A stretch of 64,000 nt of DNA from positions 1 through 64,000 of the forward strand of contig CAMWSK010000004.1 in the NCBI GenBank assembly GCA_947176895.1, in the 5' to 3' direction. Below are positions 1 to 64,000 of the stretch, in pieces; the stretch's first letter is position 1, and each line of letters starts with the position of its first letter. The position numbers and the translations under genes are program-made. Under the pieces are notes generated by a model. The model made no database searches. It saw nothing but the letters and a program-made list of their open reading frames with translations, and was not told the DNA's origin. Origin of the DNA: an uncultured Prevotellaceae bacterium (lineage in GTDB: Bacteria > Bacteroidota > Bacteroidia > Bacteroidales > Bacteroidaceae).

Positions 1-71
1 GGAAACCTTACGGGCGGGAATATTCATGGAAAATTGCGCGAAATCAATTAAAATAATAAGATAAAGGAATA
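1..71. other. Leading intergenic stub
   Basis: Seventy bases with no gene. The AAAGGAAT run just before the first ATG may serve as its ribosome binding site. No promoter of the TAnnTTTG type is visible, so the first gene is probably transcribed from further upstream as part of a longer operon. Confidence 0.5.
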
Positions 72-3000
72 ATGACAACGATGGTAAAGGTTTGGGAAGA
101 AGACATAACGCTGCCTACCTATGGGACGGGCAAGCCGGAGAAGAACCCCATGTTTCTGGAAAAGCGGGTCTACCAGGGAAGCAGCGGGGTGGTATATCCC
201 TATCCGGTGATTGAGAAGATTGAAGACACGTGCGAGGACCGGGTCTATCGGGCCGTGTGGCTGGAAAACGAGTACGTCAAGGTAATGGTGCTGCCCGAAC
301 TGGGAGGGCGGGTGCAGATGGCCTACGACAAGCTGAAAGGGCGCCATTTCATCTATTACAACCATGTGGTGAAGCCCGCGCTGGTGGGCCTCACCGGCCC
401 CTGGATTTCCGGAGGCATCGAGTTTAACTGGCCGCAGCACCACCGCCCGAGCACCTTCCTGCCGGTGGACTACAGCATCGAACGGCTGCCCGACGGCGGT
501 GCCGCCGTGTGGGTGAGCGAGCGTGAACGCATGTTCGGGCAGAAGGGGACGGCCGCTTTCGTGCTGCGCCCCGGCAAGGCACGCCTGGAGATTCAGGGCC
601 GCGTGTCCAATCCCACACCCCTGCCCCAGACCTTCCTGTGGTGGGCCAACCCCGCCGTGGCCGTGAACGATGCCTACCAGTCGGTGTTCCCGTCGGATGT
701 GAATGCCGTGTTCGACCACGGCAAGCGCGACGTCTCCCGCTATCCCATCGCCACCGGTACCTATTACAAGGTGGATTATTCGGCCGGCGTGGACATCTCC
801 CGCTACCGGAACATTCCTGTGCCCACCTCGTACATGGCCATCCGGTCGAAGTATGATTTCGTGGGCGGCTACGAGAACGATACCCGGGCCGGGGTGCTCC
901 ACGTGGCCAACCACCACATCTCCCCGGGAAAGAAGCAATGGACCTGGGGCAACGGCGACTTCGGACGGGCCTGGGACCGGAACCTGACCGATGCCGACGG
1001 CCCCTACATCGAACTGATGACCGGCGTGTATACCGACAACCAGCCCGATTTCACGTGGCTGCAACCCTATGAGGAGAAGACCTTCACCCAATACTTCATG
1101 CCCTATCGCGAACTGGGCGTGGTGAAGAACGCGACTTCCGATTTGCTGATGAACCTGTCGGACGAGGACGGGAAGTGCCGTCTGAAGGTGTTTGCCACTT
1201 CCCGCCAGGACGGTTTGCACATCGTGGTCAGGCAGCAGGGCGAGGTGTGCTGGGAACAGGTCTGCAGCCTGTCGCCCGAGCGGTTGCTCGACGCCGAGGT
1301 GCCCGTGCGGGACATAAGCCGGGCCGAAGTCTGCATCTATGCCGCCGACGGCAGGGAGGTGCTGGGCTGGCAGGCCGAGGACGGCGAAGACCGCGAGGTG
1401 CCCGAACCGGCCCGCGCCCTGCCCCTTCCCGCAGATGTGCCTACGGTGGAGGAGCTTTATCTGGGCGGGCTGCATCTGGAGCAGTACCGCCACGCCACCT
1501 ATTGCCCGACGGATTATTACGAGGAAGGCCTGCGCCGCGACCCCAATGACGCGCGTTGCAACAACGCCATGGGATTGTGGTACGTGCGCAAGGGGCAGTT
1601 TGCCAAGGCCGAGCCTTACCTGCGCCGGGCTATCCGCACGCTGACCCGGCGCAACCCCAACCCCTACGATGGCGAGCCTTACTACAACCTGGGCCTCTCG
1701 CTGAAGTTCCGGGGGAAGAACGACGAGGCCTATGCCGCCTTCTACAAGGCCTGCTGGAACGCCGCCTGGCAGGATGCCGGCTACCTGGCTCTGGCCCGGC
1801 TGTCCGCCTGCGCAGGCCGATGGGAGAGTGCCCTGGAGGAGGTGGAGAAATCCCTGTTGCGCAACTGGCACAGCCTGTGTGCCCGCCATCTGAAAGCGAT
1901 GGCCCTGCGCCGCCTGGGCCGCACCGATGAGGCCCGGCAATGGATAGAGGAGTCGTTGCGCATAGACACCTTCAACTACGGCTGCCGCTGGGAGAAATAC
2001 CTCCTTACCGGCAACGAGGCCGACCGCGACGAACTGGTGGGGCTGATGCGCCGCGGCGCTCCCGATTACGAGACCCTGGTGTTGGACTATGCCTCCGCCG
2101 GGGCTTGGGACGAGGCCCTCGGCGTGAGCCGGACAGCTCTGGACCGGAACGTGGAGGAAAGCACGCTGCTCCGGTATTATGCCACGTGGTGCCTGCTGAG
2201 GCTGGGGCGCACCGACGAAGCCCGCGAGGCCGCCGAGGCCGCCGAACAGGCACCTGCGGGATGTTGCTTCCCCAATGCGCTGGAGGCCATCGAGGCCCTG
2301 CAGGCCGTAATCGCCTTCCTAGGCAAGGCGCCGAAGGCCGCCTACTACCTGGGTAACCTGTGGTACGACAAGCGGCAGTATGCCGAGGCCGTGGCCGCTT
2401 GGGAACAATCCGCCGCCTGGGACGACACCTTCCCCACGGTGCTGCGCAACCTGTCGCTGGCCTGTTTCAACAAGTTCAACCGGAAGGACGAGGCGGTCGT
2501 GCTGCTGGAAAAAGCCTTTGCGCTGGACACCGCCGATGCACGCGTGCTGATGGAGCTGGACCAGCTCTACAAACGGCTGAACCGCCCTTGCGAAGAGCGC
2601 GTCCGCTTGCTGGAGAAACACATGGACACGGTGGTGAAGAGAGACGACCTGTATCTGGAGTACGTCACGTTGCACAACCAACAGGGGCATTATGACGAGG
2701 CCCGCCGGCTGATAGACCGGCGTGTGTTCCATCCCTGGGAGGGCGGTGAAGGCAAGGTGCCGGCGCAATACCAGCTCTGCCGTCTGGAGCGGGCCAAGGA
2801 ACTGATGGGCGAAGGCCGGTATGAAGAGGCCCTGAAGCTGGTGGACGAATGTTTCGTGTATCCCCACCACCTTGGCGAAGGCAAGCTGCAGGGTGCCCAG
2901 GAGAACGATTTTCTTTACTACAAGGGATGCCTGCTGCAGTCGCTTGGGCGTGAAGCCGAGGCCGCATCTTTGTTCCTGCAGGCCTCCACGGGGTTGAGCC

Positions 3001-3386
3001 AACCGGCTGCCGCCATGTACTACAACGACCAGAAGCCCGACAAAATCTTCTACCAGGGCATGGCCCTGCGCCGCTTGGGACGCGAAGCCGAGGCACGCGG
3101 ACGCTTCAACCGACTGCTGAACTACGGCGAGGAACATCTGCACGACGAGTTCGTGACGGACTACTTTGCCGTGTCGTTGCCTGACCTGCAAATCTGGGAA
3201 GAGGACATGAACGGCAGAAACCGCATCCATTGCCATTACCTGATGGGCCTGGGGTATTTGGGTCTGGGCTGTCTGCAGAAGGCCGTGGCCTGTCTGGAGA
3301 CCGCTGCCGCGCTGGACAGCAACCACCAGGGGGTGCAGGCGCATCTGAGAATGGCCATCGAACAACTTAAAAACCAAGAATCATGA
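72..3386 (+). CDS. DUF5107 and tetratricopeptide repeat protein
   Basis: 1104 residues without a signal peptide, so probably cytoplasmic. Residues about 10-340 match the DUF5107 domain, an aldose-epimerase-like beta fold with the run VLPELGGRV followed by GPWISGGIEFNWPQHHRP. From about residue 480 to the end the protein is a string of TPR units (for example GLWYVRKGQFAKAEPYLRRA and LEKAFALDTADARVL). Such proteins usually lie with glycoside hydrolases in Bacteroidetes, and here the stop overlaps the start of a GH2 gene by four bases (ATGA). A role in sugar handling or in scaffolding the pathway is inference. A second in-frame ATG three codons downstream (MVKVWEED) could be the true start. Confidence 0.85.
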   Translation: MTTMVKVWEEDITLPTYGTGKPEKNPMFLEKRVYQGSSGVVYPYPVIEKIEDTCEDRVYRAVWLENEYVKVMVLPELGGRVQMAYDKLKGRHFIYYNHVVKPALVGLTGPWISGGIEFNWPQHHRPSTFLPVDYSIERLPDGGAAVWVSERERMFGQKGTAAFVLRPGKARLEIQGRVSNPTPLPQTFLWWANPAVAVNDAYQSVFPSDVNAVFDHGKRDVSRYPIATGTYYKVDYSAGVDISRYRNIPVPTSYMAIRSKYDFVGGYENDTRAGVLHVANHHISPGKKQWTWGNGDFGRAWDRNLTDADGPYIELMTGVYTDNQPDFTWLQPYEEKTFTQYFMPYRELGVVKNATSDLLMNLSDEDGKCRLKVFATSRQDGLHIVVRQQGEVCWEQVCSLSPERLLDAEVPVRDISRAEVCIYAADGREVLGWQAEDGEDREVPEPARALPLPADVPTVEELYLGGLHLEQYRHATYCPTDYYEEGLRRDPNDARCNNAMGLWYVRKGQFAKAEPYLRRAIRTLTRRNPNPYDGEPYYNLGLSLKFRGKNDEAYAAFYKACWNAAWQDAGYLALARLSACAGRWESALEEVEKSLLRNWHSLCARHLKAMALRRLGRTDEARQWIEESLRIDTFNYGCRWEKYLLTGNEADRDELVGLMRRGAPDYETLVLDYASAGAWDEALGVSRTALDRNVEESTLLRYYATWCLLRLGRTDEAREAAEAAEQAPAGCCFPNALEAIEALQAVIAFLGKAPKAAYYLGNLWYDKRQYAEAVAAWEQSAAWDDTFPTVLRNLSLACFNKFNRKDEAVVLLEKAFALDTADARVLMELDQLYKRLNRPCEERVRLLEKHMDTVVKRDDLYLEYVTLHNQQGHYDEARRLIDRRVFHPWEGGEGKVPAQYQLCRLERAKELMGEGRYEEALKLVDECFVYPHHLGEGKLQGAQENDFLYYKGCLLQSLGREAEAASLFLQASTGLSQPAAAMYYNDQKPDKIFYQGMALRRLGREAEARGRFNRLLNYGEEHLHDEFVTDYFAVSLPDLQIWEEDMNGRNRIHCHYLMGLGYLGLGCLQKAVACLETAAALDSNHQGVQAHLRMAIEQLKNQES

Positions 3387-6145
3387 AACAGAAGAAGAAA
3401 ATAAGCATCATGGCCCTTGCATTGGCAACCCTGTTGACGGCCTGCCGGACAAACAATCGGGTGTTGTCGCTGGCCGGCGAGTGGCAGGTGGCCTTGGATA
3501 GCCTGGATGTGGGTGTGGAGCAACGGTGGTTCGAGGGCGGCTTCACCCGGCGGATGCCGTTGCCGGGAACAACGGACGAGGCCGGGCTGGGCATCGCCAA
3601 CACCCTGGCGCCGTCGCTGGAGAAGCCCCAGATTCTGCACCTCACCCGCAAGCACAGCTATGTGGGTCCCGCATGGTATGTGCGGGAAGTCGAGATACCG
3701 CACGACTGGGCAGGCCGGAGGATTCATCTGAGTCTGGAGCGTGTCTTGTGGCAGACCGCCGTGTGGGTCGACGGACAAGCCGTGCCCGGACGGGAGGAGA
3801 GTCTGGTGGCCCCGCACAACTATGACCTGACCGCCTACCTGACCCCCGGGCGCCATACGCTGGCCCTTCGGGTGGACAACCGGAAACTTTATGACATAAG
3901 CGGGGGCGACATGGCCCACGCCTATACCAACGAAACCCAGGTGATGTGGAACGGCGTGCTGGGCAGGATGGAGCTGACGGCACGGAAACATCTGGACGTG
4001 GACAGCTTGCGCCTGTACCCCGATGCGGCGGCCCGCGAGTTGCGCGTGACGGGCGTGGTGAGGAACTATGGCAAGCCCTGTAAGGGCACGTGGACCGGCG
4101 AGGTCAGGGACGGGAAGAGGCGTGTGGCCCGCCTGTCGGAGAGCCTGTCGCTGCAGGCGGGGCTTAACCGGCTGGATGTGCGCCTGCCTTTGGGCGATTC
4201 CGTGAAGTTGTGGGATGAGTTCTCCCCCTTCCTGTACGATCTCACGTTCGGCGTTGCGGCACAGGACGAGGAGGTGGCAAGAAACATCCGCTTCGGTGTG
4301 CGCGACCTTGTGCGCCGGGGGGCGGAGATTCGCTTGAACGGGCGCAAGATATTCTTGCGCGGCACACTGGAATGCTGCGTCTTTCCGCAGACGGGACGGC
4401 CTCCGATGACCCCCGAGGGATGGCTCAAAGTGTTCGAGACGGCCCGCAACTGGGGGCTCAACCATTTGCGCTTCCATTCCTGGTGCCCGCCCGAGGCCGC
4501 CTTCCGGGTGGCCGATTCCTTGGGCTTTTACCTGCAGGTGGAGCTTCCCCTGTGGCCCGGTCGTGTGGGCGAGGACGAGGCGAAGAACGCATATCTGTAT
4601 CAGGAGGCCGACCGTATTCTGGCGGAATACGGCAACCACCCCTCGTTCTGCTTCATGAGCCTGGGCAACGAGCTGCCGGACGATTTCTCTTTCTTGTCGG
4701 GACTGCTGGACCACGTCAAGCGGAAAGACAAGCGCCGGTTATACACGACCACCTCTTTCTCTTTCGAGGGCGGCCACGGCGACCATCCCGAGGACAACGA
4801 CGACTATTGGGTGACGCAGTGGACCCAAAAAGGATGGGTGCGTGGCCAGGGGGTGTTCGACGCCCGGCCACCGGCCTTCGACCGCGACTACACGGCTTCT
4901 GTCGAGGGCTTCGACGTGCCGGTCGTGACACACGAAATAGGCCAGTATGCCGTTTATCCGAATCTGAAGGAAATAGAGAAATACACCGGAACCTTGGATC
5001 CGCTTAACTTCAAGGGCGTGAAGAAGGATTTGGAAGAGAAAGGTCTGCTGGACCATGCCGACCGCTATCTCAAGGCTTCCGGAAAGCTGGCTCTCATATT
5101 ATATAAGGAGGAGATAGAACGGGCGTTGAAAACAAAGAACTTCAGCGGGTTCCAGTTGCTCGACCTGCATGACTTCCCCGGCCAGGGAACGGCTCTTGTG
5201 GGTCTGCTCGATGCTTTCTGGGACAGCAAGGGGATTGTGGAGCCCGAGGTGTTCCGGCAATTCTGCGGTCCGGTGGTGCCCTTGGCTTATTTCCCGAAAG
5301 CCGTGTACACGAATGCGGAACCCTTTGTGGCAGAGCTGGGGGTGGCCAATTACGGCGGCGGCGAACTGGCCGGCGGCACGGTGAGCTGGAGGCTGGAGAC
5401 GAAAGCCGGCAAGACGGTGGCCGGCGGCAAACTGGAAGCCGGCCGTTTGCCCGTGGCGGGAGAGAATAAAGTGGGCACGGTGAGCGTTCCGCTTGCTTCG
5501 GTGACGCAGGCTGCCGAATTGCGCTTCATCGTGTCGCTGGACAAGGAGAAGCGTGAGAACACGTGGAGCATCTGGGTCTATCCCGAGCGGTTGGACGTGG
5601 AGAATGGCGATGTGGTTTGCACCGGCAACTGGGAGGAGGCCCGCCGGGCTTTGGCCGCCGGCAAAAACGTGCTGCTCAGTCCGCAGGTTGCGGAATGCAA
5701 CGGCCCGGAAGGCAAATTCGTCCCGGTGTTCTGGAGTCCCGTTCATTTTCCCGCCCAGGCCGGAACCATGGGCCTGTCGTTGGATGCGGGGCATCCGGCC
5801 TTTGCCCATTTCCCGACGGACGACCATACGGATTGGCAGTGGTGGCACCTGGCCAAGCAGTCGCGGCCCGTGGTGCTGGACTCCATCTGCGGGGGAGTGA
5901 CCCCGCTGATAGAATGTGTTGACAATTTCGTGAAGAACAGGCGGCTGTCCGTGCTCTTTGAAACGCAATGCGGACCGGGGCGGTTGCTGTTCAGCAGCAT
6001 GAACCTGTTGGATGCCGGGGAGGAGCATCCGGAAAAGCGCCAGTTGCTGTACAGCTTGCTGCGCTATATGCAGTCGGACGACTTCCGCCCGTCGGCAACC
6101 CTTCCTTTCGACGAGATAGATGACAAGATTCACCATAAAGATTGA
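3383..6145 (+). CDS. GH2-family beta-glycosidase, exported lipoprotein
   Basis: 920 residues. The N-terminus MKQKKKISIMALALATLLTAC is a lipoprotein signal with lipobox LTAC, so the enzyme is likely membrane-anchored outside the cytoplasm. It has GH2 architecture: a jelly-roll domain (about 25-190), an Ig-like domain, then a TIM barrel. The acid/base sits in SLGNELPDD (Glu near 430) and the probable nucleophile in VVTHEIGQY (Glu near 517). GH2 members cleave terminal beta-galactosides, glucuronides or mannosides; the substrate cannot be read from sequence. It is translationally coupled to the DUF5107-TPR gene and followed after 6 bp by a second GH2 gene of the same layout, so the two probably arose by duplication. 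Confidence 0.88.
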   Translation: MKQKKKISIMALALATLLTACRTNNRVLSLAGEWQVALDSLDVGVEQRWFEGGFTRRMPLPGTTDEAGLGIANTLAPSLEKPQILHLTRKHSYVGPAWYVREVEIPHDWAGRRIHLSLERVLWQTAVWVDGQAVPGREESLVAPHNYDLTAYLTPGRHTLALRVDNRKLYDISGGDMAHAYTNETQVMWNGVLGRMELTARKHLDVDSLRLYPDAAARELRVTGVVRNYGKPCKGTWTGEVRDGKRRVARLSESLSLQAGLNRLDVRLPLGDSVKLWDEFSPFLYDLTFGVAAQDEEVARNIRFGVRDLVRRGAEIRLNGRKIFLRGTLECCVFPQTGRPPMTPEGWLKVFETARNWGLNHLRFHSWCPPEAAFRVADSLGFYLQVELPLWPGRVGEDEAKNAYLYQEADRILAEYGNHPSFCFMSLGNELPDDFSFLSGLLDHVKRKDKRRLYTTTSFSFEGGHGDHPEDNDDYWVTQWTQKGWVRGQGVFDARPPAFDRDYTASVEGFDVPVVTHEIGQYAVYPNLKEIEKYTGTLDPLNFKGVKKDLEEKGLLDHADRYLKASGKLALILYKEEIERALKTKNFSGFQLLDLHDFPGQGTALVGLLDAFWDSKGIVEPEVFRQFCGPVVPLAYFPKAVYTNAEPFVAELGVANYGGGELAGGTVSWRLETKAGKTVAGGKLEAGRLPVAGENKVGTVSVPLASVTQAAELRFIVSLDKEKRENTWSIWVYPERLDVENGDVVCTGNWEEARRALAAGKNVLLSPQVAECNGPEGKFVPVFWSPVHFPAQAGTMGLSLDAGHPAFAHFPTDDHTDWQWWHLAKQSRPVVLDSICGGVTPLIECVDNFVKNRRLSVLFETQCGPGRLLFSSMNLLDAGEEHPEKRQLLYSLLRYMQSDDFRPSATLPFDEIDDKIHHKD

Positions 6146-6151
6146 TAGATT

Positions 6152-8896
6152 ATGAGAAAATGGATGATGATTCTGCCGTTTATGGCGGCAGTGTCCGGTC
6201 TGTGGGCAGCACCGGACGGGACCCGGATAGATTTGTCGGGCATGTGGAGATTCCAGTTGGATCCGATGGGCTTCGGCCAGACGCCGGGTTCCGAACTTTA
6301 TCTGGACCGCCTGGCGGAAACGATCATGCTGCCCGGCTCCACCGACCAAGGGGGCAAAGGCATCAAGAACAACGCCCGCTATGTGGACCGCCTGAGCCGC
6401 AAGTTCGAATACATGGGCATGGCATGGTATCAGCGCGAGTTCACGATACCCAAGGAGTGGGCCGGCAAGGTCGTCCGCCTGAGGCTGGAGCGCTGCCATT
6501 GGGAAACGACGGTGTATGTGGACGGCAACTATGTGGGCAGCGACGAGCGCCTGAGCACACCCAACGTGTTTGACCTGACGCGTGTGGCCACGCCCGGAGT
6601 GCATACGCTGACCCTGTGTGTGGACAACCGCCTGAAATACCCGATGGACCAGTGGGCGCACGGCACCACGGAATATACGCAGACGAACTGGAACGGGGTG
6701 GTGGGCGAGATGGTGCTGGAGGCCAAGGAGCCTTGTCATCTCCGCCGCGTGGACATCTATCCCGACGTGGAGCGGAAGAGTGTCCGCGTGCGTGCGGCCG
6801 TTCCGCAGCTCGGCAACGGGCAGAAAGGCTCCTTGCATCTGAAGGTGCGTGATGCGGACGGCCGGATTGTGGCCTCCCGTGTCGTGGAAATCGACAGCCT
6901 GCTGACAAGGGATGCCGTGGAAGCGACGCTGGCCATGGGCCGGCAGGTGAACCTCTGGGATGAGTTCACCCCCTATCTGTACACCCTGGACGCGTCGTTG
7001 CAGGTGGATGGCCGGGCGGACACGACGAACCTCCGCTTCGGTATGCGCCGGGTGGAGCAGGGGAGACACCATATCCGCCTGAACGGGCGGGACATTCATT
7101 TGCGGGGAGTGCTGGACTGCGCCGTGTTCCCCCTCACCGGTTATCCCTCCACCTCGGTCGGGGACTGGAAGCGTATCTTCCGCACCGTCCGCTCCTATGG
7201 GATGAATCATGTGCGCTTCCATTCCTGGTGTCCGCCCGAGGCCGCCTTCGTGGCCGCCGACGAGCTGGGCCTGTATTTGCAGGTGGAACTGCCGATGTGG
7301 ATCAAGGATGTGGGCAGACACCCCGCCCGCAGGGATTTCTTCGAGCGGGAGATGTATGCCGTGCTCGATGCCTATGGCAATCACCCCTCGTTCATCCTGA
7401 TGTGCAACGGCAACGAGAACGAAGGGAACTTCGATGTGCTGGAGGACCTGGTGAGGAAGGGCAGGGCCTATGACGACCGCCACCTGTATTCGGCTTCCAC
7501 CGCCCGCACCCATACGCCCTCGGACCAGTACTACGTCTCGCATGTCACGTCGAAAGGGGGGATTACCGTGTACGAGGGCGTGCCTTGGACCAACTGGGAC
7601 AAGAATGCGGAATCGGACATCGACGTGCCGGTCATCGCCCACGAAACCGGACAGCGCTGCATGTATCCCGACTTTGCGGAAATGAGCAAGTATACCGGGG
7701 TGCTGGAGGCCCGTAACTTCGAGGTGTTCCGCGAGCGTCTGGCCCGCAACGGCATGCTGGCTCAGGCCGATGATTTCTTCCGGGCTACGGGGGCGCATAC
7801 GGTTCTTCAGTACAAGGAGGTGAACGAGTCGCTCCTGCGCTCGTCCCGCTCCGGGGGCTTCCAGTTGCTGGGGCTGGCCGATTTCCCGGGACAGGGCAGT
7901 GCCTTTGTGGGCATCCTGGACGCTTTCTGGGAAGACAAGGGGCTGGTGAGTCCCGAGAAGTTCCGCGAGTCGTGTGCCCCCGTCGTCCTGCTGGCACGTC
8001 TGCCGAAGCGCACGTTCCTTCCCGAGGAAACGCTGGATGTGGAGTTTGACCTCTACCATTTCGGACCGGAGGCGTTGAAAGGGAAAGCCATGCAGTGGAC
8101 CCTGGCGGACGAGGCCGGGCATGTGGTCGGGAAGGGTGCCTTGAAGCAGAAGACCGTGCAGCCGTCGACGGTGGATTCGCTGGGGCGTATCTCCTGTCCG
8201 CTGGCCGCCGTGACGAAAGCCTGCAAGCTGACCTTGAAGGCCCGGCTGGGCGACGTGAGGAACGAATGGGACATCTGGGTCTATCCCAACCCCGCCGACA
8301 TGCCGGCGGCGGACTTCGTGTATGCCACGGCGTGGGACGAATCGGCGAAGGCCGCGCTGGAGGCGGGCCGCAGCGTGCTGCTCGTTCCCGAAAAGCCACA
8401 GGGCCGGAAGACGTATTTCGCCTCCCATTTCTGGAACCCGATCATGTTCGACTGGGACCCGATGATTGTGGGCACGCTGATAGACGCCGCCCATCCGGCG
8501 TTCGCGGACTTCCCCACGGCGGGCTATGCCGACTGGCAGTGGTGGGACGTGTTGAACCATGCCACGGCCATGGAGCTGAACGAGCTGCGCAACCTGACCC
8601 CGGTGATACAGAGCATCGACACGTATGAGCACAACCGCAAGCTGGGCATCGCCTTCGAGGCGAATGTGGGAAAGGGCAGGCTGTTCGTGCTGCAGGTGAA
8701 CGATTTGCAGAAGACGGAAAGCCTGCCGGCCATGCGGCAGCTGCTGTATTCCGTGAAGAGGTACGTGGCCTCCGACCGCTTCTCGCCCTCGGCCACCCTG
8801 CAGCCTTACGAGCTGGACGCCCTGTTCGCCCCGGCCCGCCGGCAGGAGAACACAGACGTTTCCGGGGCTGCCGTGCAGCAGTTGCTCAACCGGTAA
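6152..8896 (+). CDS. GH2-family beta-glycosidase, exported
   Basis: 914 residues with a Sec signal (MRKWMMILPFMAAVSGLWAA, no lipobox), so probably periplasmic. It has the same GH2 layout as its neighbour, including FHSWCPPEAAF and LQVELPMW. The likely acid/base is the Glu of NGNENEG (near 421) and the likely nucleophile the Glu of VIAHETGQR (near 497). Shared odd segments such as ADWQWWD near the C-terminus (DWQWWHL in the neighbour) mark the two as paralogues with a common C-terminal domain. Last gene of the operon. The AraC regulator 228 bp downstream is a plausible regulator of this cluster. Confidence 0.88.
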   Translation: MRKWMMILPFMAAVSGLWAAPDGTRIDLSGMWRFQLDPMGFGQTPGSELYLDRLAETIMLPGSTDQGGKGIKNNARYVDRLSRKFEYMGMAWYQREFTIPKEWAGKVVRLRLERCHWETTVYVDGNYVGSDERLSTPNVFDLTRVATPGVHTLTLCVDNRLKYPMDQWAHGTTEYTQTNWNGVVGEMVLEAKEPCHLRRVDIYPDVERKSVRVRAAVPQLGNGQKGSLHLKVRDADGRIVASRVVEIDSLLTRDAVEATLAMGRQVNLWDEFTPYLYTLDASLQVDGRADTTNLRFGMRRVEQGRHHIRLNGRDIHLRGVLDCAVFPLTGYPSTSVGDWKRIFRTVRSYGMNHVRFHSWCPPEAAFVAADELGLYLQVELPMWIKDVGRHPARRDFFEREMYAVLDAYGNHPSFILMCNGNENEGNFDVLEDLVRKGRAYDDRHLYSASTARTHTPSDQYYVSHVTSKGGITVYEGVPWTNWDKNAESDIDVPVIAHETGQRCMYPDFAEMSKYTGVLEARNFEVFRERLARNGMLAQADDFFRATGAHTVLQYKEVNESLLRSSRSGGFQLLGLADFPGQGSAFVGILDAFWEDKGLVSPEKFRESCAPVVLLARLPKRTFLPEETLDVEFDLYHFGPEALKGKAMQWTLADEAGHVVGKGALKQKTVQPSTVDSLGRISCPLAAVTKACKLTLKARLGDVRNEWDIWVYPNPADMPAADFVYATAWDESAKAALEAGRSVLLVPEKPQGRKTYFASHFWNPIMFDWDPMIVGTLIDAAHPAFADFPTAGYADWQWWDVLNHATAMELNELRNLTPVIQSIDTYEHNRKLGIAFEANVGKGRLFVLQVNDLQKTESLPAMRQLLYSVKRYVASDRFSPSATLQPYELDALFAPARRQENTDVSGAAVQQLLNR

Positions 8897-8944
8897 TCGG
8901 TGTGAGATTTCCGGCATCCGGAAAAACCATGCGATGAATGAGGT

Positions 8945-9005
8945 AAAACGTGTTCATGTTTTTCAAAAACATGAACACGTTTTCATCAAAACATGAACAT
9001 GTTTT
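8945..9005. repeat. Dispersed palindromic repeat, copy 1
   Basis: Begins with a perfect inverted repeat: arms AAAACGTGTTCATGTTTTT at 8945-8963 and 8965-8983 around a single C, followed by one more degenerate unit ending AACATGTTTT. Related elements lie at 18793, 31332, 51154 and 58442, always between genes. No U-run follows, so it is not a simple terminator, although it could cap the 3' end of the GH2 transcript. Confidence 0.85.
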
Positions 9006-9091
9006 CCGGGGGAGATGCCGTGTGGGAGCCGTCCTTCACCGGATAGGCTCTTTTTGTGGCTGATTCTTTTGAAGATATGGCGGGGAATCGG

Positions 9092-9100
9092 TATCTTTGC
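9092..9100 (+). promoter_or_regulatory. Bacteroidetes -7 promoter element of the araC gene
   Basis: TATCTTTGC matches the Bacteroidetes TAnnTTTG element. It lies 25 bp before ATG 9125, which argues that translation starts there and not at the in-frame ATG upstream of the promoter. Confidence 0.6.
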
Positions 9101-9124
9101 AGTGCCGGAAGGCATGACGGAAAC

Positions 9125-10009
9125 ATGATAAAGCGCAAAGACGGATTTTCGGGAGAGAGGGCCATCGTGCTGCCGGACTCCATCATCAGGGATATGGAGC
9201 GGCACCCGCTGGCCTCGGCCCTGCATGTCACGGACATGGGCTACTATCCCCGGGCTTTGTACCATTTCAGGGAAAGGACGGTGCCCATCCCCCAGTCGGT
9301 GTTCATCTATTGCACGGCGGGGCGGGGGTGGTTCGAGGTGGACGGGAAGCATTACACCGTGGAGCGGGACCGGTGTTTCGTGTTGCCGGCAGGCACGCCT
9401 CACCGCTACGGGGCCGACGAGGCCGAACCGTGGACCATCTATTGGGTGCATTTCAAGGGGACGCTTGCAGCGGACTATGTGGCACGTCTGCAGACACCCA
9501 CCCGCATCGGCCTGTCTGCGGCCTCGCGCATCAGCGACCGTCTGGACCTGTTCGAGGAAATCTACCATACGCTGGAGATGGGCTACAGCAGGGACAACCT
9601 GCTGTATGCCTGTTCCGCCTTCCATCATTTCCTGGGCACGGTGTGTTACCTGCAATCCTATCGCGGGGGAAAGGGAGATGCCGTGCCCGGCAATCTGACA
9701 GAAGCCACCGTGCATTACATGAAGGAAAACCTGGAAAAGAAACTCACCGTGGAAAGCATGGCCAGGCATATCGGCTACTCCGTCTCGCAGTTCTCTTTGC
9801 TCTTCAGGCAGGCCACCGGCTACACCCCGATAGACTACTTCAACCGCCTGAAGATCCAGCATGCGTGTTATCTGCTGGACTGCACCAACATGCGGGTCAA
9901 CCAGGTGTGCCATAAAATCGGAATACCGGACTGCTATTATTTCTCGCGCCTGTTTTCCAAGATTATGGGGATGTCGCCCAAGGAATACAAGTCTACCAAG
10001 AAGGGATAG
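9125..10009 (+). CDS. AraC-family transcriptional regulator
   Basis: 294 residues. The N-terminal half is a cupin-like ligand-sensing domain (QSVFIYCTAGRGWFEVDGK, then the RDRCFVLPAGTPHRYG turn typical of AraC_binding). The C-terminal 100 residues carry two helix-turn-helix motifs (MARHIGYSVSQFSLLFRQ and VCHKIGIPDCYYFSRLF) ending in the signature MGMSPKEYK. The sugar-sensing architecture and position just after the DUF5107-GH2-GH2 operon suggest it controls that operon. The open frame extends upstream to 9056 but overlaps the promoter, so 9125 is preferred. Confidence 0.88.
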   Translation: MIKRKDGFSGERAIVLPDSIIRDMERHPLASALHVTDMGYYPRALYHFRERTVPIPQSVFIYCTAGRGWFEVDGKHYTVERDRCFVLPAGTPHRYGADEAEPWTIYWVHFKGTLAADYVARLQTPTRIGLSAASRISDRLDLFEEIYHTLEMGYSRDNLLYACSAFHHFLGTVCYLQSYRGGKGDAVPGNLTEATVHYMKENLEKKLTVESMARHIGYSVSQFSLLFRQATGYTPIDYFNRLKIQHACYLLDCTNMRVNQVCHKIGIPDCYYFSRLFSKIMGMSPKEYKSTKKG

Positions 10010-10113
10010 GCCGCCCGTCCCTGTCCGGATGCCCGTTTATTAAGCTTTGTGAAGAAAAAGCGCAGGTCTGTTATATTTCTCAAACGCCGCTTTTGTTTCC
10101 GTAAATTCTTTTC

Positions 10114-10122
10114 TATCTTTGC
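10114..10122 (+). promoter_or_regulatory. Promoter of the DUF308 gene
   Basis: TATCTTTGC with a TTTG-type -33 element near 10092, about 19 bp upstream, fits the Bacteroidetes consensus. Confidence 0.55.
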
Positions 10123-10173
10123 CTGCGGACGGAGCCGGAAAACGGGTCATCGTCTGTGAAGTTTAACTTTTAA

Positions 10174-10764
10174 ATGTCAAAAGACATGAGAGTCATTAAC
10201 AGTTATGTGTTTCGCGCCGTTTGCGCGATGGTGCTGGGAATCCTGTTGGTGCGCAATCCCGAGCTCACGTCTCCATTGATTGTGCAGGTGATAGGTGCGT
10301 TGTTCTTTCTGTCCGGACTGTTCTCGCTGGCGACTTACATGTGGACGCGTTGGCGTGCCCGCGGCCGGATGACCTCCATTTTCCCCATCGTGGGACTGGG
10401 CAGCTTCCTCTTCGGCCTGCTCCTCTTTTTCTTCCCGGGCCATTTCATCCTCTACCTGATGTGGATGCTGGGCGGTCTGTTCGTCCTTGCGGGTATCAAC
10501 CAGATGGTGGCTCTCATCCGTTACCGCAAGGTGATGCCCCTGGCTTGGGAGTCTTTCCTCATCCCCTCTTTGGTGCTGCTGACGGGTGCCGTCATCATTG
10601 CCCATCCGTTTGAGTCCGCCTCGTTGCCTTTCGTCATCCTTGGGGTGTGCAGCATCGGCTACGGAGTGTCGGAATTTATCAATGGCATCCGTCTTCACCG
10701 TTGGCTGAAGCGGGCGGAGCGTCTGGCACTGGCCGAGGCCGAAGAAATAAAGGATATGGAGTAA
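10174..10764 (+). CDS. DUF308 (HdeD-like) integral membrane protein
   Basis: 196 residues with about six hydrophobic helices in three hairpins, as in the DUF308/HdeD family. HdeD of E. coli is linked to acid stress; no function is established for the Bacteroidales members. A charged cytoplasmic tail (KRAERLALAEAEEIKDME) closes the protein. It has its own promoter and a hairpin after the stop, so it appears monocistronic. Confidence 0.75.
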   Translation: MSKDMRVINSYVFRAVCAMVLGILLVRNPELTSPLIVQVIGALFFLSGLFSLATYMWTRWRARGRMTSIFPIVGLGSFLFGLLLFFFPGHFILYLMWMLGGLFVLAGINQMVALIRYRKVMPLAWESFLIPSLVLLTGAVIIAHPFESASLPFVILGVCSIGYGVSEFINGIRLHRWLKRAERLALAEAEEIKDME

Positions 10765-10784
10765 ACAAACCGGAATACCGGCAG

Positions 10785-10840
10785 GAACGCGGATTGTTTT
10801 TCGGGGGATTCCCTATGAGAGCAATCCGCGTTCGTTTTGT
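10785..10840 (+). terminator. Probable terminator of the DUF308 gene
   Basis: GAACGCGGATTG (10785-10796) pairs with CAATCCGCGTTC (10822-10833) across a 25-base loop, followed by GTTTTGT. Confidence 0.5.
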
Positions 10841-10871
10841 CATGTGCCGTACTATTTTTCATCATGCCATA

Positions 10872-10889
10872 AAAATACACTTTTGTGTT
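10872..10889 (+). promoter_or_regulatory. ACAC-N4-GTGT operator-like motif, copy 1
   Basis: The 18-mer AAATACACTTTTGTGTTA ends at about 10890, with the core ACACTTTTGTGT at 10877-10888. The core starts 36 bp before the -7 element TATCTTTG (10913-10920). The same 18-mer with identical 36-bp spacing recurs upstream of the gene at 12025. Confidence 0.65.
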
Positions 10890-10912
10890 AATGATGAATA
10901 GGGAAGAATAAA

Positions 10913-10920
10913 TATCTTTG
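10913..10920 (+). promoter_or_regulatory. -7 element of the truncated thiF-like gene
   Basis: TATCTTTG, 19 bp before ATG 10939. Supports a start at 10939 over an in-frame TTG that overlaps the element. Confidence 0.55.
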
Positions 10921-10938
10921 TTGCAAAAAGACAGGGGT

Positions 10939-11133
10939 ATGGGCAGATATGACAGAAACCGTTTGTATATAACGGACGAAGAGCAACAAAAGGTAAAGGA
11001 GACAAGAATCGTATTTGGCGGGGCCGGAATCGGAAGTGTCATCGCAGAGTGTGCCTTGCGGTTTGGCTTCGAGAGAATGACAATCGTGGATGGTGATAAG
11101 GTGGAGGAAAGTAATTTGAATCGTCAGAATTAA
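10939..11133 (+). pseudogene. ThiF/MoeB/E1-like adenylyltransferase, 3'-truncated
   Basis: Only 64 residues remain of a ThiF-family protein that normally has about 240 or more. They include the N-terminal helix (RYDRNRLYITDEEQQKV), the ATP-binding Rossmann start IVFGGAGIGSVIAECALR, then IVDGDKVEESNLNRQN, where the family signature SNLNRQ is immediately followed by TAA. The catalytic Asp, the zinc cysteines and the whole C-terminal half are missing. The first glycines read GGAGIGS, close to the usual GAGGIGS. The break coincides with the broken 3' end of the opposing LuxR gene, so one deletion probably removed both 3' ends. Confidence 0.75.
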
Positions 11134-11824
11134 ACAGGGAACGCTTGCAAGATTTTATCGTGTCTACAGACTTGCACAATTTATCTGCTATGTCGTTCAT
11201 TGTATATCCCTGTGTGGACAGCCATAACACGTCACGTTCCGTTTCGCTTAAGTTCTTTTCTTCTTTTAAAATCCACTTATGCCGCATCAGGTCGTATTCA
11301 TGATATTCCTTGCTGTTCTCTTTTTTCATTACGATGTGTCCGGGTGTGTTTCTTGACGACATGGAAACGGTGCACAAAGCCAGCCAGATTTTTCCTTCCT
11401 GTGTCAAGGTCATAGGTGTCAGCGTATGATGAATAAGGTAGGGCTTCTTCTTGTTTATAAGGTGAAAATCATATTGAATGGAGTAGTTCAGTCGCTCATG
11501 GGGAGGGAAAGATGAAAATAAGTCAAATCCTTTTTTGTTAATCTCCAACAGCATTTCCACTTCTTTTTCCGGCACATGTTTCAAATATAGGTTGTATCCG
11601 AAATCCATGATTTTTTCTATGGGCTGCCCGCACAAGAGAGCGAGATTCTCTGACACATATACAAACTCTTGTTTGAAATAGTCTATAATATAGACACATT
11701 GGTAGGTACTTCTTGCAAAAGCCTTGGCTGCACTTATAAGAAGTTCCGTCTTTTTATATTCTTCATCTGAGATTCCCTTTACGGTATTGGTGGTTAAGAA
11801 GAATTCTCCAATATTATGGTTCAT
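11039..11824 (-). pseudogene. PAS/LuxR-type regulator, C-terminally truncated
   Basis: 261-codon frame. Residues about 1-190 form a PAS-like sensor region related to the regulator at 21706 (compare GKIWLALCTVSM with GKIWLILCCYHL). The LuxR helix-turn-helix begins LSETERDVLWLSTQGYTMND and runs to DTIKSCKRSLF, where the family normally continues into the rest of the recognition helix (KLxV). Instead the frame enters antisense of the thiF fragment from about 11131, giving a tail (SDDSNYFPPPYHHPRLS) unrelated to LuxR proteins. The DNA-binding helix is therefore incomplete and the protein probably inactive, or at best a sensor fragment. AT content is visibly higher than in the flanking genes. Confidence 0.7.
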
Positions 11825-11911
11825 TTGGTATATAGATAGGTTAGATGATGAAAATGTATGACGAAGTTACACAAATCACGTAATACCCCCAAGCGGAATT
11901 GCGAAAATCAT

Positions 11912-11923
11912 ACACAAAAGTGT
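11912..11923 (-). promoter_or_regulatory. ACAC-N4-GTGT operator-like motif, reverse copy
   Basis: ACACAAAAGTGT is the reverse complement of the core at 10877 and 11951. It lies upstream of the leftward luxR gene, facing it, with centre 39 bp from the next copy. It could mediate autoregulation. Confidence 0.5.
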
Positions 11924-11946
11924 GGAAATTGAAGATGAGAAATGAC

Positions 11947-11964
11947 AAATACACTTTTGTGTTA
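11947..11964 (+). promoter_or_regulatory. ACAC-N4-GTGT operator-like motif, copy 2
   Basis: AAATACACTTTTGTGTTA, identical over 18 bp to the copy near 10872. The core (11951-11962) starts 36 bp before the -7 element TACATTTG (11987-11994), the same spacing as upstream of the thiF fragment. Confidence 0.65.
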
Positions 11965-12024
11965 GAGGTTGATATTACATACATCCTACATTTGTAAAAA
12001 AACGAAATGATGTTAAAAGCAAAC

Positions 12025-12261
12025 ATGAAAAAATCAGTTGTTGTATTTTGTCTTATGCTTTTGTGCTCTTTGGGTATCAGGGCACAAAAGTGCCTGGTGA
12101 TGTTTGGTGTGAATGAGGTTGTCACCATAAATCCCATCAAGAATCCCCGGTTTACCCTCATGTTCAACGACTCCATAGAAGTGCCGTTTCAGCAATTGGG
12201 GGATGAGAGCGGGAATTCCTGTCGGCTGGAGTTCGACTACCGGGCGGCCAGATCAAGGTGA
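12025..12261 (+). pseudogene. Signal-peptide fragment upstream of a broken outer-membrane receptor gene
   Basis: Begins MKKSVVVFCLMLLCSLGIRAQ, a clear Sec signal, then about 55 residues that I do not recognise (including NPIKNPRFTLMFNDSIEVPF), and stops at 12259-12261. The following frame, open from 12207, picks up LPGGQIKVNGKF, the start of a conserved receptor block. The two pieces are probably the joined remains of one or two genes after a deletion and frameshift. ATG 12007 is an alternative start. The promoter with the repeated ACAC motif drives this fragment. Confidence 0.5.
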
Positions 12262-14657
12262 ACGGTAAGTTCATAGAGAGCCTGATGGTGAACGGCGAGG
12301 ATTTCTTTGCCGGCAATCCCAAGGTCGCTCTCGAGAACCTGCCGGCCTATACGGTGAAGAACATCAAGGTGTACGACCGTGCGGCCAACGACGACTACCT
12401 GCGGGGCAAGCCCGCAGGGCTGAAAAAGGCCCAAGGCGAGGACGAGCACATGGTGATGGACGTGATTCTTAAGAAGGCCTACTCCACAGGTTGGTTGGGA
12501 AACGTGGAAGGAGGCTACGGCCTGCCCGGCAACCGTTATCTGGGCAAGGCATTCGGCATGGGATATACGGGCAAGTGGCGCGTGGCCGCCTTTGCCAATC
12601 TCAACAACATCAAGGATACGCAAAGCGGCGGCACCTCCGGCCAATGGAACGGCGGATGGGCGCAGGACGGCGAGCTGGACGTGAAAATGGGCGGCCTGGA
12701 CTATCTCTATTCGCGCAATAAGACGAAACTGTCCGGCAATGTCATGCTGACCCATGAGGAGCCGGAAGTGGAGCGCAAGTCCGCCACGGTGTCGTTCTTC
12801 GATTCCGGCGACGTGTATGGCCGGTCGCTGTCCAAGTCCAACGAAAAGAAATTCCACCTGATGTCCTCCCATCAACTGCAATATTCCGGAGAGAGAGCGT
12901 ATGTGGAGGTCGTTCCCATGGTGGATTATATGCGCAACGACTACAACCGCTTGAGCCGTAGTGCGCAGTTCACCGCCAATCCTCATGAAAGCTATCGCCT
13001 GGAGGCTCTCGACTCCCTCTTCACACAGGGCGGGCTTAATGGCAGCTACGCCGCCGCCCTGCTCAACCGCACCGGCAACGAGACGGAGGGCAAGAGCAGC
13101 TGGATAAAAACCGGTGCAGCCGCAAGGACGACCGTGCATATACCCGGAGGCAACGATGTCTTCGAGGCATACGCCAACGGCAGCTACCGTCGTGACACAG
13201 ACAGGCCTCTTACCTCATACAACCGTGTATATGGAACACAATCATCTGCATCGGGGACGGGGGAAAACATCCTGCAGGACAAGGACTACGTATCCGATAC
13301 CTATACGCTGAACGCGGGAGCCAGCTACCATTTGTTCATCTGGCCTTATCAGCGTCGCCAGGGACACTACGTCCTGGTCGTCCCGAAATTCGACTACTCA
13401 CGCAACCATTATGATCAGTCGCAGTCACTTTGGCAGCAACGTCAGGAAATCAACGACTTGTCCAACAGTGGCATCGTCCCGCCCTCAACCATACACCGCG
13501 GATGGCTGACCATCGACCCGAACAACACGTACAACTCCATCCTGACACAGGATACCTATAAGCCCGGAGTCGAGATCAACTATATCTTCCTGCCGGACAT
13601 CAAGGGCAGCACGCAGTACAATGTGGTACTGGGTATGCACGGAAATCTGCGTCATGAGTATCTGCAATACGACAAGCAGGCCCTTGACACCACCATTACG
13701 CGCTGGGCCAACACCTACACGCCCTCCATCGGACTGGAGTACAAGAACCAGACCTCCACAGCGAACACGGAAGTAAAGCTGAATTACGACTTCTCCCAGT
13801 CTGTCCCCGGCATCTACTACCAGCTCGGCACCATCAACGACGCCGATCCGCTCAACATCTATATCAACAATCCGGACTTGCGCCGTGCCATTACGCACAA
13901 CATCGGCGCCCGCTTCTCCCGCTTCTGGAAAAAGCCACACAGCAACCTTGCCGTAAACGCCTCGTACGGCCATACCGACCGCGCCGTGGCACAGGCACGT
14001 TTCTACGACCGCAATACAGGCGTGAGCACTTGGCTGCCGCAAAACATTGACGGGAACTGGAATGCCAACGGCTCAGTGCAGTACACCATGCCCTTTGGCA
14101 AGAATGACGCCTTCCAGCTGCAGACCACTACGGGAGCTTCCTATGTGCACTCTGTGGATTACTCTTCCGACACAGAGGATTTGGAGCTCAGTGTGGTGAA
14201 CAACCTGCGGCTTAGCGAACAGCTGTCCGTCACCTACCGCATAGGCAGGCATTCGTTTGGCATCCGGGGCGGTGTCGCCTGGCTGGACAGCCGCTCCGAC
14301 CGCGCGTCATTCGAAGACATCTCGGCTTTCGACATCACATCCGGTGCGAACTTCCTGCTCAATCTTCCCAAGGATTGGCAGCTTGGTTCCGACGCCACAC
14401 TCTATTGCCGACGGGGATATAGCGACGGGACACTCAACACGACCCATGTGGTGTGGAACGGATCTGTTTCCAAGACCGTCTTAAAGGGCAGGCTCACTTT
14501 CAAACTCGATGGCGTGGACATCCTGGGGCAAATCAGCAATGTGCAGCACGTGGTCAACGCACAGGGCCGCACAGAAACGTGGGTGAACGCACAACCGCGT
14601 TATGCCATGCTTCATGCCATCTGGCGTTTCAATGTAATTCCCAAGAAAAAAGATTAG
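12207..14657 (+). pseudogene. Outer-membrane beta-barrel (TonB-receptor-like) protein lacking its N-terminus
   Basis: The frame is open from 12207; the first usable start is GTG 12258, giving 799 residues. It opens with a block typical of Bacteroidetes receptors (VNGEDFFAGNPKVALENLPA, then YTVKNIKVYDRA), after which the long remainder is a beta-barrel with repeated aromatic-ended strands, ending YAMLHAIWRFNVIPKKKD. The carboxypeptidase-like domain and most of the plug that precede this block in the family are missing, and no signal peptide is in frame. Unless a frameshift restores continuity with the fragment at 12025, it cannot reach the outer membrane. Coding quality of the barrel is intact, so the damage is probably recent. 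Confidence 0.65.
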
Positions 14658-14664
14658 TCAATGA

Positions 14665-14832
14665 GATTCACCCGGCAATTCGACCGGATGGACCGGAAAG
14701 TGGAGCTACCACATTGCCAATCCTGCTTATGGCAAACAAGGCTTCACGGAAGAGTTCTTCTCCGGCGAAGGGTTTGTCTTTGTGGGTAAGGAAAGGCTCG
14801 TGGATAAGATATTGGGCAAGAAACTGCGTTGA
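14665..14832 (+). pseudogene. 3' remnant of an unrecognised gene
   Basis: An open stretch of 55 codons with no start, reading SPGNSTGWTGKWSYHIANPA through GFTEEFFSGEGFVFVGKE to KILGKKLR and a TGA. The composition is protein-like but I do not recognise the family. It follows the receptor gene in the same direction and looks like the tail of a lost neighbour. Confidence 0.35.
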
Positions 14833-14905
14833 AAGCAGGGAGGCGGAAATGCGTTGGCAGCCCGAAAAAAACGGTGGGATGTGCCCTTAATCTGCAAGAT
14901 TTCTT

Positions 14906-14913
14906 TACCTTTG
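14906..14913 (+). promoter_or_regulatory. Promoter of the DUF4738 gene
   Basis: TACCTTTG, 34 bp before the ATG at 14947. Confidence 0.5.
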
Positions 14914-14946
14914 TTTCGGTAAACCAAACAAATAACGAACAGAACT

Positions 14947-15504
14947 ATGAACAAACGTGTGCGTACGGTGAGTGTCTTGTCGGGCTTCATGGGCCTTTTC
15001 CTTTTTTCTTCCTGCCAAGGATGCAGCGGCGGAGACAACGGGTCGCAGAACGAAAAGGCCGAAACAGAGATGGCCGGCGTGAGTGAGATACGTGAGTTTG
15101 ACCGCCTGGAGATAAGCGACACCGTGACCGCAGGCGGGCGGGTGTACGCTTACACTCTTTTGCGTGAGCCGGCCACCGACCTGCCCGTGGTGTACAACGA
15201 GATGGGCGGCGACACACGTGACAACACCATCCTGCTCACCGTTTCGCGTGAGGGCGGGCAGATCTTCCAACATAAGTTTACGAAAGAGGCGTTCAAGCAG
15301 CAGACGCCCGAGGATATCTACCCCGTGGCGGTGCTGCAAGAGGCGGGTGTGATGCCCGAACAGAAGGAAACCTTGCCCCGGTTCTGGTTCTCGTTGGGCG
15401 AACCGAATGCCGATTTGGTGACCTTTGTGGTGTCTGTCGCTGCCGATGGCACGTTCACCTATCAGCCCGATGTGATAGATTACTTGCCCGAGGAGGGCGA
15501 GTAA
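14947..15504 (+). CDS. DUF4738-type lipoprotein
   Basis: 185 residues with a lipoprotein signal (SVLSGFMGLFLFSSC). The body (EFDRLEISDTVTAGGRVYAY, later FTKEAFKQQTPEDIYPVAVL) resembles DUF4738 proteins of Bacteroides and Prevotella, which have no known function. Its last 25 bases overlap the 3' end of the convergent M6 protease gene. Confidence 0.65.
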   Translation: MNKRVRTVSVLSGFMGLFLFSSCQGCSGGDNGSQNEKAETEMAGVSEIREFDRLEISDTVTAGGRVYAYTLLREPATDLPVVYNEMGGDTRDNTILLTVSREGGQIFQHKFTKEAFKQQTPEDIYPVAVLQEAGVMPEQKETLPRFWFSLGEPNADLVTFVVSVAADGTFTYQPDVIDYLPEEGE

Positions 15505-17126
15505 CCGGTCATCATCACTTTCTTACCCTTTAACAGATACAGTCCCCGTTGCGCTTTGTCAACTCGCCTTCCTTGAATGTCAAAGAGGGCGGGTGAGGCG
15601 TTCGTGCCTGTGCCGTCCGTCGCGGAGTGTATGCCCGTGGGCGTTTCTCCTGCGGTGAAGCTGATGAGTCCGTTGGCCAGTGTGATGTTTCTCAGCGGCA
15701 TGTTCAGCAGTTTCTTGCCGTCGGTGTTGGCATTGTAGAGCGTGGCCGCAGGCGTGGATGTGTTGGTCAGCTCGGTTTTGTTCAGTTGCGGCCATGGGTC
15801 TCCCGACTCCCTTGTCTCGCTCCGGTTGTTGTCGGCGGGCACGATGGTCATACGTTCGTGGCCTCGGGTGTTGTTCACCTCGTTGTTGTACCACACGTTG
15901 CTGTCGTAGTCCACGTGCAGCACCAGCAGGCCCGAACCGGCCAGTTCGGCATCGAACCCCTTGCGTTGGCGGTTCTCCAGCAGGTAGTATTCGTTCCTGT
16001 CGGCCTGGTTGTAGATGACGTAGGCCTCGGGTGCGTCGGTCAGGGCCTTCATGTCCTTCACCCGGGTGTAGTCGCTGATTTCCGTGGGGGTGAGCCATCC
16101 GGCGAACCACCGCTCATAGCTGGTGAAGGCGGCGGGCACATAGCCGTCGCCGTTGTAGGAACCGGTGTTCATCAGGTCCCACGACCCCATGCCATAGTTG
16201 GACGTGATGCCCGAGGTGTCGTAGATGTCGGGCAGCCCCAGGCAGTGGCTGAACTCGTGACAGGCCGTGCCTATGCCGTCGATTTGTGTGCTTTTTCCGT
16301 AAATCAGTTCGTTGGAGCAGGCGTAGGTGTCCACCGTCACGCCGTCCACCCGTTGCGCTCCTGCGCCGTCGCCGTAGTAGTTGGCGCTGGTCAGGTCCCA
16401 TTCATGGGGCCAGATGTTGTTGGCGATGTTGCTTTGTGCCTCGCCATAACCGGCATAGACCACATACACCTGGTCCACCTCTCCGTCTCCGTCCCAGTCA
16501 TAATCCGCGAAGTTCACGTAGGGGTCGGCAGCCTTCACGGCCTCAATGACCATCGTTCCGGGACGCAGGTCGTTGCCGTCGCTGTCGTTTCCGCCATAGT
16601 ACTTCATGTTGTTCTTCAGTGTGTAGGGCCCCACCACGTCGAAGTCTACGGTCAGCTGTCCGTAGCTTTGTGCCAGGAAGTAGTCGCGCACCGAGCCGGC
16701 GCTGCCATGGTCGCTGTAGCCTGTCTGGTTGAAGGCACGGTCAAATTCATCGCGGCTGCACACCATCTTCTTGTCCGTGAAGTTCACGAGGATGACGATT
16801 CCCCGTTTGTTGCCCGTCATGGCGGAGCCTGCCCGGCGTCGTTGCCGGCGCCGGCTGTTCTCTTGTGCTGCCCTTTGCCGTGCTTTCCGTGCCCGTGCTT
16901 CCCGTGCCCGTGCGTCAAGTGCGGCGAATGTTCCGTCGGCTTGTTCGGTGTATTGCGTGCCGTCCTCGGCCTGCCAGTAGTGGAACAGCTCATCGCCCAT
17001 GAAGGTGGCGGCCACCTGTGTGCCGTCTGTCAGGGTCAGGGTGCGGGTCACGCGTTTGGCGGGTATGGCCCAGGCCGTGAGGCAGGCCAGCGAGAAAAGA
17101 ATCGTGGAAATGGTTTTTCGTATCAT
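15480..17126 (-). CDS. M6-family (immune inhibitor A-like) secreted metalloprotease
   Basis: 548 residues with a Sec signal (MIRKTISTILFSLACLTAWA), a short propeptide-like region (QAEDGTQYTEQADGTFA), then the M6 catalytic domain. The zinc site is HEFSHCLGLPD near residue 289, the HExxHxxGxxD pattern of metzincin-like M6 enzymes, preceded by the Asp-rich DYDWDGDGEVDQVYVVYAGY. The C-terminus ends DIQGRRVDKAQRGLYLLKGKK, a tail shared with the neighbour and with the GH16 protein and similar to T9SS-type sorting tails. Its start overlaps the upstream protease stop by four bases, so the two are translationally coupled. Confidence 0.88.
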   Translation of the reverse strand: MIRKTISTILFSLACLTAWAIPAKRVTRTLTLTDGTQVAATFMGDELFHYWQAEDGTQYTEQADGTFAALDARAREARARKARQRAAQENSRRRQRRRAGSAMTGNKRGIVILVNFTDKKMVCSRDEFDRAFNQTGYSDHGSAGSVRDYFLAQSYGQLTVDFDVVGPYTLKNNMKYYGGNDSDGNDLRPGTMVIEAVKAADPYVNFADYDWDGDGEVDQVYVVYAGYGEAQSNIANNIWPHEWDLTSANYYGDGAGAQRVDGVTVDTYACSNELIYGKSTQIDGIGTACHEFSHCLGLPDIYDTSGITSNYGMGSWDLMNTGSYNGDGYVPAAFTSYERWFAGWLTPTEISDYTRVKDMKALTDAPEAYVIYNQADRNEYYLLENRQRKGFDAELAGSGLLVLHVDYDSNVWYNNEVNNTRGHERMTIVPADNNRSETRESGDPWPQLNKTELTNTSTPAATLYNANTDGKKLLNMPLRNITLANGLISFTAGETPTGIHSATDGTGTNASPALFDIQGRRVDKAQRGLYLLKGKKVMMTGYSPSSGK

Positions 17127-18676
17127 CTTACAATCAGTTTTTTGCCATTGATAATGTAAAGGCCCTTGCTTGTGGGGCTTACCCTTCTTCCTGCCGGGTC
17201 ATAGGCGTGTGTACCCTGTTTGCCTCCGGCCTGCGGGGCTGTCACGCCGTCGCCCTCGTCGATGCAGAAGGAGAGGGTGACGGTGCCGTCGCTGTGTTCG
17301 GTGATGTCGCGGATGGGTTGGTGCATCAGTCCGCCTGTGAATACGGTGGCGGCGGGGGTGGACTCGTCCGTCAGGTTATAGTTGAGCGAGGTGCCCGGAT
17401 ACAGGTGTCCGGCCAGCGCCCGGGTCCATTCCTGGAAGCTTCCGGCATTGCCCACGGTGGTGGGGTCGTTGGCGGCGGAGATGAAAGTCATGCGCTGATG
17501 GGCGGCGTTGTTGTTCAGCGTGTTGCTGCTCCATGCGGAACTGCTGTAGTCCACGTGCGTCACCAGCAGCCCGTGGGCCAGCCGCCCCAGGGTGGCATCG
17601 GCGTTCACGCTCTGCCTGTTTTCCAGGATGTAGTATTCGTCGGGGTTCGCCGGGTTGGTCACCTTGTATCCCTTGCCTCCGTTGGCGATGGGCAGCAGGG
17701 TCACCTTTTGCGGGCTGTCCAGCTCCACCAGCGGCAGCCAGCCCATGAAGTCGCGCTCATAGGCCGTGTAGGCCACGGGGCGGAAGCCGTTTTGGCAATA
17801 GCTGCCATAGTCCATCAGCGAGAACAGGTCCATGCCCGGCACGGAACTGCCGCTGCCCGTGTTGTAGAGGTCGGGCAGGCCCAGGGCATGGCTCAGCTCG
17901 TGGCAGGCTACGCCTATGCCGTCGCCCTCCGTGGCCGTGATGTTCCCCTCTTGGTCGCGCGTGAGGGGGCGCAGCTCCGACGTGCAGCCGTAGCAGGCAT
18001 AGGTGATGCCGTTGATGGTGGTGTTGCGCACGGCCTCTTTTGCCCAGATGTCGTCGGCCTGGTGCGATGAGTTCTCGCCCAGTCCGGCGAAGATGAAGAA
18101 CACCATGTCCACGCTGCCGTTGCCGTCGTTGTCGAAGTCCATCCAGTTCACATCGTTTTCCTGCACCAGTTTCACGGCCTCGTTACAGAACTCGTTGAAG
18201 TGGATGTCCTTGCTCGATCCGCTGTTCTGCCCATAGTAGGCGGCCTCCTTGGGCAGCGTCACGGGCCCCAGCACGCTGAACTGCGGTGTGAAGAGGCCTC
18301 CGCTCTGCTGCTTGAAGTAGTCGCGGATGCTGTATTGGTTTTTGCCGGCGGCCTCGTCCTCGCCGTTGCAGAACGTGTCGTAGTAGGCCACGATGTCGGC
18401 CTCATTGTCGTTGGGCGTTTGGAATTTCTTGTCGGCGAACTGCACCAGCACCAGGGGCACGCGCGGGCTGCCCGTGCAGGTGAGCGGGGCCGTCTGCCGC
18501 GATCCGATGCGGTGTGCGCCGTTGTTGGCTGCGAGCGTGCCGGGCAGGGACAGGTTTTCCGGCCGGCCGTTCGTCATCCAGTTGTCCGGCTCGTCCTGTG
18601 CATGTGTGGCAGAGAGGGGGAGCAGACAGCATAAAGCGGTTGCCGTCAGGTGTAGAAGAAAAGTCGTTGCTTTCAT
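17123..18676 (-). CDS. M6-family secreted metalloprotease
   Basis: 517 residues with a Sec signal (LHLTATALCCLLPLSATHAQ). M6 domain: VPLVLVQFADKKF, the calcium-site-like DFDNDGNGSVDMVFFIFAGL, and zinc motif HELSHALGLPDLYNTG near residue 258. The C-terminal tail DPAGRRVSPTSKGLYIINGKK matches that of the downstream paralogue. First gene of a two-gene operon; a one-mismatch -7 element (TACCTTCG, 18713-18706) lies upstream. Substrate unknown; InhA-type enzymes degrade host or matrix proteins. Confidence 0.88.
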   Translation of the reverse strand: MKATTFLLHLTATALCCLLPLSATHAQDEPDNWMTNGRPENLSLPGTLAANNGAHRIGSRQTAPLTCTGSPRVPLVLVQFADKKFQTPNDNEADIVAYYDTFCNGEDEAAGKNQYSIRDYFKQQSGGLFTPQFSVLGPVTLPKEAAYYGQNSGSSKDIHFNEFCNEAVKLVQENDVNWMDFDNDGNGSVDMVFFIFAGLGENSSHQADDIWAKEAVRNTTINGITYACYGCTSELRPLTRDQEGNITATEGDGIGVACHELSHALGLPDLYNTGSGSSVPGMDLFSLMDYGSYCQNGFRPVAYTAYERDFMGWLPLVELDSPQKVTLLPIANGGKGYKVTNPANPDEYYILENRQSVNADATLGRLAHGLLVTHVDYSSSAWSSNTLNNNAAHQRMTFISAANDPTTVGNAGSFQEWTRALAGHLYPGTSLNYNLTDESTPAATVFTGGLMHQPIRDITEHSDGTVTLSFCIDEGDGVTAPQAGGKQGTHAYDPAGRRVSPTSKGLYIINGKKLIVR

Positions 18677-18792
18677 GTTTGTGTGTTGCTATGCACGAAT
18701 TTAACCCCACGAAGGTAGAGAAATTTCGCCAATTACCATCCACTTGCGCTCTTTTTTCTCTTTCTTGGCAAACGCATGTGAACGTTTCAGAA

Positions 18793-18880
18793 AAAACATG
18801 AGGATGTTTTTCAAAAACATCCTCATGTTTTGCCTTATTCATCGCGATGTTTTTTCCCGTTCATCGCGATGTTTTTTCGG
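18793..18880. repeat. Dispersed palindromic repeat, copy 2
   Basis: A perfect inverted repeat with arms AAAACATGAGGATGTTTTT (18793-18811) and its complement (18813-18831) around one C, followed by two direct units of TTCATCGCGATGTTTTTTC separated by a few bases. The core letters differ from copy 1 but both arms changed together, so pairing is conserved. Confidence 0.85.
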
Positions 18881-18909
18881 GGACCAAATGCCGTGGCGGA
18901 GAAGGCCGG

Positions 18910-19791
18910 TTACAGGCCCAGCAGGGCCTTGGCCTCGTCGGTGAGATAGGGCTTCAACTCGTCGTAGGCGAGGGTGAAGCGAGGCATGCCGGCGGCATAG
19001 GGCGCTATCTCATATTGCTGATAGGTGAAGTCCAGGCCTCCGTCGATGGGGCAGGGGGTCTCGGCCGGCAAGGTCACTTCGGCTGTGGACACCAGCAGAT
19101 AGTCGGCCAAGTCCTTGGTTGTGACGGTCTTCTCCTCTGCGGTGGAGAAGTATGCGGCGATGCCCTCCAAGAGTTTTTGATGCAAGCCCGGGTCTGCGGG
19201 ATCGGTGAAGAAACGGGTAAAGGGCTTGCCGTCGGCCTTGGTGAAGGTGATGGCTCCGCGCCCCATGACACCGCCGTGGGCTCCGCCCGTGTATTGATAG
19301 CCGCGTGCCTCGAACACGATGTAGCGGTCGGTCTCGGCCAGGGTGTCGATCTTGAAATCCCATTCATAGGGAGCTTGGAAACCGAGGTCATATTCTTCTT
19401 TATCTTCTTTCAGTTGCTTGCAGATCATCTTGTAGCACTTTTGGACATAGGGCTTCACACCCGCCACGTCGTTTGCCGGTTGGGGCGTGCCGCTGCCCCC
19501 ACGGAACCAGCCGGCCAACTGCCAATGGAGGCTGGCGAGCAATGTGTCGCGCATGGAGGTGGAGACCTTGTCGTTGCCCGAGGGCAGCAGAGCCGTAAGC
19601 TCGAAGTTCAGCAAATCGTTTTCTTCACTGTACTCCACTCCGGTCAGCTCAATGGCCTCGGGGGTGTTCTTGGTCGTCTGTTCTTGGCCGGGTGTGTTGT
19701 CGTTCTGCGTGTTTTTCCCGGTTTTGTCGCAACCGGTCATGCCCATCAGTGTGATGAGGCCTGCAGCAAGGAGGGTGGTTTGTTTTTTCAT
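18910..19791 (-). CDS. DUF3298 (RsiV-like) lipoprotein
   Basis: 293 residues. The N-terminus MKKQTTLLAAGLITLMGMTGC is a lipoprotein signal. The segment YIVFEARGYQYTGGAHG followed by ITFTKADGKPFTRFFTD is the hallmark of the DUF3298/RsiV C-terminal domain, found in anti-sigma factor RsiV and peptidoglycan deacetylase PdaC of Bacillus. No anti-sigma or deacetylase domain is attached here. The frame extends upstream to 20037 but only ATG 19791 gives the lipoprotein signal and avoids overlapping queC. Confidence 0.8.
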   Translation of the reverse strand: MKKQTTLLAAGLITLMGMTGCDKTGKNTQNDNTPGQEQTTKNTPEAIELTGVEYSEENDLLNFELTALLPSGNDKVSTSMRDTLLASLHWQLAGWFRGGSGTPQPANDVAGVKPYVQKCYKMICKQLKEDKEEYDLGFQAPYEWDFKIDTLAETDRYIVFEARGYQYTGGAHGGVMGRGAITFTKADGKPFTRFFTDPADPGLHQKLLEGIAAYFSTAEEKTVTTKDLADYLLVSTAEVTLPAETPCPIDGGLDFTYQQYEIAPYAAGMPRFTLAYDELKPYLTDEAKALLGL

Positions 19792-19828
19792 GATTGATTC
19801 TCTTTGGATATTAGATGTTACTATGTTG

Positions 19829-20482
19829 TTATGCCTCGTATTCGGTGGGGTCGTCGATGCCGGCTTCGGCCAATGCCTCGCGGCGCTCGACGCAGGTGCC
19901 GCACTTGCCGCAATGCACTTTCCCGCCCTTATAGCAGCTCCATGTGTCGCGGTAGTCGAGTCCCAATTGCTTGCCGTGGCGGGCGATGTCGGCCTTGGTG
20001 ATGCTGGTGTAGGGCGCCCACACGCTGACGCCTGCATAGGTGCCGGCCTGTATGGCCCGGCTCATGGCATCGATGAATGCGGGGCGGCAGTCGGGATAGA
20101 TGGTGTGGTCGCCTCCGTGGTTGGCTATCATCACGTGTTTCAGCCCCTTGTCCTCGGCGATGGCGCAGGCCACGCTGAGCATGATGCCGTTGCGGAAGGG
20201 CACCACGGTGCTTTTCATGTTTTCCTCGGCATAGTGCCCCTCGGGGATGGCGTCGGCACCCTCCAGCAGCGAGCTGTGCACGTGGCGGAAGATGTCGGTG
20301 AGGGGGAGCACCAGATGGGGGATGTTCAAACGGGTACAGTTGAGCCGTGCCATGGCTATTTCGTTGGAGCCGTGGTTGCTGCCATAGTCGAACGTGATGG
20401 CCAGGGCGATGTGATCGGCATATTCATGGAGCATGGTCACACTGTCCATGCCTCCGGATAGGATGATTACAGAATCTTTCAT
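19829..20482 (-). CDS. queC: 7-cyano-7-deazaguanine synthase
   Basis: 217 residues. QueC converts 7-carboxy-7-deazaguanine to preQ0 with ATP and ammonia on the route to queuosine. The PP-loop ATP site SGGMDS lies at residues 9-14; ANHGGDHTIYPDCRP follows; the zinc site is the cysteine cluster CYKGGKVHCGKCGTC near the end. Start 20482 is chosen because the -7 element lies only 6 bp upstream, so the mRNA is close to leaderless. Confidence 0.93.
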   Translation of the reverse strand: MKDSVIILSGGMDSVTMLHEYADHIALAITFDYGSNHGSNEIAMARLNCTRLNIPHLVLPLTDIFRHVHSSLLEGADAIPEGHYAEENMKSTVVPFRNGIMLSVACAIAEDKGLKHVMIANHGGDHTIYPDCRPAFIDAMSRAIQAGTYAGVSVWAPYTSITKADIARHGKQLGLDYRDTWSCYKGGKVHCGKCGTCVERREALAEAGIDDPTEYEA

Positions 20483-20487
20483 AAGGA

Positions 20488-20495
20488 CAAAGATA
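20488..20495 (-). promoter_or_regulatory. -7 element of queC
   Basis: TATCTTTG on the minus strand; its last base is six bases from the queC ATG, implying a leaderless or near-leaderless transcript. Confidence 0.6.
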
Positions 20496-20553
20496 GGCAA
20501 AAAGCGTACATTCCAAGGGGATGACGCTCTTTTTAAGACTATTTAAGGCAAGT

Positions 20554-21615
20554 CTATCCGATGAGACAGCGGCTGCCGGGCAGCAGGGAGAGGGCTTTTG
20601 CCAGCACACAACAGATGAGGAAGGTGGCCACACCCGTGGCGACGATGACCACAGGGGTGGAGAACAACGGGGCCAGCAGCCCGTGGATGGCATTGAGCAC
20701 AAAAATGTGCATCAGATAGATGCCATAACTCAGCATGGAGACCTGCTTCACCGGGCGGCACTCCTGCCGGCGGCGGGAGAAGAGGGCGCGGATGACCAGG
20801 AAGGCTCCCGCACTCATCAGAATGACGTTGGGCGTGCAGAAGCGCCAACTCAACTCCAGTTGCTGCAGGGTTTCGGCCGTGGAGATGCGCCCGTACCAGA
20901 ACGTGGCCGTGAAGACGTAGCCGCAAAGGTAGAACAGGGTGCCCGCGAGAGCCTGCCTCCGGGCCGACCCAGTCACGTGGTGGCGCAGGTAGTGGGCCAG
21001 CACCACATAGCCGATGAAACCGGAGAAATACCAGAGCGTGTGGTATTCGTTCCAATAACATTCGCCGAAGATGTCGCCCAACCCGTCGCGAAGATAGGGA
21101 AAGAAGGAGGACAGGAACCACAGGCCCAGGAACCCTTCCTCGCCCCTGCGGCTCACTTTCTCCAGCCAGGGAGATATGACGGGCATCACCAGATACAGGC
21201 CGGCCAGCATGTACACGAACCACAGGTGCCCGCTGGCATCGTTGAAGTTGTGGGTGAGGCGCAGAAGGGCTGCCTGCATGTCGGCCACCTGCTGCCCGCC
21301 CCACAACAGGGGAAGCACGGCATAGAGCACCGACCAAAGGGCAAAGGGAATGGCCACACGCGTCAGCCTCCGGCGGAAGAAATCCGTGCTGCTTCCCTTC
21401 ACGGGCACCAACAGATAGGCGGAAATCATCACGAACAGCGGGACTGAGCAGCGGAAGGCGCTGTCGATGACACTCACCCAAAAGCCGTCGTAGCGGTTGC
21501 GGATGCCGATGTCGCTGCCGTCGATGAAGTAAAATTCGCACGCGTGCACCATGATAACCATAAAACATGCGATGACACGCATGTCGTCGAGAAAAAAAAT
21601 ACGTTTACTGCTCAT
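20554..21615 (-). CDS. Acyltransferase-3 family membrane protein
   Basis: 353 residues with about ten membrane helices. The N-terminus (FFLDDMRVIACFMVIMVHAC) has the family's D-x-x-R and catalytic His pattern, as in OafA/NodX/WecH enzymes that transfer acetyl or other acyl groups to surface glycans. No glycan biosynthesis genes adjoin it, so the acceptor is unknown. It is divergent from the LuxR regulator at 21706, with the two starts about 90 bp apart. Confidence 0.85.
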   Translation of the reverse strand: MSSKRIFFLDDMRVIACFMVIMVHACEFYFIDGSDIGIRNRYDGFWVSVIDSAFRCSVPLFVMISAYLLVPVKGSSTDFFRRRLTRVAIPFALWSVLYAVLPLLWGGQQVADMQAALLRLTHNFNDASGHLWFVYMLAGLYLVMPVISPWLEKVSRRGEEGFLGLWFLSSFFPYLRDGLGDIFGECYWNEYHTLWYFSGFIGYVVLAHYLRHHVTGSARRQALAGTLFYLCGYVFTATFWYGRISTAETLQQLELSWRFCTPNVILMSAGAFLVIRALFSRRRQECRPVKQVSMLSYGIYLMHIFVLNAIHGLLAPLFSTPVVIVATGVATFLICCVLAKALSLLPGSRCLIG

Positions 21616-21644
21616 TGTGTTGGATGGGATTGGTTTTTAATTGT

Positions 21645-21653
21645 TACCTTTGC
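21645..21653 (+). promoter_or_regulatory. Promoter of the second luxR gene
   Basis: TACCTTTGC; supports ATG 21706 over in-frame upstream starts. Confidence 0.5.
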
Positions 21654-21705
21654 GGAGGTATGCCCTCTTTTCCTGCAAAGTTACACAGGAAAGCGGGGGC
21701 GTGCA

Positions 21706-22539
21706 ATGCTGAAAAATGACCATTTTTCCCGTTCGCAAATGGATGGGGATGACAAAATCGCCGCTATGGATATACTTCGAAAGGAGCTGAACAGTATCTA
21801 TGCCGCTCAGGAGCTGGACAAGGAACAGCCTGACCCTGAACAGCTGAAGCTGGCCCGGTGCTGGGTGGATGCGCTGACACGTATCTCGCAGGGGTGCACC
21901 GTCATCACCGATGCGGCCTCGGACACCGGCTATCTGCAGGGGGGAACCTTGGCCGCCCTGCTGGGTCTGACTACAGAGAGCACCTTGTGCCGGAAGCTGG
22001 ATTCCAGTGACGAGGACATCATCTACAACCGCTTGCATCCCGAGGACCTAGTGGAGAAGCGTATGCTGGAGTACGCGTTTTTCAGATACGTGCACCCGCT
22101 TTCCGCTGCGGAAAAGATGAATTTCAAGGCCGCTTGCCGTATCCGTATCAAGGATAAGGACGGGCGATATCGGTATATCGACAACAGCACACAGATTCTG
22201 TGCCCCTCCTCTGCGGGGAAAATATGGCTGATTCTTTGTTGCTACCACCTCTCTGCCGACCAGTCGCCCGCCACGGGCATCGCCCCGCGTATCGTTGATA
22301 CCGCCACGGGCAGGGTGCGCACGTTCCGTTTCTTTGACAGGAAGCGGCGCATTCTTTCCGAGCGTGAAAAGGAAATCCTGCGTCTTATCAAATGTGGGAA
22401 AGGCAGCAAACAGATAGCCGACTCCCTGAGCATCAGTGTCAACACGGTGAGCCGCCATCGCCAGAATATATTGATGAAGCTCAGCGTGAGCAACTCTGTG
22501 GAGGCCGTGTCGGCCGCCACAGAAATGGGATTGCTGTAG
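21706..22539 (+). CDS. PAS-like/LuxR-family transcriptional regulator
   Basis: 277 residues. The N-terminal two thirds is a PAS-like sensor region (EDLVEKRMLEYAFFRYVHPL, then GRYRYIDNSTQILCPSSAGK). The C-terminus is a full LuxR/GerE helix-turn-helix: LSEREKEILRLIKCGKGSKQ followed by SISVNTVSRHRQNILMKLSV. It serves as an intact template for judging the truncated paralogue at 11039. A GGA-rich stretch precedes the ATG. Signal and targets are unknown. Confidence 0.82.
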   Translation: MLKNDHFSRSQMDGDDKIAAMDILRKELNSIYAAQELDKEQPDPEQLKLARCWVDALTRISQGCTVITDAASDTGYLQGGTLAALLGLTTESTLCRKLDSSDEDIIYNRLHPEDLVEKRMLEYAFFRYVHPLSAAEKMNFKAACRIRIKDKDGRYRYIDNSTQILCPSSAGKIWLILCCYHLSADQSPATGIAPRIVDTATGRVRTFRFFDRKRRILSEREKEILRLIKCGKGSKQIADSLSISVNTVSRHRQNILMKLSVSNSVEAVSAATEMGLL

Positions 22540-22553
22540 GCGCAGGCATACAT

Positions 22554-22593
22554 AAAAAGAGCATGCTTCCCGCCCGGGAAGCATGCTCTTTTT
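22554..22593. terminator. Bidirectional terminator between luxR and the GH16 gene
   Basis: Perfect 18-bp arms AAAAAGAGCATGCTTCCC and complement with a 4-base loop; an A-run on one side and a T-run on the other allow function on both strands for the two convergent genes. Confidence 0.85.
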
Positions 22594-22610
22594 ATGATAG
22601 GAGGGAAGAC

Positions 22611-25600
22611 TTACTTGCGGATTACCTTCTTGCTTCCTTGAATGTAGATGCCGGGGCGGTTGCCCTTGGTGCGGCGGCCGCTCAGGTCATAGATGGCGTT
22701 GTCGTTTTGGTCTTGAACGGTGATGTCGCCGATGCCCACTTGGGGGTTCTCCACGTAGGCGCGTACCCAGTCGAAGCGTGTCTCGTAGACGAACGAGGGG
22801 TCGTAGTTGGCGGCCCAGGAGCCTGTGCCCACGCTTTGGTTCACGATGATGTAGAAGGGTTTGTCGTAGGGCCACTGGCCTTGGCTGAGGGCACTGGCGT
22901 CTGTTTTTTTCTTGGCGTAGGAGGCCACTCGTGTTCCGTCCACGTACCAGGTAAGCTTGTCGGCCTCTTTCAGCAGTCCGTAGGTGTGCCATTCGCCGTC
23001 TTGTTTGCAGGCCACATCGAAACTGGAGGTGGGATCATTTCCTTTGTTGAGGTCGTAGGTCCAGTGGCTGTGGACGGTCTGGTAGGCACGGTCTTCGGTA
23101 TTGATGGTTTCCCAGATGTCAATCTCGCCGCATGTGGGCCATCCGTCTGTTTGGTCCATGGGCATGAGCCAGAAGGCGGGGAAGTTGCCGCTGTGGGGAG
23201 TGGTGAGGATGCGTGCCTCCACGTAGCCGTGCATCAGTCCGAAGCTGTTGCTGGTCTGGCGCGTGCCGGTGAGGAAGGGAGCCTGGTCATCGGGGTCGAT
23301 GCCATTGTTCTGCAGGCCGCGGCACACGAGTGAGCCGTCTTGCAGAAAGGCGGTGGCGGGGTGTGAACTGATGAATCGGTTCCAGGCGGCTCCCTGGCGC
23401 TGGCCTACGGTCCATTTCTCGGCATCGATGTCGGTGCCGTCGAACTCGTCTCCGAAGGCGAGAACCATGGCGGGCGTGGCGGCGGGTGTGCAGGCGGCCT
23501 TCACGCTCACCGTGCCGAACATCTTGTTCAGGTCGATGGCAAGTCTTCCGGTTGCGGCGCTCACCTCCATCTCTTCCTCAAACCATTGTTTGACGCCTTG
23601 CACGGTTTGTTCGCCGTTGATGTTGTGGCCATAGCGTACGATGGCGGTGGCGGGCCGGTTGTTTTCCGCTACCAGAGGTGTGGCTATGAGGCCCAACCGG
23701 CAATATGCGTCGGTGGCCACGGGCACACCCTTGGTGGTCTCGGTGGTGCCGTTTACGGTCTTTGTGTAGCAGGTGAAACGCCCTTCTTCGATGTCGGTAA
23801 TCACGTTTACCTTGGCATCGTGCAGGTTGATGAGGAAGAGCACGTCGTATTGTTCGGTTCTCCACAAGGCTTTGTATATGCCACCATTCAAGGGCAGGGC
23901 GGTGAAGTCGTCCACTTTCTCCACGATGGAGCCGAACTGGTCGTTGCGGTTGAAGTCGATGTAGAGGGTGCCGGGCACGCTGCCTTCAAAGACGTGTCCG
24001 CGGGTGAGACCCACCGGTTGTTCTTCGGTGAAGTCCTGCAGGCTGTGGCTGTTGTCGGCCAAGGTGAAGGTGCGCTTGGCGGCGGCGACTCCCGTTCCGT
24101 CCAATTTCACCTCGGCCAGCGTAGGGTTTTCCACGGTGCGGTCGGTGAGGTCGAGGGCCGTTTCGTCTACCATGAGGCCTTCGATGTACACCTTGCCATA
24201 GGCCATGATGCTGTCGGGGATGGTCAGCTCGTCGTTCTCGAACAGGCTGCGGGGCAGCACGGTGGTGAAGTATTGGGGATTGTCCTTGACGATGGAGTCG
24301 CCCACAATGTCAATCTTGCCGCCGGAGTTCTTGGCCTCGAAATTGTAGCCGTAGGTGATTCTGACGCCGTTGTGGGAGAATCCGGGAGCGGGCACGGCCT
24401 TGATGCGCAGGCTCTCGCCGCGGCGGATGATTTTGCCGTGGGGGCTTTCGTTCTCTGTGCCGGCGATGTAGAGGTCGCCGTTAAGCTGCCCGGCAGCGAT
24501 TTCGGTCTGTTCGCCGCGCACGTTCACCAGCACGTCGGCAATGCCGCCTCCGTTGCCCTTGATGGTGTTGCCGTCGGCCGCGTTGCCTGCGGGGTCGATG
24601 CAGTTCCAGTCCACCTTGAATCGCATGCGATAGATGCCGGCGGGCGTGGTGGCGGGCACGGTGAAGGCGGGCATGCTTGCGCCCACTCTGTTGCCTGTGC
24701 CTACGTTTTCGCCCAAGCTGTTGCGATAGATGTTGTTCACCTGAAAACCATTGTAGCTCACCACATCGCTTTGTGGTTGTGGGGTGCCGTCGTCGTTAAG
24801 CTCGAAACTGAACTGTCCGTCTTGGTTCCAGTCGATATAAGCGAAGGTTCCCATCCAGTTGCCGGTATATTGAACGGCGGGCTGCAGTGATTGTCCGGGC
24901 AGAATGGTTAGAACGCCTTGGTCTGTGCAGTCGGTGTAGATACGTCCCTGGAGGGTCGTCCACGTTTTTCCTGCCAGTGTCACGCCGTTCAGGTGACGGT
25001 CTGAGCGGGTGTTGGTCTCGCTCTTGTCGAAAGAGAGTGAATAGTGTGAATCCGTGAAGCGGGGAAGTATGCTCTCGTCCACCACAATTTGGTCGAAGTA
25101 GCACACGAAGTCCTCGTCCTCCAGGCCTCGGTTGCTCACATCGGGCACGAACACGAGGGAGTGAATGTCAATGCCGCTCTTCTCGGTGTCGGCATAGCTG
25201 AAACCCTTGATGCCGAACACCAGTTCGGTCCATCCGTCAGCTTTCGTCTCGGTGTTTCTCACCGTCCATGTCTGTTCCACATCGGGGCTTTGGTCGGCAC
25301 GTTCCGAACGCTTGCCCAGCGTGATGAGCATCATGGGGGTGGTGATGTCTGCGGGGCGGTTGACCATCACGTGCACGTAGCGGGTCTCCTTCGTCAGTCG
25401 GAAAGTTTCTTTCAGGTCTACGCGCAGGCCGGTGAGGTTGCTGCCGTAGCGCGAGCGCTGAAAGCCCACGATGTTCGTCGTCTCGTTGGGTTTGATGCCG
25501 GCCAGGGTGGTATAGTCGGCCAGGTGGTTGGGGATGACCTGCACGGCAGGGGTGATGCTGCCGTCGCGCAGGGGGCTTTTCTCCCAACTGTCATAGGCGC

Positions 25601-25706
25601 TCACTGCCTTGTAGTCGTCGGTGTCAAAGGTTATGGTTTGCGCTTGTGCTGCCAGGGGAAGGGTCAGAAGGGTGGCGCTGAAGAGGTTTTTATAAAAGTT
25701 TTTCAT
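22611..25706 (-). CDS. GH16-family glycoside hydrolase, multidomain, secreted
   Basis: 1031 residues with a Sec signal (LFSATLLTLPLAAQAQ). The N-terminal half holds beta-sandwich modules, including a GEVED-like calcium region (FAYIDWNQDGQFSF). The GH16 domain spans roughly 745-985 (LAFGDEFDGTDIDAEKW) with catalytic motif GEIDIWE near 858-863 (nucleophile first Glu, acid/base last Glu). GH16 enzymes are endo-acting on beta-1,3/1,4-glucans, galactans or mucin O-glycans. The tail DLSGRRTKGNRPGIYIQGSKK resembles those of the M6 proteases. It starts 5 bp after the GH29 gene, so the two are co-transcribed. Confidence 0.85.
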   Translation of the reverse strand: MKNFYKNLFSATLLTLPLAAQAQTITFDTDDYKAVSAYDSWEKSPLRDGSITPAVQVIPNHLADYTTLAGIKPNETTNIVGFQRSRYGSNLTGLRVDLKETFRLTKETRYVHVMVNRPADITTPMMLITLGKRSERADQSPDVEQTWTVRNTETKADGWTELVFGIKGFSYADTEKSGIDIHSLVFVPDVSNRGLEDEDFVCYFDQIVVDESILPRFTDSHYSLSFDKSETNTRSDRHLNGVTLAGKTWTTLQGRIYTDCTDQGVLTILPGQSLQPAVQYTGNWMGTFAYIDWNQDGQFSFELNDDGTPQPQSDVVSYNGFQVNNIYRNSLGENVGTGNRVGASMPAFTVPATTPAGIYRMRFKVDWNCIDPAGNAADGNTIKGNGGGIADVLVNVRGEQTEIAAGQLNGDLYIAGTENESPHGKIIRRGESLRIKAVPAPGFSHNGVRITYGYNFEAKNSGGKIDIVGDSIVKDNPQYFTTVLPRSLFENDELTIPDSIMAYGKVYIEGLMVDETALDLTDRTVENPTLAEVKLDGTGVAAAKRTFTLADNSHSLQDFTEEQPVGLTRGHVFEGSVPGTLYIDFNRNDQFGSIVEKVDDFTALPLNGGIYKALWRTEQYDVLFLINLHDAKVNVITDIEEGRFTCYTKTVNGTTETTKGVPVATDAYCRLGLIATPLVAENNRPATAIVRYGHNINGEQTVQGVKQWFEEEMEVSAATGRLAIDLNKMFGTVSVKAACTPAATPAMVLAFGDEFDGTDIDAEKWTVGQRQGAAWNRFISSHPATAFLQDGSLVCRGLQNNGIDPDDQAPFLTGTRQTSNSFGLMHGYVEARILTTPHSGNFPAFWLMPMDQTDGWPTCGEIDIWETINTEDRAYQTVHSHWTYDLNKGNDPTSSFDVACKQDGEWHTYGLLKEADKLTWYVDGTRVASYAKKKTDASALSQGQWPYDKPFYIIVNQSVGTGSWAANYDPSFVYETRFDWVRAYVENPQVGIGDITVQDQNDNAIYDLSGRRTKGNRPGIYIQGSKKVIRK

Positions 25707-25711
25707 AGAGC

Positions 25712-27199
25712 TTAGAAGATGCTGATGTTAGACAAAAGGGGACATGCGCGGCTGTCGCTGATGGTGATGCGGACCATCTTGGCCTTACAACCTGCTCCGT
25801 AGCTGTTTGTTGTGCTGCCGTTGAGGGGAATGATTCGCTTGTAGCCGATGGTGGTGGTCTGGATGTTGCCGCCGCGTTTGGTCCACGTCTCGCCGTCGGT
25901 GCTGGTCTCGATGGTGAACGCCTTCACGCGCTGACCATATTTAATGGGTTCCTGCAGCATCACGTAGCGGATGATTTGGGCCTCGTCCCAAGTGAGGGTG
26001 ATGGTGCCTGATATCTGTCCGTCGGGGGCAGCCCAATAGGTCTCCTTGTTGCCGTCGGTCAGGTTGGCCGCCTCATAGTTTCTGGTGGCACCGGCCTGGC
26101 GGGTGATGTCGGCTGTGACGGTGGCCTGTGGCGCCTTGTTCTGTGCCTCGCCCAGGCGAGCCTCCAGCATGGTGCCCAGTTTCTGCAGTTCGTTCACCGT
26201 GGCATCGGGCAACAGGCCGCGCTTGTCGGGCGGGCAGTTCAGGATGAGTGTGGCGTTGCGTCCCACGGTCTCCAGGTACATCTGGAACAGCCTCTCGGCA
26301 CTCTTCATGCTCTCGCCCTCGTGCCAGAACCATCCTGCACTGGTGGCCTTGGCATCGCTCTCGCCGGGCTTCCATTTCCATTCGTTCATGTTTCCGCTTG
26401 TGCCTGTGCCCATGGCCCAGTTGGTCTCGCCGGCCCATCCGGCCTCGTTACCTATCCATCGGGCCTCTTCGCCCACACCCCACATCACGCAGTTGGGCAT
26501 CACCTTGTGGATGGAGTCGCGCAGGTTGGGGATGTCATAGTAGATGTCGGCATCGATGTCTCGGGAGCCACCCTCGCCGCCATAGTAGCCGGTGCCGCCA
26601 CGGGCGCCGTCGAACCACATCTCGAACTGGTCGCTGCCGTATGTGGATGCCTCGGCACACTGGCGCAGGAACACGTCGGTCACATAGGTGTCCTTGCCAT
26701 AGTGGGCGGAATTGCGGTCCCAGGGCGAGATGTAGAAGCCGTATTTCATGTCCAGCTTTCGGGCGGCTGCGGCGAAGTCGCGGGGGATGTTGGTGTTGCG
26801 ACCGAATTCGTTGCCGGAGATGGTCACGTTGTGGGTGGTGCTCTCCGTGGGCCACAGGCAGAAGCCGTCGTGGTGCTTGATGACGGCTATGCCGCCCTTC
26901 ATGCCGGCGGCCTTCACGGCTGTCAGCCATTGCTCGGGGTCGGGAGCCTGGGTGGGCGCAAAGCGGGTTTCGGCTTCATCGCCGTTTCCCCATTCGAGAC
27001 CCGTGTAGGTGTTCATGCCATAATGGAAGAAAGCGTAGAACTCCGTCTCGTTCCACAACAATTGGCGCTCGGAGGGGACGGGGTGGACGGGCAAAGGTTC
27101 GTTCTCGGGATTGTCAAGCGTTTGCACGTTAGGGCTTAACTGTGCGAAAGCCACGGACGGGGCCACAAGGAGTGTGGCGAATAGGATTTTGAATTTCAT
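25712..27199 (-). CDS. GH29 alpha-L-fucosidase with C-terminal discoidin-like domain
   Basis: 495 residues with a Sec signal (KILFATLLVAPSVAFAQ). GH29 hallmarks: FFHYGMNTYTGLEWGNG, IAVIKHHDGFCLWPTEST, and the nucleophile Asp in FEMWFDGARGG near residue 190. The last 130 residues (YEAANLTDGNKETYWAAPDG) are an F5/8-type-C sugar-binding module. The enzyme releases alpha-linked fucose. With the downstream GH16 endo-enzyme this suggests use of a fucosylated glycan, for example mucin or an algal or plant polysaccharide (inference). First gene of the operon. Confidence 0.9.
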   Translation of the reverse strand: MKFKILFATLLVAPSVAFAQLSPNVQTLDNPENEPLPVHPVPSERQLLWNETEFYAFFHYGMNTYTGLEWGNGDEAETRFAPTQAPDPEQWLTAVKAAGMKGGIAVIKHHDGFCLWPTESTTHNVTISGNEFGRNTNIPRDFAAAARKLDMKYGFYISPWDRNSAHYGKDTYVTDVFLRQCAEASTYGSDQFEMWFDGARGGTGYYGGEGGSRDIDADIYYDIPNLRDSIHKVMPNCVMWGVGEEARWIGNEAGWAGETNWAMGTGTSGNMNEWKWKPGESDAKATSAGWFWHEGESMKSAERLFQMYLETVGRNATLILNCPPDKRGLLPDATVNELQKLGTMLEARLGEAQNKAPQATVTADITRQAGATRNYEAANLTDGNKETYWAAPDGQISGTITLTWDEAQIIRYVMLQEPIKYGQRVKAFTIETSTDGETWTKRGGNIQTTTIGYKRIIPLNGSTTNSYGAGCKAKMVRITISDSRACPLLSNISIF

Positions 27200-27223
27200 G
27201 GGTTAAATATTTGTGTGTCTTGG

Positions 27224-27232
27224 TGCAAATAT
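27224..27232 (-). promoter_or_regulatory. Promoter of the GH29-GH16 operon
   Basis: TATATTTGC on the minus strand, 25 bp before the GH29 ATG. Confidence 0.6.
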
Positions 27233-27286
27233 AGCAAAAAAGTATTTAATCCGTTGGATTTTGACAGGATTTATTTATTGTTTTTG

Positions 27287-27294
27287 TATCTTTG
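27287..27294 (+). promoter_or_regulatory. Promoter of truA
   Basis: TATCTTTG, about 48 bp before the truA ATG at 27342. Confidence 0.5.
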
Positions 27295-27341
27295 TGTCTG
27301 CTTACGATATAATATAATGTGTAAATGATTCTTTGCGGCTC

Positions 27342-28082
27342 ATGCGTTATTTTCTTCAGTTAAGCTACGACGGCACCCGCTACCATGGCTGGCAGGTGCA
27401 GCCCCACAGCACCAGTGTGCAGGAGACCTTGCAGCATGCTCTCGGCACCCTTCTGCGCCGGCCTGTGGATGTGACGGGTGCCGGACGAACGGACACCGGC
27501 GTGCATGCCCGCATGATGGTGGCTCACTTTGATGTGGAGATGCCGGTGGCGGACGAGGGACAGTTGGTGTATAAGCTCAACCGTCTGCTGCCCTGCGACA
27601 TCGCCGTACAGCGCGTGTGGCCGGTGGGCGATGACTTGCACGCGCGTTTCTCGGCCTACAGCCGCACCTACCATTATTTCCTGCATGTTGGCAAGCAACC
27701 TTTCCGGCGGCACTACAGCTGGCAGGTGTTCACCGACCTGGATTTTGACCGGATGAACCGGGCCGCCCTCCGCATGATGCAATACACCGACTTCACCAGT
27801 TTCAGCAAGCTCAACACCGACCAGAAGACCAACATCTGCCACATCACCGAGGCGCGTTGGGAGCCGGTGGGCGAGGGATGCTGGCGTTTCACCGTCACGG
27901 CCAACCGCTTTCTGCGCAACATGGTGCGGGCCATCGTGGGCACATTGGTGGAGGTGGGGCGCGGCCGCATGACCGTGGATGAGTTTTGCCAAGTGATTGA
28001 GCGCAAGAATCGTTGCAGCGCGGGCGAGAGTGTGCCCGCCCACGGCCTTTTTCTGGTGGACATCAAATATCCCGAGCCATGA
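27342..28082 (+). CDS. truA: tRNA pseudouridine(38-40) synthase
   Basis: 246 residues. TruA isomerises uridines 38-40 of tRNA anticodon arms. The catalytic Asp lies at residue 51 in GAGRTDTGVHA; FLQLSYDGTRYHGWQVQ is the typical N-terminus and FLRNMVRAIVGTLVEVGRG the typical C-terminal motif. ATG 27342 is preferred over an in-frame TTG at 27333. The stop overlaps the next start by four bases (ATGA). Confidence 0.94.
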   Translation: MRYFLQLSYDGTRYHGWQVQPHSTSVQETLQHALGTLLRRPVDVTGAGRTDTGVHARMMVAHFDVEMPVADEGQLVYKLNRLLPCDIAVQRVWPVGDDLHARFSAYSRTYHYFLHVGKQPFRRHYSWQVFTDLDFDRMNRAALRMMQYTDFTSFSKLNTDQKTNICHITEARWEPVGEGCWRFTVTANRFLRNMVRAIVGTLVEVGRGRMTVDEFCQVIERKNRCSAGESVPAHGLFLVDIKYPEP

Positions 28083-28960
28083 CGTGGGTGCTCCTGGCCT
28101 TCGGCTCGGCGGCTCTGCTGGGCTTCTATGACGTGTTCAAGAAGCGTTCCCTCAGGGGCAACGCCGTCATCCCCGTACTGTTTCTCAACACGCTTATCTG
28201 CAGTCTTCTGTTCATTCCCGCCGCCCTCCATGCGCCTTTTGGCGGATGGGCGGTGCAGCGCTGGCTGGTGCTGAAGAGTTTTATCGTGCTCAGCTCCTGG
28301 CTCTGCGGCTATTTCGGCATCAAGCATCTGCCCCTGACCTTGGTGGGGCCTGTCAATGCCACGCGTCCCGTGATGGTGCTGGTGGGCGCTTTGCTCCTCT
28401 TCGGCGAGCGGCTCAACGGCTGGCAGTGGGCAGGCGTGGCACTGGCCGTCCTCAGCTTTTTCCTGCTCTCGCGCAGCGGCAAGAAGGAGGGCATCGACTT
28501 CCGCCACAACCGGTGGGTGGCCCTCATCGTGCTGGCTGCCGTGCTCGGTGCCGTCAGCGGCCTGTACGACAAGTTCCTCATGGCACCTGTCGCCTCGGGC
28601 GGCCTGGGGCTGAACCGCCTGACCGTGCAGGCCTGGTTCAATTTCTACCAATGTATCATCATGGGCATCCTGTTGCTGGTCCTTTGGCGGCCGCGCCGCC
28701 GCTCCACCACGTCCTTTCATTGGGACTGGTGCATCCCCCTCATCAGCCTGTTCCTTTCGGCTGCCGACCTCTGCTATTTCTACGCCCTCAGCGCCGATGG
28801 CGCCATGATCAGCGTGGTGAGCATGATACGCCGCAGCAGCGTGGTGGTGAGCTTCCTGGTGGCGGCTGTGGTGTTTCGCGAGCGCAACCTCCGAAGCAAG
28901 GCCGTCGACCTCCTGCTCGTGCTGCTCAGCATGGTGTGTATCTATATCGGTTCCCGGTAG
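28079..28960 (+). CDS. EamA/DMT-family transporter
   Basis: 293 residues with ten predicted membrane helices in two EamA repeats (about 3-140 and 155-292). The second half ends with the typical VSMIRRSSVVVSFLVAAVVF. DMT proteins export metabolites or drugs, or import nucleotide sugars; the substrate is unknown. Translationally coupled to truA through ATGA. Confidence 0.85.
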   Translation: MTWVLLAFGSAALLGFYDVFKKRSLRGNAVIPVLFLNTLICSLLFIPAALHAPFGGWAVQRWLVLKSFIVLSSWLCGYFGIKHLPLTLVGPVNATRPVMVLVGALLLFGERLNGWQWAGVALAVLSFFLLSRSGKKEGIDFRHNRWVALIVLAAVLGAVSGLYDKFLMAPVASGGLGLNRLTVQAWFNFYQCIIMGILLLVLWRPRRRSTTSFHWDWCIPLISLFLSAADLCYFYALSADGAMISVVSMIRRSSVVVSFLVAAVVFRERNLRSKAVDLLLVLLSMVCIYIGSR

Positions 28961-28987
28961 TGTAAACGCAAAATATTCAAACACAAT

Positions 28988-29629
28988 ATGAAACGCATCC
29001 TCTCCTTCCTCTCCGCCATTCTACTCGTCACGTGTTCGCTTCGGGCGCAAACGGGTGTCGGCAAGCTCTTTGTCGGGATGCCCGACAGTCTTCTGCCCCT
29101 CATCTCCGCCCCGGTGCGTGATGCCATGATTCACACCTACAGCGGCACGTCCGGCACGTCGCACACCGATGTTTTCAGCCACTCCGTGAGGCTGGACACG
29201 CTCACCGCCGACTACCTCCGCCTCTCCACCTCCGAGAGCAGCAGCCTGGAACTTCGCCTGCTGCAGACGCAGGACAGCGTGACCCTGATAGCCGCCGTCA
29301 CCACCGTGCAGGCGCCGCTGGCCGACAGCCATATCCGTTTCTTCAACGACCGCTGGCAACCTCTTTTTTGGCTTGAATTTCCTGAACCGGAGGTGGAGGA
29401 CTACTTCCCCGCCGTGCCCGACAGCCTGCAGGCTTCCCTGTCTCGCGTGCAGCAGGCACTCTCCGAATTGCCGCTGGTGAGGATAGAGGCGGGTCCCGAG
29501 GCCCCGCGCTTCACCCTCAGCCTCTCCGCCGACGAACTGGACCGTGAGCAGAAGAAGTTGGCCAAGCCCCACATGCGCCCTGTGGTTCTGGAATGGAACG
29601 GCACCGCTTTCGTGCGTGTGAAGGAGTAG
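28988..29629 (+). CDS. DUF3256-family exported protein
   Basis: 213 residues with a Sec signal (ILSFLSAILLVTCSLRAQ). The body (LFVGMPDSLLPLISAPVRDA, then LRLLQTQDSVTLIAAVTTVQ and SHIRFFNDRWQPL) matches DUF3256, a Bacteroidales family of unknown function usually found just downstream of a DMT transporter or truA, as here. Probably the last gene of the truA operon. Confidence 0.82.
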   Translation: MKRILSFLSAILLVTCSLRAQTGVGKLFVGMPDSLLPLISAPVRDAMIHTYSGTSGTSHTDVFSHSVRLDTLTADYLRLSTSESSSLELRLLQTQDSVTLIAAVTTVQAPLADSHIRFFNDRWQPLFWLEFPEPEVEDYFPAVPDSLQASLSRVQQALSELPLVRIEAGPEAPRFTLSLSADELDREQKKLAKPHMRPVVLEWNGTAFVRVKE

Positions 29630-29692
29630 CTTCTGCCGAAAAAATCTTCACACAAAAGCCCGGAAAAGTTTGTCCCGGTGGCGGAAGTTGCC

Positions 29693-29700
29693 TACATTTG
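29693..29700 (+). promoter_or_regulatory. Promoter of the NfeD-SPFH operon
   Basis: TACATTTG with TTTG at 29669-29672, 20 bp apart, a good match to the Bacteroidetes consensus. Confidence 0.65.
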
Positions 29701-29733
29701 TGGTATGAGCTAACCCCTTAAACCGCAAACGAT

Positions 29734-30174
29734 ATGGATATTTGGCAGATTTGGCTGGCTGCGGCCCTGGCCATGGCAGTGTTGGAAATCTTTACTTCGG
29801 GCTTTGGCGTGCTGTGTTTCGGCATCGGAGCCGCAGGTGCTGCCGTGGTGGCCGCCGTCACACCCGACATCCGCTGGCAGGTGGGGGCTTTCGTCCTCTT
29901 CTCTTTCATCGCGCTGCTCTATGTGCGCCCTTTCTTCAGAAAACTTCTTTCTCGCGGCAAGCCCGCCCCCAAAAGCGGCGTGGAGGCCTTGATAGGCCGG
30001 AAGGTGAGGGTGGAGGCAGACATCCTGCCCGACCGTTCCGGCGGACGCGTGGCCGTGGACGGCGACAGCTGGAAGGCCGTGTCGGCCGACGATTCCGCCA
30101 TACACAAGGGAGAGACCGTGGTGATATGCAGCGTGGACAGCGTGGTGCTGACCGTGGAGCGTTTGCGGAAATAG
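29734..30174 (+). CDS. NfeD-family membrane protein
   Basis: 146 residues. The N-terminal half has membrane helices (IWQIWLAAALAMAVLEIFTS and the Gly/Ala-rich helix after it). The C-terminal half is an OB-fold domain (GVEALIGRKVRVEADILPDR to GETVVICSVDSVVLTVERL). This is the short NfeD form without a protease domain. Such proteins pair with SPFH/stomatin proteins in membrane microdomains, and one lies 32 bp downstream. Confidence 0.88.
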   Translation: MDIWQIWLAAALAMAVLEIFTSGFGVLCFGIGAAGAAVVAAVTPDIRWQVGAFVLFSFIALLYVRPFFRKLLSRGKPAPKSGVEALIGRKVRVEADILPDRSGGRVAVDGDSWKAVSADDSAIHKGETVVICSVDSVVLTVERLRK

Positions 30175-30206
30175 GCGTTTGACTTAAACTTTTACATTTT
30201 TATATC

Positions 30207-31184
30207 ATGGAAATTACCGTTATTTTTGGTTTGCTGGCACTGTTCGTCATCGTGCTCGTCAGCAAGGGTATCAAAATCATCCGTCAGGGCGAAACGAAGA
30301 TTATCGAACGTCTGGGCCGGTACCACAGCACATTGCCCTCGGGCATCAACGTCATCTGGCCAATCATTGACAAGCCCCGCAGCGTGGCCACCCGCTTCGT
30401 GCGCACGGATGTGGACGGCGTGACGCGTGCCTATTCGAGCATGTCCGACGTCATCGACCTGCGTGAACAGGTGTTCGACTTCCCCGAGCAGAGCGTGATT
30501 ACGAAGGACAACGTCACCACGCGCATCAACGCGCTGCTCTATTTCCAGATTACCGACCCCTTCAAGTCCGTCTACGAGATAGAGAACCTGCCCAACGCCA
30601 TCGAGAAGCTGACGCAGACCACGCTGAGAAACATCATCGGCGAGCTGGAGCTGGACGAGACGCTTACCTCGCGCGACACCATCAACTCGCGTCTGCGTGA
30701 GGTGCTGGACGATGCCACGAACAAGTGGGGCGTGAAGGTGAACCGCGTGGAGTTGCAGGACATCACGCCGCCCGACAGCGTGCGCTGCGCCATGGAACAG
30801 CAGATGCAGGCCGAGCGTGAGCGCCGTGCACAGATACTGAAGGCGGAGGGTGACAAGGCATCGGCCATCCTGCGTTCCGAGGGTGAGAAGGCATCGCAGA
30901 TCAACCAGGCCCAGGCCGAAAAGGAGTCGCAGATACTGAAGGCGCAGGGCGAGGCCGAGGCAAAGGTCGTGCAGGCGAAGGCGGAAGCCGAGGCCATCGA
31001 ACGATTGACGGAGGCCATAAAAGGCACAAACACCGACCCCGCCACCTATCAGTTGGGCCTGAAATACATCGAGGCCCTGAAGGAGATAGCCGGCGGACAG
31101 GACAACAAGACCGTGTATATGCCTTATGAGGCTACCTCGCTGCTTGGCTCGCTTGGCGGCATCAAGGATATGCTGAAAGGATAG
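30207..31184 (+). CDS. SPFH/band 7 (stomatin/prohibitin-like) membrane protein
   Basis: 325 residues. One N-terminal membrane helix (ITVIFGLLALFVIVLVSKGI), then the SPFH domain (IIERLGRYHSTLPSGINVIW, REQVFDFPEQSVITKDNV), then a long Ala/Glu-rich coiled coil (about 195-265, repeats of QILKAEG and KASQINQAQAEKES). It forms membrane scaffolds in the inner membrane; with NfeD it makes the standard stomatin operon pair. It is related to E. coli QmcA. Confidence 0.9.
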   Translation: MEITVIFGLLALFVIVLVSKGIKIIRQGETKIIERLGRYHSTLPSGINVIWPIIDKPRSVATRFVRTDVDGVTRAYSSMSDVIDLREQVFDFPEQSVITKDNVTTRINALLYFQITDPFKSVYEIENLPNAIEKLTQTTLRNIIGELELDETLTSRDTINSRLREVLDDATNKWGVKVNRVELQDITPPDSVRCAMEQQMQAERERRAQILKAEGDKASAILRSEGEKASQINQAQAEKESQILKAQGEAEAKVVQAKAEAEAIERLTEAIKGTNTDPATYQLGLKYIEALKEIAGGQDNKTVYMPYEATSLLGSLGGIKDMLKG

Positions 31185-31221
31185 GCCGGGACACGGCAAG
31201 TTTCTTCCCGACACTCGCAAA

Positions 31222-31265
31222 CAAAGAGGCTGCGACGTAAACTTTATTACGTCGCAGCCTCTTTG
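31222..31265. terminator. Terminator after the SPFH gene
   Basis: Perfect 19-bp arms CAAAGAGGCTGCGACGTAA (31222-31240) and complement (31247-31265), loop ACTTTA. Confidence 0.8.
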
Positions 31266-31331
31266 TTTAACGTGAGTTCGATGAATTTACCTATGGATGA
31301 AGAGCCGGTAACGCAATGGCTTCTTTTTTTG

Positions 31332-31391
31332 AAAACATGAACATGTTTCAGGCAAAACATGAACACGTTTTCAAAAAACATGTTCATGTTT
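31332..31391. repeat. Dispersed palindromic repeat, copy 3
   Basis: Three units (AAAACATGAACATGTTTC, AAAACATGAACACGTTTTC, AAAAAACATGTTCATGTTT) in the gap between the convergent SPFH and nuclease genes. Confidence 0.8.
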
Positions 31392-31402
31392 ATTCCGCGT
31401 GC

Positions 31403-32362
31403 TTATATGCCCCATGCGGCGGGAGCCATGTTCTTCTCCACGACTTCCTCGATGTTGTCGGGCAGGTTGCAGAAGAAATCGATGCCCGTCTTGCGCTCCA
31501 GTTCGTCGATGCTGATGGCAAAGCTCTTGTAGTCGTTGCCGGTGTTGGCCTCATGCTTCATCCAGAAGGCGATGGCCTTGTAGCCGCCCTGGTTGGTGGA
31601 TTTGTTTTTGCAAAGCAGGGCCATGTAGAAATATTTGGGTACGATGAGACGCTGTCCGCGTCCCTGCGCGTAGTCCACCTCCCCGTCGATGACACCGCCC
31701 TTCACCACGTAGAGCGTGTCGCGGAAGTTGGGCTTGTCCCACGAGTTTCTGATCTTGTTTTCCAGACTGGGCCAGATGCCACGCTGGTTGAAACCGGCCA
31801 GCTGGGGGTGCATGTTGCTCAGGTAGAAGGTCTGTCCGTTTGTTTCCATCGAGTTGAGACGGTCTGCGCTGCCCAGGATGTGGCCGCGGTCGTGACCGTT
31901 GCTCTGGTGATCGGCCAGCGTGGTGCGGTAGGCTTCGGGAATCAGGATGTCGGGCTGGAAGGGGTCTCCGCTCCAGTACTGGCCGTTCCAGTAGGCATCG
32001 TCCCAATTGTTCCGGTTCCAGTGGTTCTCGTTGCAGCTGAACCCGTTGTAGGTGCGGTAGGCCGTCCATCGGCTTGCCTTCAGGCGGGTGTCATACTCCA
32101 TGGCATAGTTGATGCCATAGCCTTCCGCCGTGTGCACCACAAAGAGGTTGTCTCCGCCCCGGAGTGCGGGCATCTCCAGGCGCATGGCAGCCTGCTCTAC
32201 CCGGAGCGACCGGTTTTCGCTCACCATTTCCACCTGTCCTTCGCCCGTGATGGCGGCGTTGCTGTTGGTGTTGCCGGGGGTGCCGGCCGGTGTGTTGTTC
32301 TCTTCCGTGCAGGCGAAGGAGATGACGATGGCCAGCAGGAAAAGGAAGAATAGTTTCTTCAT
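31403..32362 (-). CDS. DNA/RNA non-specific endonuclease (NUC1-type), lipoprotein
   Basis: 319 residues. The lipoprotein signal MKKLFFLFLLAIVISFAC sets the start at 32362. The catalytic domain is a beta-beta-alpha-metal NUC1 nuclease: DRGHILGSADR with the active-site His, the metal-binding Asn in FYLSNMHPQLAGFNQ, and VPKYFYMALLCKN. Family members cut DNA and RNA without sequence preference. The lipid anchor places it on the cell surface or in the periplasm. It sits with OB-fold-type lipoproteins, a TonB receptor and an EEP protein, which suggests feeding on extracellular nucleic acid. No promoter was found in the 90 bp up to rpmE2. Confidence 0.88.
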   Translation of the reverse strand: MKKLFFLFLLAIVISFACTEENNTPAGTPGNTNSNAAITGEGQVEMVSENRSLRVEQAAMRLEMPALRGGDNLFVVHTAEGYGINYAMEYDTRLKASRWTAYRTYNGFSCNENHWNRNNWDDAYWNGQYWSGDPFQPDILIPEAYRTTLADHQSNGHDRGHILGSADRLNSMETNGQTFYLSNMHPQLAGFNQRGIWPSLENKIRNSWDKPNFRDTLYVVKGGVIDGEVDYAQGRGQRLIVPKYFYMALLCKNKSTNQGGYKAIAFWMKHEANTGNDYKSFAISIDELERKTGIDFFCNLPDNIEEVVEKNMAPAAWGI

Positions 32363-32383
32363 AAGCAGTGTGAGGATAAAAGA

Positions 32384-32415
32384 AAGAGGGCATGCCACTG
32401 TGGGTATGCCCTCTT
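32384..32415 (-). terminator. Hairpin between rpmE2 and the nuclease gene
   Basis: AAGAGGGCAT (32384-32393) pairs with ATGCCCTCTT (32406-32415), with an inner CCAC/GTGG stem; a T-rich stretch follows on the minus strand. May terminate or attenuate rpmE2 transcription into the nuclease gene. Confidence 0.55.
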
Positions 32416-32452
32416 GTATGTTTCTTTTTGTCAGTGGCCCGGAGCGATGCGA

Positions 32453-32704
32453 TTACTTGCGGGCTTTGGCGTAGCGGTTCATGAACTTGTCCACGCGGCC
32501 GGCGGTGTCCACCAACTTGCTCTTACCGGTGTAGAAGGGGTGGGAGGTAGAGCTGATTTCAATCTTTACCACGGGATATTCCTCGCCCTCGAACTCGATG
32601 GTCTCGTTGGTCTTGCAGGTGCTGCGGGTGAGGAACATGTCGCCGTTGCTCATGTCCTTGAACACTACGGGACGGTAATTTTCGGGATGAATGTCTTTCT
32701 TCAT
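32453..32704 (-). CDS. rpmE2: 50S ribosomal protein L31 type B
   Basis: 83 residues. [19 protein letters not shown] and the C-terminal [20 protein letters not shown] are diagnostic. The zinc-ribbon cysteines of type A L31 are absent (single Cys in STCKTNET), so it is the zinc-independent type B form. It has its own promoter and lies between genes of the nuclease/receptor locus. Confidence 0.96.
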
Positions 32705-32782
32705 TGCTGTTATTTGTTTTGTGCCCCCGAGTTCCCGCCGGTGGCGGGAGGTGATAAGGAGCGAGTTAATGATTTATCGGCT

Positions 32783-32791
32783 GCAAAGGTA
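32783..32791 (-). promoter_or_regulatory. Promoter of rpmE2
   Basis: TACCTTTGC on the minus strand, about 79 bp before the rpmE2 ATG. Confidence 0.6.
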
Positions 32792-32836
32792 GGGCTTTTT
32801 ATCCTTGCTTGCAAGTTTTTGCCCGTAAATTCATAA

Positions 32837-32872
32837 AAAAGGCCGTCAAGCGGATTCGCTTGACGGCCTTTT
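32837..32872. terminator. Terminator of the receptor operon
   Basis: Perfect 16-bp arms AAAAGGCCGTCAAGCG and complement, loop GATT, 20 bp after the stop of the OB-fold lipoprotein gene; T-run on both strands. Confidence 0.85.
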
Positions 32873-32891
32873 GTGGTTATTGGCGATAAGG

Positions 32892-34235
32892 TTACTTAAT
32901 CTTCACCAAGGTGGCATCGTCAATCAGAATGTTCTGTGCGGTGTGATATGACGAGTTCTTGGGAGACATGATGACGGGGCAGATGGTGGTCTCGGCATCC
33001 AGCGTGAACTCGTGTTCTACCAGTGTCCACTGCGTGGCACTGAGCGGGGCATAGTCACCATACATGTAGTTTTTGCTGTCGGCGCTTCCGTCTGCCAGGA
33101 TGGCGACATAGCCGGGGCGGGTCTGGCACTTGGCGTCGGCGGAGGTGTTGGTGCCCTTGGCGTAGAAGCTGAACTTGTATGTGCCGGCCTGCAGAGTGGT
33201 CTCCTGGTATGCCATGCGCTTGTTGGCAGATGCTGCATAGCCCATGCTGGCAGCGTATGTGCCGCTATGAGCCTCTGTGCTCTGTGTTATGGTTACGTTG
33301 CCGGCTGTGGATTTGCTCTTCCAATAGATGGGAGCGCCGTTTTCCCATTGCTCGAAGTCGCCGTTGGCAAAGATGTTGTCGCCCTCGGGGACATCACCGC
33401 CGGGCTGCTCGGGTTCGTCGCCGCCTTCACCTTCGCTGATAATCTCTACGGTAGCGTTTTTCACCTCGGGCACCACCTGACCGGTGTTGGCGTTGACGTA
33501 CTTGAGGAGCTTTCCGGTAATCTTCACCTCGGAGCCAACCTTGAACTCGGCCACGCCCTCGGGCAGGTTGGCCCAGTAGGCCTGGATAACCTTGCCGCCG
33601 TCCTTGGTGTCGGCCATCCAGAAGGACTGCTGGTTGCGGCTGACGGTAGCGAAGACATCGGTGATGAAGCCGCTGATGGTGTATGTTTCCTCAGATGTGG
33701 CGCCGTCGGCCAATGCGTTGCACAGCTCGGCGGCCTTGGCACAAGTCACCTCGGTTCCGGGAACCACAGGCTCGTCTCCGCCACCTTCGCCCAATATCTC
33801 CACGTTGGCGTTCTTCACCTCGGGCACCATCGCGCCGGTGTTGGCGTTGACGTATTTGAGGAGCTTGCCGGTAATCTTCACTTGCGAGCCTACCGTGAAG
33901 GCCTCCACGCCCTCGGGCAGGTTGGCCCAGTAGGCCTGTATCATTTTTTCGCCGCCCTTGGTGTCTGAAATCCAGAAGGACTGCTGGTTCTTGCTGATGT
34001 TGGAATACACGTCTACGATGTAGCCGGTAATCACATAGGATTCAGAGGACGTCTCACCATCTTCAAGCTCACCGAACAGGGCGAGGGCCTCGGCACAGGT
34101 AATCTCATTCAGGACGGGAACTTCGGGTTCACCTCCCCCCTCGGGCAGCTTGTAGGGCTCGGGTACGTCTTCACAACTGTTGAGCGCAAACACGGATGCG
34201 ATGGCTGCGATGCACAGGAAAAGAGTCTTTTTCAT
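32892..34235 (-). CDS. Lipoprotein with two DUF6359/OB-fold-like domains and a binding module
   Basis: 447 residues with a lipoprotein signal (FLCIAAIASVFALNSC). Two tandem domains of about 107 residues (roughly 45-150 and 157-262) are near copies: each contains QSFWxxDTK, IQAYWANLPEGV and VKITGKLLKYVNANTG, the pattern of DUF6359/OB-fold-type modules. A C-terminal beta-sandwich (NGDFEQWENGAPIYWKSKST) resembles choice-of-anchor or carbohydrate-binding modules. OB folds often bind nucleic acid, which fits the nuclease neighbours, but binding is inference. Last gene of the operon TonB receptor - DUF5689 - this gene. Confidence 0.75.
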   Translation of the reverse strand: MKKTLFLCIAAIASVFALNSCEDVPEPYKLPEGGGEPEVPVLNEITCAEALALFGELEDGETSSESYVITGYIVDVYSNISKNQQSFWISDTKGGEKMIQAYWANLPEGVEAFTVGSQVKITGKLLKYVNANTGAMVPEVKNANVEILGEGGGDEPVVPGTEVTCAKAAELCNALADGATSEETYTISGFITDVFATVSRNQQSFWMADTKDGGKVIQAYWANLPEGVAEFKVGSEVKITGKLLKYVNANTGQVVPEVKNATVEIISEGEGGDEPEQPGGDVPEGDNIFANGDFEQWENGAPIYWKSKSTAGNVTITQSTEAHSGTYAASMGYAASANKRMAYQETTLQAGTYKFSFYAKGTNTSADAKCQTRPGYVAILADGSADSKNYMYGDYAPLSATQWTLVEHEFTLDAETTICPVIMSPKNSSYHTAQNILIDDATLVKIK

Positions 34236-34276
34236 AGTTATCTTGTTTTTTGTTTGTTTTTTGTTGGTTGATGAGG

Positions 34277-35161
34277 TTAATTTGCTGTCTTGATGTCGTC
34301 TTCACTGCGCAACACCAGTTCCCACTTGCCGTTGTACACCTTCCAGATGCCTGTGAGGTTCATCTTTTCGGTGGGGATGGGCGTGTTGGCAAAGTCGGCA
34401 TAGGTGCTGGTGTAGACCATGGTGTTGGAGCCCTTTATCTCGTTGAAGTAGAGCTGTACGCTGGTGTAGTCGCCGGCATCGGCCTTGGATGCCCAGGTCT
34501 TGGTGCCGTCAGCTCCCTTGATGGTGACATCCTTGATGGTCATCAGCTTGCCGCAGTTGGCGAGCCGGTCGAGCCGGTCCATCTCGGTGGCGCTGTACTC
34601 GGGGATGACGTAGGCATTGGGCAGGGGATCGGCCTCATTCTCTGCTTTGGTCTGCACGGGTGTCTTGGTGGGCAGCAGGCGGAAGTGCTGTTCCCACTTC
34701 TTCTCGTCCATACGGCTGGGGAAGGTGGAGCCGCCCTTGTTGGTGTAGGGCACACCGATTTGGGGCTGGCCGCCGTAGCCGCCTATGTACAGGCCTTTGG
34801 TGTCGATAATCAGGTCCTGGCCCACGGGCAGGTAGCCGTAGAGGCTGCCCTTGTTGATGCAGATGATGAGGGCGTCGCCGTTCTCGTCCTGCACGGCGAT
34901 GCTGTTGTACAGGTTGCCTTGGATGTCGTTGCCGGTGACGAATACCTTGAGCTGTGCGTCTTGCGTCATGCGTGTGGTGTCGGTGTCGGCATATTTGGGA
35001 TACATCTGTTTAAGTTGGGCGATGGTCACGGCATTGGTGACCTCGATGCTGTTGTTGCCATAGGGGGGGATGCCGTTGTTGGGGTCTTCCCAGTCACCAT
35101 CCATGCAGGCCGTGAAGGTGAGCGCGGCCAGCAGGGCAGAGAATATCGTTTTCAGTTTCAT
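34277..35161 (-). CDS. DUF5689-domain lipoprotein
   Basis: 294 residues. Lipoprotein signal TIFSALLAALTFTAC. The body (VTIAQLKQMYPKYAD, VFVTGNDIQGNLYNSIAVQD, then GQDLIIDTKGLYIGGYGGQP) is the DUF5689 domain, an OB-like fold found in surface lipoproteins encoded beside TonB receptors. It probably works with the receptor 28 bp upstream in capturing a ligand at the surface. Confidence 0.82.
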   Translation of the reverse strand: MKLKTIFSALLAALTFTACMDGDWEDPNNGIPPYGNNSIEVTNAVTIAQLKQMYPKYADTDTTRMTQDAQLKVFVTGNDIQGNLYNSIAVQDENGDALIICINKGSLYGYLPVGQDLIIDTKGLYIGGYGGQPQIGVPYTNKGGSTFPSRMDEKKWEQHFRLLPTKTPVQTKAENEADPLPNAYVIPEYSATEMDRLDRLANCGKLMTIKDVTIKGADGTKTWASKADAGDYTSVQLYFNEIKGSNTMVYTSTYADFANTPIPTEKMNLTGIWKVYNGKWELVLRSEDDIKTAN

Positions 35162-35189
35162 AGTTGTCTATATATAATATGGTATAGGA

Positions 35190-37712
35190 TTAGAATCGGT
35201 AATCCACGTTGAGCATGAAGTTGAACCCTTGTGCGTAGTACTTCTTGGGGTTGTTCGAGAAAGAGTAGCTGCGGAGCGAACCGTTGCTGTAGTCGCTTCG
35301 GCTCTGCTCATATCCGCCCGTGGTGATGCTGCGGTTGTTGGTGATGTTGGTGAGCATCAGGTTCACGTTCAGGGGATGGCCTGCGATGCGGAAGGTGTGG
35401 CCGATGCTGGCGTCGAGCATGAATCCGCCGTTGCCCTTGAACTGGTCGCGCACGTTATAGGTGCCGTCGTTGTTCACTGCGTCGGTGGGCAGCAGGCCTA
35501 CATAGCGCATGTTGGGTGCGTAGCTCAGATAGATGCGGTCGTAGTAGTTGCCGTTGACGGTGAAGTACCATCCGCGGATGCGGTAGTTGAATCCCAGACT
35601 GGCGGCTGCCAACGGTGTTCCGCTTTCACGCATGCCTTCGGTGAGGCAAATGTCTTTGGTGGCCACTCCGTTGGTGGAGAGTGTGTAGACGGCGTTGGCG
35701 TTGTTGATGTATTTGGCCTCGGCCCAGGTGCCCATCAAGTTGATGTCGAAGTTGCTTGTCACCTTGAACTTCGCACCCAGTTCCACACCGTAATAGTCTT
35801 TGGCGATGCCGGTGAGGCTGTTGTAGGTAAAGCTGTTCACGTCATCGTTGTAGAACTGCTGCCATTCGGTGACATCGTGGGTGTGGGTGAAGTAGCCGTT
35901 CAGGTTCAGTTGCAGCCATTTGATGTTGAGGGCGTATCCCAATTCGGCGGAGAATATTTTCTCGTTCTTCAGGTTGTCCACGTAGTTGTTGTTCATCTCG
36001 GGGCTTACGAAGGCCACGTAGGTTTGTGGTGCGCGTGCCTCGTAACCCAGGCCCAGTGCGATGGCGTTGCCGCGGCCGAGGTTCAGGTTGGTGCCCATCT
36101 TGAATCCGCCGTCAAGGAAGCGTGCCACACCGCTCTTGCCATAGCTGTAGTCGGCGCAGAGGCCGTTTTGCATATATCCCTTGCGCCACATCTGTGTGCC
36201 TCCGATTTTGCCGGTGATGTAGTTGTGGCTGATGCCCTTGTCTTTGGTGAAGGCTGCCCACAGGTTGGTGTATTGGTTGAACAGGTCATAGTCATAACGC
36301 ATGCGGTCGCCCTCCTTGATTTTGCGGTTGGGGTTGCGCAGGTCGTATTGTATGCGGGGGTCTCCCGAGGGATAGTCACCCACCAGATAGGTGTTGATGT
36401 CGGTGTAGTTCTGTGCTCCCAGCATGTCGTCCATGGTCAGGTAGTGCATGCCCTTGTTGCTGCCCAACTGCAGGCCGATGGCGAGCTTGCTGTCATTCGA
36501 GGTGTTCCATTCAAAGGTGCTTCCGAGGTTGGTGGCCAGGTGGTCGTTGTGTTTTTTCTCCACCCAGTACACACCGTCCTGCCCCGTGGCGTTAAGTTGC
36601 TGGTTGGTGTAGTAGAGCTTGTCCCAGTTGATTTGGCGGTTGCGTTTCGAGGCTCTCCAATAATCCACGCTACTCCAAAAGGCGTCCAGGTCGTTGGCTC
36701 CATTGCCTGCGCCCCACACATCATAATTATAGGAGGGGAAGTTCTTCCAATAGTCGGGAGCGGGGTTCTGCCCGCGATAGTTGAGACGTGTGGAACTGTA
36801 CATGGCGTACTTGGCGAAGGCCGTGGTGGTGAGTTTCATCTTGTCGTTGATGTTGAAGTCCCAGGTGAGCAGGGCGCTGGGCTCGTAGTTCTCCACCACG
36901 CGGCTGTTGCGCTTCTTTCCGCCCTGATATCCCCAATAGGGGTTGTAGAGACGGTTGTTGGCCAGCCAGTAGGCCTCGTCGGTGGATGCGCCCTGCTGGG
37001 CACGTTCCGTGGGATTGCCCCATGTGGCGAGGTTCAGGCTGTGGCGCTCTCCCCATTTCTTCTGGGCGCTCAGGAAGTAAGACAGGGAGTTGTAGAAGTT
37101 GCCTTCCACGTTGCTGGTGGCCATGTTGGCCCAGCGGTAGCCGACGGTGCCGTAGAAGGCCCAGCCTTTTCGGGTCAGTCCTGTGCCGTAGCCATACATG
37201 ACGCGTGCGGTGTAGTTGCGGTTCAGGCCTGAGAGTGTCACCTTATGGCCCGTGCCGAAGCTCGAGGCGCGCAGGTTGTAGTTATTGCTGCCGCCGATGC
37301 CGGCCATCGAGAAGTTGTTGCTCTCGAAGGGCGAACTGGCGTCGATGTTGCGCATGGCGTCGTTCATGCCGCCGATGGTGGAGTAGTTGAATCGTCCGTT
37401 CTCGGCATTGTTCACTTTCACGCCGTTCATGTAAATGTCGTTGTAGCGGCTGTCATAGGCACGGTACTTGAATCGTGCCGGACTCCAGAGGTAGCCCACG
37501 TTGCTTGTGTAGACGTTGGTGTTTGAGCCCACCATGATTACGTCCTGGGTCATGTCGTCGTCCTCGCCCAGTTGGCTTTCGGTGAACACATAGGCGGCGT
37601 TGTCCTGCTTCAGGGCCGTCGCCGTCTCCTTCTCGTCCGTGGTGGTCTGGGCTTTGGCCCAAGCCGCACAGAAAAGCATGGCGGAGGCCAATAGCATTTG
37701 CTGTTTCTTCAT
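35190..37712 (-). CDS. TonB-dependent outer-membrane receptor
   Basis: 840 residues with a Sec signal (MLLASAMLFCAAWAKAQ). A compact N-terminal plug (GYLWSPARFKYRAYDSRYND, MNGVKVNNAENGRFNY) is followed by a long 22-strand-type barrel ending GFNFMLNVDYRF with the terminal Phe of outer-membrane proteins. It lacks the carboxypeptidase-like domain of SusC proteins. First gene of the operon with the DUF5689 and OB-fold lipoproteins. A nucleic-acid fragment or nucleotide ligand is inferred from the neighbouring nucleases only. Confidence 0.85.
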   Translation of the reverse strand: MKKQQMLLASAMLFCAAWAKAQTTTDEKETATALKQDNAAYVFTESQLGEDDDMTQDVIMVGSNTNVYTSNVGYLWSPARFKYRAYDSRYNDIYMNGVKVNNAENGRFNYSTIGGMNDAMRNIDASSPFESNNFSMAGIGGSNNYNLRASSFGTGHKVTLSGLNRNYTARVMYGYGTGLTRKGWAFYGTVGYRWANMATSNVEGNFYNSLSYFLSAQKKWGERHSLNLATWGNPTERAQQGASTDEAYWLANNRLYNPYWGYQGGKKRNSRVVENYEPSALLTWDFNINDKMKLTTTAFAKYAMYSSTRLNYRGQNPAPDYWKNFPSYNYDVWGAGNGANDLDAFWSSVDYWRASKRNRQINWDKLYYTNQQLNATGQDGVYWVEKKHNDHLATNLGSTFEWNTSNDSKLAIGLQLGSNKGMHYLTMDDMLGAQNYTDINTYLVGDYPSGDPRIQYDLRNPNRKIKEGDRMRYDYDLFNQYTNLWAAFTKDKGISHNYITGKIGGTQMWRKGYMQNGLCADYSYGKSGVARFLDGGFKMGTNLNLGRGNAIALGLGYEARAPQTYVAFVSPEMNNNYVDNLKNEKIFSAELGYALNIKWLQLNLNGYFTHTHDVTEWQQFYNDDVNSFTYNSLTGIAKDYYGVELGAKFKVTSNFDINLMGTWAEAKYINNANAVYTLSTNGVATKDICLTEGMRESGTPLAAASLGFNYRIRGWYFTVNGNYYDRIYLSYAPNMRYVGLLPTDAVNNDGTYNVRDQFKGNGGFMLDASIGHTFRIAGHPLNVNLMLTNITNNRSITTGGYEQSRSDYSNGSLRSYSFSNNPKKYYAQGFNFMLNVDYRF

Positions 37713-37870
37713 AACTGTGTGGAGTTAGTTTTTGAAAAATGTTTGTTTCTATAATACAAAGGAAAAGAAAAAACGCTTTTCTTCATAACGTATTTGGATA
37801 AAATTATGGCAAACATTGTTTTAAAGAGTGAAAAACATTGTCCGATGCTTGTTTTATCGCAAAAAGGATA

Positions 37871-37878
37871 TAACTTTG
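37871..37878 (+). promoter_or_regulatory. Promoter of the EEP gene
   Basis: TAACTTTG, about 31 bp before ATG 37909. It supports that start over the ATG at 37828, which lies upstream of the element. Confidence 0.55.
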
Positions 37879-37908
37879 TGTATGAGTATTGACATTTATT
37901 CGGTAATT

Positions 37909-38958
37909 ATGACAAAACGACATTTCCTCTCCCTTCTCTTCCTGTTCGCCTGGATGGGCGGTTTATGGGCACAGAAGCAGTATGGCCTTTATTGTGTGGG
38001 TTTTTACAACCTGGAGAATCTCTTTGACACCACCCACGATGAAGGCAAGAACGACTACGAGTTTCTTCCTTCCGGATCTTATGCCTGGGACGAGAACAAA
38101 TATTCCAACAAGCTGAAAAACATGTCGCGCGTGCTTGCGGATATGGGCACCGACAAGCTTCCCGGAGTGGGCGCGGCCGTGATAGGTGTCTCCGAAGTGG
38201 AGAACAGCCATGTGATGGATGACCTTGTCGCTCAGCCCGCCATGCGCGAGCGCGGCATGAAGTACATCCACATCGAGGGTCCCGACCGCCGCGGCGTGGA
38301 TTGTGCGCTTGTCTACAATCCCAAACTTTTCACCCCCACCAAGAGTTTCCTGCAGCCCTATGTCTACGACAAGCCCGAGGACTCCAAGCGTGCCACCCGC
38401 GGATTCCTCACCGTGCAGGGCACAATGGCCGGTGACCCCCTCACCGTGATAGTGTGCCACTGGCCCAGCCGTGGTGCCACCGGCTATTATCGCGAGTTGG
38501 CCGGCCGGCAGGTTCGTGCGCTGACGGACAGCATCCTGGCTGCCGATTCCCGGCAGAACATCATCGTCATGGGCGATATGAACGATGACCCCGACAATCT
38601 GTCGATGACCAAGGAGCTGGGCGCACGCCGCAAGGTGAAGGATATGCAGCAGGGCGACTTCTACAATCCCTGGTGGGACATCCTGCGCAAGCGCGGACAG
38701 GGGACGCTCTCTTACCAGGGCGCGTGGAACCTTTTCGACCAAATCGTGTTCAGCCAAGGGTTGGTGAAGGGCATGAAGGATAAGAACTATGACAGCCTTA
38801 CCCTTTACGCCTATCATATCTTCACCCGCGATTATCTGATAAACCAGGACGGAAGATACAAGGGGACGCCCAAACGAACCACATCGCGTGGAGCCTGGCT
38901 CAACGGGTTCAGCGATCACCTGCCCACCGTCTCCTATCTCATCAAGGAAATAAAGTAA
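37909..38958 (+). CDS. Endonuclease/exonuclease/phosphatase (EEP) family protein, secreted
   Basis: 349 residues with a Sec signal (LSLLFLFAWMGGLWAQ). EEP motifs in order: GFYNLENLFD (metal-binding Asn), IGVSEVEN (Glu), VCHWPSR (His), IVMGDMNDDP (Asp/Asn), and SDHLPTVS (catalytic Asp-His). The family hydrolyses phosphodiesters in DNA, RNA or nucleotides. Export fits with processing of extracellular nucleic acid. It is divergent from the TonB receptor operon with about 200 bp between starts. Confidence 0.88.
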   Translation: MTKRHFLSLLFLFAWMGGLWAQKQYGLYCVGFYNLENLFDTTHDEGKNDYEFLPSGSYAWDENKYSNKLKNMSRVLADMGTDKLPGVGAAVIGVSEVENSHVMDDLVAQPAMRERGMKYIHIEGPDRRGVDCALVYNPKLFTPTKSFLQPYVYDKPEDSKRATRGFLTVQGTMAGDPLTVIVCHWPSRGATGYYRELAGRQVRALTDSILAADSRQNIIVMGDMNDDPDNLSMTKELGARRKVKDMQQGDFYNPWWDILRKRGQGTLSYQGAWNLFDQIVFSQGLVKGMKDKNYDSLTLYAYHIFTRDYLINQDGRYKGTPKRTTSRGAWLNGFSDHLPTVSYLIKEIK

Positions 38959-38999
38959 AAAACTCTGTATCGCAGGACAACTGGCACAGAAGTTTTTCG

Positions 39000-39008
39000 T
39001 ATATTTGC
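39000..39008 (+). promoter_or_regulatory. Promoter of the aldolase gene
   Basis: TATATTTGC, 41 bp before the ATG. Confidence 0.55.
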
Positions 39009-39048
39009 GCGAAGAAAACACACATTTTTAATACTAAACACATTCATT

Positions 39049-40047
39049 ATGGTAAGTTACAAGGATTTGGGTCTGGTGAACACCCGCGAAATGTTCGCTA
39101 AGGCAGTGGCCGGCGGTTATGCTATCCCCGCTTTCAATTTCAACACCATGGAGCAGATGCAGGCTATCGTGCAGGCTGCCGTTGAGACCAAAAGCCCCGT
39201 TATCATGCAGGTGTCCAAGGGTGCACGTGCCTATGCCAACGGCACCATCCTGCGCTATATGGCACAGGGTGCAGTGGAGTATGCCAAGGAGTTGGGTTGC
39301 GCTAATCCTCAGATTGTGCTTCACCTGGACCACGGTGACAGCTTCGAGATTTGCAAGGAGTGCATCGACAACGGTTTCTCTTCCGTGATGATCGATGGCA
39401 GCAGCCTGCCCTACGAGGAGAATATCGCACTCACCAAGAAGGTGGTGGAGTATGCCCACGCACACGACGTGACCGTTGAGGCCGAGTTGGGTGTTTTGGC
39501 CGGCGTTGAGGACGAGGTGGCCAGCGAGGTTTCTCACTACACCAAGCCCGAAGAGGTAGAGGACTTCAGCAAGCGTACCGGCTGCGACAGCCTGGCAATC
39601 TCCATCGGCACCAGCCACGGAGCTTATAAGTTCACTCCCGACCAGTGCACCCGCGACCCCAAGACCGGCAAGCTTGTGCCTCCTCCCTTGGCGTTCGACA
39701 TCCTGCACGAGATTGAACAGCGCATCCCCGGCTTCCCCATCGTGCTTCACGGCTCCAGCTCTGTGCCCCAGGATGAGGTGGACACCATCAACCAGTACGG
39801 CGGCAAGTTGCCCGATGCTGTAGGTATTCCCGAGGAGCAGTTGCGTGAGGCCAGCAAGAGCGCCGTTTGCAAGATTAACATCGACAGCGACTCCCGTCTG
39901 GCTATGACTGCTGCTATCCGCAAGCACTTTGCCGAGAACCCCGGTCACTTCGATCCCCGTCAGTACCTGAAGCCCGCTCGCGAGAACATGAAGAAGATGT
40001 ACATCCACAAGATTGTGAATGTGCTGGGTAGCGACAACAAGCTTTAA
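39049..40047 (+). CDS. fba: Class II fructose-bisphosphate aldolase
   Basis: 332 residues. It interconverts fructose 1,6-bisphosphate with glyceraldehyde 3-phosphate and dihydroxyacetone phosphate in glycolysis. Zinc-binding and catalytic motifs: HLDHGDSFE, EAELGVLAG, GTSHGAYKF, VLHGSSSVP, INIDSDSRL. Codon use is strongly biased, as expected for an abundant enzyme. Monocistronic, with a strong terminator after it. Confidence 0.95.
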   Translation: MVSYKDLGLVNTREMFAKAVAGGYAIPAFNFNTMEQMQAIVQAAVETKSPVIMQVSKGARAYANGTILRYMAQGAVEYAKELGCANPQIVLHLDHGDSFEICKECIDNGFSSVMIDGSSLPYEENIALTKKVVEYAHAHDVTVEAELGVLAGVEDEVASEVSHYTKPEEVEDFSKRTGCDSLAISIGTSHGAYKFTPDQCTRDPKTGKLVPPPLAFDILHEIEQRIPGFPIVLHGSSSVPQDEVDTINQYGGKLPDAVGIPEEQLREASKSAVCKINIDSDSRLAMTAAIRKHFAENPGHFDPRQYLKPARENMKKMYIHKIVNVLGSDNKL

Positions 40048-40075
40048 GAAACACATACCGCAAGGTTTAATATGA

Positions 40076-40112
40076 AGAGACTGTGCCATTATGGCACAGT
40101 CTCTCTTTTTTG
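40076..40112 (+). terminator. Terminator of fba
   Basis: AGAGACTGTGCCAT (40076-40089) and its complement (40091-40104) around one T, followed by a T-run. Confidence 0.9.
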
Positions 40113-40472
40113 TTTTTCCCCGAACAACAAGACGTTTTGCTGTGTATTGAAAAGGTTATCTGTGTTTTTTTTGTTCCTGGCCGGGTTGACGGATTAGACC
40201 TTACTTTAATTATATTTTGTATGAGCATTGGCACTCATGTTCGCAAAGGTAAGTTAATCCGACTTGTCGAACAATTAAGGAAATTCGTGATTACGGTGGC
40301 ATAATGTAAGATATTTATGTCTGAAAGAGATAATTTGTATATGTTTTCCTTGCCCATTGTTAATTAAATGATTATTTTTGCAAAATAATTTGAAGATACC
40401 ATAACAGGGGGGTAATGTTAAAATTACCTAAACACATGCATAAGCAAATATTCATCAATAATAAATAAGTTT
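40113..40472. other. 360-bp intergenic region with one promoter
   Basis: AT-rich gap. A -7 element TATTTTTG (40373-40380) with TTG at 40350-40352, 20 bp upstream, points to the following lipoprotein gene and implies a leader of about 85 bases. Nothing else recognised. Confidence 0.5.
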
Positions 40473-42317
40473 ATGAAGCATTCCTTTATTAAACAATTTC
40501 TTTATGGCGGAGTTCTTCTGGCTCCGGCTTTCTTGCTGACAGGTTGCATAGATAATTCTTACGGCGACTTGGACGACATCGACCTTACCATGGGACTGGG
40601 CAGTGATGGCTTGGGCGTGAAGCTTGGCAACACCGAGAAAATCATGCTTGATGATATCCTCAGCGTGGACGAATCCGTGAAGCTCGACGGAAACAACCTT
40701 TACTACCTGGTGGAGAACGGCAACACCGATTTTGAAGTGAACATCGACCCGCTCACCGTGGATCTTGACATCCCCGCCTTGGAGATGAGAATGAACGTGC
40801 TCAGCTACGATGATGTGAAGAGCCAGTTTGAAGCGTTTTTCCCGGGCATCCCCGTGCCCGAGGGACAACCTATCCCCATCAAGAAAGGCAGCGATTTCAT
40901 TCCCAAGGGTCTGGCTGACTCAAAGGAGACGGAGTCCACCTTCACCGTGGAGAAGACTTCCCATGATATCAAGCAAATCAACTGGATAAGTTTTGACCCC
41001 ACCGAGGTGACACTCAGGCTTCACGAGTATAAGAGCGACAACGTGAAGTTCGGCATCGAGGGGCTGAGAAACGTGGTGATCACCCTTCCCGAAATTCTTC
41101 ATGTCACGAACTATTCGAGTGATCGTTGGACATACGATGCCGAGACTCACACGCTGACTCAGAAGAACGTTGACCTCAAACTGCAGAACGGTGACCTGAC
41201 TATCTGTAAGGTGATGGTGGACAAGGCCGATGTGAACAGGACCTTCGGCGAGGACAATTCTTTTACCGTCAACAGTGACATCACCATGAAGGGTTACGTG
41301 GATTTCTTCGTCACGCAGGACTTTGACATGATGCCCGATGATTATGTGACCGTGGAGTTGGAGTTCGTTCACGATGATAAGCTTTATATCCGGGAGGTGA
41401 ACGGCCGCTTCAATCCCGTCGTGAACCCGAAGATCACCACCATCGATGTCTTCGACGGTCTGCCCGACTTCCTGCAGGACAAGAACGTGACCATAAGCGT
41501 GTCCAACCCCACCCTCAAATTCACATCGGATTTGCGGAATATTCCCGTTGGTTTCAACTTCGGGGCCAAACTTACTTCTGTGAAGCAGGGTGAGGATGCT
41601 TTCCGCAATCCCGTGACGCTGCCCCAGGTGTCCATTGACGACCATCAGTTCAGCACCGTTTACTATCACCAGGGGTCGGCTCCTTATGACCCCGAAGTGA
41701 CGGAGATTCCCGCCTATGCCGTGAAGAAGCAGGTGGGTAATTTGAGTTCACTCATCGAAAAGCTGCCCGACTATATCGAAGTGGATCTTGGCGGCGATCA
41801 GATACAGGTGCAGCAGGATAAGGACTTTACCATTCAGATGGGTGTTCCTTACACCGCCTCTGCCGCCTATGACATCTATGTACCTTTCGAGTTCGACAAC
41901 AAGTTGACCATTGTGTATAAGGATTCCACCAACAGCATCGGTGAGGACCTGGAGGACTATGCCGCCCACGGACTGCGTGTCAGTGCCAAGGTGCAGAACA
42001 CCATTCCCCTTGGTCTCAAACTGAAAATCGAGGCGCACGATGCCGACAACCGTCCCATCCCCGGTGTTGACTTTTCTGAGGTGAGCATCAAGCCCGGCAC
42101 AGGCAGCGTCGACCGTCCTGTGGAAGCCGCCCTGACCGTCGACGGCACTCTGAGCGACCCCTATCTGCTGGGCAGAATTGACCATCTGGTGTTTGACATC
42201 ACGGCCGATGCCTCTCAGAACGGCGAAGAGGTGCGCCGGCTCCTTTCCACGCAGTATGTTCGCCTGGCAGACATCCGCGTGCGTCTTAAGGGCCAGGTTA
42301 TCGCAAACTTCAACTAA
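40473..42317 (+). CDS. Large lipoprotein of unknown function
   Basis: 614 residues with a lipoprotein signal ending FLLTGC. The remainder is almost all beta-strand-like, with short repeats of the type VDLDIPALEMRMNV and a C-terminal half rich in Asp and Val; no catalytic motif is visible and I do not recognise a named domain. It lies 34 bp upstream of a DUF5723 barrel-like protein, so the two probably form an exported pair. Confidence 0.75.
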   Translation: MKHSFIKQFLYGGVLLAPAFLLTGCIDNSYGDLDDIDLTMGLGSDGLGVKLGNTEKIMLDDILSVDESVKLDGNNLYYLVENGNTDFEVNIDPLTVDLDIPALEMRMNVLSYDDVKSQFEAFFPGIPVPEGQPIPIKKGSDFIPKGLADSKETESTFTVEKTSHDIKQINWISFDPTEVTLRLHEYKSDNVKFGIEGLRNVVITLPEILHVTNYSSDRWTYDAETHTLTQKNVDLKLQNGDLTICKVMVDKADVNRTFGEDNSFTVNSDITMKGYVDFFVTQDFDMMPDDYVTVELEFVHDDKLYIREVNGRFNPVVNPKITTIDVFDGLPDFLQDKNVTISVSNPTLKFTSDLRNIPVGFNFGAKLTSVKQGEDAFRNPVTLPQVSIDDHQFSTVYYHQGSAPYDPEVTEIPAYAVKKQVGNLSSLIEKLPDYIEVDLGGDQIQVQQDKDFTIQMGVPYTASAAYDIYVPFEFDNKLTIVYKDSTNSIGEDLEDYAAHGLRVSAKVQNTIPLGLKLKIEAHDADNRPIPGVDFSEVSIKPGTGSVDRPVEAALTVDGTLSDPYLLGRIDHLVFDITADASQNGEEVRRLLSTQYVRLADIRVRLKGQVIANFN

Positions 42318-42351
42318 TCAAAAATCATTCTTCCTCCATATATAATAAGAT

Positions 42352-43770
42352 ATGAAACAAAAGATAACAGCTCTTCTGCTCGCAGCTGCCGCCATCGTGC
42401 CCGCTGCCGCACAGGAATTACGCACCTCATATTTCATGCAAACGTCGGACTACCGGCACGAGATGAACCCCGCCCTGCTTGACCACGGCTACGTGTCCAT
42501 GCCCTTCATCCTGGGCAACCTTAACGTTGGTACCACGGGCAACTTCGGTCTGAGCAATTTCGTCTACAAGATGGAGCCGGGCTGGCAAGGCTATGGCGTG
42601 GACGGACGCACCTACACCACATTCATGCACCCCAATGTGGACGCTGACAAGTTCCTCGGTGACTTGAAGAAGAACAACAGGGTTAGCCTCAACCTTAAGT
42701 ACACCCTGATGAGCGTAGGCTTCCGGGGCATGGGCGGTGTGAACGTGATTGACCTCTCGCTTCGTTCCAACAGCAATGTCAACCTGCCCAAGTCGCTCTT
42801 TGCCTTTGCCAAGGAGCAGAAGGGCAACACCGAGTATGACATCTCCAACCTGGGCGTGCGTACCGAGAATATGATGGAGCTGGCTTTGGGCCACTCTCAT
42901 AAGATTAACGACAAGTGGACCGTCGGTGCCAAGGCAAAACTGCTCTTCGGCCTTGCCTATGCCGATTTCTCTGCCGATAATCTTTCCGTTAATTTGTCAG
43001 ACGATATCTGGAGGCTGCGTGGCGATGTGCGCATGACGGCAGCCCTGATGGGCGCAAAGTTCAAGATGAGCGACAAGGTGGACCCCGATAATTCCGACCG
43101 TGCCGAGATTGACGGCATCGATGATTTCAATTTCGGCCTTGGCGGTATGGGTCTTGCCTTTGACCTGGGTGCCACCTACAAGGTGATGGACAACCTCACG
43201 CTGAGCGCGGCTGTCACCGACCTGGGCTTCGTGTCTTGGAAGAACGCACAGCAGGCTTCCTCGCGTGCCGAGTGGACGTTTGACGGATTTGATAATGATA
43301 TTTATGTGGGTGATAACGAAAATGGCGAAGGCGACGGCAATACGATTGAGGATCAGTTCGATGCTCTCGGCGATGACCTGGAGGATATGTTCAAGGTGTA
43401 TGACGATGGCATGAAGACGGACACCCGTGCGCTTGCCGCCACCGTCAACGTGGGTGCCGAGTATGCTCTGCCCATGTACGATAAGTTGCGCTTCGGCTTC
43501 CTTTATACCAGCCGTATCGCCGGCAAGTATTCCTGGCATCAAGGTATGCTTTCGGCCAATGTGCGTCCGGTCAAGTGGTTCGAGGCCTCGCTCTCGGGAG
43601 CCGTGTCCAGCAGCGGAGCTACGGCCGGATTGGTGCTCGATTTCCATGCCCGCCACTTCAACTTCTTTGTGGGTGCCGACCGCTTCATGAGCAAGTTGAC
43701 CGAGGATTTTATCCCCGTCAACCGCGTCAACTCCAGCGTTTCTCTCGGCTTTTCTTTCCCTCTTAAGTAA
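42352..43770 (+). CDS. DUF5723-family outer-membrane-type protein
   Basis: 472 residues with a Sec signal (ALLLAAAAIVPAAAQ). Segments such as YRHEMNPALLDHGYVSMPFI, GFRGMGGVNVIDLSLRSNSN and the C-terminal SSVSLGFSFPLK are typical of DUF5723, a beta-barrel family resembling PorV/PorP-type outer-membrane proteins. Function is unknown. Co-transcribed with the upstream lipoprotein. Confidence 0.8.
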   Translation: MKQKITALLLAAAAIVPAAAQELRTSYFMQTSDYRHEMNPALLDHGYVSMPFILGNLNVGTTGNFGLSNFVYKMEPGWQGYGVDGRTYTTFMHPNVDADKFLGDLKKNNRVSLNLKYTLMSVGFRGMGGVNVIDLSLRSNSNVNLPKSLFAFAKEQKGNTEYDISNLGVRTENMMELALGHSHKINDKWTVGAKAKLLFGLAYADFSADNLSVNLSDDIWRLRGDVRMTAALMGAKFKMSDKVDPDNSDRAEIDGIDDFNFGLGGMGLAFDLGATYKVMDNLTLSAAVTDLGFVSWKNAQQASSRAEWTFDGFDNDIYVGDNENGEGDGNTIEDQFDALGDDLEDMFKVYDDGMKTDTRALAATVNVGAEYALPMYDKLRFGFLYTSRIAGKYSWHQGMLSANVRPVKWFEASLSGAVSSSGATAGLVLDFHARHFNFFVGADRFMSKLTEDFIPVNRVNSSVSLGFSFPLK

Positions 43771-43788
43771 GGGGAGTCTGGAACTTAT

Positions 43789-43828
43789 ACGGGGAGGTGT
43801 GTCACGTATGGTGATGCACCTCTCCGTT
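43789..43828 (+). terminator. Possible terminator of the DUF5723 operon
   Basis: Near-palindrome from ACGGGGAGGTG (43789) to CACCTCTCCGT (43827) with few mismatches; only a weak T-run follows. Confidence 0.45.
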
Positions 43829-43975
43829 CTTGTATGCTTTTGGCGAGGTGGTTATGCCGTGAGCTTTTGGCGAAGAATCAGACGTGTTGAGTTAATTTAG
43901 GTTAATTCCCGAAGAAGATGCTTAGTTTAACTTAAAATTCTTGGCAAAAAGATGTGTCAATTAAAATAAATGGTA

Positions 43976-44204
43976 TACCTTTGTTTCGTCTTAGAGAGGT
44001 TAATGTTTATCCGATAAATAAGGGTGGCATGAAAGAATCGATGAGACAGAGATAAAAGAAAAACGGCTGGAAACAGCCCCCGCGTTTGAGTTTTTAGGGA
44101 AAGAAGCCGGTGAAGGTGTATCTTCACCCTCGCCGGTGGATAAATTTGATAAAACGTTTTATTAGGTGGTGCCTGGCGCGTGAGCGTCGGGCACCATATT
44201 TTTT
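43976..44204 (+). ncRNA. Candidate orphan structured RNA
   Basis: Between two convergent genes with no downstream gene on this strand. The promoter element TACCTTTG (43976-43983) would start a transcript near 43990. The region holds a perfect tetraloop hairpin GGCTG-GAAA-CAGCC (44065-44078), a 7-bp hairpin GGTGAAG/CTTCACC (44109-44128), TTTAT-ccg-ATAAA, and a terminator hairpin (GGTGCC...GGGCACC, 44168-44195) followed by six T. No open frame of note fills it. About 215 nt suits a trans-acting RNA. I looked for 6S, tmRNA, SRP and RNase P signatures and could not assign any. Confidence 0.55.
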
Positions 44205-45015
44205 AGTTCTTTTGCTTTATGTTTTGGCTCCTTTGCCTCACGGCCTCGAACATCAGTATGGCGGCACTGACGCTCACGTTCAGCGAATCCATGGCTCCGA
44301 GCATGGGGATGCGGATGTGGGCATCGGCGGCTTCGCGCCAGGCATAGGTGAGTCCTGTGGCCTCCGTGCCCATCACAATGGCGGTGGGTTGGGTCATGTC
44401 GGTGTCATAGTACAGGTTCGAGTCCTGTAGTTGTGCCGTGAGGATGCGCACCCGGTTGCGTTTCAGGAAGTCGATGCAGGCCTCGCCGGTGCAGGCCACG
44501 GTGGGTACGGTGAAGGCGCTGCCCAGGCTTGCACGCAACAGGTTGGGGTTGTAGAGGTCACACTGCTCGTCGCAAATCAGCACGGCGGTCACGTCGGCTG
44601 CATCGGCCGACCGCAGGATGGCGCCCACGTTGCCGGGTTTCTCCACGCCCTCCAGCACCACGAACAGGGGTGCCCCCTGCCAGGTGAGATCCGAGGGCTC
44701 CAGTGTTTTCTGATAGAGGATGGCGATGGCTCCCTCGGTGCCTTCGCGATAGGCCATGCGGGCGTACACTTGTGGCGACACCTCCACCACTTCATAGGGC
44801 ATGCCGCTTTGAGGACCCCGGTAGTCGCTGCCCGCTATCTCGGGACACACGAACAGCGTGTGGAGGCGGAAGCCGTGGCGTGCGGCCCGCTCCAGCTCGC
44901 GTTGTCCTTCGAGCACGAACAGCCCGCTGCGCCGCCTCTCCTGTGATTTCTGTTGAAGCAACAGCACCTGCTTGATGCGGGTGTTTTGCGTGCTGGTGAT
45001 TGTTTCTTGCATCAT
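44203..45015 (-). CDS. SpoU/TrmH-family RNA 2'-O-methyltransferase
   Basis: 270 residues. N-terminal substrate-binding domain (QERRRSGLFVLEGQRELERA), then the SPOUT knot with motif 1 VEKPGNVGAILRSADA, motif 2 IVMGTEATGL and motif 3 IPMLGAMDSLNVSVSAAI. It methylates a ribose in rRNA or tRNA using S-adenosylmethionine; the target is not readable. Its start is 4 bp from the stop of the DUF4831 gene, so the two are co-transcribed. Confidence 0.92.
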   Translation of the reverse strand: MMQETITSTQNTRIKQVLLLQQKSQERRRSGLFVLEGQRELERAARHGFRLHTLFVCPEIAGSDYRGPQSGMPYEVVEVSPQVYARMAYREGTEGAIAILYQKTLEPSDLTWQGAPLFVVLEGVEKPGNVGAILRSADAADVTAVLICDEQCDLYNPNLLRASLGSAFTVPTVACTGEACIDFLKRNRVRILTAQLQDSNLYYDTDMTQPTAIVMGTEATGLTYAWREAADAHIRIPMLGAMDSLNVSVSAAILMFEAVRQRSQNIKQKN

Positions 45016-45019
45016 GGTT

Positions 45020-46081
45020 CTATTGTTCCAGTTTCTTCAGGCCGCCGTTCATCTGATGGAAATAGGCCTTTGTGGTGGTTTTCTTGTCGAAGAGAATGTT
45101 GCCCAGCACCTCGGTGTAGCCGAACTGGCCCATGGGCACGTCCGTTTCGGCGTAGGTCTGCCCCAGGTCGCTGATGGTGATGTGTTGGCGTGCGGGAACG
45201 TTGTACCAGATGCCCTGCTGCATTTTCTGTTTCTTCTTGTCGCTGTCCTCGTCCTTGGTGTGGTCGGGCAGCGCGTCCATGTTTTTCAGACTCAGGTAGA
45301 CGGGAACGCCCATCACGTCATCTGCCTCCACGGGTCCCTCAATGGTGGAGAAGCGGAACAGCACCTGCCGTTGGTCGGTCTGTGTGGGCAGCACGTCGAA
45401 GGTGAAGTAATGGGTACCGGTCTCCGTGTATCCGGTGAACAGCTGTTCCAGTGCCGTGACCTGCTCGTCCAGCTGGTCGAGCATCAGCTGCAGCTGTTGT
45501 CCGTCCTTGGGCGTGTTGTCGGCCTGGCCGGACACTAGGTCCTTGCGGCTTTCCCTCAGGTCATAGATTTCCTGTGCGCACAGCTCGGCCTGTTTGGCGG
45601 TGCTGCCTGCGGCCAGAATCTCCTGGCTCATGTAGCGCGAGGCACCGGTCTTCTTCTCGGCGGGCACGTCCTTGGGAGCGTCGGAGGGCAGGGTCTCCTG
45701 TTGCTCGGCGTTGACGCTCAGCAGCACGCCGTCGCGGCTGAGGCTCACCAGCGGGGCCACGGTGCGCCCCTTCAGCTTCACGCTGTAGGCCTTGGTCTTG
45801 TCGGCCACGCCGTAGGGTTCCACGCTGATGCCTTTCAGGGTCCAGCGGGTCTTCTCCTCGGTGGGCACATCGTTGAGCCGCAGGTAGCGGAAAGCGTACT
45901 TGTTCAGACGGCCGGGGCGGGTCACACTCTTTTCGGCCTTCACGGTGATGCGCAGGGCGGTCTGCGGCAGGAAATAGGTCACCCCCTCCACGGTGACTCC
46001 CGGTTGGTAGGTGCTTATCTGGGTTTGCGCCCGGCCTTCGGCGGCCAGCAGCAGAACCAAAGCGGCAATGGTCTTTTTCAT
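45020..46081 (-). CDS. DUF4831-family exported protein
   Basis: 353 residues with a Sec signal (IAALVLLLAAEGRAQ). The body (VEGVTYFLPQTALRITVKAE, GVADKTKAYSVKLKGRTVAP) is the DUF4831 domain, a Bacteroidales-specific family of unknown function. ATG 46081 gives the signal peptide; an earlier in-frame ATG at 46123 overlaps the promoter. Confidence 0.82.
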   Translation of the reverse strand: MKKTIAALVLLLAAEGRAQTQISTYQPGVTVEGVTYFLPQTALRITVKAEKSVTRPGRLNKYAFRYLRLNDVPTEEKTRWTLKGISVEPYGVADKTKAYSVKLKGRTVAPLVSLSRDGVLLSVNAEQQETLPSDAPKDVPAEKKTGASRYMSQEILAAGSTAKQAELCAQEIYDLRESRKDLVSGQADNTPKDGQQLQLMLDQLDEQVTALEQLFTGYTETGTHYFTFDVLPTQTDQRQVLFRFSTIEGPVEADDVMGVPVYLSLKNMDALPDHTKDEDSDKKKQKMQQGIWYNVPARQHITISDLGQTYAETDVPMGQFGYTEVLGNILFDKKTTTKAYFHQMNGGLKKLEQ

Positions 46082-46120
46082 TTTCTTGTTTTTGGGTTGA
46101 ATCCTTGTGAGTTGCAGACA

Positions 46121-46128
46121 CAAAGGTA
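46121..46128 (-). promoter_or_regulatory. Promoter of the DUF4831-spoU operon
   Basis: TACCTTTG on the minus strand. Confidence 0.55.
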
Positions 46129-46171
46129 AGAAAAACTAATTACTCATGCCTCATAACTGATAAGTTTTCCT

Positions 46172-46180
46172 TACCTTTGC
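46172..46180 (+). promoter_or_regulatory. Promoter of hpt
   Basis: TACCTTTGC, 31 bp before the hpt ATG. Confidence 0.6.
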
Positions 46181-46210
46181 ATCGTTTATTATACCGTATA
46201 ATATAGGTAC

Positions 46211-46765
46211 ATGGATATAGTAACCGTCAAAGACAAACGTTTTCGCCTGAGCATTCCCGCTCAGGAACTTCAACAGGCCATCCGTCGGGTGGCCGAAAAT
46301 ATTACCGAGGATTATGCCGGGCAGCAGCCCCTTTTTTTGGCCGTGTTGAACGGCTCGTTCATGTTTGCCGCCGACCTTCTGCGCCGGGTGGAACTTCCTT
46401 GCGAGATAGCCTTCGTGAAGCTCTCCAGCTATGCCGGCACCGACACCACGGGAGCCGTGCGCGAGCTTATCGGCCTGAACACAGACATCGAGGGGCGCCC
46501 CGTGATTGTGGTGGAGGATATTGTGGACACGGGCCTCACCATGCAGCACCTGTTGGGCCTGCTGCAAGCCCGGAACCCCAAAAGCGTCGACGTATGCACC
46601 CTGCTCTTCAAGCCCGAGAAACTGAAGGTGGACCTGGACATACGCTATGCCGCCCTGCGCATTCCCAACGACTTCATCGTGGGCTATGGGCTGGACTATG
46701 ACGGCTTCGGGCGCAACCTGCCCCAGATCTACACCATCATCGACGAGACCGCAGACAACCAATAA
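46211..46765 (+). CDS. hpt: Hypoxanthine phosphoribosyltransferase
   Basis: 184 residues. Salvages hypoxanthine (and guanine) to IMP/GMP with PRPP. The PRPP loop VIVVEDIVDTGLTMQH is diagnostic; LNGSFMFAADLLRRV and the C-terminal DFIVGYGLDYDGFGRNLP confirm the family. It lies 28 bp upstream of adk. Confidence 0.95.
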   Translation: MDIVTVKDKRFRLSIPAQELQQAIRRVAENITEDYAGQQPLFLAVLNGSFMFAADLLRRVELPCEIAFVKLSSYAGTDTTGAVRELIGLNTDIEGRPVIVVEDIVDTGLTMQHLLGLLQARNPKSVDVCTLLFKPEKLKVDLDIRYAALRIPNDFIVGYGLDYDGFGRNLPQIYTIIDETADNQ

Positions 46766-46793
46766 CCTAAAAACCGATTATAAACACAAGACA

Positions 46794-47375
46794 ATGAAAA
46801 ACATCATCATCTTCGGTGCTCCCGGCAGCGGAAAAGGCACCTATAGCGACATGATTGTTGAGAAATTCGGCATGGGCCACATCAGCACAGGCGACGTGCT
46901 GCGTGCCGAGATCAAGAACGGCACCGAGCTGGGCAAGATTGCCAAGGGCTACATCGACGAGGGTCAACTGATTCCCGACAGCCTGATGGTGGACATCCTG
47001 GCTTCCACCTACGACCGCCAGCCCAAGGGCTGCGGCGTCATCTTCGACGGTTTCCCCCGCACCATCGCCCAGGCCGAGGCTCTCAAGACCATGCTTGCCG
47101 AGCGTGGCGATGACATGGGCTTGATGATTGAACTCGTCGTGGAGGAGGACGTGTTGATGGCACGTCTGCTGAACCGCGCCATCGAGCAGGGCCGCGCCGA
47201 CGACAACAAGGAGACCATCCAGAAGCGTTTCGACGTCTATCGCACCCAGACCGCTCCCCTTTCGGAGTGGTTTGCCAAGGAGGGCATCCGCCACACCTTC
47301 GCATGGAGCGAACTGAAGACCAAGGAGGGTATGATCGAGGCCATCTTCCAAACCGTGGAGCAGGCCAACAAGTAA
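46794..47375 (+). CDS. adk: Adenylate kinase
   Basis: 193 residues. P-loop FGAPGSGKGT (residues 7-16), ISTGDVLRAEI, FDGFPRTIAQAEAL and NRAIEQGRADDNKETIQKR. The short LID (no zinc-finger insertion) is typical of Bacteroidetes. Its stop is only 12 bp from the stop of the convergent radical SAM gene, and its terminator lies inside that gene. Confidence 0.95.
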   Translation: MKNIIIFGAPGSGKGTYSDMIVEKFGMGHISTGDVLRAEIKNGTELGKIAKGYIDEGQLIPDSLMVDILASTYDRQPKGCGVIFDGFPRTIAQAEALKTMLAERGDDMGLMIELVVEEDVLMARLLNRAIEQGRADDNKETIQKRFDVYRTQTAPLSEWFAKEGIRHTFAWSELKTKEGMIEAIFQTVEQANK

Positions 47376-47387
47376 CCTCTTTTTTTA

Positions 47388-48740
47388 TTAGAAAACGGGG
47401 CGGTGCGGTTCATTTACGGCACCGCCTTTCTTTTTTGCATAAAACAAAGAAAGAATGGCTCCATAGTGTCGATATCCTGTTCTTGTCAATTGGAGCCTGT
47501 CGTCCTTGATTGTCAGGAGCCCCTCGGTTTCAAGAGCCGATATGATATTTCCGAAATCGAAATCAAAACAGTCTCCATATAAGCGTCTTGCAGTTTTCAG
47601 GGAGAACCCTCCGGAATAGCCTGAGATGGCAACATATTTTGCAAAAACTTCCTCGGGAGGCAATGCGTAGTGACAGGAAGACTCATTGGTCCGAAGCTCT
47701 GAAATGTGCTTCATGTCAACTTCACCCTTTCCTGTGTTATAGGATAATCCGGCATGGGACATGCTTTGTGCTGAAATGCCGAACCCTTTATATTGCCAAC
47801 CATCAAACATCCTGTGCCGAAGATACGACGAAAGCCCTTTGTCCAAAGGATCCATACTGAAGGTGTTTTGGCCGAATACGCCATGATACCCCATTCCTGT
47901 CAGTTCGTCAAACAGGAAACAATACTCGTCATAACTAAGCCTGTTGTTAATCTTATAGGCTGTTTTTAATTGATTCGTCCGAAGTTCATACACCGTGACC
48001 TGTTCGGGTCGCAGAATATCTATCGTCCGAATATCTTGCCTTATTGATTCCATGGACTGCCCGGGCAAACCATACATCAAATCGAGATTTATTTTCTTAA
48101 TGCCGGCATTACGGGCAAAGTCAATGGTTCTGTGCATCGTCTCAATCTTTTCCGTCTGTCGGTTCAATGGGGAAAGGACTGATTTGCTTGACGATTGCAC
48201 GCCCAGCGAGATGCGATGAATGCCGGCATCGGCGATGATTCTTGCTTTTTGAGGCGTCAGAGTCTCAAATGTACTTTCTATACTCGGTTCAAAGTCCGGG
48301 GACAGGTTGGTCCTCCCGATTGTTTCTCGGTAAATGTTTATGAGATTCTCAAACGGTTGTGTGTCCGGTGAGGTAGGAGTCCCGCCTCCGATATCAAATC
48401 CATATAACAGCAGGTCGGGTTTTTGGTTCATGAATTCCGCTATATCATTGCGCAACGTCTTTAGATATGCTGATTGCAATTCCTGAGATGGCAATAGTGT
48501 TCTGGAATACTCACAGAAAGAACATAGGCGTTTGCAAAATGGAATATGGATATAGAAAGCAATAGGCATTGCGGTATTAAATGGCAAAGGCCCATTGGTG
48601 TTGAACCTGCTCCAGTCAGAGGGCGAAAGGGGATAGGAAGTGTTGTAAAGCGGATTGTCGGTTCTGTCCTTGAGAATCCTCATTATGTCAGATGATGATG
48701 TCGTCATTGTGAAAACCTTGTTTAAAGTGTTGTCCGTCAT
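47388..48740 (-). CDS. HemN/HemW-like radical SAM protein
   Basis: 450 residues. The radical SAM cluster is CKRLCSFC (C-x3-C-x2-C) after AFYIHIPF, followed by FDIGGGTPTSP, IHRISLGVQSSSKSVLSPLN and INLDLMYGLPGQS, all typical of HemN/HemW proteins (coproporphyrinogen oxidase or heme chaperone lineage). Context speaks against heme work: it is the last gene of a lower-GC island with another radical SAM gene and an A1S_2505-like gene. Its final residues (about KKKGGAVNEPHRPVF) are encoded by the adk terminator hairpin, so the natural C-terminus was probably lost or replaced at insertion. Starts at 48707 or 48683 are also possible; the first ATG overlaps the upstream gene by 53 bp. Confidence 0.8.
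   Translation of the reverse strand: MTDNTLNKVFTMTTSSSDIMRILKDRTDNPLYNTSYPLSPSDWSRFNTNGPLPFNTAMPIAFYIHIPFCKRLCSFCEYSRTLLPSQELQSAYLKTLRNDIAEFMNQKPDLLLYGFDIGGGTPTSPDTQPFENLINIYRETIGRTNLSPDFEPSIESTFETLTPQKARIIADAGIHRISLGVQSSSKSVLSPLNRQTEKIETMHRTIDFARNAGIKKINLDLMYGLPGQSMESIRQDIRTIDILRPEQVTVYELRTNQLKTAYKINNRLSYDEYCFLFDELTGMGYHGVFGQNTFSMDPLDKGLSSYLRHRMFDGWQYKGFGISAQSMSHAGLSYNTGKGEVDMKHISELRTNESSCHYALPPEEVFAKYVAISGYSGGFSLKTARRLYGDCFDFDFGNIISALETEGLLTIKDDRLQLTRTGYRHYGAILSLFYAKKKGGAVNEPHRPVF
47399..47436 (+). terminator. adk terminator inside the radical SAM gene
   Basis: GGCGGTGC (47399-47406) pairs with GCACCGCC (47419-47426), followed by TTTCTTTTTT. It faces adk and lies within the 3' end of the opposing gene, marking the island boundary. 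Confidence 0.8.
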
Positions 48741-49566
48741 ACAATAAGGATGATTCGCAATAAAGAGGATTATTATAGTTTCTCATGTAAACCTCAAGAA
48801 TTTTTCCGTCGTGATTGTAAAGATAGTTACTGCATTTGCAATCATTCCCACGCCTTTTGGATTCCGTAAAATACATGTTGGGGATAGACGGGAAATCTAT
48901 GTCGGAATAATCAACGAAATGGGACTCGCAATATTTGTTCACTTTCATCAATGCCACAAATCCAAGGCGCGTCAACCCAAGGGACAAAGCATATTTCATC
49001 ATTTCCTCCACTTCGGGCGCCGAATCAATATACCCCCTTATCAGATTACAACTTGCGTTTACTTTTGAGAGGTCAATTCCTTTGAAGTCGAAGGCCGACT
49101 TGGGAATCGGTGTCCCATACAGACAGGAGAGCCTGTCCGGATTATAATGATGTAGCGACATGGAAATGGAGTCCCAGCGAGGGCTCCGCATCAGTTCCTG
49201 GGAAGAGAGCAATAGCCCGTTCGTATTCAGGTGCAGATGGATTGAGGGATACCCTTGTGCCTGTTTCAATATGTCGTTTACAATTTTACTTACAACCGAC
49301 GGCTCTCCTCCGGTTATGTTGATTCTGTGGACTGTAATATCTTGTTTGATAAGTTCATCAACAACTCGCCATAATTTGTCATGGTCAAAATGATCCACCT
49401 TATCCCGGTGCCCGGCATTGGAGCAAAACAGGCATCCTGCGTTACAGGCATTGGTGACTTTTACAAAGATGTTGACTGCCTTAGGGATAGGTTGAGCCGG
49501 AATATGGCCTCGGGCACAGCCATACTCCTTGATTTCAATTTCCTTGTCAAAAAAACGAACATTCAT
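48688..49566 (-). CDS. Radical SAM protein, function unknown
   Basis: 292 residues. Radical SAM motif CNAGCLFC (C-x3-C-x2-C) after NIFVKVTNA, then INITGGEPSVV, as in MoaA/PqqE-like proteins. Near the C-terminus CKCSNYLYNHDGKILEVY and a later Cys could hold an auxiliary cluster, as in twitch/SPASM proteins. It starts 3 bp after the stop of the A1S_2505-like gene, so they are one transcript. No precursor peptide gene was seen nearby, so a peptide-modifying role is not supported. The substrate is unknown. Confidence 0.8.
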   Translation of the reverse strand: MNVRFFDKEIEIKEYGCARGHIPAQPIPKAVNIFVKVTNACNAGCLFCSNAGHRDKVDHFDHDKLWRVVDELIKQDITVHRINITGGEPSVVSKIVNDILKQAQGYPSIHLHLNTNGLLLSSQELMRSPRWDSISMSLHHYNPDRLSCLYGTPIPKSAFDFKGIDLSKVNASCNLIRGYIDSAPEVEEMMKYALSLGLTRLGFVALMKVNKYCESHFVDYSDIDFPSIPNMYFTESKRRGNDCKCSNYLYNHDGKILEVYMRNYNNPLYCESSLLYDGQHFKQGFHNDDIII

Positions 49567-49569
49567 CCA

Positions 49570-51006
49570 TCAACAGCCCGAATCGCGCTTTTTGAGTTCC
49601 TCGATAAACCTGCGCTTCTCTCCAATGGTCTTGAAGTCGACTTTCTCACCAATAATACTAATCCAATCCTTATATATTGGAAGGGACAAATCGTTGATTG
49701 GCACATAATAATCTTCTATTCTGCAATATTTTTCATCATCCTTCACCAGTTTCAGCACTATCTTGTTTTCAAGATAGTTGGGGATTGCATAGTGTCCTTT
49801 GCCTCCGCCGCATGAGCGAATGAACTTACGTGGTTCTGTTTCCAAATAAACGGGTCCCGAGCCGACTCTCTTGGGGAAATATACTTCCGGATGGCATGGA
49901 CCGTCTTGCTCATAATCGTGTCGGATAACAGCATCAAGTCCATACTTTCTCAGTCCACGCTCATGCTTGTTGAACATATATTCGTTTAGCAAATCAGAAT
50001 CAAGGACACCCTCGGGCGCAATCTTGTGCCAGTTGTCCTGCAAGAATTGTGAGAAATAGCCCATGGGGCGATTATTACCGGCAAGCCGGGGACTCATCGG
50101 ATAGTATTCGTCATTGGGACCGCAATGGGAGAAGCGCGTTAACCCTGATTTACTGATGTCATCAAGCACCTGTTCAGGGCCGGTGTATTGACGGAATTCG
50201 TTGAGTGTTGCCACCACATTACATATTTTCTCTTTGCAATGCATGATATAGGCTTCGTTGAACTCGTCTCTGAAATTGTCGAAGTTGAAAACTCTGTCCC
50301 GAAGCAATTTCACGTTCAATTTCCCGTCGGCAAACACTTCCGGTTCCCTGACTACGCACTGGAAAGTCCTGACAGCGATAAATGCTATGTCGTCACCCGT
50401 TTCTACAAATCGGTGGAAGTAATGGAGAAGTGCAGACAAGGCTTCTTCTGCGGACTTAAACGGGGTTTGCTTGTTGAGAGAGATGACTACATCGGCGAAT
50501 GTGCGTGACACACCGTAAGCATGGGTTATGGTGTCGTGGTGTATCATTTCCTGCCGGTCAAGCAGCTCTGCAAATTCTTTGGGCAACCGGATGTTTTCTA
50601 ATCCGATAGCATCTTTGAACAGCGGTGCGATTTCAGTAATTTGGAAGCCTGCTATTCCACATCCGATTTTCGTGACGTAGAATGTCAGGGTCTGCTCCTT
50701 TTTGGCGAACTTGATAAACCGGTCCACATAAGGTTTGATGGTATGCACTCCGCCTTGCATCGTCGGAATGGCATACGATTGCCCCTGGAGCCCTTCACCT
50801 TGTCCCATAACAGCACCGAAGCGGTTTACCGCAGTCCTTGCGGCACCGCTGAGATGGCTGCCGGCGAGATTGCTTCCGAATACAAATATGTCTCGCGGGC
50901 CTAATGCTGAAATGGTATCCGGGGTATATTGAAGATCAAGAGGTTCGTTCAGACACGCTCCCGAATCTGACCTTCGTCCAAACGTGAATATATCAAAGAA
51001 TCCCAT
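49570..51006 (-). CDS. A1S_2505-like (phage-type non-structural) domain protein
   Basis: 478 residues. Residues about 30-140 (DIFVFGSNLAGSHLSGAA, GAVMGQGEGLQGQSYAIPT, FYVTKIGCGIAGF) match a family known from phages and plasmids as A1S_2505-like, with a Rossmann-like nucleotide-binding look. The remaining 330 residues are unfamiliar; the segment YPMSPRLAGNNRPMGYF and a C-terminal Lys-rich helix stand out. ATG 51006 is chosen because a -7 element lies just upstream; the frame extends further but into a repeat element. First gene of the three-gene island. Confidence 0.7.
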   Translation of the reverse strand: MGFFDIFTFGRRSDSGACLNEPLDLQYTPDTISALGPRDIFVFGSNLAGSHLSGAARTAVNRFGAVMGQGEGLQGQSYAIPTMQGGVHTIKPYVDRFIKFAKKEQTLTFYVTKIGCGIAGFQITEIAPLFKDAIGLENIRLPKEFAELLDRQEMIHHDTITHAYGVSRTFADVVISLNKQTPFKSAEEALSALLHYFHRFVETGDDIAFIAVRTFQCVVREPEVFADGKLNVKLLRDRVFNFDNFRDEFNEAYIMHCKEKICNVVATLNEFRQYTGPEQVLDDISKSGLTRFSHCGPNDEYYPMSPRLAGNNRPMGYFSQFLQDNWHKIAPEGVLDSDLLNEYMFNKHERGLRKYGLDAVIRHDYEQDGPCHPEVYFPKRVGSGPVYLETEPRKFIRSCGGGKGHYAIPNYLENKIVLKLVKDDEKYCRIEDYYVPINDLSLPIYKDWISIIGEKVDFKTIGEKRRFIEELKKRDSGC

Positions 51007-51048
51007 AATTGCAGGTTGGTTACATGGGTTAATAACATGTGAGATGCC

Positions 51049-51056
51049 CAAAGTTA
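51049..51056 (-). promoter_or_regulatory. Promoter of the three-gene island
   Basis: TAACTTTG on the minus strand, 43 bp before ATG 51006. Confidence 0.55.
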
Positions 51057-51153
51057 CTGCTTTTATTCGATACGTTGAAGAAAATTTTCCAAATGGTTGA
51101 AAAAAACTTCTTAATGTAGGCAGACATGCGGCTGTCTCAACCAATGCCATCGC

Positions 51154-51235
51154 ATGTTCATGTTTTTCCCGAAACATGAACACGTTTTTCAAAAACATGA
51201 GGATGTTCTTCCCGAAACATCCTCATGTTTTTTTC
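51154..51235. repeat. Dispersed palindromic repeat, copy 4
   Basis: Four units in sequence: ATGTTCATGTTTTTCCCG, AAACATGAACACGTTTTTC, AAAAACATGAGGATGTTC, AAACATCCTCATGTTTTT. Units 1/2 and 3/4 are mutual inverted pairs. Lies between the island promoter and obgE. Confidence 0.85.
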
Positions 51236-51298
51236 CGCCCGTTGCGATGCCCCGGAAAATACCCTGCGGCGGATGGCCCCGGAAATCTTTTTTTTACC

Positions 51299-51307
51299 TA
51301 TCTTTGC
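51299..51307 (+). promoter_or_regulatory. Promoter of obgE
   Basis: TATCTTTGC, 41 bp before the obgE ATG. With the island in place obgE no longer depends on the hpt-adk promoter. Confidence 0.6.
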
Positions 51308-51347
51308 AAGCTAATCAACAGGTTACACCATCAAAGACTATCGGGAA

Positions 51348-52523
51348 ATGGCAGAATCGAATTTCGTAGACTATGTGAAGATATGTTGCCGCTCGGGTAA
51401 GGGCGGCCGCGGAAGCATGCACATGCACCGCGCCAAATATATGCCCAACGGCGGGCCCGACGGCGGCGACGGCGGTCGCGGCGGCCACATCATCCTGCGT
51501 GGCAACCATAACTATTGGACACTGCTCCACCTGCGCTTCCAGCGCCACGTGTTCGCCGGCCATGGCGGAAACGGCGGCAAGAGCAAGAGCACGGGCGCAC
51601 AGGGCGAGGACAAATACATCGATGTGCCCTGCGGCACCGTGGTGTATGATGCCGAGACCGGCGAGTACATCTGCGACGTGCGCGACGACGGGCAGCAGGT
51701 GGTGCTCTTGAAGGGCGGTCGCGGAGGCCTGGGCAACTGGAACTTCCGCACGGCCACCAACCAGGCGCCCCGCTTCGCCCAGCCCGGCGAACCCATGCAG
51801 GAGCGCACCGTAATCATGGAGCTGAAGCTGCTGGCCGACGTGGGCCTGGTGGGCTTTCCCAATGCGGGCAAGAGCACGCTGCTGAGCGCCGTCAGCTCCG
51901 CCCGCCCCAAGATTGCCGGCTATCCCTTCACCACCATGGAACCCTCGCTGGGCATCGTGGCCTATCGCGACAACCAGAGTTTCGTGATGGCCGACATTCC
52001 CGGCATCATCGAGGGGGCCAGCGAGGGCAAGGGCCTGGGGCTGCGCTTCCTGCGCCATATCGAGCGCAACTCCCTGTTGCTGTTCATGGTGCCCGGCGAC
52101 ACGGACGATATTAAAAAGGAATATGAAATCCTGCTGAACGAGCTGACGCAGTTCAACCCGCAGCTGCTCGACAAACAGCGTGTGCTGGCCGTGACGAAGT
52201 GCGACCTGCTGGACGACGAACTGCAGGAGATGCTGAAGGCCGACCTGCCCACCGACCTGCCCGTGGTGTTCATCTCGGCGGTGGCGGGCACGGGACTGGA
52301 CGAGCTGAAGGACCTGCTTTGGCAGGCGATGAACAGCGAGAGCAACAAACTGAAGGCCATCACCCATGAGGAGAGCATCGTGCACGGCAACAAGGACCTG
52401 AGCTATCTGCAGCGGGAGCTGGAGGACGAGGGCGAGGACGAGGAAATCGTGTGGGTGGATGCCGAGGACATCGACGAGGATGGCCTCGAGGATTTGGAAG
52501 AAGTGGAGTATGAAGACCTATAA
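51348..52523 (+). CDS. obgE: GTPase Obg
   Basis: 391 residues. Glycine-rich Obg fold ([33 protein letters not shown]), then the G domain with G1 [12 protein letters not shown]3 DIPGIIEG and G4 TKCD. The acidic tail ([20 protein letters not shown]) is usual in Bacteroidetes. Obg acts in 50S ribosome maturation. Its stop overlaps the start of pgeF by 14 bp. Confidence 0.95.
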
Positions 52524-53130
52524 AACCCCTTCGTGGGTATGCGCTTTCACCACCGGACAAGAGCCTTTCCCCTTCGATGAATCCGAACTGGCCATGCCCC
52601 GACAGGTGCACAGCGCCCATGTGGAGTGGGCGAGCGGGCCGGGACGCGCTCCCGAGACCGATGCCGTGGTGACGGATGTGCCGGGGCTGCCGCTGGTAAT
52701 CAAGACGGCCGACTGCATTCCCGTGCTCCTTTGGGACGCGGAGCAACGCCGGGTGGCCGCCGTTCATGCCGGGTGGCGGGGTACGGTGGCCGACATCACG
52801 GGTGCGACCCTCGACCTGATGCAGTCGCGTGGCGGGCACATCGGTGCCGTCATCGGTCCGGGCATATCGCAGCCCGTCTTCGAGGTGGGCGACGAGGTGT
52901 TCGACGCTTTCTCCTCGGCGGGCTTCCCCATGGACCGCATCGCCCTCCGGCAAGGGAAGTGGCACCTCGACCTGTTCGAGGCCAACCGTTGGCTGCTGGA
53001 ACGCCGCGGAGTGACGAACATACAGGTGGATGGCACCTGCACCTTCCGTTCGCCCGATTTCTACAGTGCCCGCCGCGACACCATCAACACGGGCCGGAAC
53101 CTCAACTGCATCCTGATAAAGGAGGGGTAG
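52510..53130 (+). CDS. pgeF: Multicopper-oxidase-like purine nucleoside phosphorylase / YfiH family
   Basis: 206 residues. YfiH/PgeF signature motifs: [25 protein letters not shown], and [19 protein letters not shown]. The family has been described as a peptidoglycan editing factor and as a purine nucleoside phosphorylase/adenosine deaminase. ATG 52510 is chosen because the product then starts right at the conserved N-terminus ([10 protein letters not shown]); it overlaps obgE. Confidence 0.88.
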
Positions 53131-53173
53131 GGGGGACGGAACAGCTTCCCCGCATTTTCCCAAGGTTATTCAT

Positions 53174-53230
53174 AAATCAAGGCAAGCCCCTCAAGAGTTA
53201 CAAAAACTTTTGAGGGGCTGCCTTGATTTT
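53174..53230. terminator. Bidirectional terminator after pgeF
   Basis: AAATCAAGGCA-AGCCCCTCAA pairs with TTGAGGGGCT-GCCTTGATTT around a short loop; serves the convergent pgeF and 53253 genes. Confidence 0.8.
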
Positions 53231-53252
53231 ATAGGTAATTTAGCGCATCGGA

Positions 53253-53759
53253 TTATTCGATATTATATTCGTTGGCAACGAACACATTGTTCAAAATGGT
53301 GCTGCTCTCGATGACGGCGTGGTCGCCCTTGATGGCAAGGCAGGCCAGCAGGGGAGGGCAAAAAAGGCCGACACCCAGGCCGACACCCAGGCCAACGGCC
53401 TTTCCTGTTCTCTTCTTGCCTTCAACGTTCAAGGCTCCGCCGGAAAGAAGGATTGTTTGTCCATCAACGGATGTGGTGGTCAGCGGCTTGACGGTTAACG
53501 AGCCGGGACGGCCCACGCCGCGGCGTTTCGTCCTTTCCACTTGAAGCTGCACCGGAGTGCCCGCCTTAATCAATACCTTGCCATCGGCTTTCACGTCGTA
53601 GCCCACCAGGCCAGCGGCTTCGGCTGCTTCATTCTTGCTGCTGAGAGACTCTGTGAGTTTGACTTGCAAGGATGTTCCACGGGTCAGCGGTGTGCCTGCC
53701 CAAGCTCCGCAGGACATGCTGCCGAGGAACAAAACAACAGTTAATAGTTTTTTGAACAT
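53253..53759 (-). CDS. Small exported protein of unknown function
   Basis: 168 residues with a Sec signal (LTVVLFLGSMSCGAWA). Then LTRGTSLQVKLTESLSSKNE, VLIKAGTPVQLQVERTKRRG and GRPGSLTVKPLTTTSVDGQT, a pattern seen in several Bacteroidales exported proteins without a known function, and a glycine-rich hydrophobic stretch (VGLGVGLGVGLF) that could sit in a membrane. It has its own promoter and a leader of about 230 bases with strong RNA structure. Confidence 0.7.
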   Translation of the reverse strand: MFKKLLTVVLFLGSMSCGAWAGTPLTRGTSLQVKLTESLSSKNEAAEAAGLVGYDVKADGKVLIKAGTPVQLQVERTKRRGVGRPGSLTVKPLTTTSVDGQTILLSGGALNVEGKKRTGKAVGLGVGLGVGLFCPPLLACLAIKGDHAVIESSTILNNVFVANEYNIE

Positions 53760-53789
53760 AATGATTATGTTTGTGTACCTGCGGCCCCT

Positions 53790-53990
53790 CCGGATACGAT
53801 TCCTACTGAAAGCATGAAGCGTGGGACCGACTATGCCATTTATAACTTGGAGGTCGTAGGAAAAACCCGTTAACATAAATGGAGTAGCAGCCCACGCTAT
53901 ATGCGTGAGAACCACTGCACCATCTTGTGTTAACTTGCGAAATTTCCTACGTTTCCAAGTTACAAGAAAGCACAACGCTTCTTACATTTT
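53790..53990 (-). promoter_or_regulatory. Structured 5' leader RNA of the 53253 gene
   Basis: On the minus strand, TAACTTGGA and CGTAGG (53963-53945 region) pair with CCTACG and TCCAAGTTA (about 53860-53843); inside, GTTAACA pairs with TGTTAAC, enclosing a CACGC-ATATA-GCGTG hairpin. The nested, gapped helix over about 130 nt is unlike a simple terminator and looks like a cis-regulatory element or riboswitch of a class I cannot name. Confidence 0.55.
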
Positions 53991-53996
53991 CTGTGA

Positions 53997-54005
53997 CAAA
54001 GGTAC
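53997..54005 (-). promoter_or_regulatory. Promoter of the 53253 gene
   Basis: TACCTTTGT on the minus strand, giving a leader of about 230 bases. Confidence 0.55.
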
Positions 54006-54113
54006 GTATAAATAGTGAGAATAGTGCGTAATAAAGACAAAAAAACTCCCTGGCTGGAACTTTTCCAATCGGGGAGTTTGGCTATTCTCGGGCTGTGTCG
54101 GATGCCCGGACGT

Positions 54114-54542
54114 TTACTTGATTTCAATCAGCCTGTTGGCTTTCTCAACCTCCTTCACGGTCAACTTGGGCAGGCTGATGTAGAGAACGCCGTTCTCTAC
54201 CTTGGCGCCGATGGACTCCTTGTTGACATCCTTGGGCAGGGTGTAGGTTTGCTGGTAGTTGGAGTAGGAGAACTCGCGGCGCAGGTAGCGCTCCTTCTTG
54301 TCCTCCTCTTTGTGCTCCAGTTTGTTCTCGATGGATACCGCCAGATTTCCTTCGTTGTCAAGACTGATCCGGCAAAACTCCTTTCTGATGCCCGGGGCTG
54401 CAATCTCCATGGTGTACTCTTTTGCATTTTCCTTCACGTTTACTGCCGGTGCCGTTGCGTTCATGCGGAGCATGAGATCGCTGTTGTTGAAGAACTCGTC
54501 AAACATTGTTGGGAACCAACTTCTACTCATTACTGGTAACAT
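54114..54542 (-). CDS. Small heat-shock protein, Hsp20/alpha-crystallin family
   Basis: 142 residues. The alpha-crystallin domain spans about 30-125: PAVNVKENAKEYTMEIAAPG, LAVSIENKLEHKEEDKK, REFSYSNYQQTYTLPKDV and ENGVLYISLPK. It holds unfolding proteins for refolding. An ideal Shine-Dalgarno AGGAGG lies 7 bp before ATG 54542, which decides the start and is rare in this window. A sigma-54-type promoter lies 140 bp upstream. Confidence 0.93.
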   Translation of the reverse strand: MLPVMSRSWFPTMFDEFFNNSDLMLRMNATAPAVNVKENAKEYTMEIAAPGIRKEFCRISLDNEGNLAVSIENKLEHKEEDKKERYLRREFSYSNYQQTYTLPKDVNKESIGAKVENGVLYISLPKLTVKEVEKANRLIEIK

Positions 54543-54683
54543 AATTAAACCTCCTAAGTTTTTTATGGGGATGTCGCTTTTCGGATTATCCTTCTGTGGG
54601 TCGGAATCTCCTCGAGGTTCGTCCTCGTTGTTGTTAATACTCTTTCCTCCACCCTTTCGGGTTTCGTTGTCTGCCCTATAGGA

Positions 54684-54700
54684 AGCAAGTACCGTGCCAA
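54684..54700 (-). promoter_or_regulatory. Sigma-54-type -24/-12 promoter of hsp20
   Basis: TTGGCACG-GTAC-TTGCT on the minus strand, a perfect match to the sigma-54 consensus TTGGCACR-N4-TTGCW. Transcription would start near 54673, leaving a leader of about 130 bases. Confidence 0.65.
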
Positions 54701-54749
54701 AGTCCTTTGGGGATGCTGACCGGTTTGTTCTGACATGAAAAAATGGCGC

Positions 54750-54772
54750 AAGGCTTAAATTATTTAAGCCTT
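54750..54772. promoter_or_regulatory. Palindrome upstream of hsp20, possible enhancer site
   Basis: Perfect 11-bp arms AAGGCTTAAAT and complement around one T. It is centred about 90 bp upstream of the predicted sigma-54 start, a usual distance for a bacterial enhancer-binding protein. It could alternatively be a terminator-like hairpin, since a short T-run follows on the minus strand. Confidence 0.5.
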
Positions 54773-54801
54773 CTGCCATTGTGGCATGGAGGTGCAAGAA
54801 A

Positions 54802-54840
54802 AAAAGCCGATTAGCGGGATAAACGGGCTAATCGGCTTTT
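54802..54840. terminator. Terminator after the DUF4923 gene
   Basis: AAAAGCCGATTAGC (54802-54815) pairs with GCTAATCGGCTTTT (54827-54840). Confidence 0.8.
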
Positions 54841-54925
54841 CAATAAGGTTCGGGCCTTTGTGGTTCCAACGTGTCAGAGACACGTCCCTACTTCGTGGAT
54901 GGTTTCCGGTCTTGGGGAAATCTTT

Positions 54926-55573
54926 TCAGTTCTTTGTGAACATCAGGCCCAGGTAGAGGCCTTTGTAGTTGCTGATCAGCTTGCTCAGAGCACCCATGCT
55001 GCTGCTCAAACCGCTCACGGCACCGGCAGTGCTGTTGAGCAGGCTCAGCATCTTGTCCGCGTTCATGGCCAACTGCAACTTGCCGGCTGTAATCTTGGCG
55101 TTGATGGTGTGGGTGCGTTTAAGGAATGTGAGTTTCAGGTTGCTGCCTTCCACGGCCCAGGTGAACTTGCTGGTGCGCTTGCCCACGGTCATGGTGCCGC
55201 TCTTGTCCTTGTTGAGCACCAGCACCACCTTGCCCGGTGTGAAGCCGATTTTCTCCAGCACTTTCTTCTGCTGGGCTTCCACTTTATTCTCGATCACCTT
55301 GCCTCCGATGTTGCTCAGCACGTTGTCGCTCTCTAATACCACGCACGGCTCGCTGTAGGTCCAGGTTCCCACCAGATTCTTGTCGGTGAGTTTGGCCGTG
55401 CCCAACAGGTTGCCCAGCAGTTCGCCCACCACTCCGCTCTTGCTTTCCTTGTCATCACCGCCGGCGTTGTTCAGTAATGTGCCGGCCAGCTTGCCCAGGT
55501 TGCTTTGGGCGTTGGCGGCTTTAGGAGCCGCCAGCATGAGGGCGGCGGCCAAAAGGATATTTCTTACGTTCAT
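54926..55573 (-). CDS. DUF4923-family exported protein
   Basis: 215 residues with a Sec signal (NILLAAALMLAAPKAANAQ). The body (LVGTWTYSEPCVVLESDNVL, WAVEGSNLKLTFLKR) matches DUF4923, a lipocalin-like Bacteroidales family of unknown function. It starts 34 bp after valS and is probably co-transcribed with it. Confidence 0.8.
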   Translation of the reverse strand: MNVRNILLAAALMLAAPKAANAQSNLGKLAGTLLNNAGGDDKESKSGVVGELLGNLLGTAKLTDKNLVGTWTYSEPCVVLESDNVLSNIGGKVIENKVEAQQKKVLEKIGFTPGKVVLVLNKDKSGTMTVGKRTSKFTWAVEGSNLKLTFLKRTHTINAKITAGKLQLAMNADKMLSLLNSTAGAVSGLSSSMGALSKLISNYKGLYLGLMFTKN

Positions 55574-55607
55574 TTCTTTTTGTTTATGTGGATAAATGGT
55601 GTGACCT

Positions 55608-58334
55608 TCAGCTCAGCGAGCGGATGGTTTCCTGCAGAGCCTGTATCTTGCTCTCGGCATCGCTCTGTTTCTTGCGTTCGAGTTCCACCACCTGTGCGGG
55701 GGCGTTCTGCACGAATCGCTCGTTGGAGAGTTTCTTTTGGATGCCGGCGATGAAGCCTTGCAGGCGGTCGATTTCGGCCTGTGCCTTCTTGATTTCGGCT
55801 TCGGCATCGATCAGGTTGCCCAGGGGCACGGCATATTCCTCGGTGCCGACGAGGAAGGCCTGGCTGCCTTCACCCTTTTGGGCGACATATTCGATGGCGC
55901 TCAGTCCGGCAATCTTGCTTACCAGGTGGGCCATGGCGGGCTCGCGGGTGACGCGGGCTTCGCCGTCTGTGGCCACCACCTGCAGGGTGAGGGGCTCGCG
56001 CTGTGCGATGTTCTTCTGCTGGCGCAGGGCACGCACGCCACCAATCACGGCCTTGGCCCGGTTCATTTCCTTGATGAGTGTGGCATCTTCGGCGTGGGGA
56101 GCCTCCACGTTCATGCGGCTCGCCATGATGCTTTCGCCTTCGCCCCGGGGGCTGACGGCCTGGTAGATTTCCTCGGTGATGAAGGGCATGAAGGGATGGA
56201 TGACCTGCATCAGCGTCTCGAAGATTTCGAGCGTGGCGGTGAGCGTGGCGCGGTCCACGGGTTGCTGGTAGGCGGGCTTGATCATCTCCAGATACCAGCC
56301 GGAGAACTCGTCGGTGAAGAGCTTGAATGCGGTCATCAGCGCCTCGTTCAGGCGGTACTTGCCATAGAGGTCGTTGATTTCGGCCACGCCGGTGCGCAGC
56401 TGCGCCTGCATCCATGCGATGGCCTTTCGGTTGGCCTCGGGCTGTGCGAGCGTGTCGCTCACCTGCCATCCCTTCACCAGCCGGAAGGCGTTCCACATCT
56501 TGTTGCAGAAGGCGGCGCCCTGCTGGCAGAGGTCTTCCTTGAACAGGATGTCGTTGCCCGCAGGTGCGGCCAGCAACATGCCCATGCGCACGCCGTCGGC
56601 TCCGTATTTCTCAATCAGTTCGATGGGGTCGGGGCTGTTGCCCAGCGACTTGCTCATCTTGCGGCCTATCTCGTCGCGCACGATGCCGGTGAAGTAGACG
56701 CTGCGGAAGGGTACGTCGCCCATGTATTCCATGCCGGCCATGATCATGCGGGCCACCCAGAAGAAAATGATGTCGGGGCCGGTCACCAGCACCGAGGTGG
56801 GATAGTAGTACTTGATTTCCTCGTTGCCGGGCTGGTTGATGCCGTCGAACAGCGAGATGGGCCACAGCCACGAGCTGAACCACGTGTCCAGCGCATCCTC
56901 GTCGTGCTGTAGTTGGTCGATGGTGATGTTCTCGTATCCGGGTATCCGGCGGGCCTTCTCCAGCGCCTCTTCCTTGGTCAGGGCCACCACGAATTTTTCT
57001 TCTTCGTTGTCTTGCGTTGGCAGGAAGTAGGCGGGAATGCGGTGTCCCCACCACAGCTGGCGGCTGATGCACCAGTCCTGTATGCCCTCGAGCCAGTTGC
57101 GATAGGTGTTGACGTATTTGGCGGGGTAGAACTTGATTTTGCCTTCGAGCACGGGGGGCAGGGCGATGTCGGCCATGTGTTTCATCGAGAGGAACCACTG
57201 CTTGCAGAGGCGGGGCTCCACGGCGGTGTCCTGGTTGCGCTCGCTGTAGCCCACCTTGTTGGTGTAGTCCTCCACGCGCTCCATCAGTCCTGCGGCCTGC
57301 AGGTCCTTGGCTATCTGGGTGCGCACGTCCATGCGGTCGCGGCCCACGTAGAGGCCTGCGGCCTCGGCGATGGTGCCGTCGGGGTTGAAGATGTCGATGG
57401 TCTCCAGGTTATGCGTCTTGCCCAGGGCGTAGTCGTTCACATCGTGGGCGGGGGTCACCTTCAGGCAGCCCGTGCCGAACTCGATGTCCACGTAGCGGTC
57501 TTCGATGATGGGCACCACACGGTTCACCAGGGGCACAATCACCTTGCGGCCCTTCAGCCATTGGTTCTTGGGGTCCTTGGGGTTGATGCACACGGCGGTG
57601 TCGCCCATGATGGTCTCGGGGCGTGTGGTGGCCACCACGGCATAGTAGCGTCCGTTCTCGTCTTTATGCAGCACCTCGCCCTCCCGGCCCGTGGCCACCA
57701 CGGGGTTAGTGTCCTGGTCGGCCACGTAATAGCGCAGGTTGTAGAGGTGGCTCTTCTCCTCGCGATAGATTACCTCCTCTGTGCTGAGCACGGTCTGGGC
57801 CTTGGGGTCCCAGTTCACCATGCGCAGGCCGCGGTAGATGAGTCCTTTGTCATACAGGTCCACGAACACCTTCAACACGCTTTCGCTGCGCTTCTCGTCC
57901 ATGGTGAAGGCGGTGCGGTCCCAGTCGCAGCTGGCGCCCAGCCGGCGCAGCTGCTTCAGGATGATGCCTCCGTGCTCGTCGGTCCAGCGCCACGCATGCT
58001 CCAGGAACTGCTCGCGGGTGAGGTCGCGCTTCTTGATGCCCTGTGCGGCCAGCCGGTTCACCACCTTGGCCTCGGTGGCGATGGAGGCGTGGTCGGTGCC
58101 GGGCACCCACAGGGCGTTTTTGCCGTCGAGGCGTGCCTTGCGCACCAGGATGTCCTGGATGGTGTTGTTGAGCATGTGGCCCATGTGCAGCACACCCGTC
58201 ACGTTTGGGGGAGGTATGACGATGGTGTAGGGGTCGCGACTGTCGGGCCGGCTGCGGAAGAGTTGGTGGTCCAGCCAATATTGATACCATTTGCCCTCGA
58301 TGTCCTGAGGAGTGTATTTTGAGGCTAATTCCAT
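55608..58334 (-). CDS. valS: Valyl-tRNA synthetase
   Basis: 908 residues. Class I motifs: HIGH-type [14 protein letters not shown] near residue 45 and KMSKS in [10 protein letters not shown] near 560. The editing domain lies between them, and a C-terminal coiled coil ([18 protein letters not shown]) contacts tRNA. It charges tRNA-Val. The length is normal for the family. Confidence 0.96.
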
Positions 58335-58441
58335 TGTATGTGTTTAGTTTATGGTTGTTTAAGTTGCAAAAGTACGAAAATTATCTCATTCCTGTCTGAT
58401 GATGCAAAAATATTTTGACGGGGCGCAGTGGATGTTTGGAG

Positions 58442-58503
58442 GAAAACATGTTCATCTTTTTTGAAAACATGCTCATGTTTTCAAAAAACGTGTTCATGTT
58501 TTT
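58442..58503. repeat. Dispersed palindromic repeat, copy 5
   Basis: Three degenerate units (AAAACATGTTCATC, AAAACATGCTCATGTTTTC, AAAAAACGTGTTCATGTTTT) between valS and the surface lipoprotein gene. Confidence 0.75.
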
Positions 58504-58521
58504 GGGCTTAAAAGCGGATAT

Positions 58522-58552
58522 AAAAAAGAAGAGGGACTTTCACAAGCCCCTC
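58522..58552 (-). terminator. Terminator of the surface lipoprotein gene
   Basis: AGAGGG-CTT pairs with AAG-CCCTCT on the minus strand, followed by a T-run. It lies 65 bp past the lipoprotein stop. Confidence 0.6.
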
Positions 58553-58616
58553 TCCCCTTCTTTTGCAAAAAAAAGATACATACTAGTCCGATATTATTCT
58601 TTTTGCATTTTGTATT

Positions 58617-61607
58617 TTACTTAATAGGTGTGGTTGTCAGCGTTACGGGAATGCGGCACTTGACAACTGACAGATCCTTGAAGGTAACGGTTGCGATAAC
58701 GTGCAGTTCGTAGGTGTCCTTAAGATCTGTACCACCGTTGTACCAAACAACCTGGCCGTCTGCATTAACCTCCAACTTGGCATCTTTTCCCATGTCGCTT
58801 GTCAATTTCTTGTAAGCTTCTTCCGTTGTGTCGAAAGCGAAGGTAACGTCCTTGGCACTAGGAGCAGCGACTTTGTAGCTGTTCGTTGCCTTTGTTGACA
58901 GTTCCAGTTGCTTGGTCTTGGCATTCCAGCTGTAGATCTTGTCACCTTCGTTGTCAACAACAAGTACCTCAGGTTTCGTTTCACCGGTGTTTTTATCTGG
59001 ACCGTTGGCGTAGATGCTGATGCCCTTGGCGCTTCCGGCCTTGAACGGATTGACGAATACAATGTTGTAGTTGAAGTTACAGGTCTCATTGTTCACCAAA
59101 GTCGTTGTGTAGGTCATGTTGTGAACCTCCTTGTCCGTTGTCATGGCGTGTGACAGGGCAACCTCGAATGCGCTGGTTTGGTCGCCAGTGGGAGTTACAC
59201 CGGTCTCACCGGTCTTCCATGCGAACTTGATGGCCTTCACATTGGGCTTCTGCTTGTAGTAGTCGAAGATGTTCTTGCCATTAACCATCTTGAAGTGCTC
59301 GGCAACCTTAGAAGACATTACCCAGTTGCCGGAATCGTCCAACTGACCCTTGACTACAACGCAGTCGCTGTACTGCTTGCCGTTCACCTCATAGGTGGCG
59401 TAGTGGTACAAGGGGTTGTACTCGAACGTGCTGCACACTTCCTTCACGTAGAAGTCCTGAGTCAGAACGTAGTTTTTGTAGCTGTAGTTGTTGTCGGCCT
59501 TGATCTTGATGGTCACCTGATAGTGTGCACCCTTGCCGTCCACATCCTTATAGGTGTTCTGCGTCTTGACATTGTTGTCGACCATCAGCTTGACATAAGC
59601 GGTGGTGGTGGCAGTGCTGTTCAGGTTAATCTCGGTCTTGACACCCTCGGCCTGCAGGGTCTGTACCTGGTTGGCGCTCAGGTTCTCCTGCTTGATGGTC
59701 TTCCAAGTGTCGTTTTTCTGCATAACCTTAACCTCTACCTCGTAGGTATCGTTGCTTCCACCGAAGTGGTTCCAGAAGGTGGTTGAGGTGAGACCGGCGT
59801 GGCCATAGAGTTCCTTGTTGATGCGCTCCCAGCTCATGTCGCTTACCATCGTGCCTGCAGCGGATACGTTCTTGTATTCGAGTTCCTTTGCACCAGTAAT
59901 ATTCACAATCTGGTCTCCCAGCGGTGTCTGAGACGAGGCCTTCTTCACAATCTGCAGCTTGATGTAAGATGTGGCAACCAAGTGCTGTGTGCCATCGTTG
60001 TCGGCGAGGAAAGCATCCACGCGCACAACGGGAGTACGGCCGATGGCAGATGTGCCGTAGGACTCTTCAATCTTTACAATACCACTTTCGTCCAATTTCA
60101 CGAATTTCTGTTGGTCGGTCTTCTTGTCATCGTTTGCCAGATATTCCTTGGGCAAAGAGAACTTATAGCTCATGCCAACGAAGTTCTCCTTGGCGATGTA
60201 CTTCTGGAGATTGTTGGAGTACAGGCCCACAACCTTGTTCAGGTCAAAGGATTCCGTATATGCGAACTGATGGTTGGGAGCGGCGTCCAAAGCAACAAAC
60301 TGCTTTACGAAGTCGCTGGTCTCCTCGCTGCCCTGAATCTTCTTGGTACGGTTGTAGTACAAGTGGCCGTTGGTACGTGTACCGTCAGTGTTCAATGCAC
60401 TTACTGCACTGGCGGTAACGCCGCTCAGGGTTTTATGGGTCAGAGAGTCAACGAGGCAAACGTTGATGCCCGTGGACTTGATGTGCACGTTGTCGGAGGT
60501 CACACCGTTCTGGCCCTGCCAAGCCTGCAAAGCAGCGATGTCGTGGTTGCTGCTGCTCAGCTTGTTCTTGTCCAGTGTAGCCTTAACGGTCACCTCACCC
60601 TTGGCGATGGCGGGCTCGCCCACAACGCTCAGCAGATTCTGCTTGTCGCCGGCTGCGCGAGTGGTGACGGCACGGTTGACAAAGCCGAAGGTCATGCCCT
60701 CGGTGTAGGTCTCTGAGGGGTTCAGACGGTAGATCAGGTCAACGATGTTAGACTTCTTGAAAGAATTTTGTGCGATGAACTCCTTTGTCTGCTGATTGAA
60801 CTTCGTCTCGTCCAGGTAGCTGTTCACATGATAGAAAGGCTTGGAGGTCGTGGCATAAGGAACTTCGTTGCTGACCACCGTGGGCACGAACACAAGTGAA
60901 CCCAGTTCTGCGCCCAAGGTCAGAGTCTTCGTGACGGTTTGTCCCTTTTCGTCCTTGATGCCGCTGAAGGTCAGTTTGTTGCCTTCGAGGATGGCAGTCA
61001 CGCCGGTTCCGCGCCAAGCGATTTCGGTGGTGCCAACCTTCTTGCCATCCTGCCAGATGTCGAAGTTGCCGGTCTCGGTGTTGGGAACATAGTACTTACC
61101 GTTTTCTCCGTCTTCACCGGGCTTTCCATCGGCACCGGGCTTTCCATCGGCACCGGGCTTTCCATCGGCACCGGGTTTTCCATCGGCACCGGGCTTTCCA
61201 TCAGCACCGGGTTTGCCGTCCTGTCCGTCCTTGCCGTCGGCACCATCTTTGCCGTCAAGGCCGATGGCCTTGTACTCGGTCTTCACGCCATTGCAAATCC
61301 AGAAGCCGTCTTCGCTGATTTCCCAGGTCGTTCCATCGGCACCGGCAGCACCCTTCTCGCCGTTGCTGATCTTGAACTCTCTGTCGTCGCTGAGCTTGAC
61401 AACCACACCGTCTTCGACGGAAGTCACGCTGGAGATTACAGCTCCCGCTTTAATCTGGCTGTCCAACTCCGACAAAGAAGCCTTGACCGCCTCTACCTGA
61501 GAGCGCAAGTCCGCAATGTCATCATCGTAATCAGCACAACTTGTATAGGCAAGGGAGCCCATAGCCAATGTGCCGAAAAACATTACTTTGATAAAATTCT
61601 TTCTCAT
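58617..61607 (-). CDS. Surface lipoprotein with PL29/DUF4988-type N-terminus and collagen-like repeats
   Basis: 996 residues. Lipoprotein signal ends GSLAYTSC (Cys 24). A coiled coil (DIADLRSQVEAVKASLSELD) leads into a DUF4988/PL29 N-terminal-type domain, interrupted by six or seven collagen-like GKPGAD units (about residues 130-170). Some 800 residues of Ig-like or beta-sandwich sequence follow, with no catalytic motif visible. Lipid anchor, stalk and repeats indicate a surface-exposed adhesin or binding protein (inference). ATG 61607 is set by the signal peptide. Upstream lies an invertible-looking segment whose promoter now points away from this gene. Confidence 0.8.
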   Translation of the reverse strand: MRKNFIKVMFFGTLAMGSLAYTSCADYDDDIADLRSQVEAVKASLSELDSQIKAGAVISSVTSVEDGVVVKLSDDREFKISNGEKGAAGADGTTWEISEDGFWICNGVKTEYKAIGLDGKDGADGKDGQDGKPGADGKPGADGKPGADGKPGADGKPGADGKPGEDGENGKYYVPNTETGNFDIWQDGKKVGTTEIAWRGTGVTAILEGNKLTFSGIKDEKGQTVTKTLTLGAELGSLVFVPTVVSNEVPYATTSKPFYHVNSYLDETKFNQQTKEFIAQNSFKKSNIVDLIYRLNPSETYTEGMTFGFVNRAVTTRAAGDKQNLLSVVGEPAIAKGEVTVKATLDKNKLSSSNHDIAALQAWQGQNGVTSDNVHIKSTGINVCLVDSLTHKTLSGVTASAVSALNTDGTRTNGHLYYNRTKKIQGSEETSDFVKQFVALDAAPNHQFAYTESFDLNKVVGLYSNNLQKYIAKENFVGMSYKFSLPKEYLANDDKKTDQQKFVKLDESGIVKIEESYGTSAIGRTPVVRVDAFLADNDGTQHLVATSYIKLQIVKKASSQTPLGDQIVNITGAKELEYKNVSAAGTMVSDMSWERINKELYGHAGLTSTTFWNHFGGSNDTYEVEVKVMQKNDTWKTIKQENLSANQVQTLQAEGVKTEINLNSTATTTAYVKLMVDNNVKTQNTYKDVDGKGAHYQVTIKIKADNNYSYKNYVLTQDFYVKEVCSTFEYNPLYHYATYEVNGKQYSDCVVVKGQLDDSGNWVMSSKVAEHFKMVNGKNIFDYYKQKPNVKAIKFAWKTGETGVTPTGDQTSAFEVALSHAMTTDKEVHNMTYTTTLVNNETCNFNYNIVFVNPFKAGSAKGISIYANGPDKNTGETKPEVLVVDNEGDKIYSWNAKTKQLELSTKATNSYKVAAPSAKDVTFAFDTTEEAYKKLTSDMGKDAKLEVNADGQVVWYNGGTDLKDTYELHVIATVTFKDLSVVKCRIPVTLTTTPIK
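61105..61215 (-). repeat. 18-bp tandem repeats encoding collagen-like GKPGAD
   Basis: About six near-identical copies of an 18-bp unit (plus-strand GGCTTTCCATCGGCACCG) in frame. Whole-unit gain or loss would change stalk length without a frameshift. Confidence 0.85.
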
Positions 61608-61679
61608 AAATAATGAATTAGTTAATAATATATATATTAATAAACACGTTTCGTTTTTTACTTTTCCCCCACACGGCAC

Positions 61680-61696
61680 ATTACTTCGTAGGTAAT
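61680..61696. repeat. Left inverted repeat of a putative invertible promoter
   Basis: ATTACTTCGTAGGTAAT, the exact reverse complement of the repeats at 62020 and 62039. Its arms ATTAC/GTAAT flank a 7-bp spacer, the form of a tyrosine-recombinase core site. Confidence 0.85.
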
Positions 61697-61992
61697 AAGG
61701 AAAACGTGTTTAAAAGGCGGCCATAAGGCCGTACATCCCGGATATACACAAGAGAACAGGCCGGGAACAAAGATAAACGCTGCGCCGGACGGGAATGACA
61801 GCCGTGTCGGGGCGTGGGAAGACAGACCTGAGGGACAAACACTCCTGCAGGTCTCGTTTTGTCATGTGTGAATACGTGGTCCGATACGTTAAAAACGGTG
61901 TGACTTTGCTTTAATTCACGCAAAAGAAGGTTTTTTTGCACGAAAAACGAAAATATATCTTGATAAACTTGCGTTATTCAAAACAAAAATCG

Positions 61993-62000
61993 TACCTTTG
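61993..62000 (+). promoter_or_regulatory. Promoter inside the putative invertible segment
   Basis: TACCTTTG with TTG at 61969-61971, 21 bp upstream. It points right, away from the lipoprotein gene; inversion would direct it to ATG 61607. Confidence 0.65.
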
Positions 62001-62019
62001 CACAAAGAAATGCACGACT

Positions 62020-62036
62020 ATTACCTACGAAGTAAT
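62020..62036. repeat. Right inverted repeat 1
   Basis: ATTACCTACGAAGTAAT, the exact reverse complement of the copy at 61680. Confidence 0.85.
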
Positions 62037-62038
62037 CT

Positions 62039-62055
62039 ATTACCTACGAAGTAAT
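62039..62055. repeat. Right inverted repeat 2
   Basis: Second identical copy of ATTACCTACGAAGTAAT, separated from the first by CT. The direct duplication gives the recombinase two alternative right ends. Confidence 0.85.
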
Positions 62056-62074
62056 GGTCGTTTTTTTTATCTTG

Positions 62075-63001
62075 TCACGTAGTTTTTCCCGTTCCTTTAT
62101 TACAGGCCTCCACCACTCTCAGGACCATCAGGTTGGCGGCGTTGACGCGCACCTGCATAAAGGGCTTCAGATAGTGTTCCGTCACCAATATCGAGGAGTG
62201 GCCCAAGGCCTGCGAGATGATTCCCGGATGCACATCGTTGTGATAGGCCGTCGTGGCCCAGCTGTGGCGGATGGTGTAGGTGCTCAGGTGGGCAAGGCCA
62301 AGCCGCTTGGCCAGTTTGGCCAGCCGGCCGTTGAACGTGTTGATGGCGTTGCGGTAGAGGTGGTAGTAGCTGCGGGCATCGTCCCCTCTGTCGAGGAAGG
62401 GGAAGAGCCACGGCGAGGAGGCGTCCTTGCTGCGCAGCCGGTTCACCAAAGCGAGGATGGAGGGGCTCAGCTCCACCACCATGGACGTGCCCGTCTTGTG
62501 GCGGCGATAACAGAGCGTGTTGCTCTGCAGGTCGCACTTGCGCAGATAGACCAGGTCGGCAAAGGGGATGCCCCGCATGGCGAACATCAGTTTGCAGTAG
62601 TCGCGCGTCCGGCTCTGTTGGCGTGAAGGAATCTTGGCGTGGAACAGGCGCGACAGGTCCTCGGGTCCGAGTGCCCGGCGGCGGTCGCTGCGCGTTCCGG
62701 TGTAGACGCCCACAAACAGTCGGTGGCTGTAGGGCGCGACCCCGGCATCCACCGCCCGGTTATACACGGCCCGCAGCACCCGCATATAGGTGGACACGGT
62801 GTTCCACTGCCGGTTGCCGCTGACCAGGTAAAACTCGAAGGCGCTCAGCACGCGCCGGTTCAATTGCTCCATGCGGAAGCGCTTGTGCCCGACGAACGAT
62901 TCGAAAGCCCGCATGGTGCTGCCGTGGACCCGGGCGGTGCCGAAGCGCCCCTCTTCCTCAAGGGAGCGGATGACGCGGCACATGAAATGACTTAACAGCA
63001 T
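62075..63001 (-). CDS. Tyrosine site-specific recombinase (phase-variation type)
   Basis: 308 residues from ATG 63001. An N-terminal SAM-like core-binding domain (SLEEEGRFGTARVHGSTMRA) precedes the catalytic domain with Arg (MFAMRGIPFADLVYL), Lys (RRHKTGTSMV), the box-II TIRHSWATT, His (ALGHSS) and the nucleophile Tyr (EHYLKP). The first His of the usual HxxR is replaced by Tyr/Thr, which is common in Bacteroidales invertases. It lies next to paired 17-bp inverted repeats, so it is the likely invertase. Its 3' end faces the promoter in the current orientation, which would give antisense RNA. Alternative starts are 63055 and 62983. Confidence 0.85.
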   Translation of the reverse strand: MLLSHFMCRVIRSLEEEGRFGTARVHGSTMRAFESFVGHKRFRMEQLNRRVLSAFEFYLVSGNRQWNTVSTYMRVLRAVYNRAVDAGVAPYSHRLFVGVYTGTRSDRRRALGPEDLSRLFHAKIPSRQQSRTRDYCKLMFAMRGIPFADLVYLRKCDLQSNTLCYRRHKTGTSMVVELSPSILALVNRLRSKDASSPWLFPFLDRGDDARSYYHLYRNAINTFNGRLAKLAKRLGLAHLSTYTIRHSWATTAYHNDVHPGIISQALGHSSILVTEHYLKPFMQVRVNAANLMVLRVVEACNKGTGKTT

Positions 63002-63202
63002 ATTCTGATACGTTATTATAAGGTGAAAATTCCGGCAAATACGGGTGTATGCCACAAACCTGTATTTCCTTTCTCAAATATCGGATGTTTTGCCTGAACC
63101 TGCAAGTTATTCGGGCAAAGTTTTGTGCCTTGCCGCTCTTGTCCGACCGTTGAAGCAGCGTAAAAACCTGCCGGGATATTTGGATTACTTGCCGGAACGC
63201 CC

Positions 63203-63211
63203 TACCTTTGC
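63203..63211 (+). promoter_or_regulatory. Promoter of mazG
   Basis: TACCTTTGC with TTTG at about 63178, 21 bp upstream. Confidence 0.6.
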
Positions 63212-63235
63212 GACGTTTTCTAACAACGAAGGACC

Positions 63236-64000
63236 GTGCATACACGAGAAGAAAAAATGGAGGCGTTCGGCCGGCTGCTGGACGTGCTCGACAATCTGAG
63301 AGAGAAATGTCCGTGGGACGCGAAGCAGACCAACGAGAGCCTGAGGCCGCAGACCGTGGAGGAAGTGTACGAACTGTGTGACGCCCTGCTGAAGGACGAG
63401 CCGGGCGAGGTGTGCAAAGAGCTGGGCGATGTGTTGCTGCACGTGTGCTTCTATGCCAAGATAGGCAGCGAGAAGGGCCGGTTTGACATCGCCGATGTCT
63501 GCAACAAACTTTGCGACAAGCTCATCTTCCGCCACCCTCATGTCTATGGCGATGCCGCAGCCGCCACGGCCGGCGAGGTGGTGGCCAACTGGGAAAAGAT
63601 CAAACAGCGGGAGAAGGACGGCAACCGCACGGTGCTCTCCGGCGTGCCCTCGGCACTGCCTTCCGTGATCAAGGCCTATCGCATCCAGGACAAGGCGCGT
63701 AATGTGGGGTTCGATTGGGAGAAACGTGAGGAGAGCTGGGACAAGGTGCGCGAGGAGATGGGCGAGCTGCAGGCCGAGCTGGAGCGCGACGACCGCGAGC
63801 GCAGCACGGATGAGTTCGGCGACTTCCTGTTCAGCCTGATCAACGTGGCCCGCCTCTATCACATCAATCCCGACAATGCGCTGGAGCGTACCAACCAGAA
63901 GTTCATCCGCCGCTTCAATTATGTGGAGGCCAAGGCCAAGGAGTCGGGCATGGAACTGCAGGACATGACGCTCGCCCAGATGGATGCCCTTTGGAACGAG
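63236..64000 (+). CDS. mazG: Nucleoside triphosphate pyrophosphohydrolase (3' end outside window)
   Basis: At least 255 residues, cut by the window edge. The frame starts with GTG 63236 (MHTREEKMEAFGRLLDVL), typical of Bacteroidales MazG; ATG 63257 is the alternative. The first MazG domain has REKCPWDAKQTNESLRP and the metal-binding EEVYELCDAL and ELGDVLLHV; the second has EEMGELQAEL and EFGDFLFSLINVAR. It hydrolyses (d)NTPs to the monophosphate and pyrophosphate. Confidence 0.92.
   Translation, partial: MHTREEKMEAFGRLLDVLDNLREKCPWDAKQTNESLRPQTVEEVYELCDALLKDEPGEVCKELGDVLLHVCFYAKIGSEKGRFDIADVCNKLCDKLIFRHPHVYGDAAAATAGEVVANWEKIKQREKDGNRTVLSGVPSALPSVIKAYRIQDKARNVGFDWEKREESWDKVREEMGELQAELERDDRERSTDEFGDFLFSLINVARLYHINPDNALERTNQKFIRRFNYVEAKAKESGMELQDMTLAQMDALWNE

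Follow-up and report, generated by a model that had tools for sequence, protein, structure and literature searches.

Between valS and mazG, the stretch of DNA analyzed here (64,000 nucleotides, referred to as the window) contains a gene for a collagen-repeat lipoprotein, a short segment bounded by inverted repeats, and a tyrosine recombinase gene. This arrangement raises the question of whether the lipoprotein gene is turned on and off by inversion of a promoter, and in which state it was captured. A promoter inverton in the OFF orientation was proposed in the preliminary description of the locus, and at the sequence level this proposal is supported by the layout, the sites, the enzyme, and the arrangement and apparent flips in relatives. 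In our judgment, the locus is very probably a self-contained phase-variation module, namely a promoter inverton in its OFF state. The switch is of a known kind; its peculiarities are that the right site is duplicated and that a hairpin followed by a T-run is formed in the OFF orientation alone.

Sites, promoter motif and recombinase

From left to right, the locus is composed of valS, the lipoprotein gene, the left site, the 323-bp segment, the two right sites R1 and R2, the recombinase gene and mazG. Its features are as follows (window coordinates).

55608-58334, minus strand: valS
58617..61607, minus strand: target lipoprotein-like gene (996 aa, DUF4988 and collagen repeats), with its start codon ATG 61607 facing the segment
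61641..61712, minus strand: imperfect, weak hairpin around the left site, one arm in the segment and one outside
61680-61696, minus strand: putative left recombination site, 17 bp
61697..62019: putative invertible segment (323 bp with R1 as the right-hand site)
61775-61768, minus strand: lone -7-like box TATCTTTG without a -33 TTG, pointing left
61969..62001, plus strand: Bacteroidales-type promoter motif (TTG 61969-61971 ... TACCTTTGC 61993-62001), pointing right, away from the lipoprotein gene
62014..62068, plus strand: terminator-like hairpin and T-run around R1-R2, 11-bp stem with one G-T pair, existing in the present orientation only
62020-62036, plus strand: inner right site R1, 17 bp
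62039-62055, plus strand: outer right site R2, a tandem copy of R1
62075..63055, minus strand: tyrosine recombinase (PF13102 and PF00589), likely start ATG 63001 (308 aa)
from 63236 or 63257, plus strand: mazG

All three sites are letter-identical (ATTAC-CTACGAA-GTAAT), with one inverted and two in tandem, and each is a palindrome of 5-bp arms around a 7-bp spacer that is the same in the left and right sites. As an inverted repeat, the left site matches the outer right site over 19 bp (61679-61697 / 62038-62056) and the inner one over 18 bp. With up to three mismatches, the 17-mer occurs three times in the 64-kb window against 0.02 expected, a count reached in 0 of 100 shuffles; with up to two mismatches, it occurs three times in the 2.42-Mb genome to which the window belongs (an assembly of 53 contigs, 88% complete), all at this locus. 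A search of the same genome for further targets with the core TTACCTANNNAGTAA at up to one mismatch returned five matches, consisting of the three known sites and two one-mismatch sequences, compared with eight for the backwards control. These measurements bear out the preliminary description in its account of exact 17-bp inverted repeats around about 325 bp (323 bp as measured, with the repeats extending to 18-19 bp), of a right site duplicated as exact tandem copies, of sites in recombinase-core form, and of a recombinase 3' end 20 bp from the right repeat (19 bases between the outer site and the stop codon). The tandem R1-R2 could be an assembly error.

The TTG ... TACCTTTGC motif is the sole full promoter match in the segment, so that a promoter, as a motif, lies inside the segment as in Bacteroidales invertons. 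Of 2000 random sequences that kept the dinucleotide composition of the segment, 52 (2.6%) contained a full match on either strand, and the motif alone is therefore modest evidence. The OFF call is supported by the promoter consensus together with the usual promoter position in relatives, both of which suggest that the promoter now points the wrong way. Because the lone -7-like box at 61775 points left, the OFF state may leak. The single right-pointing consensus promoter described earlier was recovered, with this box besides.

We propose that inversion of the promoter-bearing segment is catalyzed by the tyrosine recombinase, which would pair the left site with either R1 or R2. In the present orientation, the promoter would fire to the right, away from the lipoprotein gene and into the hairpin with its T-run (OFF); after inversion, it would fire to the left and the surface lipoprotein would be expressed. 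The ON leader would be about 100 nt with one site if R1 is used, which is the length given in the preliminary description, or about 120 nt with two sites if R2 is used. Four elements of this scheme we infer: the use of these sites by the enzyme, the flipping of the segment, the activity of the promoter, and termination at the hairpin.

The recombinase, read from ATG 63001, carries R143, K169, R245, H268 and Y277 at the positions expected of a tyrosine recombinase, which we take to be the catalytic positions; they are kept in 54, 75, 75, 75 and 73 of 79 aligned rows, respectively. The histidine of its HxxR motif is replaced by tyrosine, likewise in 72 of the 79 rows. A PDB sequence search with the recombinase returned one XerC-like chain, and neither the recombinase nor the lipoprotein reached the cut-off of any NCBIfam model. 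The locus has the adjacent tyrosine recombinase with catalytic residues that is expected of a Bacteroidales GTTAC-N7-GTAAC promoter inverton. A Mpi-type serine invertase switch was also considered and ruled out, because the domains of the enzyme are those of a phage integrase (tyrosine) and not of a serine recombinase. For the lipoprotein, no homologs of residues 245-996 were found in 138 other genomes of the genus (E up to 1e-5), the PDB sequence search matched the collagen-like stretch to one fibril chain, and the structure model was unusable (mean pLDDT 34.5).

The same features bear on whether the switch still works. A relic or locked inverton, which once flipped but no longer does so and leaves the gene silent or read from another promoter, might be suspected from the changed outer arm base, the duplicated site and the left-pointing -7-like box in the present orientation; against this, no letter differs between left and right sites over 18-19 bp, the change struck both ATTAC arms alike and so preserved the palindrome, and the recombinase has an open frame that retains the catalytic residues. 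We consider a relic improbable.

Relatives of the recombinase and the site class

Searching 139 genomes of the genus (E up to 1e-20), we found relatives of the recombinase at 61 places besides the window, and 49 genomes, including that of the window, had a match. We compared 60 loci with wide flanks, plus L032 as a 61st that was wrongly oriented in the repeat count. The relatives carry the same enzyme-repeat arrangement far above background. We counted exact inverted repeats of 16 bp or longer with a gap of 100-450 bp, wherever at least 330 bp of flank was available. Of 54 relatives, 19 have one 3' of the recombinase and the other 35 have none of that length there; 5' of the recombinase, the count is 3 of 60. 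None of 613 windows elsewhere in the relatives' loci has such a repeat, and of the mazG control loci, 1/29 has one on one side and 0/29 on the other. In 22 loci with hand-picked repeat pairs, among them one of 13 bp and two of 14 bp, the -7 boxes near the repeats point right only (OFF) in 15, left only (ON) in 5, and both ways in 2. The genome of the window itself has a second recombinase of the same family (L140, G000:C19) with an 18-bp inverted repeat pair and a 163-bp gap on its 3' side, whose promoter points at a 194-aa secreted-looking protein, i.e., the ON orientation.

Two pairs of genomes look naturally flipped when their sequences are compared, although the site class in both cases is other than that of the window. 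In G123 and G172, the flanks are collinear (127/143 and 126/150 aligned bases identical), and the segments match only with one of them inverted (score 28.5, versus 10.0 directly and 9.5 for the best of 100 shuffles). These loci (L127 and L129, respectively) place an inverton in opposite orientations in two species, before a protein of at least 1139 aa with a start that is helicase-like by eye. In G019 and G178, two DUF4988-type lipoprotein genes flank a 2.8-kb block that is 96% identical and carries recombinase and promoter, and the right gene of G019 corresponds to the left gene of G178 (51% over 1148 aligned positions). Between the remaining outer genes, similarity is confined to the region near the N-terminus, which makes the case one-sided and gene replacement possible. 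At these loci (L136 and L135, respectively), the lipoprotein genes are divergent with near-identical signal peptides, apparently an either/or surface-lipoprotein switch. This two-gene switch resembles that of the window in its recombinase (37% identical), in a promoter beside a DUF4988 lipoprotein, and in the left protein of G019, which is 40% identical to the window lipoprotein over 253 aligned N-terminal positions. It differs in being an either/or switch, and in that its sites, of another class, flank a 2.2-kb segment containing the recombinase.

Among named relatives, those closest to the enzyme come from a plasmid record of Bacteroides (45.7%) and from a phage contig (44.0%). The promoter type and the named hosts in which relatives of the enzyme occur suggest that the window comes from a Bacteroidales, a gut-type bacterium. 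Plasmid and phage searches gave 83 matching records, of which 18 loci were examined, with site-class labels set by eye. An exact TTAC/CTAC-N7-GTAA/GTAG repeat pair is present at eight loci (L179-L182, L184, L187, L188, and L195) and a single such site at three (L185, L186, and L193). Near copies of the site in the window are found at L178 and L183 (ATTACCTGCGAAATAAC and ATTACCTATGAAGTAAC, respectively), and L189-L192 and L194 have other repeats. In a tree of 70 of the 80 recombinases, the 12 rows of this class, including the window, fall together with L178 into one clade of 13 (support 100/97), and the site-class labels of the 41 labelled rows require 5 changes versus at least 12 in 200 shuffles. 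The window enzyme thus falls among recombinases that share its site class, and the clade suggests that recombinase sequence can predict site class. Exact-site scans of genome contigs (16 stretches) and viral contigs (4) returned single sites, mostly in unlike hosts and chance-like, and were set aside.

As the labelled repeats of the genus relatives are mostly of the TCTT..AAGA kind, the recombinase in the window looks acquired, judging from these comparisons. We examined 29 mazG loci, out of 124 other genomes that have the gene. In 13 of them, including that of G023, the genome with the most similar MazG, valS is the divergent neighbor of mazG at a distance of 116-208 bp; in a 14th (L107), 1047 bp separate the two. 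None of the 29 has a recombinase or lipoprotein match within the stored flanks. Since valS and mazG adjoin in 13 of 29, the place of the module between them fits acquisition. That adjacency, and the plasmid and phage records of the nearest enzymes, would also suit a mobile-element integrase with its attachment sites, in which an element brought the lipoprotein gene between valS and mazG and the repeats serve integration rather than switching; yet the sites are inverted and internal with no copy at the outer ends of the module, and are therefore unable to excise it. Direct site repeats at the outer ends, as in an integrative element, were not found, the site being present genome-wide at three inner places only, and in the named relatives the same enzyme-repeat pair precedes resident operons, e.g., capsule genes. 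We regard such an element as extremely improbable.

Hairpins and the duplicated right site

In the promoter inverton that we favor, the sites may also shape the transcripts. The 62014-62068 hairpin arises where ACGACT in the segment and GGTCGT in the flank extend the site palindrome, and folds at -14 kcal/mol (z -3.56). A comparable arm and T-run was found in 1 of 20000 random flanks, by a criterion fixed after the hairpin was seen. By eye, none of 13 other loci of the class has such a T-run after the site. A standard terminator scan returned no sites, its loop limit of 8 excluding a two-site hairpin. The hairpin around the left site is weak (z -2.0; 8/200 shuffles fold as well). The OFF-specific terminator hairpin is best taken as an interesting suggestion rather than a result.

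According to in-silico folds, the tandem right site allows two inversions, leaving one site (R1) or two sites (R2) between promoter and gene. The P. distasonis locus L188 has multiple sites as well, and so do L130, L142 and L143 in the genus. It is conceivable, though we think it rather unlikely, that the locus is a three-state switch, with an OFF state that has its own site-built terminator and an ON state reached via R1 or R2 that gives high or low expression through one versus two leader hairpins. In such a switch, the OFF transcript would end in the hairpin, with the inner arm provided by the segment and the outer arm and T-run by the flank, and the hairpin would shield the convergent recombinase gene from antisense transcription. 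Inversion would take the inner arm away and dismantle the terminator, and the use of R1 versus R2 would put one versus two site hairpins in the ON leader, for high versus low expression. With its duplicated site, the locus lends itself to a simple check on whether expression level depends on the number of sites.

That the repeats are terminators or operator palindromes unrelated to recombination is hardly credible. In its favor, a terminator-like hairpin can form from the right sites; against it, the sites agree exactly over 18-19 bp despite lying 340 bp apart, share an identical asymmetric spacer, and adjoin a recombinase whose clade predicts site class.

Elsewhere in the window, perfect 22-bp inverted repeats at 22551-22596 and 31219-31268 (loops of 2 nt and 6 nt, respectively) are possible terminators. 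An interspersed palindromic repeat around AAACATGAACACGTTT occurs at 8945-9006, 18793-18875, 31325-31382, 51162-51232 and 58442-58503; with up to one mismatch, it has 215 matches in the same genome (backwards control 0) and 0 in 12 same-genus genomes searched. A Y1_Tnp (REP-associated type) transposase was not found in this 88%-complete genome, and the family appears to be lineage-specific and REP-like, with no evident enzyme.

Comparison with known systems

Layout, site form, promoter, enzyme and target all agree with Bacteroidales promoter invertons. The closest counterparts are the GTTAC-N7-GTAAC invertons, for which excerpts of PMC12118408 describe a GTTACTTCTTAGGTAACGGA repeat in B. xylanisolvens with one high-confidence long-read inversion, a GCTACTYRGNRAGTAGC repeat in P. 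distasonis, and CCGTTACCTABVRAGTAAC before the S-layer gene and other loci of B. thetaiotaomicron. In these excerpts, the published systems share with the window a palindromic site with 5-bp arms and a 7-bp spacer, a neighboring integrase or tyrosine invertase, a promoter segment of about 290-345 bp, and a surface target, and the window spacer CTACGAA fits the B. thetaiotaomicron consensus CTABVRA. The sole arm difference is the outermost pair, A/T in the window versus G/C in the published class, with both sides changed together. The targets also differ, being capsule genes or an S-layer protein in the systems described there and a collagen-repeat DUF4988 lipoprotein here.

The Tsr19/BF2766 system of B. 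fragilis, in the portion of PMC4747536 consulted, likewise has a tyrosine recombinase next to a local invertible promoter. Unlike the recombinase in the window, for which no further site was found in its genome, Tsr19 has an additional, distant site of action and governs polysaccharide genes. According to the same source, transcription in B. fragilis is lower where more repeats separate the promoter from the gene. Invertases beside invertons are mostly not driven by them, according to extracts of PMC8748976 and PMC11892184, and in rich medium about one cell in 1000 expresses BT1927, a phase-variable S-layer lipoprotein, according to an extract of PMC12548429.

Among the literature matches listed on phase-variable Bacteroid lipoproteins, a collagen-like target of an invertible promoter was not found, and our view, formed from that one literature search, is that a collagen-repeat target is so far unreported. 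To a well-studied class of switch, the locus adds an unusual target, the collagen-repeat DUF4988 lipoprotein, and a clear link from enzyme to site.
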